64,000 nucleotides of DNA, from the NCBI GenBank assembly GCA_900315675.1, contig OMZY01000012.1, forward strand, positions 25,680 to 89,679, read 5' to 3'. Made by a program: the position numbers and the translations under genes. The notes beneath the pieces were generated by a model. That model saw nothing but the letters and a program-made list of their open reading frames with translations. It was not told the origin of the DNA and searched no databases. Source of the DNA: an uncultured Eubacteriales bacterium (GTDB taxonomy: Bacteria > Bacillota > Clostridia > Christensenellales > Aristaeellaceae). This document shows positions 1 to 64,000 of the stretch, piece by piece. Positions within the stretch are counted from its first letter, which is position 1; each line of letters starts with the position of its first letter.

Positions 1-408
1 TTCATCAAGGGCGCGCTGAGCCCGGCGGACGCGCTTCGCTGCCGGGATCTGGGCGCTGCCGGACTGATCCTGAGTCATCACAACGGCCTGATGAGATATG
101 CCGTACCTCCGGTGATGATCCTGCCGGAAATCCGGAAGGCTGTCGGGAGGGATCTCCTGCTGATTGCGGACGGTGGCATTGAAACCGGCTTTGACGCTTT
201 CAAGGCGCTGGCCCGCGGGGCGGACGCCGTCACCATGGGTAAAGCGCTGATGGGCCCTCTGAAGGAAAAGGGAGCGGAGGGCGTCAGGGACACCCTGCTG
301 AAAGCCAACGGCCAGCTGCAGGCCATGATGATCCGTACCGGAACGAAAAACCTGAAGCACATGGATCCTTCTGTGATCTGGGAACCGGTGCAGTACCGTC
401 ACGGATAA
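1..408 (+). CDS. FMN-dependent alpha-hydroxy-acid dehydrogenase/oxidase, C-terminal part
   Basis: Partial gene, open at the left edge; the last 135 residues are present. The family (lactate oxidase, glycolate oxidase, L-lactate dehydrogenase) oxidises 2-hydroxy acids to 2-oxo acids on a TIM barrel with FMN. Visible features are the KGALSPADALRCRDLGAAG stretch, the SHHNG segment where the family has a catalytic-His SNHGGR-type loop, and the phosphate-binding strand LIADGGIETGFDAFKALARG followed by ADAVTMGKAL. The SHHNG version departs from the SNHGGR consensus and suggests the clostridial subgroup usually annotated only as alpha-hydroxy-acid oxidizing protein. The substrate cannot be told from this fragment. 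A strong bidirectional terminator follows and separates it from convergent recO. Confidence 0.8.
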   Translation, partial: FIKGALSPADALRCRDLGAAGLILSHHNGLMRYAVPPVMILPEIRKAVGRDLLLIADGGIETGFDAFKALARGADAVTMGKALMGPLKEKGAEGVRDTLLKANGQLQAMMIRTGTKNLKHMDPSVIWEPVQYRHG

Positions 409-426
409 CAGAAAAGCAATGAAAAA

Positions 427-460
427 CGTCCCCGGCCGGATCGGCCGGGGACGCTGTTTT
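427..460. terminator. Bidirectional rho-independent terminator
   Basis: A perfect 12-bp stem (CGTCCCCGGCCG with its complement, 3-nt loop GAT) is followed by a T-rich tail on the plus strand and preceded by AAAA, which becomes a U tract on the minus strand. It lies between the converging dehydrogenase and recO genes and can serve both. Confidence 0.85.
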
Positions 461-1190
461 ATTCCTTGGGGAGCATGGACGCGCTTTTAATGCGCCTGCC
501 CAGGCGGCGTTCCGTGTAGTCCCGCAGCAGGCTGAAGGGGGCGGTTTCTCCCGGGGCGTTGACCCATCCCGCGGAACCGGTGGTCAGCGCTTTCCGCATC
601 CAGCGGATCTGCCCGGGGGCCAGCGGAGCCTGATCCCGGCGGCTCCGGCAGTTTTCACAGCAGATACCGCCCTCTTCCGCGTCAAAGAAAAGCGGGGCGT
701 TTTCCTCCGGTTTTTTGCCGCAGAACACGCAGTGGTTCAGCCGGGGTTTGAAGCCCTGGCAGGCGGAGAAGTGCAGCAGGAACCCGGCCAGCAGCGGTTT
801 CCATTCCTGATCGGAAAAGGTCAGCCGGGACAAGGTGTGAAGCAGCAGCATGAACAGCTCCTGCTGTTCCTGTTCAGGTTCGGCCACGGCTTCCGCCAGG
901 TTCAGCAGCCAGATGCCGCAGGTCAGCCGGTCATAGTCGTTCCGTAGAGGATAGAAGGTTTCAATCAGTTTGACGGAGGTTACCGTGATGTGTCCGCCGT
1001 TTTCGTGCAGCATATAATCCCCCAGCGCGAACAGCTCGCCGGAGTTCAGGTTGTGGGATTTGGGCTTGCGGCAGTTCCGGATGATGGCGTCAATGCGCCC
1101 CCGGGAAGGGGACAGCAGGGTGACCATCCGGTCGTTGTCCCGGTAGTTGACGTGCCGCAGCACAATGGCGGTGTTTTCTGTCTGAATCAT
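459..1190 (-). CDS. recO: DNA repair protein RecO
   Basis: RecO (243 aa, normal length) binds single-stranded DNA with RecR and loads RecA at gaps, cytoplasmic. The N-terminal OB-fold carries the typical start MIQTENTAIVLRHVNYRDND and the GR-rich strand LLSPSRGRIDAIIRNC. The middle helical domain is followed by a zinc site HCVFCGKK ... CCENCRSR, and the protein ends in the family-typical LRDYTERRLGRRIKS. It is transcribed from a promoter that overlaps, head to head, that of the ECF sigma gene. Identification is firm from whole-length similarity to the Firmicutes RecO pattern. Confidence 0.92.
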   Translation of the reverse strand: MIQTENTAIVLRHVNYRDNDRMVTLLSPSRGRIDAIIRNCRKPKSHNLNSGELFALGDYMLHENGGHITVTSVKLIETFYPLRNDYDRLTCGIWLLNLAEAVAEPEQEQQELFMLLLHTLSRLTFSDQEWKPLLAGFLLHFSACQGFKPRLNHCVFCGKKPEENAPLFFDAEEGGICCENCRSRRDQAPLAPGQIRWMRKALTTGSAGWVNAPGETAPFSLLRDYTERRLGRRIKSASMLPKE

Positions 1191-1222
1191 GGTATCCTCA
1201 GCGCTTACAGGCCGTTTGCAGG

Positions 1223-1251
1223 TTGGCGGATTCTTAAAGCTATGCTATCAT
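1223..1251 (+). promoter_or_regulatory. Promoter of ECF sigma operon
   Basis: TTGGCG, 17-nt spacer, TATCAT with an extended TGC just upstream of the -10. The transcript would start near 1258, about 50 nt before the GTG start of the sigma gene. Confidence 0.6.
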
Positions 1252-1270
1252 ATGGAACAGTTGAATGCAA
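1242..1270 (-). promoter_or_regulatory. Promoter of recO
   Basis: Read on the minus strand: TTGCAT, 17 nt, TAGCAT with an extended TGA. It overlaps the divergent promoter of the sigma operon almost completely, so the two cannot easily be occupied together. Confidence 0.5.
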
Positions 1271-1307
1271 GAAACTGACAGGGTTTTCTTCGGAAGGAGG
1301 GACTGGC

Positions 1308-1904
1308 GTGGATGAACTGCTGCTTCGCAAGGCGCAGCGCGGTGATCCGGAGGCGTTTGAACAGCTGATCGGGCCGCTGGAGCAGCTGATCTGGCGAATA
1401 TGCTGGCACTATACAGGGAACCGGGAGAGCGCCGAGGACTGCGGCCAGGAGACCATGCTCCGGATCTGGCGGAGCCTGGACAGCTACCGGAACGACTGCG
1501 CCCTGGAAAGCTGGGTGTACCGGATTGCTGCCAACTGCTGCATGGATTACCTGCGGAAGAAAAAGCGGGATAAAAGTGTATCGGTGGAGCCACTGCGGGA
1601 GCAGGGGTTTGACCCGGCGGATTCCAATCCGGGAACCGAAGAGCAGGTAGTTGCCGCGGATGAACGTCAGCGCCTGCGGGAGGCCATTACGCAGCTGCCG
1701 GAGGACCAGCGGGAAGCACTGATCCTGACCCAGCTGGAAAAGGTCCCCTATGAGGAAGCGGCAAACCGTCTCGGGGTTTCGGAGGGAACCGTCAAAAGCA
1801 GGGTCAACAGGGCGAAAGCCCGGCTGAAAGAAATCCTCTCGGAGGAAAGGGAACTTTCTCCGCCGGGGAACGTCCAAAGAAATGAAAGGAGGTCGCGGTC
1901 ATGA
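1308..1904 (+). CDS. ECF-type RNA polymerase sigma factor
   Basis: A 198-aa sigma-70 family ECF factor. Region 2 (about residues 8-80) shows the EAFEQLI start, the DCGQETMLRIWRSLDSY core and the WVYRIAANCCMDYLRKKKR segment. Region 4 (about 125-185) has LPEDQREALILTQLEKVPY and the helix-turn-helix EEAANRLGVSEGTVKSRVNRA. The GTG at 1308 is chosen because an ideal GGAAGGAGG lies 8 nt upstream; an ATG further upstream in frame has no such site. The stop overlaps the start of the next gene as ATGA, the classic coupling of a sigma factor with its anti-sigma factor. The signal it responds to is not evident. Confidence 0.88.
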   Translation: MDELLLRKAQRGDPEAFEQLIGPLEQLIWRICWHYTGNRESAEDCGQETMLRIWRSLDSYRNDCALESWVYRIAANCCMDYLRKKKRDKSVSVEPLREQGFDPADSNPGTEEQVVAADERQRLREAITQLPEDQREALILTQLEKVPYEEAANRLGVSEGTVKSRVNRAKARLKEILSEERELSPPGNVQRNERRSRS

Positions 1905-2695
1905 ATCAGACAGATATGGAAAAAAACCTGCAGGCTGATCCGGAACTGGACGCTGTGCTGGAACAGATGTCCGGGGAAGTTCCACCCATGCCCGCGGACT
2001 TCCATGACAAATGGATGAATGCCATCCGGGCGGAAGCCGTACAGAACGCGTCCGCGCCGGAAGAAAAAACCGAAAAGAAAGTTGTGTCCCTGACCCATTG
2101 GACCAGGATCCTCAGCATTGCCGCGGTCTTTATTTTCCTGATCGGAGGCACAGTCCTGTACCGGAATTCCAGGGGTTCCCTGATGCCGGCCGCGGATAAG
2201 ACGGAGGCGGCGGTCATGGCGGACCTGGCGTCCGCGGCCCGGGAAGAGTCAGCGGAGGAAACGGAAGAGGAACCGGACATCCGGAAAAAGAATGCCGCCG
2301 CCATGACGCTTGCGGCGGGCGCGCCTCAGGCCGCGTCCGAAGCGGAAGCACCGGAGACCTGGTCGGAAGCGGCGGCTTATGACGCAGAACCGGCTCTGGC
2401 AATGGGAGCAGCATCCATGGAAACCGCGGAGACGGAGTATGACGCGGCGGAGGAACCGATGCCCCTGCCGCAGGCGACGGCCATGCCCACGATGCCGGCT
2501 GCTGTGCCGGAGGAGGCTGAAACCGATACATCGGAAGCGGAGCAGACGGAGGAAGCCCCCGGACTGCTGCGGCAGGCGGGAGAGTTCATCACGGATATGG
2601 GTGATTTCCTGCTGGCGGCGCTGCCCTACCTGGCTGTGCTGGCGGTACCGGCTGTTATCGCGGCGGTTCTGTGCCGGCGGAAAAAGAACGGATAA
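1901..2695 (+). CDS. Probable membrane anti-sigma factor with Ala/Glu/Pro-rich extracytoplasmic segment
   Basis: A 264-aa protein translationally coupled (ATGA overlap) to the upstream ECF sigma factor, hence the likely cognate anti-sigma factor. Residues 1-65 are a soluble N-terminus resembling anti-sigma N-domains (PADFHDKWMNAIRAEA) but lack the His-Cys-Cys zinc motif of ZAS proteins. A membrane segment lies at about 67-86 (RILSIAAVFIFLIGGTVLY). A long low-complexity region rich in Ala, Glu, Pro and Met follows, then a second membrane helix near the C-terminus (LLAALPYLAVLAVPAVIAAV) and a basic RRKKNG tail. The assignment as anti-sigma rests mainly on position and layout. Confidence 0.65.
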   Translation: MNQTDMEKNLQADPELDAVLEQMSGEVPPMPADFHDKWMNAIRAEAVQNASAPEEKTEKKVVSLTHWTRILSIAAVFIFLIGGTVLYRNSRGSLMPAADKTEAAVMADLASAAREESAEETEEEPDIRKKNAAAMTLAAGAPQAASEAEAPETWSEAAAYDAEPALAMGAASMETAETEYDAAEEPMPLPQATAMPTMPAAVPEEAETDTSEAEQTEEAPGLLRQAGEFITDMGDFLLAALPYLAVLAVPAVIAAVLCRRKKNG

Positions 2696-2712
2696 CACAG
2701 CGGAGAAGAAAC

Positions 2713-3324
2713 ATGATCCTGTATCATATGAGCGAGTCCCTGGAGGAAGGGAAGGAACTGATTCCGGATTACAAGAAAAACGCGTCCCTGGTCGAGCCCT
2801 TTGTCAAGGCGCTGAATACCAGCGTTGAAATGTTCCAGATCCTGATGCTGAACGCGGAATATTTCGGAAGCGTTCTTGCCAAATACGAATTGTCCGGCAT
2901 GCCGACGCATGAAATCAAATGGGGAACGGAAGGTATTTTTGAGTATATCCGCCGGAAGGAATTCCCCGATCAGATCGGCCGGGTAAAGTGCAATTATTTC
3001 TATCCGGACCTGAAACGGTGCAGTGAACTGTATTATGAGGACTGGGGGGAAGCCTCCGAAGAGGAACGCGCGAAGATCCGGCTTTATGAGGTGGAAGCAG
3101 CGGGAAGGACAGCCGTTTATGACATGAGGCTGTTTGATGAGGCTTTCGATATTCTGTATGAGGGAACCGCCGCGGCGGATATAGCGCGCTGTATGGAGCT
3201 GGCAAGAAAGTACTTCCGCGGGGAAAAGGGAAATGATCCGGTTATGGAGATCCTGAGCGACGGGGCTGCAACCGTAAAGCAGGAGCTGGACAAAACCATA
3301 CTGGAAGAGATCCGGAACAAATAA
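2713..3324 (+). CDS. Conserved hypothetical protein (DUF2441-like)
   Basis: 203 aa, soluble, no signal peptide. The ATG at 2713 is preceded by GGAGAAGAA. The N-terminus MILYHMSESLEEGKELIPDY resembles families whose members start with a short strand F/LYH followed by an L-x-x-G-x-x-I-P motif (DUF2441-like); this is a weak match from memory. The rest is helical and rich in acidic residues, with no catalytic motif recognised. It lies between the sigma operon and a Nudix gene with an 18-nt gap, so it may share their transcript. No function is proposed. Confidence 0.55.
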   Translation: MILYHMSESLEEGKELIPDYKKNASLVEPFVKALNTSVEMFQILMLNAEYFGSVLAKYELSGMPTHEIKWGTEGIFEYIRRKEFPDQIGRVKCNYFYPDLKRCSELYYEDWGEASEEERAKIRLYEVEAAGRTAVYDMRLFDEAFDILYEGTAAADIARCMELARKYFRGEKGNDPVMEILSDGAATVKQELDKTILEEIRNK

Positions 3325-3342
3325 CACAGGGAGATAGGGACA

Positions 3343-3879
3343 ATGGAACTGTTTGATCTGTATACGAAGGACCGGGAACCAACAGGAAAGAAGATGGTGC
3401 GCGGCGACAGGGTACCGGAAGGACTGTACCGGCTTGTTGTGCATGTGTGCATTTTTGATCAGGAAGGCCGGATGCTGATCCAGCAGCGCCAGCCCTTCAA
3501 ACACGGCTGGTCCAACCTCTGGGATATTACGGTGGGCGGAAGCGCGGTGGCCGGAGACACCAGCCGGTCGGCCGCGGAAAGGGAAACCCGTGAGGAAATC
3601 GGACTGGATATAGACCTGTCCGATGCCCGTCCGGCGCTGACGCTCAACTGGGAGCATGGCTTTGACGATTATTACCTGCTGACGCGGGACGTGGATCCGG
3701 CGAGCCTGAACCTGCAGTATGAGGAAGTACAGGCAGTCCGCTGGGCTGCACTGGAGGAAATCCTGGAAATGATTGATGACGGACGGTTTATTCCTTATGA
3801 AAAGGGCCTGATTGAGCTGCTCTTTTTCCAGAGGAATCACCGGGGCGCCCATACACGGAAAGATACCACGGGAGCCTGA
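3343..3879 (+). CDS. Nudix hydrolase
   Basis: A 178-aa Nudix-fold hydrolase, a family that cleaves nucleoside diphosphates linked to other groups. The Nudix box is GGSAVAGDTSRSAAERETREEIGL, written here in parts: the G at its start, RETREEIGL at its end, with Asp where the first Glu of the consensus normally lies. The N-terminal MELFDLYTKDREPTGKKMVRG and the RLVVHVCIFDQEGRMLIQQR strand are typical of the isopentenyl-diphosphate-isomerase-like/YfcD subgroup, whose substrates are unknown. It is 18 nt after the DUF gene and 20 nt before the HAD gene, forming a likely operon. GGAGATAGGG precedes the ATG. Confidence 0.85.
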   Translation: MELFDLYTKDREPTGKKMVRGDRVPEGLYRLVVHVCIFDQEGRMLIQQRQPFKHGWSNLWDITVGGSAVAGDTSRSAAERETREEIGLDIDLSDARPALTLNWEHGFDDYYLLTRDVDPASLNLQYEEVQAVRWAALEEILEMIDDGRFIPYEKGLIELLFFQRNHRGAHTRKDTTGA

Positions 3880-3899
3880 TCCCTGTGATAAGAGGAAAT

Positions 3900-4736
3900 A
3901 TGGATAAAAACACGCTGTATGTTACCGATCTGGACGGAACCCTGCTGCGGAGTGACGCGACCCTCTCCCCGTATACGATTTCAACGATCAACAGGCTGAC
4001 GGAACAGGGCCTCGCGTTCACTTACGCAACGGCCCGGTCCATTGAAAGCGCACGGCCGATTGCGGGAGAACTGAATCTTCGTCTTCCGGCCATTACCCGC
4101 AACGGCGCTGTGCTGGCGGACAACGCTACCGGGAAACACCTGGAAAAGGCGCTTTTCACGGAAGAGGAAGTCGCCCTCCTGAAGGAAATGCTGCCGGAAC
4201 TGCCACGGTGCGGTTTTGTTTCCTGCTTTCTCGGGGAGGAAATGTTCAAGGCCTATGTCCCGGGGAACCTTGTTCCGGGAATGGTACAGTATGCGGATTA
4301 TTACCGGGATGATCCCAAAATGAAACCGGTAAAAACCCTGGAGGAGATGTTCTTCGGCCAGCCCGGATATGTCACCCTGATTGACGACCGGGAGAAAGCC
4401 GCGAAAATCTATGAAAAAGTCCGGCAGTATCCCGGCTGGGAATGCATTTTCCAGAAGGATACCTACTGGGATGAGTACTGGGTGGAAGTCTGTCCGCGGA
4501 ACTGTACCAAAGCCAAGGCGATCCTGAAGATGAAGGAACAGTACGGATTCCGGAAGGTGGTTGCTTTCGGGGATTCCGTCAATGATATGCCCATGTTCCG
4601 CGCTGCGGACGAAGCCTACGCGGTATCCAACGCGCTGGAGGCACTGAAGGAGATTGCGACCGGGGTGATCGGCGGCAATAATGAGGACGCGGTGGCGCGC
4701 TTCCTGGAAAGCCGGGCGGCGGAGACAGAAAAGTGA
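3900..4736 (+). CDS. HAD-superfamily (Cof-type) phosphatase
   Basis: 278 aa, cytoplasmic sugar-phosphate/nucleotide phosphatase of the Cof/YbiV type. Motif I is VTDLDGTLL (nucleophile Asp near residue 10), motif II lies in FTYATARS, motif III is the Lys of KAKAILKMKEQYG, and motif IV is VVAFGDSVNDMPMF, with the C2 cap between them. An in-frame GTG at 3885 would add five residues; ATG 3900 with AGAGGA upstream is preferred because the protein then begins in the family-usual way. A terminator follows. The substrate is not predictable. Confidence 0.85.
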   Translation: MDKNTLYVTDLDGTLLRSDATLSPYTISTINRLTEQGLAFTYATARSIESARPIAGELNLRLPAITRNGAVLADNATGKHLEKALFTEEEVALLKEMLPELPRCGFVSCFLGEEMFKAYVPGNLVPGMVQYADYYRDDPKMKPVKTLEEMFFGQPGYVTLIDDREKAAKIYEKVRQYPGWECIFQKDTYWDEYWVEVCPRNCTKAKAILKMKEQYGFRKVVAFGDSVNDMPMFRAADEAYAVSNALEALKEIATGVIGGNNEDAVARFLESRAAETEK

Positions 4737-4742
4737 CTGTGA

Positions 4743-4777
4743 GGGAACCGGAAGCAAAATACCGGTTCCTATTTTTC
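4743..4777 (+). terminator. Rho-independent terminator after HAD gene
   Basis: Stem GGAACCGG/CCGGTTCC (8 bp, 10-nt AAGCAAAATA-type loop) followed by TATTTTTC. It ends the DUF-Nudix-HAD operon. Confidence 0.8.
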
Positions 4778-4870
4778 TGAATGAGTCCTGTATTCCGCGC
4801 TTTTCAGGAGATATGATCAGCATAGAAAGAGACTGAACAGGCTGAAAAAAGCAGAGAAGGGGGCAAAACG

Positions 4871-5206
4871 ATGTACTGCGAGAAATGCAGGCGAATCTTT
4901 GAAGAAGAAAAATGCCCTGTCTGCAGGCACAGCCGGGTCCGGAATCCTGAACCCGGCGACCTGTGCTTTCTGACAGAGCAGGACTATGTGTCTTCGGGAA
5001 TCCTGGAGGATGTACTGAAGCAGGACGGAATTCCGTACCTGAGGAAGGATGTCATGGGCGCCGGAATGGCTGTCAAGGTCGGTCCCATGCTGGACCGGGG
5101 CCGGTTCTATGTCATGTATGAAAAGCTGCCGGACGCCCGGGCAGTTGTGGAAGAGCTGTTCACCGGAATCCGGGATGAAGCCGGAGCGCCGGCGGATCAG
5201 GAGTGA
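4871..5206 (+). CDS. Small zinc-ribbon protein with DUF2007-like domain
   Basis: 111 aa. The N-terminus carries two CxxC knuckles (MYCEKC and CPVC), a zinc ribbon. It is followed by a ferredoxin-like alpha-beta domain (about residues 35-100: LEDVLKQDGIPYLRKD ... FYVMYEKLPDARAVVEELF) reminiscent of the DUF2007 putative signal-transducing domain. AGAAGGGGGC lies upstream of the ATG. It is 4 nt from the following membrane protein gene and almost certainly co-transcribed with it. The role is unknown; a protein with a similar alpha-beta module but without the ribbon is encoded at 27702. Confidence 0.7.
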   Translation: MYCEKCRRIFEEEKCPVCRHSRVRNPEPGDLCFLTEQDYVSSGILEDVLKQDGIPYLRKDVMGAGMAVKVGPMLDRGRFYVMYEKLPDARAVVEELFTGIRDEAGAPADQE

Positions 5207-5210
5207 GGAC

Positions 5211-5531
5211 ATGATTGCCGGTTTTGTGATCTGGAGCGCAGTAAGTCTTCTGCTGGTGGGAATCGGCGTCTGGTGCTGGCGGTCGGAAAAAACCGTGGGC
5301 TTTTACACCGGCGTAAAGCCGCCGGAGGTGACGGACGTCCGGAAATATAACCGTTCCGTGGGAAAACTGTGGTTTGTCTACGCGGTGCTGTTTGAACTGC
5401 TGTATGTCCCGCTGCTGATTCCGGTGCTGCATCATTCCGGAATCCTGTGGTTTGGTCTCGGTACGCCTGTGATTACGGTCGGCCTGCTGATCGGCTATCA
5501 CCGTGTCCTGCAGCGGTACAGAAAAGTGTAA
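5211..5531 (+). CDS. Small membrane protein with three predicted helices
   Basis: 106 aa. Hydrophobic segments occur at about residues 3-21 (GFVIWSAVSLLLVGIGVWC), 52-70 and 76-97. The loop between the first two has VGFYTGVKPPEVTDVRKYN, a pattern seen in small clostridial membrane proteins of unknown role. The ATG at 5211 is preceded by GGAGTGAGG and lies just after the stop of the zinc-ribbon gene, so the two may function together. No enzymatic motif is visible. Confidence 0.65.
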   Translation: MIAGFVIWSAVSLLLVGIGVWCWRSEKTVGFYTGVKPPEVTDVRKYNRSVGKLWFVYAVLFELLYVPLLIPVLHHSGILWFGLGTPVITVGLLIGYHRVLQRYRKV

Positions 5532-5540
5532 ACGTTTCCT
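5527..5540 (+). promoter_or_regulatory. Candidate LacI-family/cre-like operator upstream of lacZ
   Basis: TGTAAACGTTTCCT, matching the catabolite-responsive element consensus TGNAARCGNWWWCA at all but two positions. It ends 2 nt before the -35 of the beta-galactosidase promoter. The same 10-mer GTAAACGTTT occurs in inverted orientation at 10165-10174. Confidence 0.4.
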
Positions 5541-5542
5541 TA

Positions 5543-5571
5543 TTGGAAAAACCCGGGTCCTGTGATATATT
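5543..5571 (+). promoter_or_regulatory. Promoter of beta-galactosidase gene
   Basis: TTGGAA, 17 nt, TATATT with extended TGA. The predicted start near 5578 leaves a leader of about 25 nt before ATG 5604. Confidence 0.65.
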
Positions 5572-5603
5572 GTTTTTATCAGAATGAAGAGAGGCTATGC
5601 TTT

Positions 5604-8600
5604 ATGTTCTTTGATGAAAACAGGCTCAGGGATCCGGGTTTTTTTCGTGAGAACAGACTGGACGCGCACTCTGATCACGCGGTCGAGCCTGCGTACCGGC
5701 TGTGCCTGAACGGCCTGTGGAAATTTGCCCATGCGGTGAATCCCGCCCAGGTGATTCCCGGCTTTGAACAGCCGGAGTTTGACTGCCGCGGCTGGAACGA
5801 TATTCATGTGCCTGCCCATATCCAGCTGGAAGGCTGGGGAACGCCCCAGTACGCCAATACGGAGTATCCCTGGGACGGGCTGGCGGATATCCGGCCCGGT
5901 GAGCTGCCGGAGAATTACAATCCGGTTGCCTGCTATGTGAAGTATTTCCGCCTGCCGGAGAATATGCAGGGCAAGCGGGTGTTTATTTCCTTCCAGGGCG
6001 TTGAGAGCTGCGTGGCCCTGTGGCTGAACGGAACCTATATCGGTTTCTCTTCGGACAGTTTCACGCCCCATGAATTTGAACTGACGGAGGCGCTTCGGGA
6101 GGGGGAGAATAAGCTGGCCTGCCGGGTCTACCGCTGGTGCTCCGGCAGCTGGCTGGAGGATCAGGATTTCCTCCGTTTTTCCGGAATCTTCCGGGACGTG
6201 TATCTTTATGCGGTCTCTTCCGTCCATGTATGGGATCTGAAGATCGTCGCGGAACCGGATGAAACCTTTGCGAACGGTATCCTGCGCTGGCAGGCAAAGA
6301 CGGAAGCCCCTGCGGGAACCAGCCTGGCTGTCTGCCTGAAGGACGGGGATAAGGTGATCGCGGAGGGCGGCGGGGAAGTTTCCGGCCTGACGGAATCCAA
6401 AGGAGACCTTGCGGCGGAGAGGATCCGCCTCTGGTCCGCGGAAGATCCGTATCTCTATGAACTGCGGCTGACGCTGACTGCGCCGGACGGAACGGAGGAA
6501 ACAGCGGTCCAGAAGGTGGGCTTCCGGAAGATTGAGATCCGGGACAGCGTTATCCGGGTGAACGGCGTCCGTGTGGTTTTCAAGGGCGTCAACCGTCATG
6601 ATTTCTGCGGTGAAAGCGGCCGGGCGGTCACGGAGGAAAAGGTCCGCCGGGATCTGCTGACCATGAAGCGGAATAATATCAACGCCATCCGGACCAGCCA
6701 TTATCCGAATGCCAGTATGCTTTACCGGCTGTGCGATGAGCTGGGCCTGTATATCATTGACGAGAACAACATGGAAAGCCACGGCATGTGGGACATGCTC
6801 TGGCAGGGCTATATCAAAACCGAACAGATGTTCCCCGGTGCGCAGAAGGCATGGGAACCGATGCTCCTGGACCGGGTCCGCTCCGTCACGGAACGGGACA
6901 GGAACCATCCCAGCGTGATTATCTGGTCCTGCGGCAATGAAAGTCTGACGGGCCCTGTGATCCTGGCCATGAGCCGGGAGTTTAAGCGGCTGGATCCCAC
7001 CCGCCCCGTGCATTATGAAGGGGATCACCAGGTGGATCACTTCGATCCGGCGCTTCGCCTGCGGGAGATTACCGATATTGAGTCGGAAATGTACACCCCG
7101 GCGGACCGGGTCCGCTCCTACCTGAAGGAACACCGGGAAAAACCGTTCATCCTCTGCGAGTATACCCATTCCATGGGCAACTCCAACGGCGCCATGCACA
7201 AATATACGGAGCTGGCCTATGAGGAGGAACTGTACCAGGGCGGTTTCATCTGGGACTTCATTGACCAGGGCCTGGTCATGCGGGACCGCTTCGGAAAGGA
7301 AACCCTCACCTACGGCGGCGACTGGGACGACCGGCCGACGGACGGGATTTTCTGCGGCAACGGCATTGTTTTTGCCGACGGCCGGGAAACCCCGAAGCTG
7401 CAGGAAGTAAAGTACAACTACCAGGATATTGTGGTCCGGCCTGACGCGGAAAAAATGGAAGTCATCAACCGGCACATGTTCACCTCCACCGCGGCATTCC
7501 GCTGCGTGGCGGTGCTGGCCCGGGACGGAAGGGAAATCGCCCGCCGGGAAATAGAGACCGACGTGGCGCCACTGTCTTCCGCGGTTTATCCGCTTCCTTT
7601 CGGCAAACAGACGGAACCGGGCGAGTATACGGTGACCGTATCCTTCCGTCTGCGGAAAGATACCCCCTGGGCTTCCGAAGGCTTTGAGACTGCCTTCGGA
7701 CAGGGCGTCTGGACTGTGGAGAAAAAGGAGCGTGTCTGCCAGCGCCTGAGCGGGGAGCTTTTCTTCATGAACAGCCCCTGGAATATCACCGTGCGCGGAG
7801 ATCATTTCAGCGTTCAGTTTTCCCGGCTTACCGGCGCGCTGACCTCCTACCGCTGGGGCGGTACGGAATACCTGAAGGTACCGCTGCTGCCCAACTTCTG
7901 GCGCGCGCCCACCAACAACGATATCGGCAACCGCATGCCCCAGCGTTATGCCCAGTGGAAACTTGCTTCCCAGTATGTGACGGCCGGGTATCAACCGGAA
8001 ACGGCGAAAAAGAACGTCGCGGTCCGACCGGAAAAGCAGGCGGACGGCAGCGTGTGCTTTACCATGACCTATGACCTTCCGACGGCTCCCGCGGCTTCCT
8101 GTTCGGTGACGTACAGGATCCGGCCCTGCGGACGGGTGGATGTCCGGCTGGATTATGATCCGGTGAAGGAACTGGGCGACATGCCGGAATTCGGAATGAT
8201 TACCAAACTGGACGCGGATTATAACCGGGTACGCTTCTACGGGCTCGGACCGCAGGAAAACTATACCGATCGGCGGGAAGGCGCGCGGCTGGGCGTCTGG
8301 GACTACCGTGCGGAGGAAAACCTGACGCCTTACCTGCTTCCCCAGGAATGCGGCAACCGGACCGGCGTCCGCTGGGCGGAAATAACCGACGCGAAGGGAC
8401 AGGGCCTGAAGCTGTGGCTGAACGGAGGGGAATTCTCCGCTCTGCCCTGGACGCCCCATGAAATTGAGAACGCAGCCCATGGCTATGAGCTTCCGCCGGT
8501 GAATTACACCGTGCTGAAAATGAGCGCGCAGCAGATGGGCGTTGGGGGCGATGACAGCTGGGGAGCGCGCACCCATCCGGAATACCTGCTGGATGTATCA

Positions 8601-8639
8601 AAGCCGCTTCGCTTTGAATTCTCGTTCAGGGGAATCTGA
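5604..8639 (+). CDS. lacZ: Beta-galactosidase, glycoside hydrolase family 2
   Basis: 1011 aa, the usual length of LacZ-type GH2 enzymes that hydrolyse terminal beta-galactosides. Order: N-terminal jelly roll (about 35-215), Ig-like domain (about 216-325), TIM barrel (about 326-620), a further Ig-like domain and the C-terminal beta-galactosidase small-chain domain ending in EFSFRGI. The barrel shows RTSHYPNASMLYRLCDELG, the acid/base in WSCGNES (Glu446) and the nucleophile in ILCEYTHSMGNSNG (Glu519). There is no signal peptide, so it acts in the cytoplasm and must be fed by a transporter not present here. ATG 5604 is chosen because it follows GAGAGG by 9 nt and lies downstream of the promoter. 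Confidence 0.93.
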   Translation: MFFDENRLRDPGFFRENRLDAHSDHAVEPAYRLCLNGLWKFAHAVNPAQVIPGFEQPEFDCRGWNDIHVPAHIQLEGWGTPQYANTEYPWDGLADIRPGELPENYNPVACYVKYFRLPENMQGKRVFISFQGVESCVALWLNGTYIGFSSDSFTPHEFELTEALREGENKLACRVYRWCSGSWLEDQDFLRFSGIFRDVYLYAVSSVHVWDLKIVAEPDETFANGILRWQAKTEAPAGTSLAVCLKDGDKVIAEGGGEVSGLTESKGDLAAERIRLWSAEDPYLYELRLTLTAPDGTEETAVQKVGFRKIEIRDSVIRVNGVRVVFKGVNRHDFCGESGRAVTEEKVRRDLLTMKRNNINAIRTSHYPNASMLYRLCDELGLYIIDENNMESHGMWDMLWQGYIKTEQMFPGAQKAWEPMLLDRVRSVTERDRNHPSVIIWSCGNESLTGPVILAMSREFKRLDPTRPVHYEGDHQVDHFDPALRLREITDIESEMYTPADRVRSYLKEHREKPFILCEYTHSMGNSNGAMHKYTELAYEEELYQGGFIWDFIDQGLVMRDRFGKETLTYGGDWDDRPTDGIFCGNGIVFADGRETPKLQEVKYNYQDIVVRPDAEKMEVINRHMFTSTAAFRCVAVLARDGREIARREIETDVAPLSSAVYPLPFGKQTEPGEYTVTVSFRLRKDTPWASEGFETAFGQGVWTVEKKERVCQRLSGELFFMNSPWNITVRGDHFSVQFSRLTGALTSYRWGGTEYLKVPLLPNFWRAPTNNDIGNRMPQRYAQWKLASQYVTAGYQPETAKKNVAVRPEKQADGSVCFTMTYDLPTAPAASCSVTYRIRPCGRVDVRLDYDPVKELGDMPEFGMITKLDADYNRVRFYGLGPQENYTDRREGARLGVWDYRAEENLTPYLLPQECGNRTGVRWAEITDAKGQGLKLWLNGGEFSALPWTPHEIENAAHGYELPPVNYTVLKMSAQQMGVGGDDSWGARTHPEYLLDVSKPLRFEFSFRGI

Positions 8640-8654
8640 TACCGGTTTGAATCA

Positions 8655-8686
8655 AAAGAGGCACGGCCTGCGCCGTGCTTCTTTTA
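8655..8686 (+). terminator. Rho-independent terminator after lacZ
   Basis: GCACGGC/GCCGTGC core stem extended by AAAAGAG/CTTCTTTT pairing, loop CTGC, then TTTT. Confidence 0.8.
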
Positions 8687-8729
8687 TAGGATGATGTGTC
8701 GCATATAAATAAATATAAGTAATATAAAC

Positions 8730-8758
8730 TTGACACAGTGTCGTGTTTATGTTAATCT
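8730..8758 (+). promoter_or_regulatory. Promoter of XRE regulator with overlapping operator
   Basis: Perfect TTGACA, 17 nt, TAATCT with extended TGT. A perfect inverted repeat GACAC-A-GTGTC (8732-8742) overlaps the -35, and an AT-rich tract lies upstream. Its placement fits autoregulation by the helix-turn-helix product. The predicted transcript starts near 8765. Confidence 0.65.
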
Positions 8759-8781
8759 ACTGGCGAAGGGAGGGGGTTCCA

Positions 8782-8994
8782 ATCGCACGCAACCTGAAAA
8801 TCAAAGCCGCCCGGGCTGAAAAGGATATGACCCAGAAGGCCCTGGCGGAGGCTGTCGGCATTTCCCGGCAGACAATGAACGCGATTGAACAAGGGGAGTT
8901 TAATCCGTCCATCCGTCTCTGCCGTGCAATCTGCCGTGTCCTTGGGAAAAGTCTGGATGATTTATTCGGAGAGGAGAATGAAGATGAAGCATAA
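8782..8994 (+). CDS. XRE-family helix-turn-helix regulator, probable AUC start
   Basis: About 70 aa, a single Cro/C1-type DNA-binding domain: RNLKIKAARAEKDMTQKALAEAVG then SRQTMNAIEQGEFNPSIRLC, ending in LGKSLDDLF. Proteins of this type commonly start MARNLKIKAARA. Here the in-frame codon at the Met position is ATC (8782), with AAGGGAGGGGG placed 5-15 nt upstream. The in-frame GTG 8743 and ATG 8749 lack a ribosome site and fall upstream of the predicted transcription start. I therefore mark the ATC as the start, but ATG 8749 remains the conservative alternative. The gene overlaps the next by 11 nt, an XRE/membrane-protein pair like that at 29312-29957. Confidence 0.75.
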   Translation: MARNLKIKAARAEKDMTQKALAEAVGISRQTMNAIEQGEFNPSIRLCRAICRVLGKSLDDLFGEENEDEA

Positions 8995-9442
8995 TGGTAA
9001 AAACACCCTGGATGAAATGCAGGATCAGAAGATGCTGAAGATGGAAGAATACGGCTACTGGATTCTTTTCTGGGGCCTGGCGCTCGCGGTTGTCATCCAG
9101 CTGCTGCTGGGCGGAAGCATCCGCCAGGTGGCGGGGGAACTGATTGTCCTGCTCCTTGGCGGCATATATGTGCTGGCCACTTCTATGAAAAACGGCCTGT
9201 GGACCAGGAACGCTGCGCCGACCCGGAAGGGTAACGCGGTCGCGAGTATCATTCCTGCGGCAGTTATCGGCGTTCTGAACGGGATTAAACTCGTCCAGAA
9301 AAAGAGCGCCGGGACGAATGATATTCTTCTTGCCGCGGTGTTTACGGTTACGGCTTATGTGTTTTGCTTTATTGCCCTGGAAGTACTCAGGACGGCATAT
9401 GAAAAAAGACGCCAGAAGCTGGATGAAACAGGCGAGGAGTGA
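8984..9442 (+). CDS. Membrane protein paired with XRE regulator (DUF6773-like)
   Basis: 152 aa. A short cytoplasmic N-terminus (NTLDEMQDQKMLKMEEYG) precedes four hydrophobic segments (about residues 24-43, 47-64, 82-100, 111-130) and a charged tail. The start with DE-Q-x-Q-K-L-K-x-E and then Y/F-W-I-x-F-W-G resembles a family I recall as DUF6773, often encoded after a small XRE regulator. ATG 8984 is chosen because GAGGAG lies 7 nt upstream; ATG 8978 is only 1 nt from it. Function is unknown; coupling to the regulator by an 11-nt overlap suggests the regulator controls it. Confidence 0.7.
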   Translation: MKHNGKNTLDEMQDQKMLKMEEYGYWILFWGLALAVVIQLLLGGSIRQVAGELIVLLLGGIYVLATSMKNGLWTRNAAPTRKGNAVASIIPAAVIGVLNGIKLVQKKSAGTNDILLAAVFTVTAYVFCFIALEVLRTAYEKRRQKLDETGEE

Positions 9443-9446
9443 GCAT

Positions 9447-9482
9447 AAAAACGGCGCGGTTCGTGTGAACCGCGCCGGTTTT
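9447..9482. terminator. Bidirectional rho-independent terminator
   Basis: Perfect 11-bp stem CGGCGCGGTTC/GAACCGCGCCG with loop GTGT, TTTT tail on the plus strand and AAAA before it, serving the converging genes ending at 9442 and 9500. Confidence 0.85.
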
Positions 9483-9499
9483 GCAATCCGGGGAATTGA

Positions 9500-10045
9500 T
9501 TATTCCGCCAGGCGGATGGAGGAGGCGATGTAGGCTTTCACCTGGTCCCATTCCTCATCGCCGTTCAGGGGCGTGCAGGCAAAGAGCAGAATCGTGGAAT
9601 CGTTGACGGGCAGAAGAATCATGTCGATGCCTTCAGCCGGGTTTTCTATGCCGACGATCTGGAGACCGTTGGTGATGACCAGTTTGGCATTGTCAACATC
9701 CGCGCCTGCTTCTTTCAGGCCGGCAGCATACGCTTCCAGGCCGCCGGTCACGGTCAGGGCGTAAACAGAAACGGAGTAGGAAGTCCCTTCGTTGTCGGCC
9801 CCGAAAGCGGCGATCGGCGGGATTTCCGCCTCAATGGTGCTGACGTCGATGGCGGGCAGGTTGTTGGGAATCCAGTACAGGATGTTTCCGACGCCGTCAA
9901 CGGCAATCTGCTGGGTGGAACCGTTGGCTTCCAGGTTGGGATTTTCGCTCAGGGAGTTTTCCCAGCTCAGTTCGGGAGTCTCTTCCGCCAGGGCGAAGGA
10001 GCACAGCATACACAGGGACAGAGCGACAGCAAGCAGCTTTTTCAT
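9500..10045 (-). CDS. Secreted protein of unknown function
   Basis: 181 aa. A clear signal peptide (MKKLLAVALSLCMLCSFALA, cleavage before EETPELSW) is followed by a small soluble domain with no motif I recognise. The start is set at the ATG with AGAGG 5 nt upstream; an upstream in-frame extension lacks a ribosome site. The chain has repeated short beta-strand-like stretches (YSVSVYALTV, TILLFACTPL) and looks like one of the many small exported proteins of this genome. It has its own promoter, divergent from the C11 peptidase gene. Confidence 0.65.
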   Translation of the reverse strand: MKKLLAVALSLCMLCSFALAEETPELSWENSLSENPNLEANGSTQQIAVDGVGNILYWIPNNLPAIDVSTIEAEIPPIAAFGADNEGTSYSVSVYALTVTGGLEAYAAGLKEAGADVDNAKLVITNGLQIVGIENPAEGIDMILLPVNDSTILLFACTPLNGDEEWDQVKAYIASSIRLAE

Positions 10046-10116
10046 AAAAACCTCTTCTCTCAGGGTGATCCCTGATCTTTTTTTGCGTCCGTTCATCAAA
10101 GACACACATCATGACT

Positions 10117-10144
10117 ATTATACAGAAAATGAATGAATATGCAA
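10117..10144 (-). promoter_or_regulatory. Promoter of secreted protein gene
   Basis: Minus strand: TTGCAT, 16 nt, TATAAT. Divergent from the C11 peptidase promoter, with the AAACGTTT palindrome between them. Confidence 0.6.
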
Positions 10145-10161
10145 ATAGAAACGGATTTTAA

Positions 10162-10176
10162 TACAAACGTTTACGT
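10162..10176. promoter_or_regulatory. Candidate LacI-family operator between divergent promoters
   Basis: Contains the palindrome AAACGTTT and, on the minus strand, the 10-mer GTAAACGTTT that also precedes lacZ (5528-5537). Location between the two divergent promoters fits a repressor site. Confidence 0.35.
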
Positions 10177-10195
10177 GTTTATTGCATTTATCCTA

Positions 10196-10225
10196 TTGAC
10201 CGGTTGTGGACGCTTTGTATATAAT
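10196..10225 (+). promoter_or_regulatory. Promoter of C11 peptidase gene
   Basis: TTGACC, 18 nt, TATAAT; start near 10232, about 30 nt before the ATG. Confidence 0.7.
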
Positions 10226-10261
10226 GCGTGACGGATTGCTGTCTGAAAGGAACGGGTAGAC

Positions 10262-12226
10262 ATGAAAAAAATCATAGGCATTGTTTTGTTACTTGCGCTG
10301 CTTTTCGCCCTGGGATGTGTACGGGCTGAGGGGAAAACGACCACGCTGCTGGTCTACATGTGCGGAACCGATCTGCAGGAAGACGCCTGCGAGGATCTGG
10401 TGGAGATGGCTGAAGTGGAAGCCGGAGACGCCATTAACGTTGTGGTGCTGGCCGGCGGTGCGAAGGAATGGGACCTGGAGGATCTGAAGGGCAACAGCAG
10501 GACGCTGGCAGTGATCCGCGACGGCTATTTTGAAGAACTGCAGGACTGGGGAAAGGCTTCCATGGGCAGCCCGGACAGTCTGGTGGAATTTCTGCGTTAC
10601 GGTCTGACGGAGTACCCGGCGGACCGGACGATCGCTGTGCTGTGGGACCACGGCGCCGGATCGGAAGGCGGCGTCTGCTTTGATGAAACCGCGAACGATG
10701 ACGGCCTGACTGTTGTGGAAATCAACAGTGCGCTGGAAAACCTGGCCAGGGAGGTTCCCGGTTATCATATCAATATTTTCGGCTGTGACGCCTGCATGAT
10801 GGCTACCTACGAAATGGCAGCCATGCTTTCCCATCACAGCATTGATTACTATGTGGCCAGCGAAGAGCTGGAACCCGGAACGGGTTGGGATTATACCGGC
10901 TGGCTGGATATGCTGAAGCAGGACGCTGACATTTCGGACGAGGATCTGTGCGGCGGCATTATTGAAAGCTTTATCGAGCAGGGCCTGAACAATGACCCGG
11001 ATGATTACCTGACCCTGAGTGCGGTAAAGCTGTCCGCCATGGGTGAACTGGAAGCCAGCATGGAGAAATTCGCTTCCACAATGTCCGGTCAGATTGAGAA
11101 CGGCAATATTTCCGCCATCCGCCGCGGCCGTAGCCGCATGTACACCTTCGGTTCCTTCGCGGACGGCAGCTGGGATATGGTGGACCTGGGAGCGGCGCTG
11201 GACGCTTATGCTCAGTTTGACGCGGAGACTGCGACCAGGGCGAAGCGGAGCCTTTCCGAGGCGGTCATCCTGAGCCGTCAGACAGACAACCTGGACACCT
11301 GTTCAGGCCTGTCCGTCCTGATTCCCCAGGACACAACGGAATCCTTTGAAGAGTACAGGGAAGGTTTCGATCTTTCCGGAATTATCCCGAACTGGGTGGA
11401 TTTTGTCTGCGGCTATGTGGACCAGCTACAGGGCGGAAGCTTCCATATCAGCGCGTCTTCAGCCTGTCAGTTTGAAGACAGCTCCTCTTTTTCCGATGCG
11501 AGTTTCTCTTCCTCCTCCTTCTGGAGTTCTCTGCTGTGGGACGATGAGGAAGAATGCTATACGGACGAGTACTACGAAGAGGATGAATATACCATCGGCG
11601 ATGACGATGAAGGTTTTACGGCGATCCTGTCCCAGGAGGACCTGGCCTACCTGGACTATGTGGAAGGTATGCTGCTGATGGATATCAGCGATGAGGAAAC
11701 GACCGCCTATGTGGACTTCGGCCTGATGCAGAACAACCTGATCGACTGGGAATCCGGTACGGTCATCAGCCTGTATGACGGAACCTGGCCTGTGTTCGGC
11801 GGACAGCCGGTGCCGCTGTATGACCAGACCAGCAACGAGCACAGCCGCCGCAGCCTGATTCCGGTCAAGCTGAACGGGGAATATACCTACCTGGTGGTGG
11901 TGTTCCCGGCGGGCGGCACCGAAGGCCGGATCGTCGGCGCCAATGCCGGTTATGACGAGAACGGCCTGCCGATCCGCAGCACAACCCGGCTGAAACCCGG
12001 CGATGAGATTATTCCAGTCTATACGATGTATGTGGATGTGGAAGGGGAGGAAGACCTGCAGGAGGCGGAATTTGAAGGAGAGAAAATCATCTGGCAGGAT
12101 GGCATGACCGTTACCTATGAGGATCTGAGCGATGAGACGGATCCGCAGGAGATGCTCTTCTGCTTCATCTTCAATGATATCTTCGGCGAGGATTCCATGA
12201 GCGATATGATTTCTTTCACGCTGTGA
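10262..12226 (+). CDS. Clostripain-related (family C11) secreted cysteine peptidase
   Basis: 654 aa with a signal peptide (residues 1-22, IVLLLALLFALGCVRA). The C11 caspase-like fold shows the first strand TTTLLVYMCGTDLQ, the catalytic His in VLWDHGAGSEGG (His130) and the catalytic Cys in FGCDACMMATYE (Cys178), matching the spacing in clostripain-type enzymes, which cleave after basic residues. After the protease domain (to about residue 390) comes a Ser-rich then Asp/Glu-rich linker (EEECYTDEYYEEDEYT) and a beta-rich C-terminal domain of unknown role. It is probably extracellular, possibly a calcium-influenced protease given the acidic linker. Monocistronic with its own promoter. Confidence 0.88.
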   Translation: MKKIIGIVLLLALLFALGCVRAEGKTTTLLVYMCGTDLQEDACEDLVEMAEVEAGDAINVVVLAGGAKEWDLEDLKGNSRTLAVIRDGYFEELQDWGKASMGSPDSLVEFLRYGLTEYPADRTIAVLWDHGAGSEGGVCFDETANDDGLTVVEINSALENLAREVPGYHINIFGCDACMMATYEMAAMLSHHSIDYYVASEELEPGTGWDYTGWLDMLKQDADISDEDLCGGIIESFIEQGLNNDPDDYLTLSAVKLSAMGELEASMEKFASTMSGQIENGNISAIRRGRSRMYTFGSFADGSWDMVDLGAALDAYAQFDAETATRAKRSLSEAVILSRQTDNLDTCSGLSVLIPQDTTESFEEYREGFDLSGIIPNWVDFVCGYVDQLQGGSFHISASSACQFEDSSSFSDASFSSSSFWSSLLWDDEEECYTDEYYEEDEYTIGDDDEGFTAILSQEDLAYLDYVEGMLLMDISDEETTAYVDFGLMQNNLIDWESGTVISLYDGTWPVFGGQPVPLYDQTSNEHSRRSLIPVKLNGEYTYLVVVFPAGGTEGRIVGANAGYDENGLPIRSTTRLKPGDEIIPVYTMYVDVEGEEDLQEAEFEGEKIIWQDGMTVTYEDLSDETDPQEMLFCFIFNDIFGEDSMSDMISFTL

Positions 12227-12258
12227 TATAAACCCTGTAATCCTTATCAAGGGTACGA

Positions 12259-12288
12259 TTGACGCAACGCGGGGGTTTATGTTAAAAT
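12259..12288 (+). promoter_or_regulatory. Promoter of SCIFF cluster
   Basis: TTGACG, 18 nt, TAAAAT with extended TGT, placing the start about 27 nt upstream of the peptide ATG. Confidence 0.65.
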
Positions 12289-12321
12289 ACTTTTTGAAGT
12301 CTGTGAATGGAGGAATTAATC

Positions 12322-12474
12322 ATGAAACATATTAAGACTCTGAATACCCGTAATCTGTGTGAAAGCGCCAAGAAGGGCGGCTGCGGCGAATGCCAGACAT
12401 CCTGCCAGTCCGCCTGCAAGACCAGCTGCGGCATTGCCAATCAGCAGTGCGAAAACAAGAAGAGCGCGAAGTAA
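12322..12474 (+). CDS. scfA: SCIFF ranthipeptide precursor (six-cysteine-in-forty-five family)
   Basis: 50 aa, starting MKHIKTLNTRNL and containing the SCIFF core CGECQTSCQSACKTSC followed by a last Cys (NQQCEN). The six family cysteines are at 21, 24, 28, 32, 36 and 43; there is a seventh, Cys13. SCIFF peptides are nearly universal in Clostridia and receive thioether crosslinks to non-alpha carbons (ranthipeptides) from the radical SAM maturase encoded next. GGAGGAATTAATC precedes the ATG. Its biological role is still debated, with quorum-type signalling proposed for related clostridial peptides. Identification is firm from the conserved sequence and neighbour. Confidence 0.95.
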   Translation: MKHIKTLNTRNLCESAKKGGCGECQTSCQSACKTSCGIANQQCENKKSAK

Positions 12475-12492
12475 TTTACCGGGTTATCACTT

Positions 12493-12516
12493 ATGCCGCC
12501 TTTCGGCGGCATTTTA
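12493..12516 (+). terminator. Intrinsic terminator between SCIFF peptide and maturase
   Basis: Perfect 8-bp stem ATGCCGCC/GGCGGCAT with loop TTTC and TTTTAT tail. It lies 18 nt after the peptide stop and would let the short peptide transcript exceed readthrough into the maturase gene. Confidence 0.75.
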
Positions 12517-12534
12517 TGTTATCGGAGAAAGAAA

Positions 12535-13932
12535 ATGATTCATCGTTATCATCTGGACGACTGGTATATCGTCATTGACACCTGTTCGGGATCCGTGCAC
12601 GTGGTGGACGAGATCGCCTATGAGATCATCGGCTGCTATGAGGAAAAAACCCGGGACGAAATCGTGGCGGAAATGGCCGCGCGCTTCGGGGAAGACCCCG
12701 CGGAAATCGGGGAGTGCTGGGATCAGATTACGGAACTGAAGGAGCAGGGCACCCTGTTTTCCCCGGATGTGTTTGAGCCTCTGGCCGGAACGCTGAAGCA
12801 GAAAACAGCCGGTGTGGTGAAGGCGCTGTGCCTGCATGTGGCGCACACCTGCAACCTGAACTGCGCCTACTGCTTTGCCAGCCAGGGAAAGTATCACGGA
12901 GACCGTGCCGTGATGTCCTTTGAAGTGGGCAAACAGGCCCTGGATTTCCTGGTGGCGCATTCCGGCACCCGGCATAATCTGGAGGTGGACTTCTTCGGCG
13001 GGGAACCGCTGATGAATTTTGACGTGGTGAAGCAGCTGGTGGCTTATGCCCGAAGCATCGAGAAGGAAAAGAACAAGAACTTCCGTTTCACCCTGACCAC
13101 CAACGGCATGCTGATTGATGATGACGTGATCGATTTTGCCAACCGGGAAATGAGCAACGTGGTGCTCAGCCTGGACGGCCGGAAGGAAATCCATGACCGC
13201 TGCCGGGTGGATTATGCCGGCAACGGCAGCTGGGACCGGATTGTGCCGAAATTCCAGAAGCTGGTGAAGGCGCGGGAAGGCAAAAACTATTATATGCGGG
13301 GTACCTTTACCCATGCGAATCCGGATTTCCTGAAGGATATCCAGACCATGTTGGATCTGGGCTTTACGGAGCTGAGCATGGAACCTGTGGTCTGCGCGGA
13401 GAATGATCCCGCGGCCCTGACGCAGGAAGACCTGCCCATTGTCCTGCAGCAGTATGAGGACCTGGCCCGGCTGATGCTGAAGCGGAAGCGGGAAGGTCGG
13501 CCCTTTACCTTCTATCACTACATGCTGGATCTCTCCGGCGGTCCGTGCATCTACAAGCGGATTTCCGGCTGCGGTTCCGGAACGGAATACATGGCAGTGA
13601 CCCCCTGGGGCGACCTGTATCCCTGTCACCAGTTTGTCGGGGAGGAAGCTTTCCGCCTGGGCGATGTCTGGCAGGGCGTCACGAACACCGCTGTCCAGGA
13701 GGACTTTGCCTCCTGCAATGTCTATGCCCGGGAGGAATGCCGGGACTGCTGGGCCCGGCTTTACTGCTCCGGCGGCTGCGCAGCCAATGCGTATCACGCA
13801 ACCGGCTCTGTCCGGGGCGTATACAAATACGGCTGCGAGCTGTTCCGTAAGCGGATGGAATGCGCGATCATGCTGCAGGCTGCCCTGCAGGCAGACGCCG
13901 AGGAACAACAGGATGGAGACGCCGATCAGTGA
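12535..13932 (+). CDS. scfB: Thioether-forming SCIFF peptide maturase (radical SAM/SPASM)
   Basis: 465 aa radical SAM enzyme that installs thioether bonds on the SCIFF precursor. The N-terminal 90 residues form a precursor-recognition (RRE-like) region starting MIHRYHLDDWYIVID. The 4Fe-4S/SAM site is CNLNCAYC (106-113). DFFGGEPLMNFD and LTTNGMLI are typical of the fold. The C-terminal SPASM domain contributes cysteines in CGSGTEYMAVTPWGDLYPC and CNVYAREECRDCWARLYCSGGC for auxiliary clusters. GGAGAAAG precedes ATG 12535. The 3' end overlaps the decarboxylase gene by 20 nt, so the two are translationally linked. Adjacency to the peptide makes the assignment secure. Confidence 0.95.
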   Translation: MIHRYHLDDWYIVIDTCSGSVHVVDEIAYEIIGCYEEKTRDEIVAEMAARFGEDPAEIGECWDQITELKEQGTLFSPDVFEPLAGTLKQKTAGVVKALCLHVAHTCNLNCAYCFASQGKYHGDRAVMSFEVGKQALDFLVAHSGTRHNLEVDFFGGEPLMNFDVVKQLVAYARSIEKEKNKNFRFTLTTNGMLIDDDVIDFANREMSNVVLSLDGRKEIHDRCRVDYAGNGSWDRIVPKFQKLVKAREGKNYYMRGTFTHANPDFLKDIQTMLDLGFTELSMEPVVCAENDPAALTQEDLPIVLQQYEDLARLMLKRKREGRPFTFYHYMLDLSGGPCIYKRISGCGSGTEYMAVTPWGDLYPCHQFVGEEAFRLGDVWQGVTNTAVQEDFASCNVYAREECRDCWARLYCSGGCAANAYHATGSVRGVYKYGCELFRKRMECAIMLQAALQADAEEQQDGDADQ

Positions 13933-15253
13933 TTTTGTCCGGGCTTATGCGGAATCGCATCCGGTGCGTATGCACATGCCGGGACACAAGGGACAACCGC
14001 TGACAGGACCGGAAGCGCTGGACCTGACGGAGATCGGGGGAGCGGACGTGCTGTACCGCTCTGAAGGGATCATCCGCCGGAGCGAGGAGAATGCCGCGGC
14101 CCTGTTCGGGACTGCCCGCACGGTTTATTCCGCGGAGGGCTCTTCTTTGTGCATCCGGGGCATGCTGTATCTTGCCCTGATGACCGCAAAACGGAAGGGG
14201 ATTCCTGCCCGGCTGCTGGCCGGACGGAATGCCCATCATACCCTGATGACTGCCGCAGCCCTGCTGGACCTGGAAGTGGACTGGCTTGCGCCGGCACCGG
14301 GGGAGGATCTGCTGTCCTGTGCGGTATCCGCGGAAATGCTGGAGAAAGAACTGAACCGGAAACCGTATATGGCGGTTTATCTGACGTCTCCGGATTACCT
14401 GGGAAGGCGGGTTGACCTGCGTGCGGCGGCGGTAGTCTGCCACCGTCACGGTGTACCGCTGCTCGTGGACAATGCCCACGGAGCCTATCTGAAATTCCTG
14501 CCGGAAGACAGCCATCCGATCACCCTGGGTGCGGATGCCTGCTGTGATTCGGCGCATAAAACCCTGTCCTGCCTGACCGGCGCGGCCTATCTGCATCTTT
14601 CGGCGAGCGCTCCGGCGGAGTGGACGGAGCAGGCGGAACAGGCCCTGTCCCTGTTCGCTTCCACCAGCCCGTCCTGGCTGATCCTGCAGTCGCTGGACCG
14701 GATGAACCGGGAACTGGCCGGGGATTATCCGGCCCGCCTGCGCCGCAGGAAGGAGCAGCTGCTGACAATCAAAGAAACCCTCCGGGCGGAGGGCTGGACG
14801 CTTATCGGAGATGAACCGCTGAAGCTGACGCTGCGTGCGGCGGACCGGGGCTATACCGGGGAGAAACTGCACAATATCCTGCGAAGCAAAGGGATTGAGT
14901 GTGAATTTGCGGATCGGGAATACCTGGTGATGATGCCTTCCGCTGACACGCCGGACGCGGATCTGGAACACCTGGTTTCAGTACTTCGGGCGGTTCCGCG
15001 GAAAGCGCCGCTGCAGCAAAAGGCTCCGACGCTGCCGGTTCCGGAAAAGGCAATGTCGATCCGGGAAGCCATGTTCTCCCCGCGGGAGACCTTGCCGACG
15101 GATCTGGCTGTGGACCGGGTGCTGGCAGACGCCTGCGTCAGCTGTCCGCCGGCGGTGCCGGTGATTATCGCCGGGGAAAGAATCACGCAGCAGGCTGCGG
15201 AGTGCATGAAGTATTACAACATCACAGCATGTGATGTTGTAGTTAATTCATAA
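13913..15253 (+). CDS. Orn/Lys/Arg decarboxylase family PLP enzyme
   Basis: 446 aa fold-type I pyridoxal-phosphate enzyme of the arginine/lysine/ornithine decarboxylase (SpeA-like) family. It has the typical start VRMHMPGHKGQP, the VDNAHGAYLKF strand that holds the cofactor and the Schiff-base Lys in CDSAHKTLSCLTG (Lys216), followed by the C-terminal wing. It is shorter than the 480-aa Bacillus-type enzymes but complete in motifs. In Clostridia this gene commonly follows the SCIFF maturase. The last codons (Asn-Ser-stop) lie within an intergenic inverted-repeat element, so the original C-terminus may have been altered. Polyamine synthesis is the likely role, substrate uncertain. Confidence 0.85.
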   Translation: METPISDFVRAYAESHPVRMHMPGHKGQPLTGPEALDLTEIGGADVLYRSEGIIRRSEENAAALFGTARTVYSAEGSSLCIRGMLYLALMTAKRKGIPARLLAGRNAHHTLMTAAALLDLEVDWLAPAPGEDLLSCAVSAEMLEKELNRKPYMAVYLTSPDYLGRRVDLRAAAVVCHRHGVPLLVDNAHGAYLKFLPEDSHPITLGADACCDSAHKTLSCLTGAAYLHLSASAPAEWTEQAEQALSLFASTSPSWLILQSLDRMNRELAGDYPARLRRRKEQLLTIKETLRAEGWTLIGDEPLKLTLRAADRGYTGEKLHNILRSKGIECEFADREYLVMMPSADTPDADLEHLVSVLRAVPRKAPLQQKAPTLPVPEKAMSIREAMFSPRETLPTDLAVDRVLADACVSCPPAVPVIIAGERITQQAAECMKYYNITACDVVVNS

Positions 15254-15378
15254 TTCACAATTCATAATTATGATTACTGACAACATATAAAAAACCATTT
15301 CTGCTCCATTGCGAAATGGCTTTTTGCGTGGTGAGATGGTCTGCCATATAATCATTGTGAATTATGAATTGTGAATTA
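15243..15378. repeat. Inverted-repeat intergenic element, copy 1
   Basis: Left arm 15243-15273 (TTAATTCATAATTCACAATT...) and right arm 15354-15378 (...GAATTATGAATTGTGAATTA) are inverted copies. They flank about 80 bp that contain a terminator hairpin and the motif AATGGAGCAG (minus strand). The same arm pair occurs at 41663-41792 and 48604-48715, with single arms at 40323 and 47076. Confidence 0.7.
15291..15326 (+). terminator. Terminator-like hairpin inside element copy 1
   Basis: CCATTTC/GAAATGG stem with 11-nt loop, A tract before and TTTTT after; probably ends the SCIFF-maturase-decarboxylase transcript. Confidence 0.6.
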
Positions 15379-15417
15379 CGCATTGGAGCAGATCATTTCA
15401 TGATCTGCTCCAATGCG
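15379..15417. repeat. Perfect 18-bp hairpin covering the end of the TraX-like gene
   Basis: CGCATTGGAGCAGATCAT and its exact complement are separated by 3 nt (TTC). The right arm encodes the last residues of the minus-strand gene; the left arm is an inverted copy placed directly after its stop codon. Confidence 0.75.
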
Positions 15418-16148
15418 TATAACGCCGCCAGGTGGGCCGGATACAGGGCGTAGCCGACCCACCGGGGAAGTTTCAGGTCCTTTTTGAAGGGAATCAGAAT
15501 CAGCGGCAGGCCCAGCAGCGCGTAGGTTTCCATCCGCAGGAAAGCAGACAGAGGCTGGGACAGGACGCCCGGAAGGGCATTCAGGTCGATGGGCAGGCCG
15601 AACAGGCTTTTGGTGACGCTGTAGAAAGAACCCCAGAACAGAAAGTAGGAGACCATCACCGCGGCAATACCCGGGCGGCTTTCCTGAACCGCGTAGAGCA
15701 GAACAAACAGCAGAACGCCTTTCCAGCCGTAATCCGCGCCCGTATAAATCGCAATCATCATGGCCAGTACCGGAGCCCAGATCTGGCTCAGGTATTTCTT
15801 TTCCCGGATGCCCCACAGGGCGCACAGGCCCAGGAACAGCGTCAGGAAGATGTTGGGCTGCCGCCAGGTATGGTTCAGGGCAAGGTTATACAGCGGCTGG
15901 GAAACAAGGCCGGTGATCAGGATGCGAAGCAGGTATTTCGGTACGCTGCGGGTATAGTGAAAACCGACGATCATGCACCAGGCGTAAATCGGAAAGGCGA
16001 TCCGGCCGAGCATCCGCATTTCCGGAATGGAGGGAAAACACATCTTGCCCGCGTGATCGATAAACATGAACACCAGGGCGACGATTTTCAGCCAGCTGGT
16101 CGCGGTGTTGCCGGCAGGCTTGCGGGAACGTGATAAAGCAGTTTCCAT
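15393..16148 (-). CDS. TraX-family integral membrane protein
   Basis: 251 aa with about seven to eight hydrophobic helices. The N-terminal signature LKIVALVFMFIDHAGK ... MRMLGRIAFPIYAWCMIVGF and the C-terminal YALYPAHLAALY are those of the TraX family, named after the F-plasmid pilin acetylase and widespread on clostridial chromosomes without conjugation genes. The likely activity is membrane acyl transfer, but the chromosomal members have no proven substrate. AAGGAG lies 8 nt before the ATG. The last codons form one arm of an 18-bp hairpin. Confidence 0.85.
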   Translation of the reverse strand: METALSRSRKPAGNTATSWLKIVALVFMFIDHAGKMCFPSIPEMRMLGRIAFPIYAWCMIVGFHYTRSVPKYLLRILITGLVSQPLYNLALNHTWRQPNIFLTLFLGLCALWGIREKKYLSQIWAPVLAMMIAIYTGADYGWKGVLLFVLLYAVQESRPGIAAVMVSYFLFWGSFYSVTKSLFGLPIDLNALPGVLSQPLSAFLRMETYALLGLPLILIPFKKDLKLPRWVGYALYPAHLAALYALEQIMK

Positions 16149-16298
16149 GGGTGTGCTCCTTCCTGTACAGATCTGCGGCTTGGGACGGGTTGAAAGGATT
16201 ATAACACAGTTTTATGGTTTCATAACAGTGGCGCGGGGGACTTTCAACCGGATCAAAATAATGTGTATTTCTTTCCGGATAAATACCATATGTACCTC

Positions 16299-16327
16299 TT
16301 GCAAACCGTTGATTTCTTTGATATAAT
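16299..16327 (+). promoter_or_regulatory. Promoter of rpsF-ssb-rpsR operon
   Basis: TTGCAA, 17 nt, TATAAT; start near 16334. Confidence 0.75.
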
Positions 16328-16346
16328 CCGTATCTGGCACATCCTT

Positions 16347-16365
16347 GCGCTGCAGAAAGCAGCGC
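16347..16365 (+). promoter_or_regulatory. Leader hairpin upstream of rpsF
   Basis: GCGCTGC/GCAGCGC stem with loop AGAAA in the 5' leader, about 10 nt before the ribosome site. rpsF leaders in many bacteria bind S6:S18 for feedback; whether this hairpin does so cannot be decided from the sequence. Confidence 0.35.
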
Positions 16366-16390
16366 CAAAAGTCCGTGAGGAGGTGAAAGA

Positions 16391-16828
16391 ATGATGAACA
16401 GGTATGAAATGATCTACATCATCGACGCTGATCTGGAGGAAGCCGCCCGCAAAGAGCTGATTGAAAAGGTTTCCGCGCTGATCACCAATAACGGTGGTGA
16501 GATCGAGAAGGTCGATGAAACATGGGGCAAGCGCCGCCTGGCCTATGCGATCGACTACAAGACCGAAGGCTGGTACGTGCTGGTGAACTTCAAGGCACCG
16601 GTCGAACTGCCCCGCGAGCTCGAGCGTAACCTGCAGATCAACGAGAACGTTCTCCGTTATCTCGTGATCAAGCTGGTCGAGAAGCGTTCTTCGGTGAAGC
16701 CCCGTGCTGAAAGGCCGGCTCCCGTTGCCGCTCCTGTGGATGAAGCTCCCGCTGCTGAGGAAGCCGCTCCTGTTGCTGAGGCCGTTGCCGCAGCCGCAGA
16801 AGAAGCTCCCGCTGCTGACGCAGAGTAA
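16391..16828 (+). CDS. rpsF: 30S ribosomal protein S6 with Ala/Glu/Pro-rich tail
   Basis: S6 binds S18 and 16S rRNA in the central domain of the 30S subunit. Residues 1-100 are the normal S6 fold (MNRYEMIYIIDADLEE, WGKRRLAYAIDYKTEGWYVL, RNLQINENVLRYLVIK). Residues 101-145 form a low-complexity tail of repeated AAEEAAPVAE-like units, making the protein about 45 residues longer than the common 95-100 aa. A GAGGAGGTG ribosome site lies upstream of tandem ATGs at 16391 and 16394. First gene of the conserved rpsF-ssb-rpsR operon. Confidence 0.96.
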   Translation: MMNRYEMIYIIDADLEEAARKELIEKVSALITNNGGEIEKVDETWGKRRLAYAIDYKTEGWYVLVNFKAPVELPRELERNLQINENVLRYLVIKLVEKRSSVKPRAERPAPVAAPVDEAPAAEEAAPVAEAVAAAAEEAPAADAE

Positions 16829-16849
16829 GATCTGAGAGGAGAGGGAAAC

Positions 16850-17281
16850 ATGAATAAGCTGACAATCATCGGTAATCTGACCCGTGATCCTGAACTGCGC
16901 ACCACCACAACCGGTGTGAACGTTTGTGACTTTACCGTTGCGGTAAACCGCAGACAGCGCCGTGACGCCCAGGGCGGACAGCCTGAAGCGGATTTCTTCC
17001 GTGTGACTGCCTGGCGTGAACGCGGAGAACTCTGCGCCAAGTATCTGGCAAAGGGCCGCAAAGTGTGCGTCATCGGACCGGTCAGCGTCCGTACCTATAC
17101 AGGCAACGACGGTGCAACCCGTGCCAGCCTGGAGGTAACGGCTGATGAAGTGGAATTCCTTTCTTCCCGGAATGAAGGAGAAGCCGGCGGCTATGCTGCT
17201 TCCGCTGCTCCCGAAGCTCCCTCTGCTGATTCCCAGGCAGCCGGTTTCACTGCTGTTGAAACCGATGAACTGCCGTTCTAA
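16850..17281 (+). CDS. ssb: Single-stranded DNA-binding protein
   Basis: 143 aa OB-fold SSB. The start MNKLTIIGNLTRDPELR, the strand FTVAVNRR, the ADFFRVTAWRERGELCAKYL core and VCVIGPVSVRTY are canonical. A flexible Ala/Ser-rich linker leads to the acidic tip DELPF, the docking site for RecO, PriA and other repair proteins. Cytoplasmic homotetramer. Located between rpsF and rpsR as usual; GAGAGGAGAGGG precedes the ATG. Confidence 0.96.
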   Translation: MNKLTIIGNLTRDPELRTTTTGVNVCDFTVAVNRRQRRDAQGGQPEADFFRVTAWRERGELCAKYLAKGRKVCVIGPVSVRTYTGNDGATRASLEVTADEVEFLSSRNEGEAGGYAASAAPEAPSADSQAAGFTAVETDELPF

Positions 17282-17305
17282 CGCTCGAAAAGGAGGATAA
17301 AGCCA

Positions 17306-17563
17306 ATGTCTGAAGAACGTGGCGAAAGAAGACCGCGCCCCCGCGGAGGACGTCGTCCCCGCCGGAAGGTTTGCAGCTTCTGCGTTGACAAGATTGAATA
17401 CATCGACTACAAAGATATCAACCGCCTGCGCCGCTTCACCAATGAGCGCGGCAAGATTCTGCCCCGCCGGATGAGCGGCAACTGCGCCAAGCATCAGCGT
17501 CAGCTGAGCGAGGCCATCAAGCGCGCACGTGCCATCGCCTTGATGCCCTACACGGTGGAATAA
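17306..17563 (+). CDS. rpsR: 30S ribosomal protein S18
   Basis: 85 aa. A basic Arg/Pro N-terminus ([14 protein letters not shown]) precedes the S18 core with [30 protein letters not shown] and [13 protein letters not shown]. The Cys residues (CSFC plus later Cys) correspond to the zinc-type version. AAAGGAGGATAAAG precedes the ATG. Last gene of the operon, followed by a strong terminator. Confidence 0.96.
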
Positions 17564-17572
17564 AATGTAGAG

Positions 17573-17604
17573 AAACAGCTCCGAGCAATCGGAGCTGTTT
17601 TTTC
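17573..17604 (+). terminator. Terminator of rpsF-ssb-rpsR operon
   Basis: 12-bp stem AAACAGCTCCGA/TCGGAGCTGTTT, loop GCAA, followed by TTTC. Confidence 0.9.
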
Positions 17605-17610
17605 TATACA

Positions 17611-17646
17611 ATCCATTATGAATGATGATTTGTGAATTATGAACTG
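17611..17646. repeat. Degenerate TTATGAATTGTGAATT-type repeat
   Basis: Sequence related to the arms of the inverted-repeat elements (TTATGAAT...TTTGTGAATTATGAA) but more diverged; no partner arm seen nearby. Confidence 0.4.
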
Positions 17647-17723
17647 AAATCCCTGAACTATACAGTTCGGGGATTTGATTTTTGATTTTGAACATGACGA
17701 TGTGATGTATTATTGACTTCATC

Positions 17724-18338
17724 TCATCTGTTTGTTGGTTTCCATGCTTTCACTTCAACTTCGGGCGTTACCATTAGGTATTGCCTTACCTGTGCCAGTT
17801 TCTTTTTGCTAATACCATATTCTCTGTTGATCTGTCCATGCTGTTTTTCATCCATGACCCGTGCACATAGGACGTAAGATAAATGGGCATCTGCATGTTT
17901 CCTGGGTAGCAGGGAAGCAGCTAGTTCTTCAATCATATGATCCCGACTGAAGTTTCCGTTGCCTGTTCGGATTTCTGTTGTTTCTCTGCGAATGCGTTTA
18001 ATCTCCGAAACAACAATGGCTAATGCAAATCCGCCGAAAAGTGCGCACATCACCCAGCGGACAATATCGTTTTGTCCCAGAAAATGGACACCGACTGCCA
18101 GTATAGCCAGCAGGACCGGATATTTCAGCGCCTTCACGATCTGATGTTTAGGTTCGCCGCGCATTGCAATCCATGCATCGATACAGGATGAACACAGGCT
18201 GATACTCAGCACTTCTCCCATCGCCTGATACTTCTGAGGTTTTCTTCCACTATGCACCGTCATGGTGCGAAAAGTAACAATTGGATAATCAGTGGCTCCT
18301 GCGTTTCCGCATTTCTTACAGATGCATTGCTCGGGCAT
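17724..18338 (-). CDS. Hypothetical membrane protein with zinc-finger-like N-terminus
   Basis: 204 aa. The N-terminus has a CICKKC pair and a second CSSC pair (ISLCSSCIDAW) that could bind zinc. Two hydrophobic helices follow (about 78-95 and 100-118), then a cytoplasmic C-terminal half containing SRDHMIEELAASLLP and GQINREYGISKKKLAQVRQYL, which looks like a helical DNA- or protein-binding unit. Start ATG 18338 follows GGAGG. Base composition is noticeably lower in GC than the neighbours, hinting at acquisition. No known family recognised. Confidence 0.6.
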   Translation of the reverse strand: MPEQCICKKCGNAGATDYPIVTFRTMTVHSGRKPQKYQAMGEVLSISLCSSCIDAWIAMRGEPKHQIVKALKYPVLLAILAVGVHFLGQNDIVRWVMCALFGGFALAIVVSEIKRIRRETTEIRTGNGNFSRDHMIEELAASLLPRKHADAHLSYVLCARVMDEKQHGQINREYGISKKKLAQVRQYLMVTPEVEVKAWKPTNR

Positions 18339-18375
18339 ATGATTTCCTCCGGGATGTTGATATTTCGAATTGTTC

Positions 18376-18413
18376 TTAAAAAGGGTGCCAGCCGGAAAAC
18401 CAGGCTGGCACCC
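18376..18413 (-). terminator. Terminator of malic enzyme-transporter operon
   Basis: On the minus strand an 11-bp stem GGGTGCCAGCC/GGCTGGCACCC followed by TTTTTAAG, 23 nt after the transporter stop. Confidence 0.8.
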
Positions 18414-18435
18414 GGAAAACGAGATGAAATGTCCG

Positions 18436-19857
18436 TCAGACATGAATCAATGAAAGCAGAACAGAGGAGATCAACAGGATGATTGCGCCGCCGATACGAC
18501 TGGAGATCTGGGCGAAAGGCATCAGTTCCATGCGATCCGCAGCAGACAAGCACGCCACATCGCCTGTGCCGCCCATGTTGGCCATGCACAGGCCTGCGGT
18601 GATTGCCGATTCTACCGGGTAGAAACCCACTAGTTTTCCGATTAGACCGGAACCTATAACCGCGCCGAGAACTGTCACCAGGCACAGTATCACATATGTG
18701 ACCGTAAACTGAGAAATAACATCCTGTAGTGGCACATAGCAGGCACCAATACCGATCAGTAACATGGGCGTCAGGTTCTTAGAAATAAACTGGAACCACT
18801 GGTAACAGCCGATTTCACAATCTTCATCCAACCATCCGAACACTTTGCACAAAGCTACTGAAATGATCATCCATGCATAGGCGTGGATCTTGGGCAGAAA
18901 TTGACCGTCCGGCAGAACCATGTTGAAGAACTTGTTGATGATAATGCCCAAGCAGAAGAACGCTCCGCTGACAAACAGTCCGATGCCCATCCGTCGCAGA
19001 TCGATCTTATCGCGTTTGACCATTTCTTCCTCGCTGAGGTCATACTCATGCGGATCATTGGACTTGTTCACCAGCAAGGCACCCTGGCCGTTCCATCCTT
19101 TACCCTTGACAACTTTGGGCAGTAGTCCGGCCATTACAATTGCAAACAGATTGCCGATTGCCACTGCGGGAACCATTCTGGCCAATGCTTCGGCTGCAGA
19201 AAGCGATGACCCTGAATCGAAGATCTTGGAGAGTGGCACAGCACCTGCACCCATTCCGCCGCCCATGATCGGCAGGCCGATAAAGACCAGCGCTTCTTTG
19301 GAGCCGTATCCGATGATCAGACCTGTCAGAGCAACCAGTCCGAATGCTACGGCAACACCGCCCAGGATTGCTGGTAGATAACGAGCAGATGCTTTCATAA
19401 GCAGTTTTTTGTTCATACCCAGGATAGAACCGCAGATCAATGCGGCAATATACCAGTCCAGGAAGCCGCCGGTGGAAGCGAAGAATGTATACATGCTTCC
19501 GCTGATTGCAGTTGCTTTACCTTCATTGGGCGTTGCAAGCACCAGGGATGTCGGGAACAGCTTAAAATATACCATGGCGCTGGCAGCAAAAATACACACG
19601 ATGGCGCCGCCACCCAGATAACTCTTGACAATCGGTGTCCGGTTACCGATCTCATTGAAGATGGCACCGAGCAGAATCATCAGCGAAAAGCAGCCAAGCA
19701 TAGCGCCGGGCAGGTTGGTTTTGGCACCAACGTCTTCACCTGTGATGTTGATCGGCACATACAGGGTAATCAGCACAATGGCGGCAAATATGGCAAAATA
19801 ATACCATTTCATGCCAAACAACTGGAATGTTTTTTTCTCCTTGGGTACGGTAGTCAC
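18436..19857 (-). CDS. 2-hydroxycarboxylate transporter (citrate/malate family)
   Basis: 473 aa, about 11 membrane segments, member of the 2-HCT family (CitS, CimH, MaeN) that moves citrate, malate or lactate with Na+ or H+. Two inverted halves each carry the re-entrant loop motif: GLPIMGGGMGAGAVPLS in the first and AITAGLCMANMGGTGDVACL in the second, the latter followed by the conserved MPFAQISSRIGGA. The second of two GTG codons (19857) is 6 nt from AAGGAGGA and is chosen. It lies 44 nt downstream of a malic enzyme gene in the same direction, so L-malate is the most likely substrate. Confidence 0.9.
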   Translation of the reverse strand: MTTVPKEKKTFQLFGMKWYYFAIFAAIVLITLYVPINITGEDVGAKTNLPGAMLGCFSLMILLGAIFNEIGNRTPIVKSYLGGGAIVCIFAASAMVYFKLFPTSLVLATPNEGKATAISGSMYTFFASTGGFLDWYIAALICGSILGMNKKLLMKASARYLPAILGGVAVAFGLVALTGLIIGYGSKEALVFIGLPIMGGGMGAGAVPLSKIFDSGSSLSAAEALARMVPAVAIGNLFAIVMAGLLPKVVKGKGWNGQGALLVNKSNDPHEYDLSEEEMVKRDKIDLRRMGIGLFVSGAFFCLGIIINKFFNMVLPDGQFLPKIHAYAWMIISVALCKVFGWLDEDCEIGCYQWFQFISKNLTPMLLIGIGACYVPLQDVISQFTVTYVILCLVTVLGAVIGSGLIGKLVGFYPVESAITAGLCMANMGGTGDVACLSAADRMELMPFAQISSRIGGAIILLISSVLLSLIHV

Positions 19858-19901
19858 AGACACTCCTCCTTATAATAGATTGGGAAACCGGAACCGGGGG
19901 G

Positions 19902-21071
19902 TTAGATCCGGGCGACGCCGCTGTCGCGTGCCGCCTTCGCAACCGCCGCTGCCACGGCGGGTCCGATCCGTTTATCAAAGGCCAGGGGAAGAATATAGTC
20001 GGACTTCAGTTCTTCGTCGGAAACCAGGCCGGCAAGCGCGAGGGAAGCGGCCATTTTCATTTCTTCATTGATGTCTGTGGCCCGGACATCCAGCGCGCCG
20101 CGGAACAGGCCGGGGAAGCACATGACGTTGTTGATCTGGTTCGGATGGTCGCTCCGTCCGGTACCGACCACGGCCGCACCGGCAGCCAGCGCTTCGTCCG
20201 GCTCGATTTCCGGCGTGGGGTTGGCCATCGGGAAAATGATGGGGCCTTCCGCCATGGAGCGGACCATGTCCTGGCTGACAATATGCGGCGCGCTGACGCC
20301 GATGAATACATCCGCACCCTTCATCGCGTCCGCCAGTTTTCCGGAGAACTTTTCAGGATTGGTGATCTTTGCCATCGCTTCCTGGGCGGGGTTCATCTGT
20401 TCCCCTTCGCACAGGATGCCGAAGCGGTCCACCATCTTCATGTGCTTCACACCCAGGTTCAGCAGGTGTTTGCCGATGGCGATGCCGGCGCTTCCGGCGC
20501 CGTTGATGACGACCTTTGCCTCACCGATGTCCTTTTTGACCACCTTCAGGGCGTTGATCAGCGCGGCGCCGACCACCACGGCGGTACCGTGCTGGTCATC
20601 ATGGAAAACGGGAATATCGCACAGCTCTTTCAGCCGGCGCTCAATCTCGAAGCAGCGCGGAGCAGCAATATCCTCCAGGTTGATGCCGCCGAAGCTGCCG
20701 GAAATCAGGTAGATGGTCCTGACGATTTCATCCACATCCTTGCTGCGGATGCAGATCGGGAAAGCGTCCACATCGCCGAAGGCTTTGAACAGGGCGCATT
20801 TTCCTTCCATAACCGGCATGCCGGCTTCCGGACCGATGTCACCCAGACCGAGGACCGCGGTGCCGTCCGTAATGACAGCCACCAGGTTGTGCCTGCGCGT
20901 CAGCGTGAAGGATTTGTCATAATCCTTCTGGATTTCCAGACAGGGCTGGGCAACACCGGGCGTATAGGCGACGGACAGATCATCTTTGTTTTTTACGGGG
21001 ACACGGGAAACAACTTCAATTTTACCCTGCCATTCACCATGCAGGCGCAGGGACTCCTCAGCGTAATTCAA
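19902..21071 (-). CDS. NAD(P)-dependent malic enzyme
   Basis: 389 aa, the short bacterial form that oxidatively decarboxylates malate to pyruvate. Features include [20 protein letters not shown], the catalytic region [41 protein letters not shown] with the metal ligands, and the dinucleotide fold [18 protein letters not shown]. The residue after the second beta strand of the Rossmann fold (VDRFG) carries Asp, which favours NAD. Transcribed with the 2-HCT transporter; together they would import and use malate. The AGGAGGGC ribosome site precedes the ATG. Confidence 0.93.
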
Positions 21072-21109
21072 AGGGATGCCCTCCTTATGATTGTTTTTTG
21101 GATGTATTC

Positions 21110-21138
21110 ATTATAATGGAAAAATCGGAAAATAACAA
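21110..21138 (-). promoter_or_regulatory. Promoter of malic enzyme operon
   Basis: Minus strand: TTGTTA, 17 nt, TATAAT; back to back with the promoter of the AEC-type carrier, 28 nt between the two -35 boxes. Confidence 0.65.
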
Positions 21139-21166
21139 GGCCAAATATGGCAAACTTTGGATGCGC

Positions 21167-21195
21167 TTGAATGGGGATAAGGCGGATAGTATAAT
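21167..21195 (+). promoter_or_regulatory. Promoter of AEC-type transporter gene
   Basis: TTGAAT, 17 nt, TATAAT. Confidence 0.7.
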
Positions 21196-21231
21196 AATCA
21201 TATCGAAAGGATCATGTCGGGAGGAGTAAGG

Positions 21232-22179
21232 ATGCTGGAGAGTTTCCTGGTTGCATTCAACGCGGTGGCGCCGTTCCTGATTCTTCTGGGGATCGGTTTT
21301 GCGGCTGTCCGGCTGAAATGGACGGACCGGCCTTTTATGGACCGACTGAACGCCCTGAACTATAAGCTCTTTTTTCCTTTCCTGATGTTCAACAATGTCT
21401 ACAGCGCGAAACCGGAGAACATGCCTTCCGTGAAGCTGATGCTTACAGGAGCCCTTTCGGTTTCCCTGCTGGTGGTGCTTCTGGTCCTGATCGTGCCGAA
21501 GATCGTGAAGGAGAATCCCCGCCGCGGCGTGGTGATCCAGGGGATCTTCCGCAGCAATTTCATTATTTACGGGATTCCGCTGACCACTTATGTATTCGGA
21601 ACGGAAAAATCCTCCATCTGCGGCATGATGATCATGATCATGGTTTCCCTGTTCAATATTGCCGCGGTGATCGTGCTGGAGCTGTTCCGGGACGGCGGAA
21701 AAATCCGGCTCGGCGCGCTGGTGCTGGGGATTGTGAAAAACCCGCTGCTCCAGGGCTGCGTTGTCGGCCTGCTTTTTTACCTGCTGCAGATCAGGCTTCC
21801 GTCTTTCATTGCCACGCCTGTCTCCTCCCTGGCGGGGGCGGCGACGACGATTGCACTGGTGGTGCTGGGCGCGAACCTGAAGTTTGACGAATTAAAAAAG
21901 AACAGCCGGACAATCAGCGTGGTGCTGGTCATCCGGCTGATCCTGCTGCCGGTTGTGATGATGACGTTTGCATACTTTATCGGCCTGCGGGGGGTGGAGC
22001 TGTTCCTGATCCTGATGATCTTCGGAACGCCTGTGGCCACCTCATCCTATCCCATGGCCCAGAATATGGGCGGGGATGGACAGCTTGCGGGCCAGCTGGT
22101 CTTTGTCAGCACAGTGGCGTCCCTCGCGACGATTTTTGCCTTTATTTTCACCCTGTCCCGGCTGGGACTGCTGTACTGA
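21232..22179 (+). CDS. AEC-family transporter (auxin efflux carrier/malate permease type)
   Basis: 315 aa with about ten membrane helices. The family signature halves are visible: LNALNYKLFFPFLMFNNVY in the first and LVVLGANLKFDELKKNSRT plus FGTPVATSSYPMAQNMGGD in the second. Characterised bacterial members include malate permeases such as MleP, which fits the divergent malic enzyme/2-HCT operon, but export of other organic anions is possible. ATG 21232 is preferred over ATG 21214 because GGGAGGAG lies 6 nt upstream of it. Confidence 0.85.
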   Translation: MLESFLVAFNAVAPFLILLGIGFAAVRLKWTDRPFMDRLNALNYKLFFPFLMFNNVYSAKPENMPSVKLMLTGALSVSLLVVLLVLIVPKIVKENPRRGVVIQGIFRSNFIIYGIPLTTYVFGTEKSSICGMMIMIMVSLFNIAAVIVLELFRDGGKIRLGALVLGIVKNPLLQGCVVGLLFYLLQIRLPSFIATPVSSLAGAATTIALVVLGANLKFDELKKNSRTISVVLVIRLILLPVVMMTFAYFIGLRGVELFLILMIFGTPVATSSYPMAQNMGGDGQLAGQLVFVSTVASLATIFAFIFTLSRLGLLY

Positions 22180-22191
22180 ATTCGGAGCTGC

Positions 22192-22641
22192 TTACGGAAG
22201 ACTGCCGGTGAGCATTCCTTCAGGCAGGGTGATGGTATTGACGGTTGCGCCGATGGAGGCGTTCCGCAGTGAAAGGCTCAGCTGCTCCTGCAGCAGGGCG
22301 TTATGATTTTCCAGGGTGGTGATGCCCGCAGAGAGCTGGCCGATTCTCTGCCCGCCGGCATTGAGCGCGGCCAGGTCTGAGAACAGCACGCTGAAGAAGA
22401 GCACAAGCACCAGCGTCAGCGTGATCAGCAGCACATCCCGCCGGATCCCGCGGGAGGAAAAGACGGGCAGCGTACGGGCGGTTTCCGTAACGACGCTGTT
22501 GTATTTTCTGGATTCGTAGTCCAGCCCTTTTGTCCAGTCCTGAACCTGCAGGGAAGCATAGGGATTCTCCGCCGGCTGGCGGCCGGGGACGGGAAACAGG
22601 CCTTCCTGCTGCGGAAGGGCATATCCCTGTATGGTGTTCAT
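22192..22641 (-). CDS. Hypothetical single-pass membrane protein with coiled coil
   Basis: 149 aa. A proline-rich cytoplasmic N-terminus (about 1-68) is followed by one membrane helix (VLLITLTLVLVLFFSVLF) and an extracytoplasmic heptad-like stretch (QRIGQLSAGITTLENHNALLQEQLS). This layout recalls small divisome proteins of the FtsL/DivIC type, but no family match is claimed. Start ATG 22641 lacks a good ribosome site; an in-frame TTG at 22656 with GGGGAAG upstream is an alternative. It converges with the AEC transporter gene with 12 nt between stops and no clear terminator. Confidence 0.55.
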   Translation of the reverse strand: MNTIQGYALPQQEGLFPVPGRQPAENPYASLQVQDWTKGLDYESRKYNSVVTETARTLPVFSSRGIRRDVLLITLTLVLVLFFSVLFSDLAALNAGGQRIGQLSAGITTLENHNALLQEQLSLSLRNASIGATVNTITLPEGMLTGSLP

Positions 22642-22795
22642 ACGACGAACTGCCAAAGCTGCTTCCCCATTTCATTTGTGGTTTTCTGGGCGCTATTATA
22701 CCATATATTGTAGATAATGATATTACTTTTCTGTTAATAATCCATACAAATTCGTTACCGGTAAAAGCCTTGCAAGGAATCCGACTGTTTTTCAG

Positions 22796-23635
22796 TTACA
22801 GCCCTGCCTGCAGCCAGCTGCCGTCCACGGCGTTGATATAGCTGTTGCCGACGCGCCAGGCCAGGGTGGCAGAGGCTTCTTTTCCGTCCAGATGCATAAA
22901 CCAGCATTTTTCCGGAGACTGACCGGTCCTGCCCGCCTGGGTGAAGATGGAGACGATTTCCTCTTCGGAAAGCAGGCTGTCGGTATAGGAAACGGGCTCA
23001 AAGGTACACCAGCTCCCCCCCATAAACATGAGACCGTGTTCATCGGAAAAGACCACTTCCATCACGCATTTCTCCATATGCGCGTTCAGGCCTGAACCGA
23101 CTTCCAGGGATTCCTCCGACCAGCGGACCGGAAGCCCCTCCAGGGTTTCCTCAAAGACAGCTTTTCGGCTTTTCAGGCCTCCCGCGTACCGGCCGAGCGT
23201 GCAGAAGTATAACGGCTTTGCCTGCCAGCTTTCCCCGTTCATGCCCAGCAGATCAAGGGCTTCAGCGGCGGCACTGACGGTTTCTTCTGCCCGGGGTGCG
23301 CTGAATCCGCTCTCTTCCGGAATGACGTTGTACATATCCTGGTAATAATACGGTCCGTCCGGTTCATCATAGACCCAGACGATCCAGGGCATGCTCTGGA
23401 TGCCGGCAATTTCCGCGAAAAACGGTTCGTAGTTTTCGAGAACCGGGCGGTTTTTATCGGGCCTGGAAAGGTTCAGGGCTTTCAGGTTTTCCGGATGATG
23501 CTCCCAGCTGCAGACCTTCCATACGCTGACCTGTTTCCCGCCGGCCGGGGCCGCGCTTTCCGCAGGGGCGCAGCAGCAAACGGATAAGGACAGTAAAAGG
23601 CACAGCAGCAGGCTGATGATTCTTTTTTTATTCAT
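22796..23635 (-). CDS. Secreted lipoprotein of unknown function
   Basis: 279 aa. The N-terminus MNKKRIISLLLCLLLSLSVCCC then APAES is a lipobox-like signal (candidate lipid Cys about 20-22). The mature part contains WIVWVYDEP and VGNSYINAVDGSWLQ, reminiscent of YycH/YpeB-type exported proteins, but no domain is recognised. It starts 8 nt inside the end of the preceding secreted-protein gene, with GGAGGAGG upstream, and is the last gene of a four-gene minus-strand run downstream of the two-component system. Confidence 0.6.
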   Translation of the reverse strand: MNKKRIISLLLCLLLSLSVCCCAPAESAAPAGGKQVSVWKVCSWEHHPENLKALNLSRPDKNRPVLENYEPFFAEIAGIQSMPWIVWVYDEPDGPYYYQDMYNVIPEESGFSAPRAEETVSAAAEALDLLGMNGESWQAKPLYFCTLGRYAGGLKSRKAVFEETLEGLPVRWSEESLEVGSGLNAHMEKCVMEVVFSDEHGLMFMGGSWCTFEPVSYTDSLLSEEEIVSIFTQAGRTGQSPEKCWFMHLDGKEASATLAWRVGNSYINAVDGSWLQAGL

Positions 23636-24950
23636 TGCCGGCTTCCTCCTCCGCATAGGTATGGTCGTGATAGTAATCCAGGAGTGCGGCGGACTCGGCG
23701 TCATAGTATTCGAGCATGACGACGGTGCCGGTCAGATAGGAGATGTCCGCCTGGTAAACGGCTCCGTCAGTCAGGGTCACCCGGATTTCCGCACACCAGG
23801 TATACTGGTTGATCCGGGATTCCCGCCAGGGCTGCACCTGCGCGATTTCAACAGCAGGATCAGTGCACAGGGAGGCAATGGTTTCCCTGGCAATTTCAGA
23901 CCAGCGGGGATCCCAGGGGTCCATCCGGATGTCTGTGTGCTGCTCCGGCGACTGGAGAACCCGGGGATCGGGGTCGGTCCGGGCCTGAATCAGCTTCCCG
24001 GAAGAAAGTTCGATTTCGCCCAGCCAGCTGTGTGAAGAAAAGGATCCGGCGTCTTCAAAACAGGCGGAATAAACCGTCCGCGAATCACCCCAGTAATTAT
24101 CGCTTTCTCCGGAATAGTCGGAATTCAGCATATGAACCGCGGAGGCGGGCATTCCCATCCGCCTGCTGAGTTCCTGGCGAAGCAGGGTTTCATATTTGCT
24201 GATTTCTGTCGGCTGGATTGCGGGTTCCGGGTTCTCCAGAGCGTAAATCTGCAGCAGCTCCTCATCCGTAAGCCGGCGCGCGGGAAGAAAACTGAAATAC
24301 TCCGGGCCGCTGAAAGACTCCGGATCGTCTGCCAGCCAGACGCGGCCGATGCCGTCGTCCTCCACTGACGGGGTGAACGGGGTTTCCGGTCGCAGACCTG
24401 CACGGTTGAATTGTTCTCCGAGGGAGAAAAACCGCTCCTGTTCATCGCCTTTCCAGTCCCGGGTTTCCGTGATGGCTCCGCCCCGCATGCAGTTGCGCCA
24501 GTTCAGCAGATCCGGATCGAACCGGATCCCGGCTTCCAGGAATGCGCCGGCAACCTGCAGCAGTTCACTGTCCGTCATTTCCCGGCAGGGCAGGATCAGG
24601 TACCAGTCTTCTCCCTCATACTGATCCCGGGGAAGCTGAATCAGGGATACGGTTACCCCCTCCATTTTATTCAGGACGCTGCTGTCCGGCTTTTCGCCGT
24701 CTTCCGCGCGGCGCCGGATATCGGCAAACCGAAGCTTTTCGGAGGCGGACATTTCAGGAAGCATGTAGGGCAGGTGAGGGCTATAGGGTTCGTAATACGG
24801 ATCCAGATCCTCAAATGAATACTCGTTTTTTCCCGGCACAGGGTCCGGCATGGGCGGTGTGGTGGGCAGGATCTCAACCGCACTTTCCGCGGCCGCGGCC
24901 AACGGAAGCAGGATTGCGCACAGGGCGGCAATCAGTCGTTTTCCGGTCAT
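23628..24950 (-). CDS. Secreted protein of unknown function in two-component operon
   Basis: 440 aa with signal peptide (MTGKRLIAALCAILLPLAAAAESA). The chain includes two similar segments, LPCREMTDSELLQVAGAFL and LPARRLTDEELLQIYALENPEP, an internal repeat suggesting two related domains, then a C-terminal part (GEIELSSGKLIQ ... RVTLTDGAVYQADISYLTG) resembling PepSY-like exported modules. ATG 24950 has AAGGAG 9 nt upstream; ATG 24959 touches the ribosome site and is rejected. Downstream of, and probably co-transcribed with, the response regulator and histidine kinase genes. Confidence 0.6.
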   Translation of the reverse strand: MTGKRLIAALCAILLPLAAAAESAVEILPTTPPMPDPVPGKNEYSFEDLDPYYEPYSPHLPYMLPEMSASEKLRFADIRRRAEDGEKPDSSVLNKMEGVTVSLIQLPRDQYEGEDWYLILPCREMTDSELLQVAGAFLEAGIRFDPDLLNWRNCMRGGAITETRDWKGDEQERFFSLGEQFNRAGLRPETPFTPSVEDDGIGRVWLADDPESFSGPEYFSFLPARRLTDEELLQIYALENPEPAIQPTEISKYETLLRQELSRRMGMPASAVHMLNSDYSGESDNYWGDSRTVYSACFEDAGSFSSHSWLGEIELSSGKLIQARTDPDPRVLQSPEQHTDIRMDPWDPRWSEIARETIASLCTDPAVEIAQVQPWRESRINQYTWCAEIRVTLTDGAVYQADISYLTGTVVMLEYYDAESAALLDYYHDHTYAEEEAGNE

Positions 24951-24996
24951 CCTGATCATCTCCTTTTTATCGGTATTGCTTTCAGGGACGTCCCCA

Positions 24997-26370
24997 TCAT
25001 GCCACGGGGGATGTAAAGGAGTCATCAACAGCCGGTAAAGATGTTGTAAAGGTAATCCGGGTGCCTTTCCCGGGCGCGGAATCGAAGGACAGGGTTCCCT
25101 TGTGGAGCTCCGCAATGCGCCTGCACAGGCTCAGCCCGAGGCCGGCGCCCCCGTGCCGGCGTGTCCGGGCTTTATCCGCTTTCCAGAAAGGCTCGCAGAT
25201 ATGCTTCAGGACTTCCTCCGACATACCGGGACCCTGATCCTCCACGGTGAATCCGCCCGGAACAGCGGTCAGGGTAACCGTCATTCCGGATTCGGACACA
25301 TGAAGGGCATTGGCGGTCAGATTGTCACACAGAAGAGAAAGCAGTTCGCGGTCTCCGGTGATGAGGCTGTCTGTGCCCCGGACCTCGATGGCAATGCCGG
25401 CCGCCTGCTCCCGCAGCCGGTCAGCGGTATCGTGAAGCAGACCGGAAACGGAAACGGGTTCGGTTTCCAGCTCCTCGTGCCGCAGGACGGTCAGTTTCAT
25501 CAGCTGCTGATCCATATCGGACAGCCGGCGGATTTCCCGGGCCATGCTGTCGGTGATCCGGATCCGCTCTTCTGCGGACAGATCATGCTGCAGCAGGCGG
25601 GCGTTACCCAGCAGGGAAGTCAGCGGGGTGCGCATTTCGTGCGCCAGGGCGTCCAGAAGCGTCTGCCGGGCTTCACTTTCCTCCCGCAGCTGGTTTTCCC
25701 GGTCCGCTACAGCGGTCTGCATTTCAGAAAACGCCCGGGCAAGCGTGCCGATCTCATCCCGTCCGTTTGTAGGCAGCGGAACGTTCTTTCCCGTGTGCTC
25801 CGTTATGGCGCGGGCAGCCTCGGTCAGCCGGGAGACCGGACGGATCACGACGCCTGCAAGAATCAGCGTCAGCAGCGTCAGCAGGGCAGACGCGATAACA
25901 GCGGACAGATAGGCAAAGGTCCGGTACTGGTCCTTCAGCCGGTACAGGTCGCTGATATCCCGGAGCAGGATCATGGTCATGCGGGGGGAGACAGACTCCG
26001 CGACCGCATAGTATTCCGGAGAACGGCTGTCGTCCAGCATGGCGGTGCGCTGGCCGGTCAGAAGCGCCTCATAACCCGGACCCGGGAACTTCGCTCCGGC
26101 GATTGGTTTGCCGTTCCAGCAAAAAATCAGTTCGATGCCCTGGCTCAGGTAATACGTACGCAGTTCTGCGGCACGGCTGACGGCAGTCGAATAGACCAGG
26201 GATTTCATTTTATCCTGGACTTCCCGGAAAACAATACTTTCTGTCAGCTGAATCCGCTCCTTTTCCTGCCGCAGAAAAAGGCTGAAACCGTGACTGCTCA
26301 TGAACCAGGCCATGAAGAAGAAAATGGGCACTGTCACAGCCAGGATCAGCAGGGAAAGCTTTTTCCTCAT
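24997..26370 (-). CDS. Membrane sensor histidine kinase
   Basis: 457 aa. A first membrane helix (about 5-22), an extracytoplasmic sensor domain (about 30-150), a second helix (about 153-175), a HAMP linker (VVIRPVSRLTEAARAI ... DEIGTLARAFSEM), the phosphoacceptor ALAHEMRTPLTSL (His244), and the ATP-binding domain with DNLTANALH (N box), VEDQGPGMS (G1) and GGAGLGLSLCRRI (G2). Standard orthodox kinase. It overlaps the response regulator gene by 4 nt (26367-26370), so kinase and regulator are a cognate pair. The stimulus is unknown. Confidence 0.92.
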   Translation of the reverse strand: MRKKLSLLILAVTVPIFFFMAWFMSSHGFSLFLRQEKERIQLTESIVFREVQDKMKSLVYSTAVSRAAELRTYYLSQGIELIFCWNGKPIAGAKFPGPGYEALLTGQRTAMLDDSRSPEYYAVAESVSPRMTMILLRDISDLYRLKDQYRTFAYLSAVIASALLTLLTLILAGVVIRPVSRLTEAARAITEHTGKNVPLPTNGRDEIGTLARAFSEMQTAVADRENQLREESEARQTLLDALAHEMRTPLTSLLGNARLLQHDLSAEERIRITDSMAREIRRLSDMDQQLMKLTVLRHEELETEPVSVSGLLHDTADRLREQAAGIAIEVRGTDSLITGDRELLSLLCDNLTANALHVSESGMTVTLTAVPGGFTVEDQGPGMSEEVLKHICEPFWKADKARTRRHGGAGLGLSLCRRIAELHKGTLSFDSAPGKGTRITFTTSLPAVDDSFTSPVA

Positions 26371-27026
26371 AGCCTGTCTGCCCCTCCGGCCCAGCGGTAA
26401 CCGTATTTGAAGACGGTTTCAATGGTTCGGGCGCCCAGCTTGGCCCGCAGGTGCTGCACATGTACATCCACAGTGCGTGTTTCGCCGATGAAATCCCAGC
26501 CCCATACGGCGGAAAGGATCTTATCCCGGCTGAGGGCGGCGCCTGCGTTGTCGGTCAGCAGCGCCAGCAGGTCGAACTCAGTTGTGGTCATGGTGACCGG
26601 TTTGCCGTTCAGTGTGACCGTCCGGGCTTCATGATCGATTACCAGGCCGCCCTCTGTATAGATTTTCGGCTGCGTCCGCCGCAGAATCACGTCAATCCGG
26701 GCCAGAAGCTCTTCCGGCTCAAAAGGTTTGAGAATATAATCCTCCGCTCCCATGCGCAGACCGGTTACCCGATCCTCCACCGCGGTCCGGGCAGTCAGGA
26801 AGAGCACGGGAATGCCGGACAGAATCAGGTCCCTGGCCAGGGAGAAACCGTCTTCACCGGGCATCATAATATCCACCAGCGCCAGGTCCGGAGATTCCCG
26901 GGCTATTTTCAGCCGCGCCTGCGCGGCGTCATGTGCCTCAATGCCGTTATGCCCCGCAAGCTTCAGAACCATCCGCAGCATATCGCGGATGGCCGGTTCA
27001 TCATCCACAAACAGAATCGTTGCCAT
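26367..27026 (-). CDS. OmpR/PhoB-type response regulator
   Basis: 219 aa. Receiver domain with VDDEPAIRD, phosphoacceptor Asp52 in LVDIMMPGEDG, Thr in FLTARTA and Lys in ILKPFEPEELL; winged-helix DNA-binding domain from about 125 with TEFDLLALLTDN, LSRDKILSAVWGW, RTVDVHVQHLRAKLG and FKYGYRW. OmpR-type regulators usually bind tandem half-sites about 11 bp apart; exactly such direct repeats (GATGTAA at 27071 and 27082) lie 45 bp upstream of this gene, suggesting control of itself and of the divergent small-peptide transcript. Confidence 0.93.
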   Translation of the reverse strand: MATILFVDDEPAIRDMLRMVLKLAGHNGIEAHDAAQARLKIARESPDLALVDIMMPGEDGFSLARDLILSGIPVLFLTARTAVEDRVTGLRMGAEDYILKPFEPEELLARIDVILRRTQPKIYTEGGLVIDHEARTVTLNGKPVTMTTTEFDLLALLTDNAGAALSRDKILSAVWGWDFIGETRTVDVHVQHLRAKLGARTIETVFKYGYRWAGGADRL

Positions 27027-27070
27027 TCTATATCACCCGGTTACAAGTATATCATAGGGACACCCCGAAA

Positions 27071-27088
27071 GATGTAACGATGATGTAA
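27071..27088. promoter_or_regulatory. Candidate response-regulator box (11-bp direct repeats)
   Basis: GATGTAA at 27071-27077 and 27082-27088, an 11-bp period typical of OmpR/PhoB-type sites. It sits between the response regulator gene and the divergent TTGACA promoter at 27116. Confidence 0.5.
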
Positions 27089-27115
27089 AATGTATGACTT
27101 CTGCGCAAAAAACGC

Positions 27116-27144
27116 TTGACACGGCCTGCGTATCGTTGTATAGT
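27116..27144 (+). promoter_or_regulatory. Promoter of small-peptide/structured RNA locus
   Basis: TTGACA, 17 nt, TATAGT; predicted start near 27151. Confidence 0.7.
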
Positions 27145-27164
27145 CTGTGCAATCTTTCAGGAAA

Positions 27165-27269
27165 GGAGCTCTTCCAATGAGGAACGTAAGGATCAGTAAG
27201 TACCTGTTGACTATTCGTGAGACTAAGTTCATACCCCTCGGATCTGTGTCCGCCAGGCTGAAGAGCTCC
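27165..27269 (+). ncRNA. Structured leader: long-range helix occluding the ribosome site of a 33-codon ORF
   Basis: GGAGCTCTTC (27165-27174, including part of the ribosome site) is exactly complementary to GAAGAGCTCC (27260-27269) near the 3' end of the short ORF, a perfect 10-bp helix. An inner GAGG/CCTC pairing is also possible. The transcript is bounded by a TTGACA promoter and a terminator at 27303-27335, about 185 nt. It could be a small RNA, a self-regulated peptide mRNA or both; it matches no RNA family I recognise. Confidence 0.5.
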
Positions 27270-27278
27270 GGAGTATAA
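27177..27278 (+). CDS. Very small basic peptide (33 aa)
   Basis: Starts at ATG 27177, 8 nt after AAAGGAG, and reads MRNVRISKYLLTIRETKFI then PLGSVSARLKSSGV to TAA. It has eight Lys/Arg residues, a short amphipathic middle and no signal peptide or Cys. It has its own promoter and terminator, which argues that the short transcript is deliberate, but coding is not proven. It might be a leader peptide, an effector controlled by the divergent response regulator, or a fortuitous ORF inside a small RNA. Confidence 0.4.
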   Translation: MRNVRISKYLLTIRETKFIPLGSVSARLKSSGV

Positions 27279-27302
27279 TTCCAGGCCCTGCTCAGTTTAT
27301 AC

Positions 27303-27335
27303 GGCCGCTTGTCCGAATGGGTAAGCGGCCTTTTT
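27303..27335 (+). terminator. Terminator of small-peptide transcript
   Basis: GGCCGCTT/AAGCGGCC 8-bp stem, 12-nt loop, TTTTT tail. Confidence 0.8.
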
Positions 27336-27413
27336 GTATCCTTTGTTCTTCCGGAAACCGGGAAAGACCGGGCAGAACCTGGCAAAAAACAATGTGTATC
27401 AGGAAAGGAACGG

Positions 27414-27524
27414 ATGATGATGAGAATGATTACAGCGGGACGGACCCGGCTGCTGCTGAGAAACAATAAAGCGGTGAGGCGTTTCGGGACGGTGCTGACC
27501 GATAACAGGAAGAATATAACCTGA
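27414..27524 (+). CDS. Very small basic peptide (36 aa)
   Basis: Starts with three Met codons after AGGAAAGGA (6 nt spacing) and reads MMMRMITAGRTRLLLRNN then KAVRRFGTVLTDNRKNIT. It is strongly basic (nine Arg/Lys). It follows the 27303-27335 terminator and precedes the 103-aa gene at 27702. Coding is plausible from the ribosome site only; no family is recognised. Confidence 0.35.
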   Translation: MMMRMITAGRTRLLLRNNKAVRRFGTVLTDNRKNIT

Positions 27525-27701
27525 CGGATAAGATTATCAGCCTGTCTTCAGTGAAACAAAACTGCCGCACCGGCAGAATAACAGCCTGAATCAACGAAGC
27601 CGGACGGAAACCGGCAAATCGGACGGTGTGTTTCGTGTACCAAAAAAACGGATAACAAAACCCGCGCAGCAGCGGGCAGGAAAGAAAAGAGGTCATTGAT
27701 T

Positions 27702-28013
27702 ATGTGTCACTGGAAAAATATCGGCCCTGAATGGAAAACGGAGGACGTTTTCCAGGTTCGGGAAATACTCAGGGGAGAACATATCCCCTTCAAAATGCCT
27801 TTTTCGGACATCTTTTTTGTAAATGAGTTTCACAGGCCTGCGGAGGACAAAAGATGGAATGTGATGGTCCGGGAAAAGGACTGGGAAAAGGCAGTCCGCA
27901 TGCTGATCCGGGAAAACCTGATCCGCGGGGCGGAACTTGAAATCTGCGCTGTCGAAATGGTTCCGGAACCTGAACGGACTGTTCTGTCCGGCGTCCCTGT
28001 CCCCTCCCGCTGA
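27702..28013 (+). CDS. Small cytoplasmic protein with DUF2007-like fold
   Basis: 103 aa. MCHWKNIGPEWKTEDVFQV then REILRGEHIPFKM, followed by FFVNEF and RWNVMVREKDWEKAVRMLI, gives an alpha-beta pattern resembling the DUF2007 module also seen in the zinc-ribbon protein at 4871. ATG 27702 is preferred, 9 nt after AGAAAAGAGG; an in-frame TTG at 27696 is too close to it. The stop lies inside a GTCCCCTCC/GGAGGGGAC hairpin. Function unknown. Confidence 0.6.
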   Translation: MCHWKNIGPEWKTEDVFQVREILRGEHIPFKMPFSDIFFVNEFHRPAEDKRWNVMVREKDWEKAVRMLIRENLIRGAELEICAVEMVPEPERTVLSGVPVPSR

Positions 28014-28023
28014 AGGAGGGGAC
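27999..28023 (+). terminator. Hairpin overlapping the end of the 103-aa gene
   Basis: 9-bp stem GTCCCCTCC/GGAGGGGAC around the stop codon, without a T tract; may protect the mRNA end or assist the following terminator. Confidence 0.4.
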
Positions 28024-28032
28024 GCTAATGGT

Positions 28033-28066
28033 AAAAACCGTTTTAGTACAGACAAAAACGGTTTTG
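28033..28066 (+). terminator. Rho-independent terminator
   Basis: 11-bp stem AAAACCGTTTT/AAAACGGTTTT with a 10-nt loop; A-rich 5' side and T-rich 3' side. Confidence 0.65.
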
Positions 28067-28071
28067 ATCTT

Positions 28072-28099
28072 TTGTTTGCAGTATGCCCTGTGTTACAAT
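28072..28099 (+). promoter_or_regulatory. Promoter of diguanylate cyclase gene
   Basis: TTGTTT, 16 nt, TACAAT with extended TGT. Confidence 0.55.
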
Positions 28100-28158
28100 A
28101 ACCCAATAAGGACGGGACAGGTATCCTGCGCCGGAAAACCGGGAAAGGAGGACGCGGA

Positions 28159-29256
28159 ATGGAGAATTCGCTGGCGATCGAATTGCTGAATAAGCATTTC
28201 ATATCAATCCTGCTGGTCATCGGTTTCTCCATGAAGCTGTGGAGTCAGCGGCGCGCCGGGGACCGCCATCTGTGGTGGTACTGGCTTACTGTTTTCAGCA
28301 CGATGGTTCTCATCGTGGCGGACAGCTTTGAGCTCTGGGCCCAGGGCGATCCTTCCCGGCGTTTCTTCAGGATGTTCTTTTCTGTGGTCGGTTATATCAT
28401 GCGGCCGGCAGCGGCAATGAGCATTGCCATGATCGTTTATCCGGAGAACCGCAAACCCCGCCTGATCTGGATTCCGTTTGTCCTGAACGCGCTGGTCTAT
28501 TGTACGGCGTTCTTTTCCCCCGTTGCGTTCTTCTTCAGGCAATCGGATTACACTTTTGTCCGGGGCCCCCTGGGATATATGGTGTTCAGCGTATGCTTTT
28601 TCTATATTGTTTTCGCGGTGCTGACAACCTGGAATCGCTTCAGGCATGAGGATCACAGCGGGGACCGGTTTGTGCTGTACTTCTGTGCCCTGGCCTGCCT
28701 TGCCGCGGCCCTGATTGACTGGCAGACCGAAGGGGCGAATATCAATCCGACCATTATGATCAGCGGTATTTTCCTGTACATGTTCCTCCGGTTTTATGAT
28801 ACGGACCGGGATCCGCTGACAGGCCTGAGAAACCGTATGAGCTTTTACGCGGACTGCAAGCGGTACGGCCAGCTGATCAATGCGGTGGCTTCCGTGGACA
28901 TGAACGGACTGAAGGAACTGAACGATACCAAAGGACATGAAGCGGGAGACAAAGCCCTGCAGGCTATTGCGGACAGCCTGAAGGATGTGGCCGGAAGACG
29001 GATTATGGTATACCGGATCGGCGGGGATGAATTCATCATCCTGTTCATCCGCCAGGACCAGATTGTGGTCAGCGACGTGATGCACCGCGTCAAGAAGATG
29101 ATTGCGGACAGCGGTTATTCTGTTTCTGCGGGATACACGATGCGGGGCGGACGGGATGAGGAAATCACCGAAATGCTTCGCGTATCGGACGAACGCATGT
29201 ACGCGGACAAGGCGGAATATTACCGGAGGATCGGCCGGGACCGGCGGATCCGGTAA
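28159..29256 (+). CDS. Membrane-bound diguanylate cyclase (GGDEF)
   Basis: 365 aa. About six N-terminal membrane helices (residues 13-210) form a sensor region of unknown ligand, followed by a GGDEF domain: DPLTGLRNRMSFYADC, SVDMNGLKELNDTKGHEAGDKAL and the active site YRIGGDEFIILF (GGDEF at 288-292). The intact motif predicts synthesis of cyclic di-GMP from GTP. No RxxD inhibitory site is seen just upstream of the motif. AAAGGAGG precedes the ATG. With the EAL proteins at 51491 and 53784 it forms part of the cyclic-di-GMP network of the organism. Confidence 0.9.
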   Translation: MENSLAIELLNKHFISILLVIGFSMKLWSQRRAGDRHLWWYWLTVFSTMVLIVADSFELWAQGDPSRRFFRMFFSVVGYIMRPAAAMSIAMIVYPENRKPRLIWIPFVLNALVYCTAFFSPVAFFFRQSDYTFVRGPLGYMVFSVCFFYIVFAVLTTWNRFRHEDHSGDRFVLYFCALACLAAALIDWQTEGANINPTIMISGIFLYMFLRFYDTDRDPLTGLRNRMSFYADCKRYGQLINAVASVDMNGLKELNDTKGHEAGDKALQAIADSLKDVAGRRIMVYRIGGDEFIILFIRQDQIVVSDVMHRVKKMIADSGYSVSAGYTMRGGRDEEITEMLRVSDERMYADKAEYYRRIGRDRRIR

Positions 29257-29270
29257 AACCAGAGAGCATA

Positions 29271-29303
29271 AAGAAGGATGGACCGAAGGGCCCATCCTTT
29301 TTC
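29271..29303 (+). terminator. Terminator after diguanylate cyclase gene
   Basis: AAGGATGG/CCATCCTT stem followed by TTTTC. Confidence 0.75.
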
Positions 29304-29311
29304 TGACCGGG

Positions 29312-29755
29312 TCAGTATTTTTTTCTGAGATGGCTGAAAACCGCGATGCCGAGAATGATCTGGATCAGCAGGATCGCGCCCAGCACCAGGATGGTAAGCC
29401 GGCTGTCCCGGATCACCCCGGCGGCGTCCAGCACGGCGAGAATCATCATCGTGACTGAAATGATTCCCAGACCGGTGGAGTAAGCGATCCGGCCGGACTG
29501 ATCCCTCAGTTTCCGGTTCAGTTCGTCATTGACTCCGATTTCCTTGTTTTCCAGGATTTCCCGGTATTGCTCCGACCGGTCGGGCGCGGACCAGCGGAAG
29601 AAGCGGATCACTATGCCGATACCCAGGCAAAGGCCGGCTCCCGCGACGCCCCAGAAAATGCCGTCAAAAGCGGTTTCCGTAAGGAGCGCTGCCGCAAGGG
29701 CGGCGGCTCCCGCCAGCGTCAGGATGACGCCGGTAATCAGTTCACTTTTCTTCAT
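29312..29755 (-). CDS. Membrane protein paired with XRE regulator
   Basis: 147 aa with four hydrophobic segments (about 6-26, 29-46, 88-106, 113-133) and a central charged loop (SEQYREILENKEIGVNDEL). No known family is claimed. It overlaps the upstream XRE gene by 14 nt and is thus co-translated with it, mirroring the XRE/membrane pair at 8782-9442, although the two membrane proteins are not obviously homologous. Role unknown. Confidence 0.65.
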   Translation of the reverse strand: MKKSELITGVILTLAGAAALAAALLTETAFDGIFWGVAGAGLCLGIGIVIRFFRWSAPDRSEQYREILENKEIGVNDELNRKLRDQSGRIAYSTGLGIISVTMMILAVLDAAGVIRDSRLTILVLGAILLIQIILGIAVFSHLRKKY

Positions 29756-29957
29756 GGTTGTTTCCTCCGTTCCTGATAAAAATCTCCTCGATTGTTTTCC
29801 CGAAGAAATCCGCAATGTCAAACGCCAGATCCAGGGATGGGTTGTACCGTCCCGTCTCGATGGAACTGACGGTCTGCCGGGATACGCGGATGGCCTTTGC
29901 AAAATCCTCCTGGCTGAGTCCGCGCTCTTTTCGCAGTTGTTCCACTCTGTTTTCCAC
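29742..29957 (-). CDS. XRE-family helix-turn-helix regulator
   Basis: 71 aa, one Cro/C1 domain: ENRVEQLRKERGLSQEDFAKAIRVSRQTVSSIETGRYNPSL and the typical end FFGKTIEEIF. The start is GTG 29957 with AAGGAG upstream. A perfect inverted repeat TGTAAAGG-2-CCTTTACA (29981-29998) lies between promoter and gene, with a half-site at 30038-30045, a good candidate for autoregulation. It controls, most likely, itself and the overlapping membrane protein gene. Confidence 0.85.
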   Translation of the reverse strand: MENRVEQLRKERGLSQEDFAKAIRVSRQTVSSIETGRYNPSLDLAFDIADFFGKTIEEIFIRNGGNNHEEK

Positions 29958-29980
29958 TGATTGTTCACTCCTTTCAGGAA

Positions 29981-29998
29981 TGTAAAGGTTCCTTTACA
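29981..29998. promoter_or_regulatory. Candidate operator of XRE regulator
   Basis: Inverted repeat TGTAAAGG TT CCTTTACA downstream of the -10; an identical half CCTTTACA lies at 30038-30045 upstream of the -35. Confidence 0.55.
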
Positions 29999-30002
29999 AA
30001 AA

Positions 30003-30038
30003 GAAGCTTAACACACTCTTTGGAGTATGTCAAGCTTC
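30003..30038 (-). terminator. MATE gene terminator containing the XRE promoter
   Basis: On the minus strand GAAGCTTGACA pairs with TGTTAAGCTTC (11 bp with one G-U) and is followed by TTTTTG, a terminator for the MATE gene ending at 30062. The left arm contains TTGACA and, 17 nt later, the right arm contains TAAGCT with extended TGT, forming the promoter of the XRE gene. Confidence 0.6.
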
Positions 30039-30061
30039 CTTTACATTTTTTGTTGTTTTTT

Positions 30062-31447
30062 TTACTCTTCGTTCACCACGTTCCGGGCCCAGAAGTCGGA
30101 TTTAAGCATTATCAGGCCGATAATGACCTTCAGGATGTCTACAAACTGCACGCAGCAGTATACCTGGGTGATGGTGAGCGCGGTATACCGGGTGAGGACA
30201 AATGCCAGCGGCACGACGACGACCCAGGTGTAGACGGCGTCAAACAGGAAGGTAATCACCGTACGGCCGCCGGAACGGATGGTAAAGTAGGTCACGTGGG
30301 CAAAGGAATGGATCGGCAGGGAACAGCCGGCGATGACCAGCAGCTGCCGGGTCAGGTCCCGTACTTCCGCGCTGACGTTGTACAGCCGGGGAACCAGCGG
30401 GGAAGCGAGGATCATACCCACGCCGATAATCACGTGAAGCACTTCGGTCAGGAAGATCAGCTTCCGGTCCACATCCCGGGCTTCGTCTATTTTACCGGCG
30501 CCCAGGCGCTGTCCCACCATAATGGCCACGGCGCTGCCCATGCCCATCATGATGACGCTGAACAGGTTCCAGGCGGTACCGTTGATATTCAGCGCGGCGA
30601 CGGCGTTCAGCCCGCGGGAGGAGTAGAACTGGGTGATAAAGGTCATGCCCAGGGACCAGAGAATTTCGTTGATCAGCAGGGGTGTGGCTGTGCGGAAAAT
30701 CCGCGCGGCCAGCCTGGCGGGTACATACAGGCTCTTGTAGGCACCGGCAAAGAAGGGATATTTTTCCGTGTGCCGGTGAGCGTGAACCGCCACGATCAGC
30801 AGCTCCACGTACCGGGAGATCACTGTCGCGATGGCGGCGCCTTCCACGCCCATGGCGGGGGCGCCCAGATGACCGAAAATCAGGACCCAGTTGCCGAACA
30901 GATTGGTCAGGATGGCACAAATACCGGCGAACATCGGGGCCCGGGTCTCGCCGGATTCCCGCAGGGTGCCGGCGTATACCTGCACCAGCGCGAAGGGCGG
31001 CAGGCCCCACAGAATGATGTCCAGGTAATTGCAGCCGCTGCGCAGCGTCAGGGCCATATCTCCGCCGTTGCTTTCGCCTTTCAGGAAAGAGGCAATGAAG
31101 GATTCACCGAAAAACAGGTAGACCAGGATGGCTGCGGCGCTGACAAGCACGCCGAAGTACAGCTTGAACCTGAAGGTGTGGCGCATACCGTCGGTATCGC
31201 CTTTGCCGAAGAACTGCGCGCCGTAGATGCCCGCGCCGCTCATGCCGCCGAAGACCGCCAGGCAGAACACCATCATCACCTGGTTTGCGATGGAAGCCGC
31301 GGAGATGGCTTCTGTGCCGAGACTCCCGACCATGATGTTGTCCAGCAGGGATACAAAGGAAGTGATGAACTGCTGGATGACGATGGGAATCAGCAGGGTT
31401 ACGACGCTTTTGTAGAAGGCTTTATTGCCGATAAAACGTGAAAACAT
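30062..31447 (-). CDS. MATE-family efflux transporter
   Basis: 461 aa, 12 predicted membrane helices in two homologous halves, family of Na+ or H+-driven multidrug/metabolite exporters. The first half begins FYKSVVTLLIPIVIQQFITSFVSLLDNIMVGSLG, here shortened to its key parts: PIVIQQ, LLDNIMVG, TEAISAASIANQVM. The second half has ATPLLINEILWSLGMTF and NINGTAWNLFSVIMMGMGSAVAIMVGQRLGAG in segments. A substrate cannot be assigned. A second MATE gene lies at 47113. Confidence 0.88.
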   Translation of the reverse strand: MFSRFIGNKAFYKSVVTLLIPIVIQQFITSFVSLLDNIMVGSLGTEAISAASIANQVMMVFCLAVFGGMSGAGIYGAQFFGKGDTDGMRHTFRFKLYFGVLVSAAAILVYLFFGESFIASFLKGESNGGDMALTLRSGCNYLDIILWGLPPFALVQVYAGTLRESGETRAPMFAGICAILTNLFGNWVLIFGHLGAPAMGVEGAAIATVISRYVELLIVAVHAHRHTEKYPFFAGAYKSLYVPARLAARIFRTATPLLINEILWSLGMTFITQFYSSRGLNAVAALNINGTAWNLFSVIMMGMGSAVAIMVGQRLGAGKIDEARDVDRKLIFLTEVLHVIIGVGMILASPLVPRLYNVSAEVRDLTRQLLVIAGCSLPIHSFAHVTYFTIRSGGRTVITFLFDAVYTWVVVVPLAFVLTRYTALTITQVYCCVQFVDILKVIIGLIMLKSDFWARNVVNEE

Positions 31448-31655
31448 TCATACCTCGGATCAGCTCAGAATCATGGAATGCGGAATGCCCTTTCCGGAAC
31501 GGCGGGAAGGCTTGTCCGGAAACGGGCGTACAGGATATTGTAACTGACGGTTATGCCAAGGTCAATGACCTGCCGGGATATTATTCTGGATACATTGATT
31601 TCATCTGCAAAAAGAGCGGTACTCATGATGAATCACAAAGGGTGAATTCCGGATT

Positions 31656-31694
31656 CCGGAACCGGGAAACCGGTTCCGTTTCCCTGTTTTTTTC
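31656..31694 (+). terminator. Hairpin with GNRA loop upstream of smc
   Basis: GGAACCGG-GAAA-CCGGTTCC, a perfect 8-bp stem with a GAAA tetraloop, then a T-rich tract 8 nt later; no open gene precedes it on this strand. Confidence 0.4.
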
Positions 31695-31706
31695 CTGATT
31701 GTTTAT

Positions 31707-31735
31707 TTATTTCCGGGGCCTGTTCATGGTATAAT
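31707..31735 (+). promoter_or_regulatory. Possible smc promoter
   Basis: Good -10 TATAAT (31730-31735) but weak -35 (TTATTT) at 17 nt spacing. Confidence 0.35.
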
Positions 31736-31785
31736 AAACCGTTATTGTAAACGGCGGGAAGGAACCTGCCGGGCCGGAGGAAATC

Positions 31786-34700
31786 ATGCGCTTAAAGAAG
31801 CTGGAGCTTTACGGATTCAAGTCCTTTCCGGAGCGGACTGAGATTGTCTTCAAGGAAGGCATCACCGCGATCGTGGGACCCAACGGATCCGGAAAAAGCA
31901 ATATAGGCGACGCGGTTCGCTGGGTGCTCGGTGAGCAGAGCGCCAAAATCCTGCGCGGCGCCAGCATGCAGGACGTGATTTTCGGCGGTACGCAGCGCAG
32001 AAAACCTCTGAGCTACTGTGAAGTTTCCCTTGTCTTTGACAATGAAGATAGAAGCCTTCCTCTTGACTACGCGGAGATCCAGGTGACCCGCCGGGTCTAC
32101 CGCAGCGGGGAAAGCGAGTATTTCCTGAACCGCTCTTCCTGCCGGCTCAAGGATGTGGTGGATCTGTTCCGCGACACCGGTATCGGCAAGGAGGGCTATT
32201 CCATTATCGGCCAGGGCCGGATTGATGAAATCCTGTCCCGGAAGGGAGAGGATCGCCGCCAGGTCTTTGAAGAGGCCGCCGGTATCGTCAAATTCCGTGC
32301 CCGTAAGGAAGAGGCGGACAAAAAACTGGCACGCACCCAGGAGAATATTTCCCGGGTGGATGACCTGCTGGATGAGCTGAAGCACCGCCTGGGCCCGCTG
32401 GAGGAAGACGCGAAAAACGCACGGGTCTATCTGGATCTGTCCGCCCGCCTGAAGGTGCTGGACCTGAATCTGTTCCTTGTCCGTTCGGACCGGATGGAAG
32501 CCAAACTGCGGGAATCGGATCACGATCTGCAGAACATACAGGCTGTCCTGACGCAGAATGAGGAAAACCTGAAAACCCGGACGGAGGAACGGGATATCCG
32601 CCAGGCGGAGATCCAGGACCTGGACGAAAAGATTGCCTCGGCCCATACCGCCCTCATGGAAGGGATGGAAGCGGTTCACCGGGCGGAAAACGCCTCCCGG
32701 GAAGTGGAGGAGCGCCGTGCCCGTCGGCAGGAGGACCGCCTACGCATCGGGGAGGAACTGAAGGATGCGGAAGAGCGGATCGCCGAACTGGACGCCCTTG
32801 CGTCTGAATCTTCCGGCGGAACTGAAACCCGAAGCGCGTCACTGGAGAAACTGACCGCCCGGCTGGAAGCCGCAAAGACGGCGGAGGAGCAGGCCCGGAC
32901 GGAAGAAGCGGAAAAAGAAAACGCCCTGGAAGAGCATAAGAACGCGATGCTGGACGCGGTGAACCGCCGCGCCGCCGCCCTGAGCGACCAGACCCGTCTG
33001 ACCACAATGCTGGGCGCCATGGAATCCCGCCTGCAGGAAATCACGGTTTCCTGTGAAGAGATGAAAAAAGAAGAAGCAGATCTTGCCGCCGCGGTGACAG
33101 ACGCCCATGGACGCCTGGAGAAGGAAACAGCGGAGCAGGACCGCCTGTCCGCCTCCCTGCAGGAGGCCCGTACCGGACTGGAAACCGCGGACGCGGATGT
33201 GATCGGTGCCCGGGCAGCCTATGACACAAAGCTGGCGGAAATGCGGGAAATGGAAGCCCGCCAGAAAATCCTGGAGGATCTTTCCCGGGAAATGGAAGGC
33301 TATTCCCATGCTGTGCGCCGGGTTATGCACCGTGCCCGGGACCGGGAGGACAGCCGGATCCGCGGGCCGATCAGCCAGCTGATTTCCGTGCCGGAAAAAT
33401 ATGAAACCGCAATGGATATGGTGCTTGGAAACACCCAGCAGCATATTGTGACCGAGGATGAAGAAACCGCAAAGGAACTCATTGAATTCCTGCGGGAAAG
33501 GAATATGGGCCGGGCGACCTTCCTGCCCATGACCACGATCCGGCCGCGGCTGCTGACGCCGCAGGAGCAGGAGGTTCTGACCATGCCCGGCTGCCTGGGC
33601 GTGGCTTCAGACCTGGTGTCCTGTGATGAGGATTACCGCGGTATCGTGGAAAACCTGCTGGGCCGCACGGTTGTGGCGGAGGATCTTGCCTCGGGTATTC
33701 CCATCATGCGCAAGGGCGGCCATGCGTTCCGGCTGGTGACGCTCAAGGGCGACGTCATGCATTCCGGCGGTTCCATGACCGGCGGTTCCGTTTCTTCCAA
33801 CAATGTAAACCTCTTTACCCGGGAACGGGAGCTGAAGGAGCTGACCGGGAAGCTTTCCGCCGGACAGGACGAACTGGAATCGCTGCTGAAGAAGATGCAG
33901 GAAGGCCAGAAGCGGAAGGATGAGCTGAAAGCCCTTTCCGCGGACGCGCTGGAACAGCTGCACCAGCAGGAGATCGCTGTGGCCCGGGAAACCGAGCGTG
34001 TGCAGAACGCGGAAGCGGAGGCTTCCACCCATGCCATGCGGCTGCATGAATCCGAAGCGGCCCGGGAGCAGCTGATGGAATCCATGCTGCAGATCCGGGA
34101 ACAGCTGTCCATGGCGGCGGACAGTACGGAACAGACAGATAAAACGCGGGAAGACATGGAAGCGCAGGCCGTTCAGATGCAGCAGGCGCTGACGGAAGCC
34201 CGGAAAAAGACTGAGGAGCGGGCGGAGGAAACCCTGCGCCTGACCCTGGAAACCAATGATCTGAAGCACGAGCTGGAAACCCTTCAGCGGGACCGCACGC
34301 GCTATGAGCAGGACCGGAAACGGATGGCTGCGGAGCAGGAACGCCGGAAGGCGCACCTGGCGGAAATGGACGCGACGGAAGCCGCGGACCTGGAAGCTGC
34401 TGCCACGGCAGCAAAAGAACTGGAACAGGGACGGCTGGAACAGGCGCGCCGGGAACGGATCACCCATGCACTGGAGGAGGACCGGGCCGGAAAGCAGGAA
34501 TTGCTGAAGGAAATCCTTTCCGATATCGAGGGACTGCACCAGTCCCGCCAGCGGGATACGGACCGGGCTCACCGGCTGGAACTCAGCCGCGCCCGGACTG
34601 AGGGCGATCTCAAGGCCCTCCGGGACCGGATCTGGAACACTTACGAGATGACCTATGCCGGTGCGGAGGAGCTCCGCATCACCGAAGGCTTCAACCTGAC

Positions 34701-35355
34701 GGAGGCGGACCGCGAGGCGGCCCAGCTTTCCGCGGAAATCCGCGCCCTCGGCCCGGTCAATGTCCGGGCGGTGGAGGAATACGCGGACACCAAGGCCCGT
34801 GCGGATGAAATCATCGCGCAGCGGGAAGACCTGGAAAAGGCGGAACAGGACCTGAAGGATCTGATTGCCCGCCTGCTGGCCGGCATGAAGGAAACCTTTG
34901 TGGAACAGTTTACACTTCTGCAGGGGTATTTCTCGGAAACCTTTGTCCGTCTTTTCGGCGGCGGGCATGCCGAGCTGATCCTCATGGATCCCTCGGATCC
35001 CCTGAACTGCGGAATCGAGATCAACGCGCAGCCGCCGGGTAAAAAACTGCAGCTGCTTTCGCTGCTCTCCGGCGGTGAACGGACCCTGACCGCCATCGCG
35101 ATTCTCTTTGCCACCCTGAAGCTGAAGCCGACGCCCTTCTGTATCCTGGACGAGATTGAGGCCGCGCTGGATGACGCGAATATCGGCTATTTCGCGGATT
35201 ACCTGGCGGAGTATTCCGCTTCGACCCAGTTTGTGGTCATTACCCACCGCAAGGGAACCATGGAGCGGGCAAACGGCCTGTACGGTGTGGCCATGGAGGA
35301 ACAGGGCGTCAGCAGGATGGTTTCTGTTTCCCTGCAGGATTACCGTGACGCGTAA
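31786..35355 (+). CDS. smc: Chromosome segregation protein SMC
   Basis: 1189 aa, full-length bacterial SMC, the ATPase that with ScpA and ScpB compacts and resolves chromosomes. The N-terminal head has Walker A GPNGSGKSN (31-39) and YGFKSFPERT. Two long coiled coils (about 165-500 and 680-1010) flank the hinge (about 510-670, ending near HSGGSMTGG). The C-terminal head carries the signature LLSLLSGGERTLTAIA (about 1090) and Walker B ILDEIEAALDDANIGYF (about 1119). The start ATG 31786 follows a GGAGGAAATC ribosome site. Stand-alone here; scpAB, ftsY and rnc, often nearby, are not in the following sequence. Confidence 0.96.
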   Translation: MRLKKLELYGFKSFPERTEIVFKEGITAIVGPNGSGKSNIGDAVRWVLGEQSAKILRGASMQDVIFGGTQRRKPLSYCEVSLVFDNEDRSLPLDYAEIQVTRRVYRSGESEYFLNRSSCRLKDVVDLFRDTGIGKEGYSIIGQGRIDEILSRKGEDRRQVFEEAAGIVKFRARKEEADKKLARTQENISRVDDLLDELKHRLGPLEEDAKNARVYLDLSARLKVLDLNLFLVRSDRMEAKLRESDHDLQNIQAVLTQNEENLKTRTEERDIRQAEIQDLDEKIASAHTALMEGMEAVHRAENASREVEERRARRQEDRLRIGEELKDAEERIAELDALASESSGGTETRSASLEKLTARLEAAKTAEEQARTEEAEKENALEEHKNAMLDAVNRRAAALSDQTRLTTMLGAMESRLQEITVSCEEMKKEEADLAAAVTDAHGRLEKETAEQDRLSASLQEARTGLETADADVIGARAAYDTKLAEMREMEARQKILEDLSREMEGYSHAVRRVMHRARDREDSRIRGPISQLISVPEKYETAMDMVLGNTQQHIVTEDEETAKELIEFLRERNMGRATFLPMTTIRPRLLTPQEQEVLTMPGCLGVASDLVSCDEDYRGIVENLLGRTVVAEDLASGIPIMRKGGHAFRLVTLKGDVMHSGGSMTGGSVSSNNVNLFTRERELKELTGKLSAGQDELESLLKKMQEGQKRKDELKALSADALEQLHQQEIAVARETERVQNAEAEASTHAMRLHESEAAREQLMESMLQIREQLSMAADSTEQTDKTREDMEAQAVQMQQALTEARKKTEERAEETLRLTLETNDLKHELETLQRDRTRYEQDRKRMAAEQERRKAHLAEMDATEAADLEAAATAAKELEQGRLEQARRERITHALEEDRAGKQELLKEILSDIEGLHQSRQRDTDRAHRLELSRARTEGDLKALRDRIWNTYEMTYAGAEELRITEGFNLTEADREAAQLSAEIRALGPVNVRAVEEYADTKARADEIIAQREDLEKAEQDLKDLIARLLAGMKETFVEQFTLLQGYFSETFVRLFGGGHAELILMDPSDPLNCGIEINAQPPGKKLQLLSLLSGGERTLTAIAILFATLKLKPTPFCILDEIEAALDDANIGYFADYLAEYSASTQFVVITHRKGTMERANGLYGVAMEEQGVSRMVSVSLQDYRDA

Positions 35356-35441
35356 AGCTCCGCGGATTCCTGATGATACATTTCCGGACAGGCTCCGGAA
35401 TCTGAATACCCGGTCATTCTGACTGCTGTAAGGAGGCGCCC

Positions 35442-36770
35442 ATGAAAAAGAGCCTGACTGCCCTGCTGGTTTCAGTGCTGCTGGCTGTGCTGTGCGCCTT
35501 TGCGGCGGCGGAGGAAACCGGTACTCCGGAACTGATGGATCTGTGGGATTACGGCGGCGAAAGCATGACCTGGATCACCACGGTGATTCCCGTGGTCGAG
35601 GGGATGGCTGTTGCGTCGCCCGCGGCGCTTCCGGACGATACGGAACACCTGGCCGTTTTTGACGGAAAAACCTTCTGGGAAGTCCGGGCGGTACTGCCGG
35701 ATGATTACGGACTGCTGACCGCCATTTACTATGATCCGGCGGGAAAACCGTCCCGCTGTACACCGTGGCCGCTGATGAACCTGGGTATGAGCGTGGCTGC
35801 GGAAGACTGTATTGTCCGGACCGGAGACGCCATGGGATCGCGGATCAACCGCAGTGTGCTGTACGCGCAGGAGCTGACGCGGGGATACCGCTGTGAAGTG
35901 CTTTCCCTGACCGGTCCGGCCGCGCCGGGAAGCCCGGTGATTACCCCGGACGGCCAGCTTGCCGGGATTGTTGCGGCAGAATGGTCGGAAGGCACTAACC
36001 GGGTGCTGGCTGTTGCGCCGGATGAGATTGCCTTTTTCGCGCTCGAGAGCAGCATGCGCCTGAAGAACCTGCCGGGATGGCAGGAGACGCCGGCGGGCAT
36101 GGATGTGACTGTGGAACGGAACGGTGTGACTGTCGAATGGACAGAGGAGGCTCTTCCGGCCAGAGCAGAGGGAGAAAACCTGTACCTGATTGTGTCTGAT
36201 ACAGGCAATGATTACTGGCAGTACTGGCAACTGGAGGAAGACGCGCGGTCCTTCTTCACGAGGCTTCCTCCCGGCCGGTTCTATATGGCAGGCTTCGTTG
36301 CGGCGGCGGATGGGCCGAAGGACGTGCCCGGAACTTATGCAACTTTCGGTATTCCGGCGGCAAAGCCTCTCACGGAATACGATTTTCAGCCTCTCCTGAC
36401 CACCCTTGCGGAAGCGCCGGAGGGCGGAAACGGGGAGGAGGCACCTGTTCCGGTGACGGAAATAACGCGGGAGCTTCTGAACAGCGGACGGGCATACTTT
36501 TATGCGTCCGCGTCCTATGAACTGACAGAGGACATCCTGAATCTTCCGCTCATGATCACGCTGACCGCTCCGGACGGAAACTGCTATTGCCACAACTCCG
36601 GCTGGTCCTACCTGAAGGAGTGCATGACAGAGGATATCTGGTATCTGTCGCTGAAGGAAATGGGCCTGACGGAAGGACCGGAACAGCAGGGCTATCCGGC
36701 GGGGGTGTATCGAATGGCTTACTACGTGAACGGTTATCTGGCCGACGCGTTTGAATTTGAAATCAAGTAA
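35442..36770 (+). CDS. Secreted protein with degenerate trypsin-like segment
   Basis: 442 aa with signal peptide (MKKSLTALLVSVLLAVLCAFAAA). Residues 30-210 show a beta-rich pattern with PAAPGSPVITPDGQLAGIVAAEW, which resembles the GxSGGP...G.vvGi core of trypsin-like serine peptidases but lacks the catalytic Ser-Gly-Gly, so it is probably inactive or only structurally similar. The C-terminal part (about 220-442) consists of two beta-domain-like stretches, the second with YMAGF/YRMAYYVNGYLAD. GTAAGGAGGCGCC precedes the ATG; lysA follows after 13 nt, but a functional link is not obvious. Confidence 0.55.
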   Translation: MKKSLTALLVSVLLAVLCAFAAAEETGTPELMDLWDYGGESMTWITTVIPVVEGMAVASPAALPDDTEHLAVFDGKTFWEVRAVLPDDYGLLTAIYYDPAGKPSRCTPWPLMNLGMSVAAEDCIVRTGDAMGSRINRSVLYAQELTRGYRCEVLSLTGPAAPGSPVITPDGQLAGIVAAEWSEGTNRVLAVAPDEIAFFALESSMRLKNLPGWQETPAGMDVTVERNGVTVEWTEEALPARAEGENLYLIVSDTGNDYWQYWQLEEDARSFFTRLPPGRFYMAGFVAAADGPKDVPGTYATFGIPAAKPLTEYDFQPLLTTLAEAPEGGNGEEAPVPVTEITRELLNSGRAYFYASASYELTEDILNLPLMITLTAPDGNCYCHNSGWSYLKECMTEDIWYLSLKEMGLTEGPEQQGYPAGVYRMAYYVNGYLADAFEFEIK

Positions 36771-36783
36771 GGGGGTCTTTCCC

Positions 36784-38046
36784 ATGCCTAATTTTTCACT
36801 GGACGACGAGGTTTTTTTCCGCGCCGCGGAAAAGTATCCCACACCCTTCCATCTGTATGATGAGCAGGGAATCCGCCTCCGGGCCCGCAGGCTGAAAGCC
36901 GCGTTTGCCTGGTGCGGGGATTTCAGGGAATACTTTGCCGTCAAGGCGCTTCCGAATCCCGCTGTGCTGCGGATTATGAAGGAGGAAGGCTGCGGCCTGG
37001 ACTGCTCTTCCGCTACGGAACTGATGCTGGCAAAAGCCTGCGGTTTCTCCGGCGAGGAGATCATCCTGTCCGCCAACGCCATGCCGCCGGAAGAGTTTAC
37101 CCAGGCCCGGGCGCTGGGCGCTTTCATCAACCTGGATGACCTGACAGACGTGGAGCTGCTGCGGACGCACGGCGGATTTCCGTCCTGCGTCTGCCTGCGT
37201 TACAATCCCGGCGGACAGTTTTCCATCGGCAATACGATTATGGGCAACCCGGGTGAGGCAAAATACGGCATGACCCTGCCCCAGCTGAAAGAAGCCCTCA
37301 CCATCCTGAAGCGGGAGGGAGTCACTGCTTTCGGCCTGCATGCTTTCCTGGCTTCCAACACCATTGATCCGGCCTACTATCCGGGCCTGGCGGAGGTGCT
37401 GATGACCCTGGGCAGGGATCTGGCGGCGGAGCTGGGAATCAGGTTTGCTTTTGTGGATCTGTCCGGCGGAATCAGCATTCCCTACAAGCCGGAGGATCAG
37501 GAACCGGATATTGAACAGGTGGGCGAAGGCGTCCGGAAAGTCTATGAGAAGCTTTTCCCGGAAGGCGGCGTCGCCATCAAGACAGAACTGGGCCGCTGGA
37601 TGACCGGCCCCTGCGGCTGGCTGGTGACCCATGCGGTGCATGAAAAAAAGATCTACCGGGATTATATCGGCGTGGACGCCTGCGCGGTCAACCTGATGCG
37701 CCCGGCGATGTACGGGGCGTATCACCATGTGACCGTCTGCGGCAAACGGGATCTTCCCGCGGACCACGTATACGATATCACCGGCAGTCTTTGTGAAAAC
37801 AATGATAAGTTTGCCTGGGAACGGAAGCTTCCGGAAATCCGGATCGGCGATCTGCTCCTGATCCATGATACCGGAGCCCACGGCTCCGCCATGGGCTATA
37901 ACTATAACGGACGCCTGCGCGGCGCCGAGGTGCTGTATACCGCGGACGGGGATTACCGGCTGATCCGCCGGGCGGAAACCCCCGCGGACTACTTTGCCAC
38001 CCTGGATGTGGATCCGGATTACAGCACGATTTCTCCGGGACGGTAA
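36784..38046 (+). CDS. lysA: Diaminopimelate decarboxylase
   Basis: 420 aa fold-type III PLP decarboxylase that makes L-lysine from meso-diaminopimelate. The cofactor Lys is in YFAVKALPNP (Lys54). GLDCSSATELMLA, FAFVDLSGGIS and KTELGRWM match the PLP phosphate and substrate sites, and ITGSLCENNDKFA carries the Cys of the adjacent subunit. The C-terminal DTGAHGSAMGYNYNGR is typical. Some relatives act on other amino acids, so lysine synthesis is likely but not certain. ATG 36784 follows AAGGGGG. The 3' end overlaps the convergent radical SAM gene by 28 nt. Confidence 0.85.
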   Translation: MPNFSLDDEVFFRAAEKYPTPFHLYDEQGIRLRARRLKAAFAWCGDFREYFAVKALPNPAVLRIMKEEGCGLDCSSATELMLAKACGFSGEEIILSANAMPPEEFTQARALGAFINLDDLTDVELLRTHGGFPSCVCLRYNPGGQFSIGNTIMGNPGEAKYGMTLPQLKEALTILKREGVTAFGLHAFLASNTIDPAYYPGLAEVLMTLGRDLAAELGIRFAFVDLSGGISIPYKPEDQEPDIEQVGEGVRKVYEKLFPEGGVAIKTELGRWMTGPCGWLVTHAVHEKKIYRDYIGVDACAVNLMRPAMYGAYHHVTVCGKRDLPADHVYDITGSLCENNDKFAWERKLPEIRIGDLLLIHDTGAHGSAMGYNYNGRLRGAEVLYTADGDYRLIRRAETPADYFATLDVDPDYSTISPGR

Positions 38047-39185
38047 CCCCGCGGAAGCTCCTCTTCCTCCGCGAAGGGGAGGGTCTCATCCTCCAGCGCC
38101 GGCAGGAATGCCTCGTAAGGGATGCTTTCAATTTCACGTCCGTAAACGCTCCGGCCGAACCAGCCGCCCTCCCGGGCAGCCAGGTTCAGGTCGCGGGCGA
38201 TTTTTGTTTTATTGCTGCAGTCGTGCACCGCAATGGGCCAGTGTTCCTCGGACGCGGTTTTCATCACCTGCAGGGTGAGATCCCGGCTGATAATGGGACT
38301 CAGGTAACCCATCCGGCAGAAATACATCGGTTCCCCGGCATAGTTGGCCAGGTTGTTGTCGTTCAGGTGCAGCTCGGCGCAGTTCATAAAGTCGATTCCC
38401 GTGGCGAGGATCTTTTCTTTTTTGGCTTCCAGCGCCCGGAAGAATTCCCGGGTCATCGGGGTTTCAATACCTATCCGGGGAATGTATTTCTTTGCGATGG
38501 CCATGGCGTCAATGACCCGGTCCGCCGCCCCGCTGGCCCCCAGGTTGAAGCGCAGTTCGTCCAGTCCGGCCTCGCCCAGGGCTTTCAGGTTTTCCTCATT
38601 GGCATTGAGGCCGTTGGTGTACATATGCTGATGTACGCCGGCTTCCCGGAAACGGCGGATGATGCCGTAGTACTTCTCAATCTCCATGAAGGGCTCCAGG
38701 TAGACATAGGCGATTCCGGTGGGTTTTCCCTGCAGGGAGAACAGCAGGGGCAGGTCCTCCTCCCGGTACCGCCCGCCGCCGATTTCCCACAGGCCTTCGC
38801 CGATGGGTTCAATTTCATCCAGCATCCCGTAATCATAGCAGAAGGGGCAGGCCAGATTGCAGCGGTTCGTTTTGCGAACAGCGGACAGACCGGTGCCCAG
38901 CAGGCAGCTGCGGCAGCCCGCGGGGAATTTCTCTTCCGGACCGACAAACAGGGTACAGGCCGGAAGCCCGGGGGTCCAGGGACGCAGGTTTTCCGTGCCC
39001 GGTACGACGGCCTTCAGTCCGGGAATGGCTTCCAGGGCTTTTTTCCGGCGGTTTTCCACGGCGGTTTCAATCTGGCTGAATACGGCCAGGGCAATTTCCT
39101 GCTGGCGGCAGCCGAGGGGCTCGTCACCGGGCAGTTCCGCGAAAAAACGGAACCAGGTCAGGGCGTCTTTTTTGGAGATTTTCAT
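38019..39185 (-). CDS. Radical SAM protein of unknown substrate
   Basis: 388 aa. The N-terminal 115 residues contain an extra Cys pair (PAGCRSCLLG) before the canonical 4Fe-4S motif RCNLACPFCYDYG. The barrel continues with IAYVYLEPFMEIEKYYGII, HMYTNGLNA and ELRFNLGASG. The end has another conserved-looking segment HDCSNKTKIARDLN. The extra cysteines may bind an auxiliary cluster. There is no peptide-sized gene or recognisable partner next to it on the same strand. It is convergent with lysA and shares 28 nt of its 3' end. Confidence 0.75.
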   Translation of the reverse strand: MKISKKDALTWFRFFAELPGDEPLGCRQQEIALAVFSQIETAVENRRKKALEAIPGLKAVVPGTENLRPWTPGLPACTLFVGPEEKFPAGCRSCLLGTGLSAVRKTNRCNLACPFCYDYGMLDEIEPIGEGLWEIGGGRYREEDLPLLFSLQGKPTGIAYVYLEPFMEIEKYYGIIRRFREAGVHQHMYTNGLNANEENLKALGEAGLDELRFNLGASGAADRVIDAMAIAKKYIPRIGIETPMTREFFRALEAKKEKILATGIDFMNCAELHLNDNNLANYAGEPMYFCRMGYLSPIISRDLTLQVMKTASEEHWPIAVHDCSNKTKIARDLNLAAREGGWFGRSVYGREIESIPYEAFLPALEDETLPFAEEEELPRGYRPGEIVL

Positions 39186-39230
39186 CGGTTTTTCGATCCT
39201 TTCAGATGTTACAGAATCATTGCACTTTTA

Positions 39231-39259
39231 TTGACAAATTGGGTTCATTCCGGTATCAT
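39231..39259 (+). promoter_or_regulatory. Promoter of SH3-domain protein gene
   Basis: TTGACA, 17 nt, TATCAT. Confidence 0.7.
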
Positions 39260-39325
39260 AAATACATTCGGATCAGGCGGGACAACCGGCTGAAAGGCCT
39301 GAAACTGAAGGGAGAACGCAAGCGG

Positions 39326-40318
39326 ATGAGACGAATGGATCAGACACGGGGAACGCTGTTTCTGCTGGTGCTGTGCGTCTGCTTCTGCCTGCTCCTGTGT
39401 ACCGCTGCCCTGGCATCCGGTGTTGAACGGGATGAGGACGGCGGCGTCTGGGATTACGACAAAGGAACTTATACCGATCCGACCGGGAAGGTGCATGAGA
39501 TCACGCCCGGCGGCGTACAGGAGGATAATCCCGGCCCCGGTACGGTGAGTAACCAGGACGGAAGCATGACAGTTGTCACCCAGGAAAAGGACCCGGTTGC
39601 AAACCCGAACGGCGGCATGGAAGTGGAATCCGGACAGATTCAGAGCGGAGAGCCGGAAGCCACCCGCGCACCCCTGACCGGGGAAGAGTGGGAAGCCCTG
39701 CTGGCGGGTGTGGCCGCGAAGAACGGAACAGAGACGCCTACGGTCTGGACGGATCCTTCCACGGGGGAGGCTCATTCAGTCCAGGTGAAGTACATGGGCG
39801 TCGGCCGATCCATGGTCGTGCTGAACGGCCAGAACATGCTGGTCAATACCGTTGACCTGAAGTGGGAAACAACCGCGCCGGAAGATAAAGTGCTGGCGGC
39901 TGTCAGCGCTCCGAAGCTGGGTTATGCCTGGCTGCGGAAGGACGCGAGCAGCAGTATGAAGAACCCGAAAATCCAGCAGATCCGCACGGATACCGTGCTC
40001 CGCGTCATCGGGACCGGGAAGAACTGGACCCTGGTGGATTGCGGCGGGCTCCGGGGATATGTGCTGACTTCCGCGCTGGAATTCTTCCGGAACGATCATA
40101 CGGATTTTGAACCCGGCGTGATTTCTGTTAAGGGAAGAACCAAGGGCAATGACACGGTCCACGCCCGTTCCCGGGACCGGGGACGCCGCGATCTGGGCGA
40201 GTATAAGCTGGGAACGCCCATTACCGTCTTTGATATCATTGATGAGTGGGCTGAGGTGGATATCTGCGGCTGGCACGGGATGATCCTCAGCAAGTATGTG
40301 ACGGTAGTGGAAGAATGA
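39326..40318 (+). CDS. Exported protein with two bacterial SH3 domains
   Basis: 330 aa. A membrane segment or signal peptide (LFLLVLCVCFCLLLCTAALASG) is followed by a low-complexity, Gly/Asn/Pro-rich region (about 40-150) and two SH3b-like modules. The first is about 195-260 (YAWLRKDASSSMKN ... LVDCGGLRGYVLTSALEFF), the second about 265-330 (VHARSRDRGRRDLGEYKLG ... EVDICGWHGMILSKYV). SH3b domains bind peptidoglycan cross-bridges, so a cell-wall location is likely. No catalytic domain is present. The ATG at 39326 has AAGGGAG rather far upstream (11 nt). Confidence 0.75.
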   Translation: MRRMDQTRGTLFLLVLCVCFCLLLCTAALASGVERDEDGGVWDYDKGTYTDPTGKVHEITPGGVQEDNPGPGTVSNQDGSMTVVTQEKDPVANPNGGMEVESGQIQSGEPEATRAPLTGEEWEALLAGVAAKNGTETPTVWTDPSTGEAHSVQVKYMGVGRSMVVLNGQNMLVNTVDLKWETTAPEDKVLAAVSAPKLGYAWLRKDASSSMKNPKIQQIRTDTVLRVIGTGKNWTLVDCGGLRGYVLTSALEFFRNDHTDFEPGVISVKGRTKGNDTVHARSRDRGRRDLGEYKLGTPITVFDIIDEWAEVDICGWHGMILSKYVTVVEE

Positions 40319-40322
40319 TTGC

Positions 40323-40344
40323 TAATTCATAATTCATAATTATT
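40323..40344. repeat. Single arm of inverted-repeat element
   Basis: TAATTCATAATTCATAAT-type arm directly after the stop of the SH3 gene, upstream of its terminator; no partner arm found. Confidence 0.5.
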
Positions 40345-40349
40345 GATAG

Positions 40350-40375
40350 CCTGATCTACTGTGATCAGGTTTTTT
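40350..40375 (+). terminator. Terminator of SH3-domain gene
   Basis: CCTGATC/GATCAGG stem, 6-nt loop, TTTTTTG. Confidence 0.8.
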
Positions 40376-40440
40376 GTCTGGGAGACATAAAAAGCAGTTG
40401 TTTTACACGCCGCTGGAAACACACACTTAATTGTGAAGTG

Positions 40441-41658
40441 TTAATTGATGTTTTCAAAGAAGTCGTCTTTGGCTTCATCCGGGCCGACCGTAGTCCGGTA
40501 CAGCCCGAACAGGCTGTTGTCCCAGGGACCCCAGTCCTCCACGTGGTAATCGGTGTTCTGCTGGCTGATGTGGCAGCGGAAACCGGCTTCAGCAACCTCA
40601 AAGGAGGTTTTTCCGCCGAAGGCTTCCAGCGGCTGCCGCCAGTCCATATCAATCACGTTTTCCTTCCACAGATGGATATAGCATTTCGGGGTATCCCAGG
40701 TTCCGTATTCCTTGGCGGACTTGGGATATTTATCCGGGTTCGCGGCATATTCCACGCAGTGCATGGCGGCGTCGGCACAGACCCGGTGGGCTCCGTGGCC
40801 GTATTCGCCCTGCAGGTCATGGGTCAGCAGCACGTCCGGCTGAAAGCGCCGGATCCAGCCGGTCACCACATCATAGACGTGGTTCTTGTTCCAGTGCTTA
40901 TACTGTTTGCTCAGCTGATAGGAGAAGGCGTCCTTGAAGTTGCTGTATGCGGGATAATTCCGTACGCCGCAGGTCCACATGCAGTCCAGCAGTTCCAGCC
41001 GGCGGTAGGGCATGGAGGGCACCATCATACAGACCTGGCAGATTTTCTTTTCTTCTCCGGCATACCGGGGAAGCGCACCGCCGAACCACAGCACTTCGTC
41101 ATCCTGATGAGCCACCAGCAGCATCAGGTCCGCCTTTTCGGCGCAAGGTTTCCATTGCTGCACTTCCGGAGGCGTTTCACCGGCACCGTAAATACGCAGC
41201 TCTGCCATGTTGAAGTGCCGTTTTTCTCCGGGTGCGTTGCCGACACGGAAAACGGTGGTGCTTTCCGGCAGCGGCAGGTATTCCGCCAGGAAGCTGCCGT
41301 CCGTATGGCCGGCGTCCGTCCAGTTTCCGTTTTCGTCCTTGATCTGTACGCCCCAGGCATGGGGATGTTCATACCACTGCACCATGACGCCGGAAGCGCT
41401 CTGCCCGGCGGGTACGGTTACTTCCACATAGCCCTTGTCGCCGTTGTTGGTTTTCCAGTAGGTTTTGTAGTTCCGGTCCTTGCAGGCACTGAAGCTCTTT
41501 CTGCCGGAGGCGGCGTTGAATTTGCAGGAGGCAGTGATATCCTCCGCGGTTTCCGCGCCTGCCGCTGTAAAGCAAAAAAGAGCCGCGATCAGCACCGTCG
41601 CGGCGAACAGTCCAAGGTGTTTGTACCAGCTCTTTACACTCAACTCAATACGCTCCAT
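40441..41658 (-). CDS. Secreted PIG-L family deacetylase with discoidin-like domain
   Basis: 405 aa. N-terminal membrane/signal segment (LGLFAATVLIAALFCFTAAGA), an F5/8C-like carbohydrate-binding region (about 40-155: SCKFNAASGRKSFSACKDRNYKTYW in parts, WGVQIKDENG, RHFNMAELRIYG), then the PIG-L metal-dependent deacetylase domain with AHQDDEVLWFGG (Gln replaces the usual Pro) and HDLQGEYGHGAHR. PIG-L enzymes remove acetyl groups from N-acetylglucosaminyl substrates, so an exported glycan deacetylase is likely. The ATG at 41658 has no ribosome site and begins 5 bp from an inverted-repeat element; TTG 41643 with GGAG upstream is an alternative start. Confidence 0.82.
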   Translation of the reverse strand: MERIELSVKSWYKHLGLFAATVLIAALFCFTAAGAETAEDITASCKFNAASGRKSFSACKDRNYKTYWKTNNGDKGYVEVTVPAGQSASGVMVQWYEHPHAWGVQIKDENGNWTDAGHTDGSFLAEYLPLPESTTVFRVGNAPGEKRHFNMAELRIYGAGETPPEVQQWKPCAEKADLMLLVAHQDDEVLWFGGALPRYAGEEKKICQVCMMVPSMPYRRLELLDCMWTCGVRNYPAYSNFKDAFSYQLSKQYKHWNKNHVYDVVTGWIRRFQPDVLLTHDLQGEYGHGAHRVCADAAMHCVEYAANPDKYPKSAKEYGTWDTPKCYIHLWKENVIDMDWRQPLEAFGGKTSFEVAEAGFRCHISQQNTDYHVEDWGPWDNSLFGLYRTTVGPDEAKDDFFENIN

Positions 41659-41662
41659 TTGT

Positions 41663-41792
41663 CAATTCATAATTCATAATGTAAGTTACTTTTCTCCATA
41701 TACACTGAATGGAGCAGATCCTGTATGTTTACCGGATGGAATCATCTGAGTTGATTCACATTTCATATAATTATGAATTGTGAATTGTGAAT
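41663..41792. repeat. Inverted-repeat intergenic element, copy 2
   Basis: Left arm 41663-41680 (CAATTCATAATTCATAAT), right arm 41766-41792 (ATAATTATGAATTGTGAATT...), 85-bp interior containing AATGGAGCAGATC. It separates the PIG-L start from the end of the J-domain gene. Confidence 0.7.
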
Positions 41793-41798
41793 TCGTTC

Positions 41799-42326
41799 TT
41801 ACCTCTTTACCAGGTGTTTAAAAACCCGCTTTACTTTTCCCGGCAGTTTCTGCGCCTTCTGCTGCGCTACGGCCGCGGCCAGCGCGCCGGCCCGGAAGAC
41901 ATTGTTTTCCGGATCCATTCTGACGGCTTCCCGGAAGGACTGATGGGCGCTGTCGAATTCCTCCATCGCCATCAGGACCTTTCCCTGCATGTAGTACCAT
42001 TCGCTGTCCCGCTTTTCGCAGCGTACCAGGCTGCGCAGGGCGCCCTCCGGATTGTCTTTTGCCATGGCCCGCTGGGCCATCAGGATTGCCTCGGCGCTGG
42101 ACAGCTCCGGCGTCACGGAACTGCTTCCGGTCCGTGGGGAGGCAAGGCGAAGTGCTTCTTCATAGGCCAGGTTCAGCGCGACCATCCGCGTCTGGGCGGC
42201 TTCTTTTTCAGCCGGATCCGTGATCATGTCGGGATGGCACTTTCTGGCCAGCGTCCTGTATGCGCTTCGGATCTCGTCCGGGCTGGCCAGCCCTTTCAGA
42301 CCCAGGACCTCAAAGGGATTGTTCAT
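41799..42326 (-). CDS. J-domain protein with TPR-like C-terminus
   Basis: 175 aa. Residues 3-65 are a DnaJ J-domain (PFEVLGLKGLASPDEIRSAYRTLARKCHPD, given here by its ends, with HPD at 31-33) that would stimulate an Hsp70 ATPase. The C-terminal half has TPR-like helices (WYYMQGKVLMAMEEFDSA and HQSFREAVRMDPENN). There is no zinc domain, so it is not the general DnaJ. ATG 42326 is preferred; an in-frame GTG at 42338 overlaps the ribosome site. It lies 20 nt downstream of murA and is probably co-transcribed with it. Confidence 0.8.
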   Translation of the reverse strand: MNNPFEVLGLKGLASPDEIRSAYRTLARKCHPDMITDPAEKEAAQTRMVALNLAYEEALRLASPRTGSSSVTPELSSAEAILMAQRAMAKDNPEGALRSLVRCEKRDSEWYYMQGKVLMAMEEFDSAHQSFREAVRMDPENNVFRAGALAAAVAQQKAQKLPGKVKRVFKHLVKR

Positions 42327-42346
42327 AACACATTGCACCTCTCAGG

Positions 42347-43609
42347 TCACAGTGCGGGCTCCCGCCTGATCTCCGCTCCCAGGGAACGGAGTTTGTCTTC
42401 TATATGTTCATAACCCCGGTCGATATAATGGGGTTCATAAATCTCAGAGGTTCCCCGGGCCATCAGCGCCGCAACAATCAGTGCGGCACCGGCCCGCAGG
42501 TCGGAGGCGGTCATCGGCGCGCCGTACAGCTCCGGTACGCCTTCAATGATCGCGGTGCGGTCCATGACGCGTACGTGCGCGCCCATGCGGCGGATTTCGT
42601 CCAGGTGGCGGAAACGCTGCTCAAAAATGGTTTCGGTTACCAGGCTTGTTCCCCTGGCTGTAGTCAGCAGCGCGCTCATGGGCTGCTGCAGGTCGGTGGG
42701 GAAGCCGGGATACACCTGGGTCTTCACGTTGATAGCCCGCCGGGGGCCGACTACGTGGACCCGGATGGCGTCATCGCTGTCGGTGACTTTTACGCCCATT
42801 TCCAGGAGCTTTGCGCTCAGGGCGTCCATATGGGTAGGAATACAGCCGTCAATGATCACATCCCCGCCTGTGGCGGCGGCGGCGATCATCAGCGTGCCGG
42901 TTTCAATCTGGTCGGGAATGACGGCGTAGGTGCTTCCGTGCAGGCGCTGCACCCCGCGGATCCGGATAATATCCGTACCGGCGCCCTTGATCTTGGCACC
43001 CATACTGTTCAGGAAGTTCGCAAGGTCAACGATGTGCGGCTCTTTGGCCGCGTTGTAGATGAAGGTCTGGCCCTTCGCTTTCACAGCTGCCAGCATAACG
43101 TTCACCGTTGCGCCGACGGTAACCATATCGAAGAAAACGTCGCCGCCTGTGAGCGTGCCTTCAGCTGTCAGCATGCCGCCGATTTCTTCCGCTTCCGCGC
43201 CGATGGAACGGAAGCCCTTCAGGTGCTGGTCCACCGGCCGGGAGCCGATTTCGCAGCCGCCGGGGGTGGGAACCCGCGCTTTGCCGCAACGCCCCAGCAG
43301 GGCGCCCAGCAGGTAATAGCTTGCACGTAAACGCTGGGCGTTGCGGTAGGAAATCTCCACGCCTTCGGCAGGCCGGGGATCCACATGCATGCAGCGCCCG
43401 GGTTCATAGTCAACTTTTGCGCCCAGCTCTGTCAGGATATCCGCCAGGGCATGGACATCTTCAATATCGGGAAGATTTTCGATGGTGCAGGGCTCATCGC
43501 TCAGCAGTGTAGCAGGAATAACTGCAACGGCGGTGTTTTTGCCGCCGCTGACCCGGACCTCACCTTCCAGTGCGTGTCCGCCGGTGATCAGCATCCGCTC
43601 TTTGCCCAT
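42347..43609 (-). CDS. murA: UDP-N-acetylglucosamine 1-carboxyvinyltransferase
   Basis: 420 aa, the first committed enzyme of peptidoglycan synthesis, transferring enolpyruvate from PEP to UDP-GlcNAc in the cytoplasm; target of fosfomycin. Visible features: GGKNTAVAVIPATLL near the start, the catalytic loop TPGGCEIGSRPVDQHL (Cys119), NVMLAAVKAKG, and the end DRGYEHIEDKLRSLGAEI. The active-site Cys indicates the fosfomycin-sensitive type. AGGAGTGAAACC precedes the ATG. Own promoter, divergent from the solute-binding protein gene. Confidence 0.96.
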   Translation of the reverse strand: MGKERMLITGGHALEGEVRVSGGKNTAVAVIPATLLSDEPCTIENLPDIEDVHALADILTELGAKVDYEPGRCMHVDPRPAEGVEISYRNAQRLRASYYLLGALLGRCGKARVPTPGGCEIGSRPVDQHLKGFRSIGAEAEEIGGMLTAEGTLTGGDVFFDMVTVGATVNVMLAAVKAKGQTFIYNAAKEPHIVDLANFLNSMGAKIKGAGTDIIRIRGVQRLHGSTYAVIPDQIETGTLMIAAAATGGDVIIDGCIPTHMDALSAKLLEMGVKVTDSDDAIRVHVVGPRRAINVKTQVYPGFPTDLQQPMSALLTTARGTSLVTETIFEQRFRHLDEIRRMGAHVRVMDRTAIIEGVPELYGAPMTASDLRAGAALIVAALMARGTSEIYEPHYIDRGYEHIEDKLRSLGAEIRREPAL

Positions 43610-43643
43610 CCGGTTTCACTCCTCCGATTTGTTCCTGTTCAAT

Positions 43644-43672
43644 ACATTATACACTTTTAGGCCTCTGCTGAC
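43644..43672 (-). promoter_or_regulatory. Promoter of murA
   Basis: Minus strand: TTGTCA, 17 nt, TATAAT; divergent from the promoter at 43688. Confidence 0.75.
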
Positions 43673-43687
43673 AAGATGAGCGCCTCG

Positions 43688-43716
43688 TTGCCCGGCGGCG
43701 ACTTGTATGTTACAAT
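43688..43716 (+). promoter_or_regulatory. Promoter of solute-binding protein gene
   Basis: TTGCCC, 17 nt, TACAAT with extended TGT. Confidence 0.65.
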
Positions 43717-43757
43717 GCAAATGTTATGGGAAAACAGGAAACGGGGGATCTGCTGCT

Positions 43758-44840
43758 ATGAAAAAGCTTGCCGCTTTGCTGCTTGCGCTGTGCATGCTCC
43801 TGTCCGCCGCGGGTGCCACAGCCGGAAATGAGCAGGTACAGGGGGAACTGGTGATCTATTCCTCCATGTATTCCTTTGTGCTGGATATGCTGGATGAGGC
43901 GCTCCGGGAGGAATTTCCCGCCCTGAAGCCCGGAAATGACGGAAGCTTTTTCGTTTATGGCGGTACAAGCCGGCTCATTAACCGCATTTACGGGGAAATG
44001 GAGGACGGTGTTCTCGGCTGCGACATGCTGCTGGTGGCGGAGCCTGCCCTGAGCCTGGAACTGAAGGAAGCGGGATATCTGGAACCGGTGATGATTCCGG
44101 ACGCGGCCTCGCTGCTGCGCTTTCCGTATGATGAGGAAGGCTGCTGGTATCCCGTCCGGGTCTGTAACATGGTCCTGGCCTGCAATCCGGAACTGGAGAA
44201 ACAGTGGGCGGATAAGGGCGTGACTATCCCCGGAACCTTTAAGGATTTCGCTGCGGACCGCAGCCTGAAAGGACTCATCGCCATGGGCGATCCCCTGAGC
44301 AGCGGCACCACTTTCGCAGCCGTTGCTTCCCTGACGCAGTCCAATCATTACGGACGCCAGTATCTGAAAGGCCTGGCGGCCAATGAGGTGCAGGTGATTG
44401 CCGGGGCGGATTCCATTGAGAAGATCCGCAGCGGGGAAATCGCCGCCGCCATGATCCTGGAAGAATCCGTACTCAAAGCGCTGAAGGACGCGGAGGACGC
44501 GGGGAATCCCCTGACGGATCTGGCCTGCGTCTATCCGGAGGACGGCGTGATCCTGATTCCTTCCACGGTGATGACCGTTTCCGACGCCCACAGTAAAAAC
44601 GCCAACGCCGAAGCCTGCCGGGCAGTGGAACAGTGGTTCCTCAGCGAAAAGGCCCAGGAGCTGATCCTGAAGGGCTATATGCACTCCGTTTTCCGGGATA
44701 CGGACCAGATTCCATGGGGCTCCGTGGACACCGGCAAGCTGATTGCGAAGGATATGGGCGTCAGCTGGGACAGCGTTTTCCGCAGCCGGGAGGAAATCAA
44801 CCAGGCCTGGATGGATATCGTGGCCAACCACATGAACTGA
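43758..44840 (+). CDS. Iron(III)/AfuA-type extracellular solute-binding protein
   Basis: 360 aa with signal peptide (MKKLAALLLALCMLLSAAGATA). The fold resembles ABC importer binding proteins of the ferric-iron/2-aminoethylphosphonate cluster (GELVIYSSMYSFVLDMLDEAL, DMLLVAEPALSLELKEAGYL, WYPVRVCNMVLACNPEL, MGDPLSSGTTFAAVASL). No permease or ATPase gene is next to it, so it either works with a transporter encoded elsewhere or serves as a sensor. The ligand is not predictable. Start chosen by the signal peptide and GGGGGA upstream; a longer in-frame extension is rejected. Confidence 0.78.
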   Translation: MKKLAALLLALCMLLSAAGATAGNEQVQGELVIYSSMYSFVLDMLDEALREEFPALKPGNDGSFFVYGGTSRLINRIYGEMEDGVLGCDMLLVAEPALSLELKEAGYLEPVMIPDAASLLRFPYDEEGCWYPVRVCNMVLACNPELEKQWADKGVTIPGTFKDFAADRSLKGLIAMGDPLSSGTTFAAVASLTQSNHYGRQYLKGLAANEVQVIAGADSIEKIRSGEIAAAMILEESVLKALKDAEDAGNPLTDLACVYPEDGVILIPSTVMTVSDAHSKNANAEACRAVEQWFLSEKAQELILKGYMHSVFRDTDQIPWGSVDTGKLIAKDMGVSWDSVFRSREEINQAWMDIVANHMN

Positions 44841-45020
44841 ATCCCAAAAGAAGACAAAATGATGAATCCCTTTGCTCACCGTGCGTCCAGCCCGGTGAGC
44901 AAAAAAATACCGTCGGAGTACCGGCGGAGGTATTGCCTTTTTTCACAAGATGGAGTAGACTCTCTTCCAGAAGCATGCCAGATATGGTGAATCCGATTCG
45001 AAAGAGAGAGGGATTGTTTC

Positions 45021-45164
45021 ATGCGGGAAAATGAGCCTCAGAATACGGCAGAAGCCATCAAAAAACCCCGGGAGACGGATCATCCCTGGGTGGATCTGCC
45101 CGTAGATGATGACTCCCTGGGCGAATCAGTTCGCTACAGCCTGGACGAGATTCGTTACGCCTGA
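45021..45164 (+). CDS. Acidic microprotein (47 aa)
   Basis: ATG 45021 follows AGAGAGGG by 9 nt. The product is acidic (MRENEPQNTAEAIKKPRE ... VDLPVDDDSLGESVRYSLDEIRYA) without Cys or membrane segment, likely disordered. A weak promoter TTGCCT-16-TAGACT (44933-44960) precedes it. Its stop is 2 nt from the stop of the convergent 44-aa gene. No family recognised. Confidence 0.5.
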   Translation: MRENEPQNTAEAIKKPRETDHPWVDLPVDDDSLGESVRYSLDEIRYA

Positions 45165-45166
45165 CC

Positions 45167-45301
45167 TCAGGCTTCGGAATCCTCGTCGTTGGTCTGCTTG
45201 TTTCCGGTGACGGCGCTGACCGCGGAGATCACACAGATTAATACGGCGATAATCGCCACGAAAAGCACCACGCTGATTGCAACAATCGTTCCGGTTTCCA
45301 T
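45167..45301 (-). CDS. Single-helix membrane microprotein (44 aa)
   Basis: Reads METGTIVAISVVLFVAIIAV then LICVISAVSAVTGNKQTNDEDSEA: one membrane helix (residues 5-31) with a short polar, acidic tail. GAGGAG lies upstream and a strong promoter TTGTAC-17-TATAAT precedes it (45334-45362), which supports real expression. Function unknown; such proteins often modulate membrane partners. Confidence 0.6.
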   Translation of the reverse strand: METGTIVAISVVLFVAIIAVLICVISAVSAVTGNKQTNDEDSEA

Positions 45302-45333
45302 AACAGAGCGCTCCTCTTTCAAAGACTGACTGA

Positions 45334-45362
45334 ATTATATCACGAACCGCTCCGGGGTACAA
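45334..45362 (-). promoter_or_regulatory. Promoter of 44-aa membrane microprotein
   Basis: Minus strand: TTGTAC, 17 nt, TATAAT. It overlaps a long hairpin (ACGAACCGC/GCGGTTCGT arms at 45342-45350 and 45370-45378) lying after the anti-sigma gene. Confidence 0.65.
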
Positions 45363-45385
45363 TCCCGGGGCGGTTCGTTTTGCTT

Positions 45386-46480
45386 TCAGTCAGAGACTTT
45401 AATCATTCTCGCGGGTATTTTAATCTCCCATAAGCCGTTGATTGGCGGCATGTATCTGATCAATACAGCGGTCAGATCCGCGTTCTCCAGGTATTCCTGA
45501 CTGGCCGGGACAAAGGTTTCAACCCATTCGGGACTGCTGCCTGAACCTCCCCAACGGATACTGGAAACATAGCTGCCGTCGGAATAATCCGGAAGGGGGT
45601 TGTTGTTCTGAAGATCCAGTGAGTACAGCCAGGGGGAGCCTGGATTGGTGTTGTGAACCTGGACATGCAGGCGGCCTCCGAAGTATCCTGCGCCGGACAG
45701 GGTGACGGAGCCTTCCAGGGGGATTTCCTGGCTTTGCGACCAGTCGATGATGCGAAGATCATCCGGGAATCTGCGGTCGTAGCTATAGGGACCGTCAACA
45801 TCCCAAAGGGTTTCCGGAAGAGAACTTGTCTGGATCTGGTCATCAGCCTGCGCCAGATAGGAACGCGGATCAAAGGATGAAAGGATTTCCCTGCCCGGAT
45901 CAACGGAATGGAGAGAAAAAGTAATGTAGTCGCCTTCTGCTACGCTGTTGGTATTCCAGACCATTTTTGCAGCGCCTATGATTTTTCCCTCTTCAGCATT
46001 GAAATTAGCAATCCCTTCACCTTCGACTTCTTCCATTGAAGGATCAGGTGTTTCAAGAATATCCGTATCGATGTCTCCAAATGCGGCGCCGCCTGTGCCC
46101 AGACGGTTTCCCAGCAGATCCTGAACGGTATAAGTTATAACGATTTCATTATTTCCGGCTACTGCGGAGACCACTTCCACTTTAATCCCCTGATCTGTGC
46201 AGGCCAGATTGACCGGCTTCAGCGTCAGTGCCAGATCCGGCCAGACCCTGTATACCAGATCATTTATGGTATCATTGGTAGCGGTGGCCAGCGCGGTGGC
46301 CATCAGCACAATCACCATGGCAATCGCGATGACGGTGCTGAGGGAAAGTTTCCTCTTCATGCTCCTTTCCTCCTGTTCGCGAAGCGGGAGGAGAGAAATG
46401 GATTCATGGATCTGTTCTGTCAGTTCCTGCGGCGGAGCTTCATACATTTTCCGCAGATTGTTCTGTGTATAACGTGCCAT
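45386..46480 (-). CDS. Membrane anti-sigma-like protein (DUF4179-like)
   Basis: 364 aa. Cytoplasmic N-terminus (1-40, MARYTQNNLRKMYEAPPQEL), one membrane helix (LSTVIAIAMVIVLMATALATA) followed by NDTINDLVYRVWP, then a large extracytoplasmic beta-rich region (KVEVVSAVAGNNEIVITYTVQD; CAFGDIDTD-like; WEIKIPARMIKV). This is the layout of DUF4179-type proteins encoded after ECF sigma factors in Firmicutes. The gene begins 41 nt inside the sigma gene, so expression is coupled; it most likely holds the sigma factor at the membrane. GGAGG lies 6 nt before the ATG. Confidence 0.75.
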   Translation of the reverse strand: MARYTQNNLRKMYEAPPQELTEQIHESISLLPLREQEERSMKRKLSLSTVIAIAMVIVLMATALATATNDTINDLVYRVWPDLALTLKPVNLACTDQGIKVEVVSAVAGNNEIVITYTVQDLLGNRLGTGGAAFGDIDTDILETPDPSMEEVEGEGIANFNAEEGKIIGAAKMVWNTNSVAEGDYITFSLHSVDPGREILSSFDPRSYLAQADDQIQTSSLPETLWDVDGPYSYDRRFPDDLRIIDWSQSQEIPLEGSVTLSGAGYFGGRLHVQVHNTNPGSPWLYSLDLQNNNPLPDYSDGSYVSSIRWGGSGSSPEWVETFVPASQEYLENADLTAVLIRYMPPINGLWEIKIPARMIKVSD

Positions 46481-46949
46481 GTCCTTCCTCCCTTTCTTCG
46501 AATTCACTCTGCAATAGTTTCTTTGCCCGCTTCAATCGCGATTTGAGGGCGAACAGGGAAATTTCCAGGATGGAGGCGGCTTCCTTTGCGCTGCAGCCTT
46601 CCATGTATACCAGGAGGAAGGGAATCCGCAGCTTTTCCGGCAGCCTGTCAACCGCGTCCCGAAGCTCCCGCAGTCCGGCTTCCGGAACGGCCGTACGGTC
46701 CGGAAAATCCGGAACGGGCACGGTTCGCTGCCGGTTGCGCTGGATGGTCCGGCATTCGTTGATAACGATCCGGGCCAGGTAGGCCCGTTCGCTGCCGGGA
46801 CGGATGCCGTCCAGATGCTGCCAGGCCTGTAAAACAGCCTGCTGAACCGCGTCCTGGGCATCGGCAGGCTGCCGCAGGATACTCTGGGCCAGCCGGTACA
46901 GTCCGGGCAGCTGTTCCATGTACAGCTGCTCAAAGGAAACCTTGTTCAT
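46440..46949 (-). CDS. ECF-type RNA polymerase sigma factor
   Basis: 169 aa. Region 2: SFEQLYMEQLPGLYRLAQSI, DAQDAVQQAVLQAWQHLDGI and AYLARIVINECRTIQRNRQR. Region 4: LPEKLRIPFLLVYMEGCSAKEAASIL with ISLFALKSRLKRAKKLL. It belongs to the SigV/YlaC-like group found with DUF4179-type membrane partners. GGAGG precedes the ATG. A possible ECF-type promoter (TGAAGC, 14 nt, CGTC) lies upstream at 46996-47019 on the minus strand, which would mean autoregulation. Confidence 0.88.
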   Translation of the reverse strand: MNKVSFEQLYMEQLPGLYRLAQSILRQPADAQDAVQQAVLQAWQHLDGIRPGSERAYLARIVINECRTIQRNRQRTVPVPDFPDRTAVPEAGLRELRDAVDRLPEKLRIPFLLVYMEGCSAKEAASILEISLFALKSRLKRAKKLLQSEFEEREEGHGTLYTEQSAENV

Positions 46950-46995
46950 CAGGAAACCTCCGTGGAGAAGATCTTCACCTATAATACGTTTCAAA

Positions 46996-47019
46996 GACGC
47001 CAAAAGAGCCACAGCTTCA
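46996..47019 (-). promoter_or_regulatory. Possible ECF-dependent autoregulatory promoter
   Basis: Minus strand: TGAAGC, 14 nt, CGTC, resembling ECF promoters (TGAAAC / CGTC). Low confidence. Confidence 0.3.
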
Positions 47020-47026
47020 AAACTTT

Positions 47027-47058
47027 TTAAAAACCAAAGCGGCAGGATGCCCTGCCGC
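47027..47058 (-). terminator. Terminator of second MATE gene
   Basis: Minus strand: GCGGCAGG/CCTGCCGC 8-bp stem with 4-nt loop followed by TTTGGTTTTT. Confidence 0.7.
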
Positions 47059-47075
47059 CCTGAAATGTACATTGC

Positions 47076-47107
47076 ATTATGAATTGTGAATTGTGAATTG
47101 TGAATTA
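47076..47107. repeat. Single arm of inverted-repeat element with repeated GTGAATT units
   Basis: ATTATGAATTGTGAATT followed by two further TGTGAATT units, just downstream of the MATE stop codon and upstream of its terminator. Confidence 0.55.
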
Positions 47108-47112
47108 AAAGA

Positions 47113-48507
47113 TCAGTCCAGCTCTTCCGCTTCCGCTTCCGTCTTTTTCGGAGCGCCCATCCGCTTCCACCGGCCGGACAGCAGATAAGCTGTACCGATC
47201 AGGAAGGGAACCAGGCCGGAGAGGGCGTTGCCGTACCAGAAACCCCGGATGCCCCAGACGAAGGTTACGCCCAGCAGCAGGCTCAGGCCGATGCGGGTGA
47301 AGATGCCGTCCAGCAGGGCGACCGCGAGATTCAGCTTTGAGTTGCCGGAGCCGTTGATCAGGGCAAAGTTTGGCGGACGCAGGACGCAGCCCAGGTACTG
47401 GATCATGGCGATGGGAATATAGGTGATTGCCATTTTAAGTACTTCGGGATCCTGGGAGAAAAGACCGAAAAGCCATTCCGGTTTGAACAGCGTAATAACC
47501 GCGAAGACGGCTGCGGGGATTGCAACGATCCACATGGCATGGCCGACTACCTTCGGCACCCGCTCTGTCTTTCCGGCACCCAGGGCCTGGGAAACCATGG
47601 CGCCGCCGGCGGAGGAAATGGCCTGGCTGACCACGCCGATCATGTTCTCCAGCTTCCGGGCAACGCCGGTGACTGCTACAGCCACGGTGCCGTAGGTATT
47701 GATATAGGAATTGACGAACAGCATGGAGAAGGTGATGGCCGCGCTCTGGATCACCATGGGAATGCCCAGGCTCATCAGCTGTCCGATGACGTTTTTGTAG
47801 ATCCGGAAATGCCGGGGATGAAAATCGAAATGGATCTGCTCCCGGTTTTTGTACAGGAGCCGCAGGGCAAAGAGGAAGCTGACCGCCTGGCCGATGACCG
47901 TGGCCAGGGCGGCGCCCAGGGGCCCCATACCCAAGGGACCGACGAACAGGATGTCCAGGATGACGTTGATGACGGAAGCGATCGCGATAAAGATGAAGGG
48001 ATGCTTTGAATCCCCCATGCCGCGGAGGATGGCGCTCACCAGGTTGTAGCCGTAGATGAATACCACGCCCCATACGCAGGTGATGCAGTACTGCCGGGTG
48101 TATTCCCAGATATCTGCCGGCGTGTTCAGCCAGTTGATGATCCCCTGGTAGGTAAACAGGAAAATGACCATGATGACCACAGCCAGGCCTTCCAGCAGGG
48201 TGAACAGGGTGCCCACCATTTCGCCCACCAGGTCATGGCGCTTTGCGCCTACGTAGCGGGAAATCAGGATTTGTCCCGCGTTGGAAAAGCCCATGGCCAC
48301 AAAGGTGATCAGCATCAGCACCTCGCCGCCGATGGAAACGGCGGACAGGCCGTTTGTGCCGACGAAGTTGCCGACAACAATCATGTCCACCATGTTGTAG
48401 ACCATCTGCAGCAGGCCGGACAGGAAAAGGGGCATGGAAAACGTCAGCAGCGTTTTCGGTACGCTGCCCGTTGTCAGGTCCCGGATCAGTGCGTTCTTTT
48501 TCTCCAT
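47113..48507 (-). CDS. MATE-family efflux transporter
   Basis: 464 aa, 12 membrane helices, multidrug/toxin extrusion family, second copy in the window and of a different subgroup (DinF/NorM-like start ALIRDLTTGSVPKTLLTFSMPLF, in parts). Other marks: YNMVDMIVVGNFVGTNGLSAV, PADIWEYTRQYC, RGMGDSKHPFIFI and GAGKTERV. ATG 48507 is preferred over an upstream TTG. Substrate unknown. An inverted-repeat element lies about 100 bp upstream. Confidence 0.88.
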   Translation of the reverse strand: MEKKNALIRDLTTGSVPKTLLTFSMPLFLSGLLQMVYNMVDMIVVGNFVGTNGLSAVSIGGEVLMLITFVAMGFSNAGQILISRYVGAKRHDLVGEMVGTLFTLLEGLAVVIMVIFLFTYQGIINWLNTPADIWEYTRQYCITCVWGVVFIYGYNLVSAILRGMGDSKHPFIFIAIASVINVILDILFVGPLGMGPLGAALATVIGQAVSFLFALRLLYKNREQIHFDFHPRHFRIYKNVIGQLMSLGIPMVIQSAAITFSMLFVNSYINTYGTVAVAVTGVARKLENMIGVVSQAISSAGGAMVSQALGAGKTERVPKVVGHAMWIVAIPAAVFAVITLFKPEWLFGLFSQDPEVLKMAITYIPIAMIQYLGCVLRPPNFALINGSGNSKLNLAVALLDGIFTRIGLSLLLGVTFVWGIRGFWYGNALSGLVPFLIGTAYLLSGRWKRMGAPKKTEAEAEELD

Positions 48508-48603
48508 CTCAAACCCCGTAAAACTCAAAATTCAACATCTTTCACTATACCACACTTTAGCCGGAAGGGAAGTCACCAAAAGCATACTTCACGGGGACAA
48601 AAG

Positions 48604-48715
48604 TAATTCACAATTCATAATTCATAATTAAATATTTTTAACCGACGCGTTATTGCCGGAAAGCAGCATGATCCGGACCGAAATGGAGAAGTGTTTTGTT
48701 ATGAATTGTGAATTG
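48604..48715. repeat. Inverted-repeat intergenic element, copy 3
   Basis: Left arm 48604-48630 (TAATTCACAATTCATAAT...), right arm 48699-48715 (TTATGAATTGTGAATTG), 68-bp interior with AATGGAGAAG. It lies between the MATE gene and the T-box promoter. Confidence 0.7.
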
Positions 48716-48763
48716 AAAAACAATACATTTCATTGTTTTTGCACTGTATTTGTTACAAACCCC

Positions 48764-48792
48764 TTGACACCTTTTTTTCGGCGTGCTACACT
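48764..48792 (+). promoter_or_regulatory. Promoter of T-box leader
   Basis: TTGACA, 17 nt, TACACT; start near 48799, at the 5' end of the T-box RNA. Confidence 0.75.
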
Positions 48793-48798
48793 TCAGGC

Positions 48799-49066
48799 AA
48801 TTTCATACAAGGCTGTGACGAAGACGGAACAGCAGGAAGCCCCACAGAGAGCCGGGTATGGTGTGAACCGGCGGGCCGAAGCTTCATCCCATCGCTTCCG
48901 AGCCGGAGATCCGAAAGGTTGATCCCAGTAGGCGTCTCCCGTGACTGCTGCGTAAAGGCATAGGACATGATAGTGTCTGAAGTGGTGTGCAAAGGCGCAC
49001 AATTTGAGTGGTACCGCGAGCCAACATGGCCCGTCTCAAAAAATGAGACGGGCCATTTATTTATTC
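48799..49066 (+). ncRNA. T-box riboswitch (tRNA-sensing leader)
   Basis: The apical Stem I motifs are intact: AGAGAGCCGGG with GGTGTGAACCGG, forming GCCGG/CCGGC. The 5' strand has TGACGAAGACGGAACAGCA. The antiterminator carries the T-box GAGTGGTACCGCG, whose bulge TGGT would pair with the NCCA end of a tRNA with discriminator A. The competing terminator is a perfect 13-bp stem (49026-49038/49044-49056, GGCCCGTCTC core) followed by TTATTTATT. Uncharged tRNA binding should prevent termination. The specifier could not be fixed by eye; UUC (Phe) at 48883-48885 is the best candidate. Confidence 0.93.
49026..49065 (+). terminator. T-box terminator
   Basis: 13-bp stem ATGGCCCGTCTCA/TGAGACGGGCCAT, loop AAAAA, then TTATTTATT. 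It is mutually exclusive with the T-box antiterminator. Confidence 0.88.
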
Positions 49067-49148
49067 CCGGCCATCTGATTCAGGCATTCTGCTGTATGAA
49101 AGACCCGGATTTACACTTTATGGATTGTAAAGAGAGGAGCGTTTCCAG

Positions 49149-51419
49149 ATGACAACCCGGACTGATCTGAGCCAATTGAGCGCGGTTGCTTCCCGTATCC
49201 GTGAAATGCGGGAGATCATGGGCTGGACCCCTGAGGAAATGGCGGAAAAGACCGAGGTAACCCTTGCGGAATACCTCGATTATGAAGCCGGCCAGACCGA
49301 CATGCCCTTTACGTTTATCTACAAATCCGCCCAGGCTTTCAACATGGAGCTGACGGAGCTGCTGGAAGGCCATAACGCTTTCCTGTCCACCTACACGGTT
49401 ACCCGCCGGGGCAAGGGCGAGACGACCGCGAAGGAAGAGGGAATCGCCATTTCCAACCTGGCGCCGAAATTCCGGGATAAGGTGGCGGAGCCTTACTGGG
49501 TCCGTTATGAGTATTCCGAAAAGCAGCAGAATGAGCCGATCCATACGACGACTCATAAGGGCCAGGAGTTTGACCTGGTACTTTCCGGCAGCCTGAAGGT
49601 CCAGGTCGGCGACCATACCGAAATCCTGGAGGAAGGCGACAGCATCTATTACAACTCCTCCCTGCCGCACGGCATGATCGCCGTGAACGGAAAGGACTGC
49701 GTGTTCCTGGCCATGATCCTGCCCGTTGAGGGACAGCAGGCGGGAGCTGATTTCGCGGCTGTGCCGAAGGCGGCGAAGTATGAGGGCCACCTGGTTGCCG
49801 AGAAGTTTATCGACGCGAAGGAAGACGAGCAGGGAAGGCTTACCTCCATCAGTTTTCCGAACCAGGAAACCTTCAACTTTGGCTTTGATATCGTGGACGA
49901 GATTGCCCGCAAGTATCCGGACAAGCTGGCTATGCTCTATGTGGACAAGCATCACGAAGAACGCCGCTTCACTTTCAAGGACGTCAAGGACGCCTCCAAC
50001 CAGTGCGCCAACTATTTCACTTCCCTGGGCATCAAGCGGGGCGACCGGGTCATGCTGGTACTCAAGCGGCACTATCAGTTCTGGTTCTCCATGGTGGCCC
50101 TGCACAAGCTGGGAGCCATCGCCATCCCCGCAACCAACCAGCTCAAGGAACATGATTTTGAATACCGCTTCAACGCTGCCGGCGTGAAGGCCCTGATCTG
50201 CACAGCGGACGGGGATACCGCCGAGATCGCTGAGCGTGCCGCCGCGAAATGTCCCAGCGTGGAAACCCTCATCATGGTCAACGGTTCCCGCGAAGGCTGG
50301 CATAATATGAATGAGGAATATCCGCTCTTCACCCGCCGCTACCGCCGTCCGGAGGGCGCCTCCTGCGGCAGCGAACCGGCCTTGATGTTCTTTACCTCCG
50401 GCACCACCGGCAATCCGAAAATGGCGCAGCACCGCCACACCTACGCCCTGGGCCACTATGTTACCGCCAAGTACTGGCACTGCTGTGAGCGGGACGGCCT
50501 CCATTTCACCATCTCCGACACCGGCTGGGGCAAATCCCTCTGGGGCAAGCTCTACGGTCAGTGGCTGTGCGAGGGTGCTGTCTTCGTCTATGACTTTGAC
50601 AAGTTCGACGCGGCGGATATCCTGCCCATGTTCAAGAAGTACAATATCACCACCTTCTGCGCGCCGCCCACCATGCTGCGGATGTTCATCAAGGTGGACC
50701 TGGACAATTATGACCTGTCCTCCATCCATCATATGACCACCGCCGGCGAAGCCCTGAATCCCGAGGTGTACCGCCAGTTTGAGAAGGCCACCGGCCTGCA
50801 GATCATGGAAGGCTTCGGCCAGACGGAAACGACCCTGACCATCGGCAACCTGGCCGGCACCGTGCCGAAGATCGGTTCCATGGGCAAGGCCAATCCCCAG
50901 TACGACGTGGATATTGTGGATCCGGACGGCAACCCCGTCGCCAACGGCGAAGTGGGCGAGATCGTTATCCATACGGACAAGCAGATTCCCTGCGGCCTCT
51001 ATCGGGAGTATTACCTGGATGAGGAAAGGACGAAGGAAGCCTGGCACGACGGCATGTATCATACCGGCGACACCGCCTGGCGGGATGAGGACGGCTACTT
51101 CTGGTATGTATCCCGGATCGATGACGTGATCAAGTCCTCCGGCTACCGGATCGGACCGTTTGAGATTGAATCGGTCATCATGGAACTGCCCTATGTGCTG
51201 GAATGCGGCGTTTCCGCCGAACCGGACGAAATCCGCGGCCAGATCGTCAAGGCGTCCATCGTGCTTACCAAGGGCACAGAGGGCACCGAGGAACTCAAGA
51301 AGGAAATCCAGCAGTACGTGAAGGACCATACCGCGCCCTACAAGTATCCCCGCAAGATTGTCTTCCGGGACGAACTGCCCAAGACCATCTCCGGCAAAAT
51401 CCAGCGCAACCTGCTGTAA
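49149..51419 (+). CDS. XRE-cupin-AMP-forming acyl-CoA synthetase fusion
   Basis: 756 aa, three parts. Residues about 15-70: a Cro/C1-type helix-turn-helix (RIREMREIMGWTPEEMAEKTEV, TLAEYLDYEAGQTDMPFTFI). About 105-195: a cupin barrel (EFDLVLSGSLKVQVGDHTEILEEGDSIYYNSSLPHG, given by its ends). About 215-756: an ANL-superfamily acyl-CoA synthetase with the P-loop FFTSGTTGNPKMAQH (about 413), GFGQTETT, YHTGDTAW, RIDDVIKSSGYRIGPFEIE and the C-terminal catalytic Lys in PKTISGKIQ. It should activate a carboxylic acid to an acyl-CoA with ATP; the acid is unknown. GAGAGGAG precedes the ATG. Expression is controlled by the T-box upstream, which is unusual for such an enzyme. The HTH-cupin part may sense ligand or be regulatory. 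Confidence 0.9.
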   Translation: MTTRTDLSQLSAVASRIREMREIMGWTPEEMAEKTEVTLAEYLDYEAGQTDMPFTFIYKSAQAFNMELTELLEGHNAFLSTYTVTRRGKGETTAKEEGIAISNLAPKFRDKVAEPYWVRYEYSEKQQNEPIHTTTHKGQEFDLVLSGSLKVQVGDHTEILEEGDSIYYNSSLPHGMIAVNGKDCVFLAMILPVEGQQAGADFAAVPKAAKYEGHLVAEKFIDAKEDEQGRLTSISFPNQETFNFGFDIVDEIARKYPDKLAMLYVDKHHEERRFTFKDVKDASNQCANYFTSLGIKRGDRVMLVLKRHYQFWFSMVALHKLGAIAIPATNQLKEHDFEYRFNAAGVKALICTADGDTAEIAERAAAKCPSVETLIMVNGSREGWHNMNEEYPLFTRRYRRPEGASCGSEPALMFFTSGTTGNPKMAQHRHTYALGHYVTAKYWHCCERDGLHFTISDTGWGKSLWGKLYGQWLCEGAVFVYDFDKFDAADILPMFKKYNITTFCAPPTMLRMFIKVDLDNYDLSSIHHMTTAGEALNPEVYRQFEKATGLQIMEGFGQTETTLTIGNLAGTVPKIGSMGKANPQYDVDIVDPDGNPVANGEVGEIVIHTDKQIPCGLYREYYLDEERTKEAWHDGMYHTGDTAWRDEDGYFWYVSRIDDVIKSSGYRIGPFEIESVIMELPYVLECGVSAEPDEIRGQIVKASIVLTKGTEGTEELKKEIQQYVKDHTAPYKYPRKIVFRDELPKTISGKIQRNLL

Positions 51420-51440
51420 TTCCCGGAATATACGCAAACG

Positions 51441-51478
51441 AAAGGGACCGGTCCCGTTTGGGACCGGTCCCTTTTTTT
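51441..51478. terminator. Strong bidirectional terminator
   Basis: Perfect 15-bp stem AAAGGGACCGGTCCC/GGGACCGGTCCCTTT with loop GTTT and T tracts on both strands, between the converging ligase and EAL genes. Confidence 0.9.
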
Positions 51479-51490
51479 GATTATCCTGCT

Positions 51491-53392
51491 TCAGCAGGCT
51501 TTGTTCATCTTCAGGGTCTGTTCTACAAATTCATCCATGGGGACGGGCTGGGAGAAGTAATATCCCTGCAGGTAATCGCAGCTGATCTCCTTCATGGCTC
51601 CGGCCATTTCTTCGGTTTCGATGCCTTCCGCTGTGATGCTCAGGTTCATTTTCTTGAAACCGTCCACCAGGGCGGGAAGCAGCATATCCTTTTCCTTGCA
51701 GTAGTTCCAGACAACTTCCATGTCAATCTTGATGTTGGTGAAGGGGTACTGACGCACCCTGGAAAGGTTGGAGTAGCCGCTGCCGTAATCGTCCAGGGAG
51801 AACTCAAACCCGTTGTTGTAAAGGCCGGTAATCTGGTCCCGAAGCAGCGAGAAGTCGATCATGCTCTGTTCCGTAATCTCCAGGTGGATCATGCTTTCAT
51901 CCACCCCGTATTCCTTCAGGATTTCAGCGAAGCGGGAGGGAACGTCCCGGCTCATGAACTGTACCGGGCTCAGGTTGACGTTGATCCACCGGATCCCCAT
52001 AGCTTCCATGTCATGGTCCCGGATAAAGCGGCATACCTTGGCAAGCACCTGCTCGCCCAGCCGGACAATGTAGCCTTCCTGTTCCGCCATGGAAATGAAC
52101 AGATCCGGACGGATCAGACTGCCGTTGTCATCCCGCAGGCGGACCAGCGCTTCCGCGGCGATCCGCTTCCCGGTCTTGCTGTCCATCAGGGGCTGCAGGA
52201 AAACTTCCAGTTCGTCCCGGTCCAGGGACTTTTCCAGGCAGCGGCGAATTTCCAGCTTCTGGTTGATTTCGTCTATGGAATCCATCAGGGAACGGCTGGC
52301 GGCCGGTTCGGATACGCGGCTCAGCTCGTCCAGGGAAATCATCAGGGTGTTGACCAGACGGTCGGACGGACAGTTCATCAGATCCATATCGGCTTCCACG
52401 AAGGAGATCCCCAGCCGCAGCTCGCCGGCTCCGGTTTTCCATGGCCCGGTAAAGCGGCTGGTCAGAATTTCGCGCAGTTCCGCCAGATCCGGATCGTTCT
52501 GGCCGACCACCGCGTAGGAACCGCCCCTCAGGTAGAAGCTGCTCAGGTGAGGGAAGGTTTCCAGCAGGTAGCGGTTAATGCCGATCAGGGCGTCATCCAT
52601 CTGCTTTCCGCCGAAGATCTCCCGATGCTCGTTGTAATTCTGAATGGTAAAGCCCAGGACCTTGCAGGGCTTTTTTCGCTGCCAGCATTCACCCAGCAGC
52701 GCATGGAAAGCCGGCAGGTTGTAGACATATCCCCGCTCGGACAGGAACAGGTCAGGATTCAGGAAGGAAATGAAAATCACCACAATGGCCATCAGGCAGA
52801 AGGTGTTCATAACCACGATGTTCGGCAGCAGGAAGCGGGCGATAATCCCGGCTTTCAAAACGATCTGGATGGCCAGCAGGCTGATGATTTCATGGGCGCT
52901 CAGTTCCTTCAGATGCCGGAGGATGCCGATGGTGGCAAAGGCCAGGTAGCAGCAGTCGCAGGCAAAGATGGTCCAGTACAGCGGGCCCTGGTTAAAGCCG
53001 CTTTCAATCCGGAACAGCCAGTGGGTCCAGGGGGTTGTAAGGGCAATCAGTACGCAGGGAACATATACAATCGGAGCAAACACGCGCAGGCGGGACCACA
53101 GCAGTGCTTTCGAGTCCAGAACACTGACCGTGAACACAAAGAACATATAGGAACGTATATAGACAAAGATAAAATAACAAACGTTAACTACCCAGAGCAG
53201 CTCGGCGGCATGCTCCGGCCATGTCTCATTCAGACGGAGAGAAGCCACCTCAAGAATTTCCGTGCAGATATCGATGACCAGAATGGCAAGGAAAGCACGG
53301 TTGAGGCGGATCGGCAGTTTGGGACGGAAAAAGTAGTAGCCCATGATGATCACAAGGATCAGCATGCTTGGAACGGTAAAGCTGTAGTTCAT
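51491..53392 (-). CDS. Membrane cyclic-di-GMP phosphodiesterase (degenerate GGDEF + EAL)
   Basis: 633 aa. Seven hydrophobic helices (about 1-220, 7TM-type sensor), a GGDEF-like domain in which the active site reads LRGGSYAVVG and is therefore inactive (about 225-365), and an EAL domain (about 380-625). The EAL motifs are complete: AEALVRL, NVNLSPVQF, LEITEQSM, SLDDYGSGYSNL, IKIDMEVV, AEGIETEE and LQGYYFSQP. It probably degrades cyclic di-GMP, with the GGDEF-like part sensing GTP or only scaffolding. It is divergent from a second EAL gene. Confidence 0.88.
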   Translation of the reverse strand: MNYSFTVPSMLILVIIMGYYFFRPKLPIRLNRAFLAILVIDICTEILEVASLRLNETWPEHAAELLWVVNVCYFIFVYIRSYMFFVFTVSVLDSKALLWSRLRVFAPIVYVPCVLIALTTPWTHWLFRIESGFNQGPLYWTIFACDCCYLAFATIGILRHLKELSAHEIISLLAIQIVLKAGIIARFLLPNIVVMNTFCLMAIVVIFISFLNPDLFLSERGYVYNLPAFHALLGECWQRKKPCKVLGFTIQNYNEHREIFGGKQMDDALIGINRYLLETFPHLSSFYLRGGSYAVVGQNDPDLAELREILTSRFTGPWKTGAGELRLGISFVEADMDLMNCPSDRLVNTLMISLDELSRVSEPAASRSLMDSIDEINQKLEIRRCLEKSLDRDELEVFLQPLMDSKTGKRIAAEALVRLRDDNGSLIRPDLFISMAEQEGYIVRLGEQVLAKVCRFIRDHDMEAMGIRWINVNLSPVQFMSRDVPSRFAEILKEYGVDESMIHLEITEQSMIDFSLLRDQITGLYNNGFEFSLDDYGSGYSNLSRVRQYPFTNIKIDMEVVWNYCKEKDMLLPALVDGFKKMNLSITAEGIETEEMAGAMKEISCDYLQGYYFSQPVPMDEFVEQTLKMNKAC

Positions 53393-53512
53393 CTCTTTGG
53401 TTACTGGCCTTTCCCTTGGGGGGACCTTTCTGCACGAATTGTAAAAAACGAAATAACCGGGGGTGCGTCATTTTGTGTGTTTGTGATGCAGAACACTTGA
53501 TTTGACCGGACA

Positions 53513-53541
53513 AATATAGCATAAGTTACATGGCTTGTAAA
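53513..53541 (-). promoter_or_regulatory. Promoter of membrane EAL gene
   Basis: Minus strand: TTTACA, 17 nt, TATATT with extended TGC. Confidence 0.65.
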
Positions 53542-53687
53542 GATTTTTTTATGTATGTTTCCGATCGCTGAAAAACGGTATGTTTCCACATACCACGGGA
53601 AGGAAGCCTGGTTACATTACCGGGCGGCATCAAAAAATTACATATCAAATTGTCGCGTTTTCATAGTTGTCCTGCCATTTTTTCCAT

Positions 53688-53716
53688 TTGCCAATAAGCC
53701 TGTTTTACAATATAAT
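53688..53716 (+). promoter_or_regulatory. Promoter of EAL-PAS gene
   Basis: TTGCCA, 17 nt, TATAAT; start near 53723, which supports translation from ATG 53784 rather than upstream codons. Confidence 0.7.
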
Positions 53717-53783
53717 AATCATGCATATCTATTCCTATATGGAAGGTAAGCATTCAATTTTCGTCCTGGAAGGGGACCGTTTC

Positions 53784-55409
53784 ATGCACCGTAAAATGAC
53801 TGAACAGGAAATAATCAGTTCTTTCGATCAGGCCCTGAAAGAGGGCCAGATTTATCTGGTATATCAGCCCAAATATAACCATTCCACGGGCCGGCTGATC
53901 GGGGCGGAAGCGCTCATGCGCTGGCAGCACCCGGAGTTCGGGGAACAGCTTCCGGATGATTTTATCCCGGTGATGGAGGATTACGGACTGATCCACCGGG
54001 CGGATTTGTTTGCCTTTGAAGAGATCTGCCGTTTCCATAACAGCTGCCCGAACTATATGCTTCCCATTTCCTTCAATATTTCCCGTCATGACCTTTTCGG
54101 CCATGACTATGTAAGTGAAATTGAAGCGATCCGCAGGAAGTATGATGTGCCGGTGCAGTATTTCCGCGCGGAAATCACGGAATCTTCCGCCATCGGCGGC
54201 TTCGACCTGGTTTCCAATGCCGTGAAGCAGTTCCACGAAAAGGGATACCTGGTGGAAATGGATGATTTCGGCAGCGGCTATTCCTCCCTGAGCATCCTTA
54301 AAAACCTGCCCGTGGATTTCCTGAAGCTGGATCTGCGCTTCCTGGCCGGGGAAGGCCTGGGCGGCCGCGGCGGCGTGATTGTCAACGCGGTGGTTCAGAT
54401 GGCCAAGTGGCTGAATACCCCCACCCTGGCTGAAGGGGTGGAAACCATCGAGCAGGCGGACTTCCTCAAGAGCATCGGCTGCAATTACGTACAGGGTTAT
54501 CTGTATTCCAAGCCGATGTCCAAGGAAGATTTCATGATGATGCTGCTGGCGCATGATATCGAACCGACCAAACCCTCCCTGCTGCTGATCAAAGCCATGG
54601 AAGCTGAACGGTTCTGGGATCCGGATTCCCTGGAGACCCTGATTTTCAACAATTATGTGGGTGCGGCCGCCATCTTCTCCTATGAAAGGGGAGATGTGGA
54701 CATGCTGCGGATCAATTCCAAATACGTCAAGGAATCCGGCATGAACCTGACGGAGCAGGATATCCTGTCCGCTGATTTCTGGGAATCCTTCTCTCCGGAA
54801 AACCGGGAGATTTACGAAAAGACCATCCGCAAGGCGATCCAGACCGGCATGGAGGAAACCTGCGAAACCTGGCGCACCTACCGTTCCAAGTGCTGCGGCG
54901 TGGAGCGGGTCTGCCTTCGCAGCGGCCTGCGCGTAATCGGCCGGGGCGGGGATCAGGCGATTATCTATGCCATCGTCCAGAATATTACCGAGGAAAAGAG
55001 AAGCTACCAGGAGCTGGCTGAAAACGAGAAGCGATTCCAGGCGGCTTTTGAACAGGCCAATATGTATGCCTGGGAATATAATATCGACACCCATGAGATG
55101 CGCCCCTGCTTCCGCTGTATGCGGGACCTGGGCCTGCCGCCTGTGGTGAAGAATTATCCGGAACCGGTGATCGAAAGCGGCCTGTTCCCGCCGGACTACG
55201 CGGACATGTACCGTGAATGGCACCGGAAGCTGGAGGACGGCGTCGGAGAGCTGGAAGCCATCATTCCCCTGACTGTCGGACGGATCCCCTTCCATGTCCG
55301 GTATACCACGGAGTTTGACGAAACCGGCCATCCCCTGAAGGCTTACGGTTCCGCCACCCTGGTTGTGGATTCCGACAAGCAGGATCAGTCCGGCAAAACA
55401 GGCCGGTGA
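53784..55409 (+). CDS. EAL-domain protein with C-terminal PAS domains
   Basis: 541 aa, no membrane segment. The EAL domain is at the N-terminus (about 5-250: YQPKYNHSTGRLIGAEALMRW, FNISRHDLFG, AEITESSAI, EMDDFGSGYSSL, LKLDLRFL, LAEGVETIEQ, VQGYLYSKPM), so it should hydrolyse cyclic di-GMP. It is followed by two PAS-like sensor domains (about 285-410 and 420-530; IIYAIVQNITEEKRSYQELAENEKRFQAAF links them). Having the sensors after the catalytic domain is the reverse of the common order. ATG 53784 is chosen because GGAAGGGGA lies 7 nt upstream and the promoter excludes earlier starts. Confidence 0.87.
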   Translation: MHRKMTEQEIISSFDQALKEGQIYLVYQPKYNHSTGRLIGAEALMRWQHPEFGEQLPDDFIPVMEDYGLIHRADLFAFEEICRFHNSCPNYMLPISFNISRHDLFGHDYVSEIEAIRRKYDVPVQYFRAEITESSAIGGFDLVSNAVKQFHEKGYLVEMDDFGSGYSSLSILKNLPVDFLKLDLRFLAGEGLGGRGGVIVNAVVQMAKWLNTPTLAEGVETIEQADFLKSIGCNYVQGYLYSKPMSKEDFMMMLLAHDIEPTKPSLLLIKAMEAERFWDPDSLETLIFNNYVGAAAIFSYERGDVDMLRINSKYVKESGMNLTEQDILSADFWESFSPENREIYEKTIRKAIQTGMEETCETWRTYRSKCCGVERVCLRSGLRVIGRGGDQAIIYAIVQNITEEKRSYQELAENEKRFQAAFEQANMYAWEYNIDTHEMRPCFRCMRDLGLPPVVKNYPEPVIESGLFPPDYADMYREWHRKLEDGVGELEAIIPLTVGRIPFHVRYTTEFDETGHPLKAYGSATLVVDSDKQDQSGKTGR

Positions 55410-55416
55410 TATATGG

Positions 55417-55443
55417 AAAAAGAGGGTTCAGCCCTCTTTTTTC
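55417..55443 (+). terminator. Terminator of EAL-PAS gene
   Basis: AGAGGG/CCCTCT stem flanked by AAAA and TTTTTT, loop TTCAG. Confidence 0.8.
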
Positions 55444-55527
55444 TGTCTGGCGGAAGCTCCGCGGTTTCGGATTTTGTGAAAATATATGCTATACTGTTTT
55501 TATGAACAGAAAGCGGGAGGAAATCCC

Positions 55528-56373
55528 ATGAAAAAGCGGCTGGTTCCGGCAGTAATGGTCATTATGCTGCTGATCGGCGTTATACATACAGTTTTTACGG
55601 AGGGAAGTCCTATGGAAGAAATCATTATCCAGAGCCCCAACGGAAATGTGTTCGGCGTACTCCGGCTCCCGGAAGAAAAAACGCCGGTGCCCCTGATCAT
55701 CCTTTCCCACGGGTTCGGAGGCAATCACAGCCTGGACCTGGACAGCGCGGCTTATTTCAACAAAGCCGGCTTTGCCACCTTCAGCCTGGATTTCTGCGGC
55801 GGCGGGTTTAACTCCAGGAGCAGCGGAACCATGCTGGACATGTCCGTGCTGACGGAGGCGGCGGACCTGGACGCGGTGATTGATCATTTCCGGGGCGACG
55901 GGCGGATCTCGGAGATATGCCTGTGGGGAGCAAGCCAGGGCGGCTTTGTTTCCGCCTATGTTTCCTCCCGGCGGCCCGGGGACATCAAAGCGGTGGTGCT
56001 GGAGTTCCCGGCCATCGTGCTGCAGGACGATTCGGAAAAACGGAGGCTGCCGGACGGGACGTTCCCGGAAACCAGCAGCATCATGGGTTTCAGGATCAGC
56101 CGGAAATATGATGAGGACGCCACCTCCTTTAACCTTTATGATCTCCTGCCGTCCTATACCGGCCCGGTGCTGATCCTGCACGGAGATAAGGATCCCGTTG
56201 TTCCGCTGCGCTATTCGGAGAAAGCCAGGGAAACCTATCCCGACGCCCGGCTGATTGTGATGCCGGGACAGGGCCATGGCTTTACGGGAGCTTCCAAACA
56301 GGACGCCCTGGCCATGGAAACGGAATTCTTCCTGAAACAGGGCATCGGGCAAACGCCCGCGGAGGAAAAATAA
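55528..56373 (+). CDS. Exported or membrane-anchored alpha/beta hydrolase
   Basis: 281 aa. N-terminal hydrophobic segment (RLVPAVMVIMLLIGVIHTVF) that is a signal or anchor, then an alpha/beta-hydrolase fold: LIILSHGFGGNHSLDLDS (oxyanion loop), the nucleophile elbow LWGASQGGF (Ser136), acidic residue in ILHGDKDPVVP and His in GQGHGF. Similar to clostridial cinnamoyl-esterase/dienelactone-hydrolase-like proteins; a feruloyl or other ester substrate is possible but not shown. GGGAGGAAAT precedes the ATG. A TATACT -10 with extended TGC lies at 55490-55495. Confidence 0.82.
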   Translation: MKKRLVPAVMVIMLLIGVIHTVFTEGSPMEEIIIQSPNGNVFGVLRLPEEKTPVPLIILSHGFGGNHSLDLDSAAYFNKAGFATFSLDFCGGGFNSRSSGTMLDMSVLTEAADLDAVIDHFRGDGRISEICLWGASQGGFVSAYVSSRRPGDIKAVVLEFPAIVLQDDSEKRRLPDGTFPETSSIMGFRISRKYDEDATSFNLYDLLPSYTGPVLILHGDKDPVVPLRYSEKARETYPDARLIVMPGQGHGFTGASKQDALAMETEFFLKQGIGQTPAEEK

Positions 56374-56480
56374 CCCGCCTTATTTGTCGGTTTTGGATCC
56401 TGTTTTTCCGGCGGGACGCGTGATATGCTTTCCTCACGGTGAAGAAATCACCGGATCTGTTCGGAAGGAGGGCATGTAAG

Positions 56481-56657
56481 ATGTTCGGCATGGACAAAAC
56501 CAGAAGTGTGGGCCTGATCATCGCGGCTGCCGCGCTGATTCTGCTGGCGGCAAGAGGTGCCCGCGGACTGCTGTACTGTGTTGCCAGGTCAAGCGGACTT
56601 CTGATCGTGGTGGCTGTGGCTGCACTGGCTTACGGATTCATCCGGAAGAATGGATGA
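56481..56657 (+). CDS. Small membrane protein (58 aa)
   Basis: Two hydrophobic stretches (GLIIAAAALILLAARGARGLL and SGLLIVVAVAALAYGFI) after a short basic N-terminus MFGMDKTRS; ends RKNG. AAGGAGG is 9 nt before the ATG and a terminator follows, so it is a real monocistronic gene in appearance. No family recognised. Confidence 0.6.
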   Translation: MFGMDKTRSVGLIIAAAALILLAARGARGLLYCVARSSGLLIVVAVAALAYGFIRKNG

Positions 56658-56701
56658 TCCCGGACGGCCGTAATACCGGAACCGGCCGGCAGATTTGATA
56701 T

Positions 56702-56741
56702 ATCCGGCATCGGAGTCTGTCTCCGGTGCCGGATCTTTTTT
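56702..56741 (+). terminator. Terminator of 58-aa membrane protein gene
   Basis: 13-bp stem ATCCGGCATCGGA/TCCGGTGCCGGAT (one G-U pair), 7-nt loop, CTTTTTT. Confidence 0.85.
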
Positions 56742-56747
56742 GGCTGA

Positions 56748-56776
56748 TTGCCGGATTTCCGCTCTTTCTGTATAAT
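56748..56776 (+). promoter_or_regulatory. Promoter of nucleoside-kinase-like gene
   Basis: TTGCCG, 17 nt, TATAAT, immediately after the preceding terminator. Confidence 0.75.
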
Positions 56777-56821
56777 ACGGCTGGAATCGGAAAAAGAAGA
56801 AAACGGGGCAGGAAACCGGCA

Positions 56822-57562
56822 ATGACGGAATACAGGGTTCGGATCAACGGGATTGAAACAGCCGCGCACTACAGTGAACGGGCGGTGGAAGAGATTTTTG
56901 TACCTCTGCTGGAATGCCTGACGGAGCGGCAGCGGGCAGCGGGAAGACGTATCCTGGTGCTGCTGGCAGCACCGCCCGGAGCGGGAAAGAGCACGCTGGC
57001 CAGCTTCCTGGAACACCTGTCCCGGGAGCGGATCGGTCTGTGCCCGGTGCAGGCAGTGGGTATGGACGGGTTTCACCGGAGGCAGGAGTATCTGCTGAGC
57101 CACCGTACGGTGCGGGACGGCCGGGAAATTGCCATGGTGGAGATCAAGGGAGCTCCCGTGACGTTTGACCTGGAAAAGCTGTTATCCGCGGTGCGGAGGG
57201 TAGCGGCCGGGGAGATCTGCGGCTGGCCGGCCTATGACCGCCTGCTCCACAATCCGGTGGAGGACGCGGTGATCGTGGACGGGGACATTGTGCTTCTGGA
57301 GGGCAACTACCTGCTGCTGGAGGAGGATGGCTGGCGGGAACTGGCAGCCTGCGCGGATTATACGGTTTCGATCAGCGCCGGGGAGAAACTGCTGCGGGAC
57401 CGCCTGATTGACCGGAAAATCCATACCGGCGTGGCGGAGGACGCCGCGGTACGCTTTGTGGACTTCAGCGATATGCCCAATGTCCGGCTTTGCCTGGAAA
57501 AATCCGCTCCCGCTGACCTGCGGCTCCGACTGGATGACAACGGGGACTTCTGCAGGGATTGA
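56822..57562 (+). CDS. P-loop nucleoside/sugar kinase family protein (uridine kinase-like)
   Basis: 246 aa. Walker A is APPGAGKST (50-58); VGMDGFHRRQEYLLSH follows, as in the uridine kinase/phosphoribulokinase/pantothenate kinase group and the FrcK/YggC subfamily. IVLLEGNYLLLEEDGW carries the Walker-B-like acidic end and the lid arginines are in LLRDRLIDRKIHTG. It probably phosphorylates a nucleoside or small sugar alcohol; the exact substrate is unknown. Monocistronic with its own promoter and terminator. Confidence 0.8.
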   Translation: MTEYRVRINGIETAAHYSERAVEEIFVPLLECLTERQRAAGRRILVLLAAPPGAGKSTLASFLEHLSRERIGLCPVQAVGMDGFHRRQEYLLSHRTVRDGREIAMVEIKGAPVTFDLEKLLSAVRRVAAGEICGWPAYDRLLHNPVEDAVIVDGDIVLLEGNYLLLEEDGWRELAACADYTVSISAGEKLLRDRLIDRKIHTGVAEDAAVRFVDFSDMPNVRLCLEKSAPADLRLRLDDNGDFCRD

Positions 57563-57584
57563 GCAGGGCGGACGTGAATGAACG

Positions 57585-57625
57585 AAAAACAGCGCGGTGC
57601 TTTCGGGCACCGCGCTGCTGTTTTT
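57585..57625. terminator. Bidirectional terminator
   Basis: 10-bp stem AGCGCGGTGC/GCACCGCGCT, loop TTTCGG, with AAAAAC before and GTTTTT after; between the kinase and AraC genes. Confidence 0.85.
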
Positions 57626-57632
57626 CGGGGGA

Positions 57633-59876
57633 TTATTTTGCCGGGACGGAAGATCGGTTCTGCCGGCGGTACTGACCCGGCGTAATGCCGGTCTGCTGCT
57701 TGAAGAAGCGGATGAAGGAGGAAACGTTGGGCATGCCCACCTTCTCCCCGACAATCTGAACCGGTTCGTCGGTTTCCGACAGCAGCCGGCAGGCTTCCTT
57801 TTTCCGGAGGCCCTGCACATATTCCAGGATGCCTTGCCCGGTGCAGTTCTTGAAATAATGGGAAAGGTTGGAGGGCGTCAGGCTGAAGCGTTCAGCCATG
57901 GCCTGCAGGGAGAACATCTCGTCAAAACAGTTTTCGCCGATATAGGCTTTCATATCCCGGGCCCGGTCGTAACCCGCGTCCGGTTCCAGGGTGCGGATGG
58001 AGGCACAGGTTTCCTCCACAAACTTTTCCAGAAGCGTCAGCAGTTCCGGAACTGTATCGAAGGAAATCAGCTGCTCCAGCATTTCGGGCTGCGCGGCGGG
58101 ACCGGCGGAACCGTCCCGGCCGGTATACAGGGTGCGCACGGTCATGTTGACCACGTCGAAGCAGACCATCCGGGCATAGTTGAAGGAAACCGGTTCCCGC
58201 TGAAGGCCGCCCAGGATCCGGTGCAGGATCTTTCCGGCGTTTTCGGCGTCCGGCTGCAGCAGGTACCACTGCAGCTGTTCCATCTGTTCCCGCGGATAGT
58301 TCTCCAGCGAGGAGGAAGCATCCAGGTCGGGTGAATAAACGACCAGGCAGCCGCTGCCCCGCACCAGGCGGAACCGCAGCGCCCGTACGGCCTGGGAATA
58401 GGCTTTGCCGATGCTGGCTCCGGGGCATGGAAGACTCAGACCGATGGAGACCGGGAGACCTCCGGCTTTTTCCAGATGCTCTTTCAGACTGTAAAGCGTC
58501 TCCTCGACGCCGTCGTCCGCCGCGGCGCCGGGGAAGAGAATGGCCAGGCTGCCCTCATCCGGCAGGGCGGTGCATAGTACCGCGTCTTCCCGGCCGAAGG
58601 ACAGAGAGGACATGAACGCGTCGGCTTCCCGGCTCAGATCTGCCAGCTGTTCTTTTCCGCAGTCCAGCACGGCGATGCGGTACAGACCGTCCGCGGCGAT
58701 GGTCAGGCCGAGCCGGGAAAGCTCCTCCCGGACGGCGGAACCGTTCTCGCCGGACAACAGCCGGTACAGGCTGCCCTGCAGAAGAACCGAACGGCTTTCC
58801 TCCAGGGCCAGGCGGCTGGACTGGGTTTCCTGGGCCAGGGCGTCCAGCACCGCTTCCACCTGGCGCATTTCATCCGCTGCGCCGGGCCGGGCTTTGTAGC
58901 TGCTGCCCAAGGCTTTTTCCGTCAGACGCTTCAGGGGCTTGTAGTGCAGGTTGGACAGGAAATAGACGGCCGTGGCGCCCAGAATGGAGATGACGGCCAG
59001 CAGCAGGAGCATCAGCTGCTGGGCCCGGTGCATAGGCGCTTCAACCAGCCGGGCGGGGATCAGTACGGTGTAGTCCCAGCCCGCGATGGAGGAATGGGCG
59101 GAGGACAGCAGATACTTTTCCCCCTGCAGCATGATCCTGCCGGAGGCATCGCCCCCGGCCCGGAGGTATTCCTCCCGGGAAACCGGGCCGATCCCCAGCA
59201 GCAGGTTGCCTTCCGGATCAGTGATCTGCACGGTTCCGCCGTAATCATCCGTAATGGGAGCAACCATACGGCGCAGGCGGGAGGAGGGGATCACAAACAC
59301 GGTGCGCAGTTTCGGAGTGCGTGCCCCGGCCTGTACAGAAACAAACAGCGTGATGTATTCCGCTTCCAGGCCGCCGTACTGGCGGATCGTATCCTCCGGC
59401 CAGGTCAGGATGCTTTCCGGCCGGTCCACGGTTTCCAGAAAATCCTCCAGGGTATGGCGGCTGTAAACCAGCTGATTGGAGAAGAGCAGCTCCGGTTTGA
59501 TCCGGGAGGAGGAGGTAAAACAGTACTCCGTCCCGGAACGGTAGGCGATCAGGAACTCCGGCAGGGTGGAGACGGAGTGCAGCACGCCCAGGGTGTCCAC
59601 CGCTTTGCGGGCGGCTACCACGTCTCCCTCGTTGGTCCGGAGGTTGACCACCGAGTTGTTCTGAATCATATAGGAAATGTTGACCAGCTGTTCCAGCTGG
59701 GTATCCACGTTTTCCCGCATCTGGCTCAGCAGCCGGTCGTTGCTTTCGGCAATTTCCTGGCTGTAACGGTCCAGCAGGAAGGAATTGAACAGCACAAACA
59801 GAACCGCTACCGGCAGAAAAAGTACCAGCGCGTAGGAAAGAATATACCGGTAGAAGGTTCCGCTTTTGTTTCTCAT
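57633..59876 (-). CDS. Membrane-spanning AraC-family transcriptional regulator
   Basis: 747 aa. First membrane helix (about 12-32), an extracytoplasmic sensor domain of double-Cache type (about 33-290), a second helix (about 291-311, LMLLLLAVISILGATAVYFL), a HAMP-like/coiled linker, a GGDEF-like or YesN-type central region, and a C-terminal AraC DNA-binding domain with two helix-turn-helices (FSLQAMAERFSLTPSNLSHYF; QIVGEKVGMPNVSSFIRFFKQQTGITPGQYR, in parts). Such one-component regulators stand beside CUT1 ABC importers for oligosaccharides and control them; here the importer operon is divergent. No kinase is needed. Confidence 0.88.
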   Translation of the reverse strand: MRNKSGTFYRYILSYALVLFLPVAVLFVLFNSFLLDRYSQEIAESNDRLLSQMRENVDTQLEQLVNISYMIQNNSVVNLRTNEGDVVAARKAVDTLGVLHSVSTLPEFLIAYRSGTEYCFTSSSRIKPELLFSNQLVYSRHTLEDFLETVDRPESILTWPEDTIRQYGGLEAEYITLFVSVQAGARTPKLRTVFVIPSSRLRRMVAPITDDYGGTVQITDPEGNLLLGIGPVSREEYLRAGGDASGRIMLQGEKYLLSSAHSSIAGWDYTVLIPARLVEAPMHRAQQLMLLLLAVISILGATAVYFLSNLHYKPLKRLTEKALGSSYKARPGAADEMRQVEAVLDALAQETQSSRLALEESRSVLLQGSLYRLLSGENGSAVREELSRLGLTIAADGLYRIAVLDCGKEQLADLSREADAFMSSLSFGREDAVLCTALPDEGSLAILFPGAAADDGVEETLYSLKEHLEKAGGLPVSIGLSLPCPGASIGKAYSQAVRALRFRLVRGSGCLVVYSPDLDASSSLENYPREQMEQLQWYLLQPDAENAGKILHRILGGLQREPVSFNYARMVCFDVVNMTVRTLYTGRDGSAGPAAQPEMLEQLISFDTVPELLTLLEKFVEETCASIRTLEPDAGYDRARDMKAYIGENCFDEMFSLQAMAERFSLTPSNLSHYFKNCTGQGILEYVQGLRKKEACRLLSETDEPVQIVGEKVGMPNVSSFIRFFKQQTGITPGQYRRQNRSSVPAK

Positions 59877-59910
59877 TTTGGATCTCCGCCTTTTCCGTTA
59901 TGAGGGTCCT

Positions 59911-59940
59911 ATTATAGCATTTCATCCCTTCTGGGTACAA
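59911..59940 (-). promoter_or_regulatory. Promoter of AraC-family gene
   Basis: Minus strand: TTGTAC, 18 nt, TATAAT with extended TGC. Confidence 0.65.
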
Positions 59941-60056
59941 TGGCGGGAAAGGGAAACCGGCGATGGATTGGCAGAATTGACGATTCTAAAAATGCATATT
60001 TTGGGACGGCAATCCAATTTGTTTCAAGAAATGAATACCGATTCAAAAAGTGAAGA

Positions 60057-60085
60057 TTGACTATCTGGCACAAAATGCATACGAT
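60057..60085 (+). promoter_or_regulatory. Promoter of ABC importer operon
   Basis: TTGACT, 17 nt, TACGAT. About 115 bp of AT-rich sequence between it and the AraC promoter is the likely binding region of the regulator. Confidence 0.6.
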
Positions 60086-60153
60086 TTTGACATCCGAAGG
60101 GGCGGCAGCCCCGGAGACAGTTTTTATAAAATGAAAGGCGCGGTGGAAGCGGA

Positions 60154-61107
60154 ATGACAACGCTGGCTAAAAATCCGGGCAGGGATCTGCGGCTGAGTCC
60201 GGGGCGGAGAAAGCTGAATAAGATCCTGTGCAACTGGCAGCTGTATCTTTTCCTGCTGCCTGCACTGGCCTATTTCCTGATCTTCCGCTACTATCCGATG
60301 CTTGGCTTGCAGCTGGCTTTTAAGAAGTACAGGGCGGTTGAGGGAATCTGGGGAAGCCCCTGGGTCGGAACGAAATATTTTGAACAGTTTTTCCGCGGCC
60401 CCAATTTTGGCCGACTGATCACCAACACCCTGATGATCAGCGTAGGAACGCTGCTGATTTCTTTCCCGGTGCCGGTTCTCCTGGCGCTGCTGCTGAATCA
60501 GATTCCGTCCAAAAAATACAAGAAGCTGGTGCAGACTACGATCTACGCGCCGCATTTTATTTCTGTGGTGGTGCTGGTCGGTATTATCTCCCTGTTCTTT
60601 TCCCCGCGAAACGGAATTGTCAATCACCTGATTGCGGCCCTGGGCGGTACAAGAATTCACTTTATGGCGGAACCTTCCTGGTTCCGGCCTCTGTATATCG
60701 GCTCGGACATCTGGCAGAATGCCGGCTGGGGCAGCATCATCTACCTGGCGGCCCTTTCCAATATCAATCCGGAACTGCACGAAGCGGCTATCATGGACGG
60801 CGCCAACAAGTACCAGCGGGTCTGGCATATTGACCTGCCGGGGATCCTGCCCACGGTGGTGATCATGTTCATCCTCGGCGCCGGAAAGGTGATGACGGTG
60901 GGCTTTGAGAAAGCGTTCCTGATGAAAAATGACCTGAATGTATCCACCTCGGAAATAATATCCGTTTATGTTTATCAGCGGGGACTGCTGGATAATCAGC
61001 CCAGCCTTTCCACCGCTGTAGGAATGTTTGAGTCGGTGGTGAATCTAGTGCTGATTACAACCGTGAACTTTATTTCGAAAAAAGTATCCGATTCCTCGCT
61101 CTTCTGA
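60154..61107 (+). CDS. ABC transporter permease, LplB type
   Basis: 317 aa, six membrane helices, CUT1 (MalF-like) family. The N-terminal signature LYLFLLPALAYFLIFRYYPMLGLQLAFKKY is given here by its ends; the EAA loop that docks the ATPase is EAAIMDGANKYQRVWHIDLP. The LplB subgroup serves importers of complex carbohydrates such as pectin or xylan fragments. GGTGGAAGCGG precedes the ATG. First gene of an operon with a second permease and a binding protein; the ATPase is not encoded here and is probably a shared MsmK-type protein. Confidence 0.9.
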   Translation: MTTLAKNPGRDLRLSPGRRKLNKILCNWQLYLFLLPALAYFLIFRYYPMLGLQLAFKKYRAVEGIWGSPWVGTKYFEQFFRGPNFGRLITNTLMISVGTLLISFPVPVLLALLLNQIPSKKYKKLVQTTIYAPHFISVVVLVGIISLFFSPRNGIVNHLIAALGGTRIHFMAEPSWFRPLYIGSDIWQNAGWGSIIYLAALSNINPELHEAAIMDGANKYQRVWHIDLPGILPTVVIMFILGAGKVMTVGFEKAFLMKNDLNVSTSEIISVYVYQRGLLDNQPSLSTAVGMFESVVNLVLITTVNFISKKVSDSSLF

Positions 61108-61138
61108 GCGGAAACCGGCAGGAAGGAGGGAGCCACGC

Positions 61139-62056
61139 ATGCTGCAGACGGAACTGGCGGCAGGAAGAAAGAGAAAAATCAGTGAAACCAGGGCAGACCG
61201 GATCTTTGATGTGATGAACTATGTGATCCTGACGATCTGCCTCCTGCTGGTGGCTTATCCCCTGTATTTCGTTGTGATTGCTTCCATATCGGATCCGGTG
61301 GACGTCAATGCGGGAAAAGTGATCCTGTATCCGGTAAAGGCCACGATGGACGGATACAGGCGCATTCTGGAATACGATTCTTTCTTCAGCGGCTATCGAA
61401 ATACGCTGCTTTATACCGGACTGGGAACCCTGGTGAATATGCTGATCACCGTTCCGGCGGCCTATGCCCTGTCCCGGAAGGATCTGGTGGGCCGGAACTT
61501 CTTTATGATGCTGATCACGTTCACCATGATTTTCTCCGGCGGCCTGATGCCGACATTCCTGCTGGTGCGCGGCCTGAACCTGCTGGATACAATCTGGGCA
61601 ATGGTTCTTCCGGTGGCGGTGAGCTCCTGGAACCTGATTGTGGCCCGGACCTTTTTCCAGCAGACGATCCCGGATGACCTGCTGGAGGCGGCACAGCTGG
61701 ACGGTGCGACCAATGTACAGTTTTTTATGAAGGTTGTGCTGCCGCTGTCCAAGTCTATTCTGGCGGTGCTGGTGCTCTTCTATGCAGTGAGTCACTGGAA
61801 CAGGTACCAGGAAGCCCTGTTCTATCTGAGAACGGACAGCAAACGTCCGCTCCAGCTGGTTCTGCGGAGTATCCTGTTCGAGAACTCTATGAACGACATG
61901 GTGGATGACGCTGCCAACCTGGCGGCGCAGATGAGGCTGGGAGAACTGATCAAGTATGGGGTGATTATCGCCTCCTCCCTTCCGCTGCTGATCCTGTATC
62001 CCTTCCTCCAGCGCTATTTCATTCAGGGTGTAATGATCGGAGCAGTGAAGGGCTAA
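61139..62056 (+). CDS. ABC transporter permease, YtcP type
   Basis: 305 aa, six membrane helices, partner (MalG-like) of the LplB-type permease. Marks: VILTICLLLVAYPLYFVVIASISDP near the start in parts, SGGLMPTFLLVRGLNLLDTIWA and the EAA loop EAAQLDGATNVQFFMKVVLP, ending YFIQGVMIGAVKG as is usual. AGGAAGGAGGG precedes the ATG, 31 nt after the first permease gene. Confidence 0.9.
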   Translation: MLQTELAAGRKRKISETRADRIFDVMNYVILTICLLLVAYPLYFVVIASISDPVDVNAGKVILYPVKATMDGYRRILEYDSFFSGYRNTLLYTGLGTLVNMLITVPAAYALSRKDLVGRNFFMMLITFTMIFSGGLMPTFLLVRGLNLLDTIWAMVLPVAVSSWNLIVARTFFQQTIPDDLLEAAQLDGATNVQFFMKVVLPLSKSILAVLVLFYAVSHWNRYQEALFYLRTDSKRPLQLVLRSILFENSMNDMVDDAANLAAQMRLGELIKYGVIIASSLPLLILYPFLQRYFIQGVMIGAVKG

Positions 62057-62077
62057 AGCCCTGAACTGCGAAGATCA

Positions 62078-62110
62078 TTCACTCTTCACTCTTCACTCTT
62101 CACTCTTCAC
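62078..62110 (+). repeat. 7-bp tandem repeat (TTCACTC)n
   Basis: About 4.7 copies of TTCACTC between the second permease and the binding-protein gene. It is followed at 62137-62163 by another AT-rich imperfect palindrome (AATTCTGAATTCTTAATTC...). Confidence 0.75.
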
Positions 62111-62218
62111 CGGCAACTCCCATGCGGCATGACCAATAATTCTGAATTCTTAATTCTGAATTGGTTTTAAGGGCTGTCTGCCCTGCAATATAACATTTTT
62201 TTCAAGGAGGAAACAGAC

Positions 62219-63790
62219 ATGAAACGGATCCTGGCAATCATCCTGGCCCTGGCTATGATGCTGTCCTGTGCGGCAGTCCTGGCTGAAGGCTACCCCCTCG
62301 TGGATTCCCCTGCGGAATTCAACCTGATCATCCGTGTGCGTCCGCTGCACGGTGATCCGGACGAAATGGTGTTCTTCAAGAACCTGGAGGAACTCACCGG
62401 CATCCATATTAACTGGGAAAAGATCCAGCAGGCGGAATATGACGAGAAAAAGAACCTGCTGCTGGCGGCCAACAAGGACCTGCCGGACGGTTTCTTCGGA
62501 AAATTCTCCCTGAGTTCTTCTGACCTGGTGGTTTACGGATCCCAGGGAATCCTGATTCCGCTGAACGACCTGATTGAGGAGAACGCTCCCAACCTGAAGG
62601 CGCTGCTGGAACGCCGCCCGGACATCAGGTCCATGATCACCGCGCCTGACGGAAACATCTATTCCACCCCCTATGTACAGGAAGGTGAAGACGGCACCAT
62701 CGCTTCCAACATTATGATCAACAAGACCTGGCTGGAGCGCCTGGGACTGGAAAAACCCACCACCCTCGAGGAGCTCGAGACGGTGCTGACTGCTTTTAAG
62801 GAACAGGACGCCAACGGAAACGGTGATCCCAACGATGAGATCCCCATGACCTTCAAGTTCCTGGGCTCCCAGCGCGATATCGGCGGCTTCTTCGGTGCGT
62901 TCGGCTATGCGGATACCCTGGCGCAGGGCAATGCCCATATCGTTGTGGGTGAAGACGGACAGCTGGTGTTCGTGCCGGTTACCGAAGGCTACAAGGAAGG
63001 CTGCAAATACCTGTATGAACACTTCTTTGCCAAAGGCCTGATCGATCAGGAAGGCTTCACCATGGACAAGAAGACCTACAATGCTCAGAACCAGGGCGAG
63101 ATCGCCAACATCGGCGTGTTCATGTGCTGGAATGCCTTTGACCTGGGTACTGTGCACGAGGATGAATATGAACCCATGAGCCCCCTCCTCGGACCGAACG
63201 GCACCACTTCCTGGGGAACCTCTCCCGACTCCACTATGTCAGCCAACGGCTTCTCCATCACCAATGTCTGCAAGGATCCTGCCCTGCTGATGAAGTGGGT
63301 GGATACCTTCTATGATCCGATCCAGTCCATGCAGTGCGACCTGGGCCCCATCGGCATCAATATCAAGGATAACGGCGACGGCACCTATGATTACATCGAT
63401 ACGCCCGAAGGCATGAGCTACGACGAGTTCCGCTATAAGGAAGCATTCGCCTCCGACGGTCCGATCGCGCTGACCAGTGACTTCTTCGGCAGCAAGATCC
63501 CGCGTTCCGCCGGCCATCAGGCGAAGTTTGACCGCAATGAGAACTACTACCGCAAGTACGCCACCAGCGTCTACCTGCCCAGCATGATCCTCAGTGAGGA
63601 AGATACCGATGACCTGAATCTCATCAAGACCGATATCATCAACTATGCAGAGGAAATGCGCGCCAAGTGGCTGTCCCAGGGCGGTGTTGAAGCGGAATGG
63701 GACGATTATATCGCCCGCCTGAACAGCATGGGTCTGGAACAATACATGGAGATCTATCAGCGGAATTACACTGCGACCCACAGCAACTGA
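62219..63790 (+). CDS. CUT1-family extracellular solute-binding protein
   Basis: 523 aa lipoprotein-like binding protein: signal MKRILAIILALAMMLSCAAVLAEG with Cys17 as a possible lipid site. Typical of large (about 500-550 aa) binding proteins with LplB/YtcP permeases for oligosaccharides. It contains an EF-hand-like insertion DANGNGDPNDEIPMTF at 197-212 that may bind calcium, and GVFMCWNAFDLG, WMKWVDTFYDP-like segments of the second lobe. AAGGAGG lies 8 nt before the ATG. Controlled with the permeases by the divergent AraC protein; the 160-nt gap with repeats may adjust its expression. Confidence 0.9.
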   Translation: MKRILAIILALAMMLSCAAVLAEGYPLVDSPAEFNLIIRVRPLHGDPDEMVFFKNLEELTGIHINWEKIQQAEYDEKKNLLLAANKDLPDGFFGKFSLSSSDLVVYGSQGILIPLNDLIEENAPNLKALLERRPDIRSMITAPDGNIYSTPYVQEGEDGTIASNIMINKTWLERLGLEKPTTLEELETVLTAFKEQDANGNGDPNDEIPMTFKFLGSQRDIGGFFGAFGYADTLAQGNAHIVVGEDGQLVFVPVTEGYKEGCKYLYEHFFAKGLIDQEGFTMDKKTYNAQNQGEIANIGVFMCWNAFDLGTVHEDEYEPMSPLLGPNGTTSWGTSPDSTMSANGFSITNVCKDPALLMKWVDTFYDPIQSMQCDLGPIGINIKDNGDGTYDYIDTPEGMSYDEFRYKEAFASDGPIALTSDFFGSKIPRSAGHQAKFDRNENYYRKYATSVYLPSMILSEEDTDDLNLIKTDIINYAEEMRAKWLSQGGVEAEWDDYIARLNSMGLEQYMEIYQRNYTATHSN

Positions 63791-63840
63791 ATGACGTCCC
63801 CCCAGGGACCGGCATCAGCCGGTTCGTGGTAACCTCCTTT

Positions 63841-63870
63841 CTCCCCCGGCCGATCACCGGGGGAGTTTTT
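63841..63870 (+). terminator. Terminator of ABC importer operon
   Basis: CTCCCCCGG/CCGGGGGAG 9-bp stem, 7-nt loop, TTTTT. Confidence 0.9.
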
Positions 63871-63910
63871 CGCTGAAATAAAGAAACCCCGGTGCCTGCA
63901 ATGAACCGCT

Positions 63911-64000
63911 TCCCGTCAAGTGGACAGTGAAATAAAAAACAGGATGGGAACAAGAAATCTCTGGTAACCAACAAAGGCTGCCAGAGGTTTTCTTTGGAGA
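63911..64000. other. Possible start of a mobile element or new transcription unit at window end
   Basis: Sequence GTCAAGTGGACAGTGAAATA near 63915-63934 resembles terminal sequences of some IS3-type elements, and CTCTGG/CCAGAG hairpin pairing with a T-rich tail and TTTGGAGA follow. The window ends before any coding sequence, so this is only a hint. Confidence 0.2.

Follow-up and report, generated by a model that had tools for sequence, protein, structure and literature searches.

An AMP-forming acyl-CoA ligase gene, fused to an XRE-type helix-turn-helix (HTH) and a cupin and standing behind a T-box leader, very probably serves a starvation-controlled salvage route that turns 2-methylbutyrate into isoleucine, and in a paralogue of the same genome isobutyrate into valine. 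The substrates and the direction of flux are what we infer from the genes: the leader in the window (the whole 64,000-nucleotide stretch analyzed, from an uncultured Eubacteriales bacterium) reads Ile and that of the paralogue reads Val, and 2-methylbutyrate and isobutyrate are therefore the most likely acids, rather than phenylacetate or isovalerate. The features of the locus are as follows:

48764-48792, + strand: promoter, TTGACA (48764-48769), 17-bp spacer, TACACT (48787-48792); read from the sequence
48891-48893, + strand: specifier ATC (AUC, Ile), read by eye in the covariance-model alignment
49007-49018, + strand: T-box core AGTGGTACCGCG, with bulge TGGT (49009-49012), which fits a discriminator A
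49026-49056, + strand: intrinsic terminator of 13 bp, -24.3 kcal/mol
49133-49139, + strand: ribosome binding site AGAGGAG, read from the sequence
49149-51419, + strand: XRE-HTH/cupin/AMP-forming acyl-CoA ligase fusion, 756 aa
49191-49370, + strand: HTH_19, residues 15-74, 33.6 bits (Pfam cut-off 30.2)
49536-49715, + strand: Cupin_2, residues 130-189, 45.9 bits (Pfam cut-off 27.2)
49896-50978, + strand: AMP-binding, residues 250-610, 230.6 bits (Pfam cut-off 29.9)
50529-50531, + strand: Gly461 codon, aligned with Acs Val310; the residue tracks the specifier
51162-51398, + strand: AMP-binding_C, residues 672-750, 77.7 bits (Pfam cut-off 24.5)
51440-51475, + strand: terminator hairpin and T-run 3' of the gene (fold of 51438-51476, -32.6 kcal/mol)

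The first-pass annotation had placed a T-box ahead of a single HTH-cupin-ligase gene, and its promoter, the motifs AGAGAG (48846-48851) and GGTGTGAA (48860-48867), the bulge, the 13-bp terminator and the HTH, cupin and ligase domains were all confirmed. The specifier, which it had left to be read, came out as AUC from the covariance-model alignment; it is followed by a G and a helix of CTTC pairing with GAAG, and an Ile specifier would fit the ligase gene under its control. The discriminator of tRNA-Ile is A73. The UGGN bulge, antiterminator and competing terminator are all present, the antiterminator arms lying at about 49003-49008 and 49035-49040 (49003-49040 folds at -10.4 kcal/mol). The fold of 48799-49064 beats 200 of 200 shuffles (z -2.93), and the leader is expected to respond to tRNA. 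In an E-value search of 48700-49200, RF00230 matched 48806-49041 on the + strand over model positions 1-219 of 219 with 74.4 bits (E 2.3e-16). The curated gathering threshold of Rfam stands at 93 bits, so a scan of the whole window at that threshold returned no RF00230 match. A score below it had been named beforehand as counting against the first-pass reading and was indeed obtained, but more weight is given to the E-value and to the conservation of many related leaders. The same search across the bacterium's own genome gave ten T-box matches of 47-115 bits, the window leader among them and four above the 93-bit cut-off, and lower-scoring ones precede fitting genes. Given the hairpin and T-run behind it, the fusion gene looks monocistronic.

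Specifiers were also read for related fusion genes. An order sample of at least 76 fusion ORFs, with at most four candidates scored per genome, yielded 34 Ile and 18 Val labels and left 24 unlabelled; ten of the latter come second in a tandem pair and without exception have Ala461, L076 is masked and L077 has an unread 39-bit match. An Rfam scan of 14 of the 24 found no T-box, and the others, L077 apart, were covered by motif search only. Labels for L017 and L050 came from the Rfam scan. At 11 loci (L015, L021, L023, L032, L060, L063, L090, L106, L111, L114 and L119), the reading taken differs from the script's top reading, and at 12 where the script gave none (L017, L020, L050, L068, L069, L070, L072, L079, L082, L093, L098 and L120), the specifier was read by eye in the sequence or model alignment, the weakest case being L069 at 40.2 bits. 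A second set, read by fixed rule, comprised 104 fusion ORFs in 79 loci and gave 83 specifiers; 17 of the 104 had no T-box core within 500 nt and 4 had a core but no reading, so that 21 of 104 lack a readable T-box of their own, as do the 24 of at least 76 in the order sample. One of the 83 blind script readings, His at L147p6580, is GUA by eye, and the gene was left out of the 132 labelled fusions discussed below. All accepted fusion-gene specifiers are Ile or Val. This survey, proposed with the original idea of a salvage ligase under tRNA control, upholds the branched-acid part of that idea, Ile here and Val in the paralogue; phenylacetate with Phe and isovalerate with Leu were rejected for the window gene because the accepted specifiers are Ile or Val throughout.

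The specifier is mirrored within the enzyme. Across both sets, Gly461 goes with Ile and Ala461 with Val in 132 of 132 fusions so labelled: the order sample contributes 52 of 52, and the second set has 53 Ile/Gly and 29 Val/Ala with none crossed (51 and 29 without the three of 104 ORFs that are at least 98% identical to the first set). The rule holds in 10 of 12 unfused ligases, the other two having an Ile T-box without Gly461. Residue 461 aligns with Acs Val310, a first-shell specificity residue of the acyl pocket (PMC8511477, in part), in a region where the predicted model is poor (pLDDT under 50 at 458-464). In full-length trees, two specifier switches suffice, each with a change at residue 461, which is too few for a sign test of the link; a quick ligase tree had hinted at several Val origins, and we claim only two switches because the full-length trees need two. 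The AU test rejects a single clade of Val copies (p 0.0058), but L063 sits on a long branch in that tree. Altogether, 21 columns mark the Ile/Val split. L063, the Val copy that switched independently, agrees with the Val type only at 461 and 747; at 18 columns it agrees with the Ile type and at one with neither.

If specifier and residue 461 change together as a rule, the substrate of the enzyme could be read off its RNA leader. We consider it an even call whether this joint reading holds, in which AUC, Gly461, 2-methylbutyrate and Ile would form one combination and GUN, Ala461, isobutyrate and Val the other, L063 would have moved from the Ile lineage to Val by the same Gly-to-Ala change, and the XRE-cupin part might contribute a further, ligand-dependent level of control that makes the enzyme its own regulator.

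The gene content of the genomes also bears on the salvage route. VorB, of the branched-chain 2-oxoacid:ferredoxin oxidoreductase (VOR), occurs in 51 of 54 fusion genomes (G100, whose fusion is cut by a contig end, was included by hand) as against 91 of 194 others, and lies within 10 kb of the fusion in 18 of the 54; 16 of these 18 are downstream on the same strand, and one of the 18 (G194) involves a partial fusion match, residues 173-756. In one operon (G066), the order is fusion-fusion-ATPase-ferredoxin-VorB-VorA-VorC-IlvE-LeuA-like. Counting against salvage, six of the 54 fusion genomes have KARI, in four cases together with an Ile-T-box fusion, and 11 of the 54 gave an IlvD-family match. 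The window's own genome (95.66% complete) carries a second fusion at L054 (101-2395, - strand), HTH and cupin retained, whose T-box leader (82.6 bits) has the specifier GUA (Val); the genome also has VorB (567.5 bits, cut-off 399) and a class IV aminotransferase, as the salvage route would need, and neither IlvC (KARI) nor IlvD of the classical pathway gave a match in it. Its VOR is on another contig than the window fusion, and no T-box core was seen there. Elsewhere in this genome (L127), on a contig that carries none of the ten RF00230 matches, a PaaK-like ligase adjoins a PorA-like subunit and an aminotransferase.

From gene and sequence comparisons, the predicted branched-acid salvage is supported by the pocket residue, the linkage to VOR and branched-chain aminotransferase (BCAT) genes in relatives, the nearest solved homologue and the lack of an IlvC or IlvD match. 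Under Ile shortage, uncharged tRNA-Ile would bind the leader and stabilize the antiterminator, letting transcription reach the gene. The ligase would then convert 2-methylbutyrate scavenged from the surroundings to 2-methylbutyryl-CoA, VOR would reductively carboxylate this to 3-methyl-2-oxovalerate, and a branched-chain aminotransferase would yield Ile. The second fusion, under its Val T-box, would take the same route from isobutyrate to Val, and the 2-oxoacid of that branch could feed Leu through LeuA.

Other explanations have to be weighed. It is possible, if rather unlikely, that control lies mainly with the HTH-cupin part, which would sense the acid or acyl-CoA and act on its own promoter or on others, the T-box then forming a second layer. 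Both domains pass their Pfam cut-offs and are kept in the paralogue, separate XRE-cupin genes, corresponding to the fused part, precede the ligase gene in relatives, and 16 of the 21 split columns fall within residues 1-141; against this, none of those 16 is of the Val type in L063, and among solved structures the N-terminal part has its best match, a weak one, in 1y9q (E 0.0046, residues 5-187). Acid sensing by the cupin was set aside on the same observation: a Val copy that stays Ile-type at most diagnostic HTH-cupin columns speaks mildly against acid-specific sensing in that copy, and the acid- or CoA-ester-dependent control that the first-pass annotation had assigned to this module is putative. 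A decayed T-box free of tRNA control is very improbable: the leader scores below the gathering cut-off and 17 of 104 fusions in the second set show no core within 500 nt, but it retains an intact specifier loop, bulge and terminator, diverged genomes have kept the same leader type with Ile or Val, and T-boxes of its own genome with lower scores lie ahead of fitting genes.

Two further alternatives concern the substrate or the fate of the product. The ligase could activate propionate, Ile being made from 2-oxobutyrate via the classical AHAS-KARI-DHAD steps; a route from propionate to 2-oxobutyrate is known in anaerobes, and the Ile T-box and the six KARI-bearing genomes would agree with it. We nevertheless find this highly improbable, for it lacks KARI and IlvD matches in the own genome, leaves the Val-T-box twin and the VOR and BCAT genes beside fusions unexplained, and sits poorly with homologues MacsMa and MbcS, which prefer branched acids in the parts of the literature cited below. 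Quite improbable, too, is a role in priming the synthesis of membrane fatty acids with branched acyl-CoA, with Ile charging as a proxy signal only. It would suit the top NCBIfam model, MbcS of Staphylococcus aureus, which serves membrane lipids by activating 2-methylbutyrate and isobutyrate (PMC10026030, in part), but about 450 bits were reached of the 850 required, the neighbors in relatives are VOR, BCAT and LeuA-like genes, and the Ile/Val specifier split fits amino acids.

Overall, the salvage reading puts forward candidate genes for the activating step in many Clostridia, along with their control through tRNA and a proposed substrate code. On this view, orphan acyl-CoA ligases could be annotated from a T-box specifier, and uncultured gut bacteria are predicted to rely on their neighbors' isobutyrate and 2-methylbutyrate.

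Among known systems, the leader shares anatomy, specifier, bulge and terminator with the Ile class of T-boxes (RF00230) and differs in preceding an acyl-CoA ligase fusion, the usual targets being tRNA synthetase, biosynthesis and transporter genes (PMC2494555, in part). XRE-cupin regulators such as PDB 1y9q have the same HTH-then-cupin order, both over Pfam cut-offs here, whereas the window's putative regulator is fused to a ligase. The best solved match of that ligase is MacsMa of Methanosarcina acetivorans (3etc; 612.7 bits over 515 residues), which also has Gly at the position equivalent to 461; the matched chain is without a fused HTH-cupin, and we know of no T-box for MacsMa. The ligase is of MacsMa type in that Gly557 aligns with Acs Trp414 and the alternate tryptophan is Trp465 (MacsMa Trp259, by count from the motif YHTGD at 431-435), both invariant in the 132 fusions; the preferred acid of MacsMa is 2-methylbutyrate (PMC10455477, in part). 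The methylbutyryl-CoA synthetase MbcS of S. aureus (NF047394) resembles it as well, but the window ligase is not filed as MbcS because its 449.9 bits fall short of the 850-bit equivalog cut-off, and MbcS feeds membrane lipids, not amino acids. Finally, the conversion of 2-methylbutyrate to Ile by reductive carboxylation in rumen anaerobes is old knowledge (PMC2812497, in part, citing work of 1969), and the chemistry predicted here is identical; what our analysis adds to that route is a set of candidate genes for the ligase, their control through tRNA and the split into Ile and Val paralogues.

The first-pass annotation had placed a T-box riboswitch ahead of the gene for an XRE-HTH/cupin/acyl-CoA ligase fusion, and the covariance model RF00230 bears this out, although the match lies under the Rfam gathering threshold, at which six of the ten T-box matches in the same genome, this one among them, are missed. 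The elements are arranged as follows.

48764-48792 (+), promoter ahead of the T-box leader
48806-49041 (+), T-box leader (RF00230, 74.4 bits, E 2.3e-16)
49026-49056 (+), 13-bp terminator of the leader
49149-51419 (+), single fusion gene, 756 aa

The specifier, which the same annotation had proposed to read, is AUC (isoleucine) in the covariance-model alignment. Read from alignments in the same way, other T-boxes of this genome fit the next gene: UGG before trpE, ACC before thrS and CCG before proS, all three genes named by eye, and CUG before a leuA-like gene supported below cut-off. Two further loci of the genome, L002 and L003, carry T-boxes with the specifier read as UAC (Tyr) ahead of symporter-like and aminotransferase-like genes (named by eye), and L002 also holds a TPP riboswitch at 2635-2735 (+; 72.5 bits, above cut-off).

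A second full fusion lies on contig C20 of the same genome (68399-70666), behind an 82.6-bit T-box (L007) whose specifier, GUA, denotes valine. Across the order, 125 of 248 genomes have a match at E ≤1e-60 among the matches listed, up to four candidates per genome being scored. Upstream DNA was read at 110 loci (30 from the order search and 80 further stretches); among the matches listed, these contain 76 fusion ORFs from 53 genomes, 34 with an isoleucine T-box, 18 with a valine T-box and 24 without a readable one. In other genomes the parts are adjoining separate genes, XRE-cupin and then ligase, and an isoleucine T-box also precedes 12 unfused ligases. In six loci (L021, L023, L025, L027, L028, L030), tandem fusions about 30 nt apart share one isoleucine T-box before the pair, and one isoleucine leader would there control a Val-type enzyme too; the second genes of these pairs are L043, L044, L046-L048 and L051. 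Upstream of one isoleucine T-box fusion, the Gut-1 RNA family matches below its cut-off (L017:957-1028, minus strand; 41.4 bits, cut-off 50, E 1e-4).

The specifier is mirrored in the enzyme. In a column-by-column comparison of isoleucine- and valine-T-box fusions over residues 197-756, the best and complete separator was residue 461: within the main clade, all 28 Ile fusions carry Gly there and all 18 Val fusions carry Ala. For all labelled fusions of the order sample the counts are 34 of 34 and 18 of 18, and all ten second-in-operon fusions lacking their own T-box have Ala. Over the full 756 positions, just two residues divide the groups with no overlap: 461 and, ahead of the cupin, 96. A check set of 80 named loci (the best 80 of 592), with specifiers read by a fixed-geometry script, yielded 104 fusion ORFs, of which 83 were read as 53 Ile/Gly, 29 Val/Ala and one His/Ala; no crossed pairing occurred among these 83. 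With near-copies and the His row excluded, specifier and residue agree in 132 of 132 pooled fusions. Counter to the rule, the 12 unfused ligases with an isoleucine T-box comprise ten Gly, one Ala and one Met. In E. coli Acs the aligned counterpart of residue 461 is Val310, a residue described in Salmonella Acs as controlling specificity and as being within 4 Å of the acetyl group (PMC8511477). Sixteen of the 21 columns marking the Ile/Val paralogue split fall in the HTH-cupin part (residues 5-141), the pocket residue being in the ligase.

The fusions are related sequences, and the tree requires two specifier changes, with residue 461 changing at the same two places. A single valine clade is rejected (AU p 0.0058) because L063, from genome G243, is placed inside the isoleucine clade; its T-box (90.3 bits) has the specifier GUA, and it is Val-like at two of the 21 columns marking the older split, 461 and 747, the latter in the C-terminal catalytic-lysine motif. 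With two events sign-test significance is out of reach, and the independent co-changes are suggestive, not proof.

The sequence itself shows the leader with its specifier and competing structures, the gene, the conservation, the pocket residue and the neighbours in relatives. In the mechanism we propose, uncharged tRNA-Ile would antiterminate the main leader, the ligase would activate 2-methylbutyrate, and a branched-chain 2-oxoacid:ferredoxin oxidoreductase (VOR) and aminotransferase would complete isoleucine; the valine-T-box paralogue would lead from isobutyrate to valine, and to leucine via LeuA. That an AMP-forming ligase would be turned on when an amino acid runs short points to synthesis rather than breakdown, and the putative HTH-cupin regulator might provide dual control. 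The chemistry from 2-methylbutyrate to isoleucine is old knowledge: for Methanobrevibacter ruminantium, reductive carboxylation of this acid is given as the probable isoleucine route, with work from 1969 cited (PMC2812497).

Neither KARI nor IlvD was found in the fusion's own genome, which has one aminotransferase class IV gene and a VorB (567.5 bits, cut-off 399) neighboured by VorA-like and VorC-like genes, both below NCBIfam cut-offs. KARI occurs in 6 of 54 fusion genomes versus 70 of 194 others (none of the 18 with a valine-T-box fusion, none of the 23 that have two fusions, and 4 of the 34 with an isoleucine-T-box fusion), and IlvD-family matches in 11 of the 54. As raw counts that ignore kinship, VorB is present in 51 of 54 fusion genomes versus 91 of 194 others, and in 119 of 125 genomes with any ligase homologue versus 23 of 123. 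It lies within 10 kb of a fusion in 18 of the 54; in 16 of these it shares the fusion's strand and is downstream of it. The genes in G066 run fusion, fusion, weakly CbiA-like ATPase, ferredoxin, VorB, VorA-like, VorC-like, IlvE (479.2 bits, cut-off 307) and LeuA-like; an IlvE-kind frame follows the second fusion in G012, G040 and G009, the G012 frame, the one scored, being a branched-chain aminotransferase (479.6 bits). Isoleucine-starvation-controlled salvage of 2-methylbutyrate, with isobutyrate to valine in the paralogue, is a reading we hold to be quite probable from sequence, our confidence having been lowered because of the unfused-ligase exceptions and the IlvD-family matches.

Other gene rows were noted alongside. 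A weakly CbiA-like P-loop ATPase of 220-230 aa (L219:5322-5990, minus strand; 23.6 bits, cut-off 25.4) precedes ferredoxin and VOR genes, with similar ORFs in L215-L218, L220, L221 and L224-L228. In the fusion's own genome, genes for a PorA-like subunit, a PaaK-like ligase and an aminotransferase are consecutive on contig C25 (L127:5341-9931) and may form an aromatic-acid salvage operon; on C40 (L130:4871-8354) an AMP-forming ligase immediately precedes the alpha subunit of an indolepyruvate ferredoxin oxidoreductase (731 bits, cut-off 650.9).

No published link between a T-box and a ligase of this kind was found in the titles and abstract openings searched, and a text search found the term acyl-CoA absent from one T-box survey (PMC2494555); T-box databases may list such leaders. 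In the portion available, a Geobacter genome paper reports a T-box ahead of leuA only and, for iorAB-paaK, a predicted regulatory site listed under tryptophan and not termed a T-box (PMC2700814). The Pfam models HTH_19 and Cupin_2 and the two for the AMP-binding domains all match the protein above their cut-offs, and the predicted structure (mean pLDDT 77.2, pTM 0.65; unreliable at 458-464) runs from five N-terminal helices through the strands of the cupin part to the ligase. The best NCBIfam model for the fusion is MbcS, yet at 449.9 bits against the 850 needed; MbcS activates both 2-methylbutyrate and isobutyrate (PMC10026030). Among solved structures, the ligase part is most like MacsMa (3etc; 612.7 bits, the next match reaching 336.9), whose preferred acid is 2-methylbutyrate (PMC10455477).
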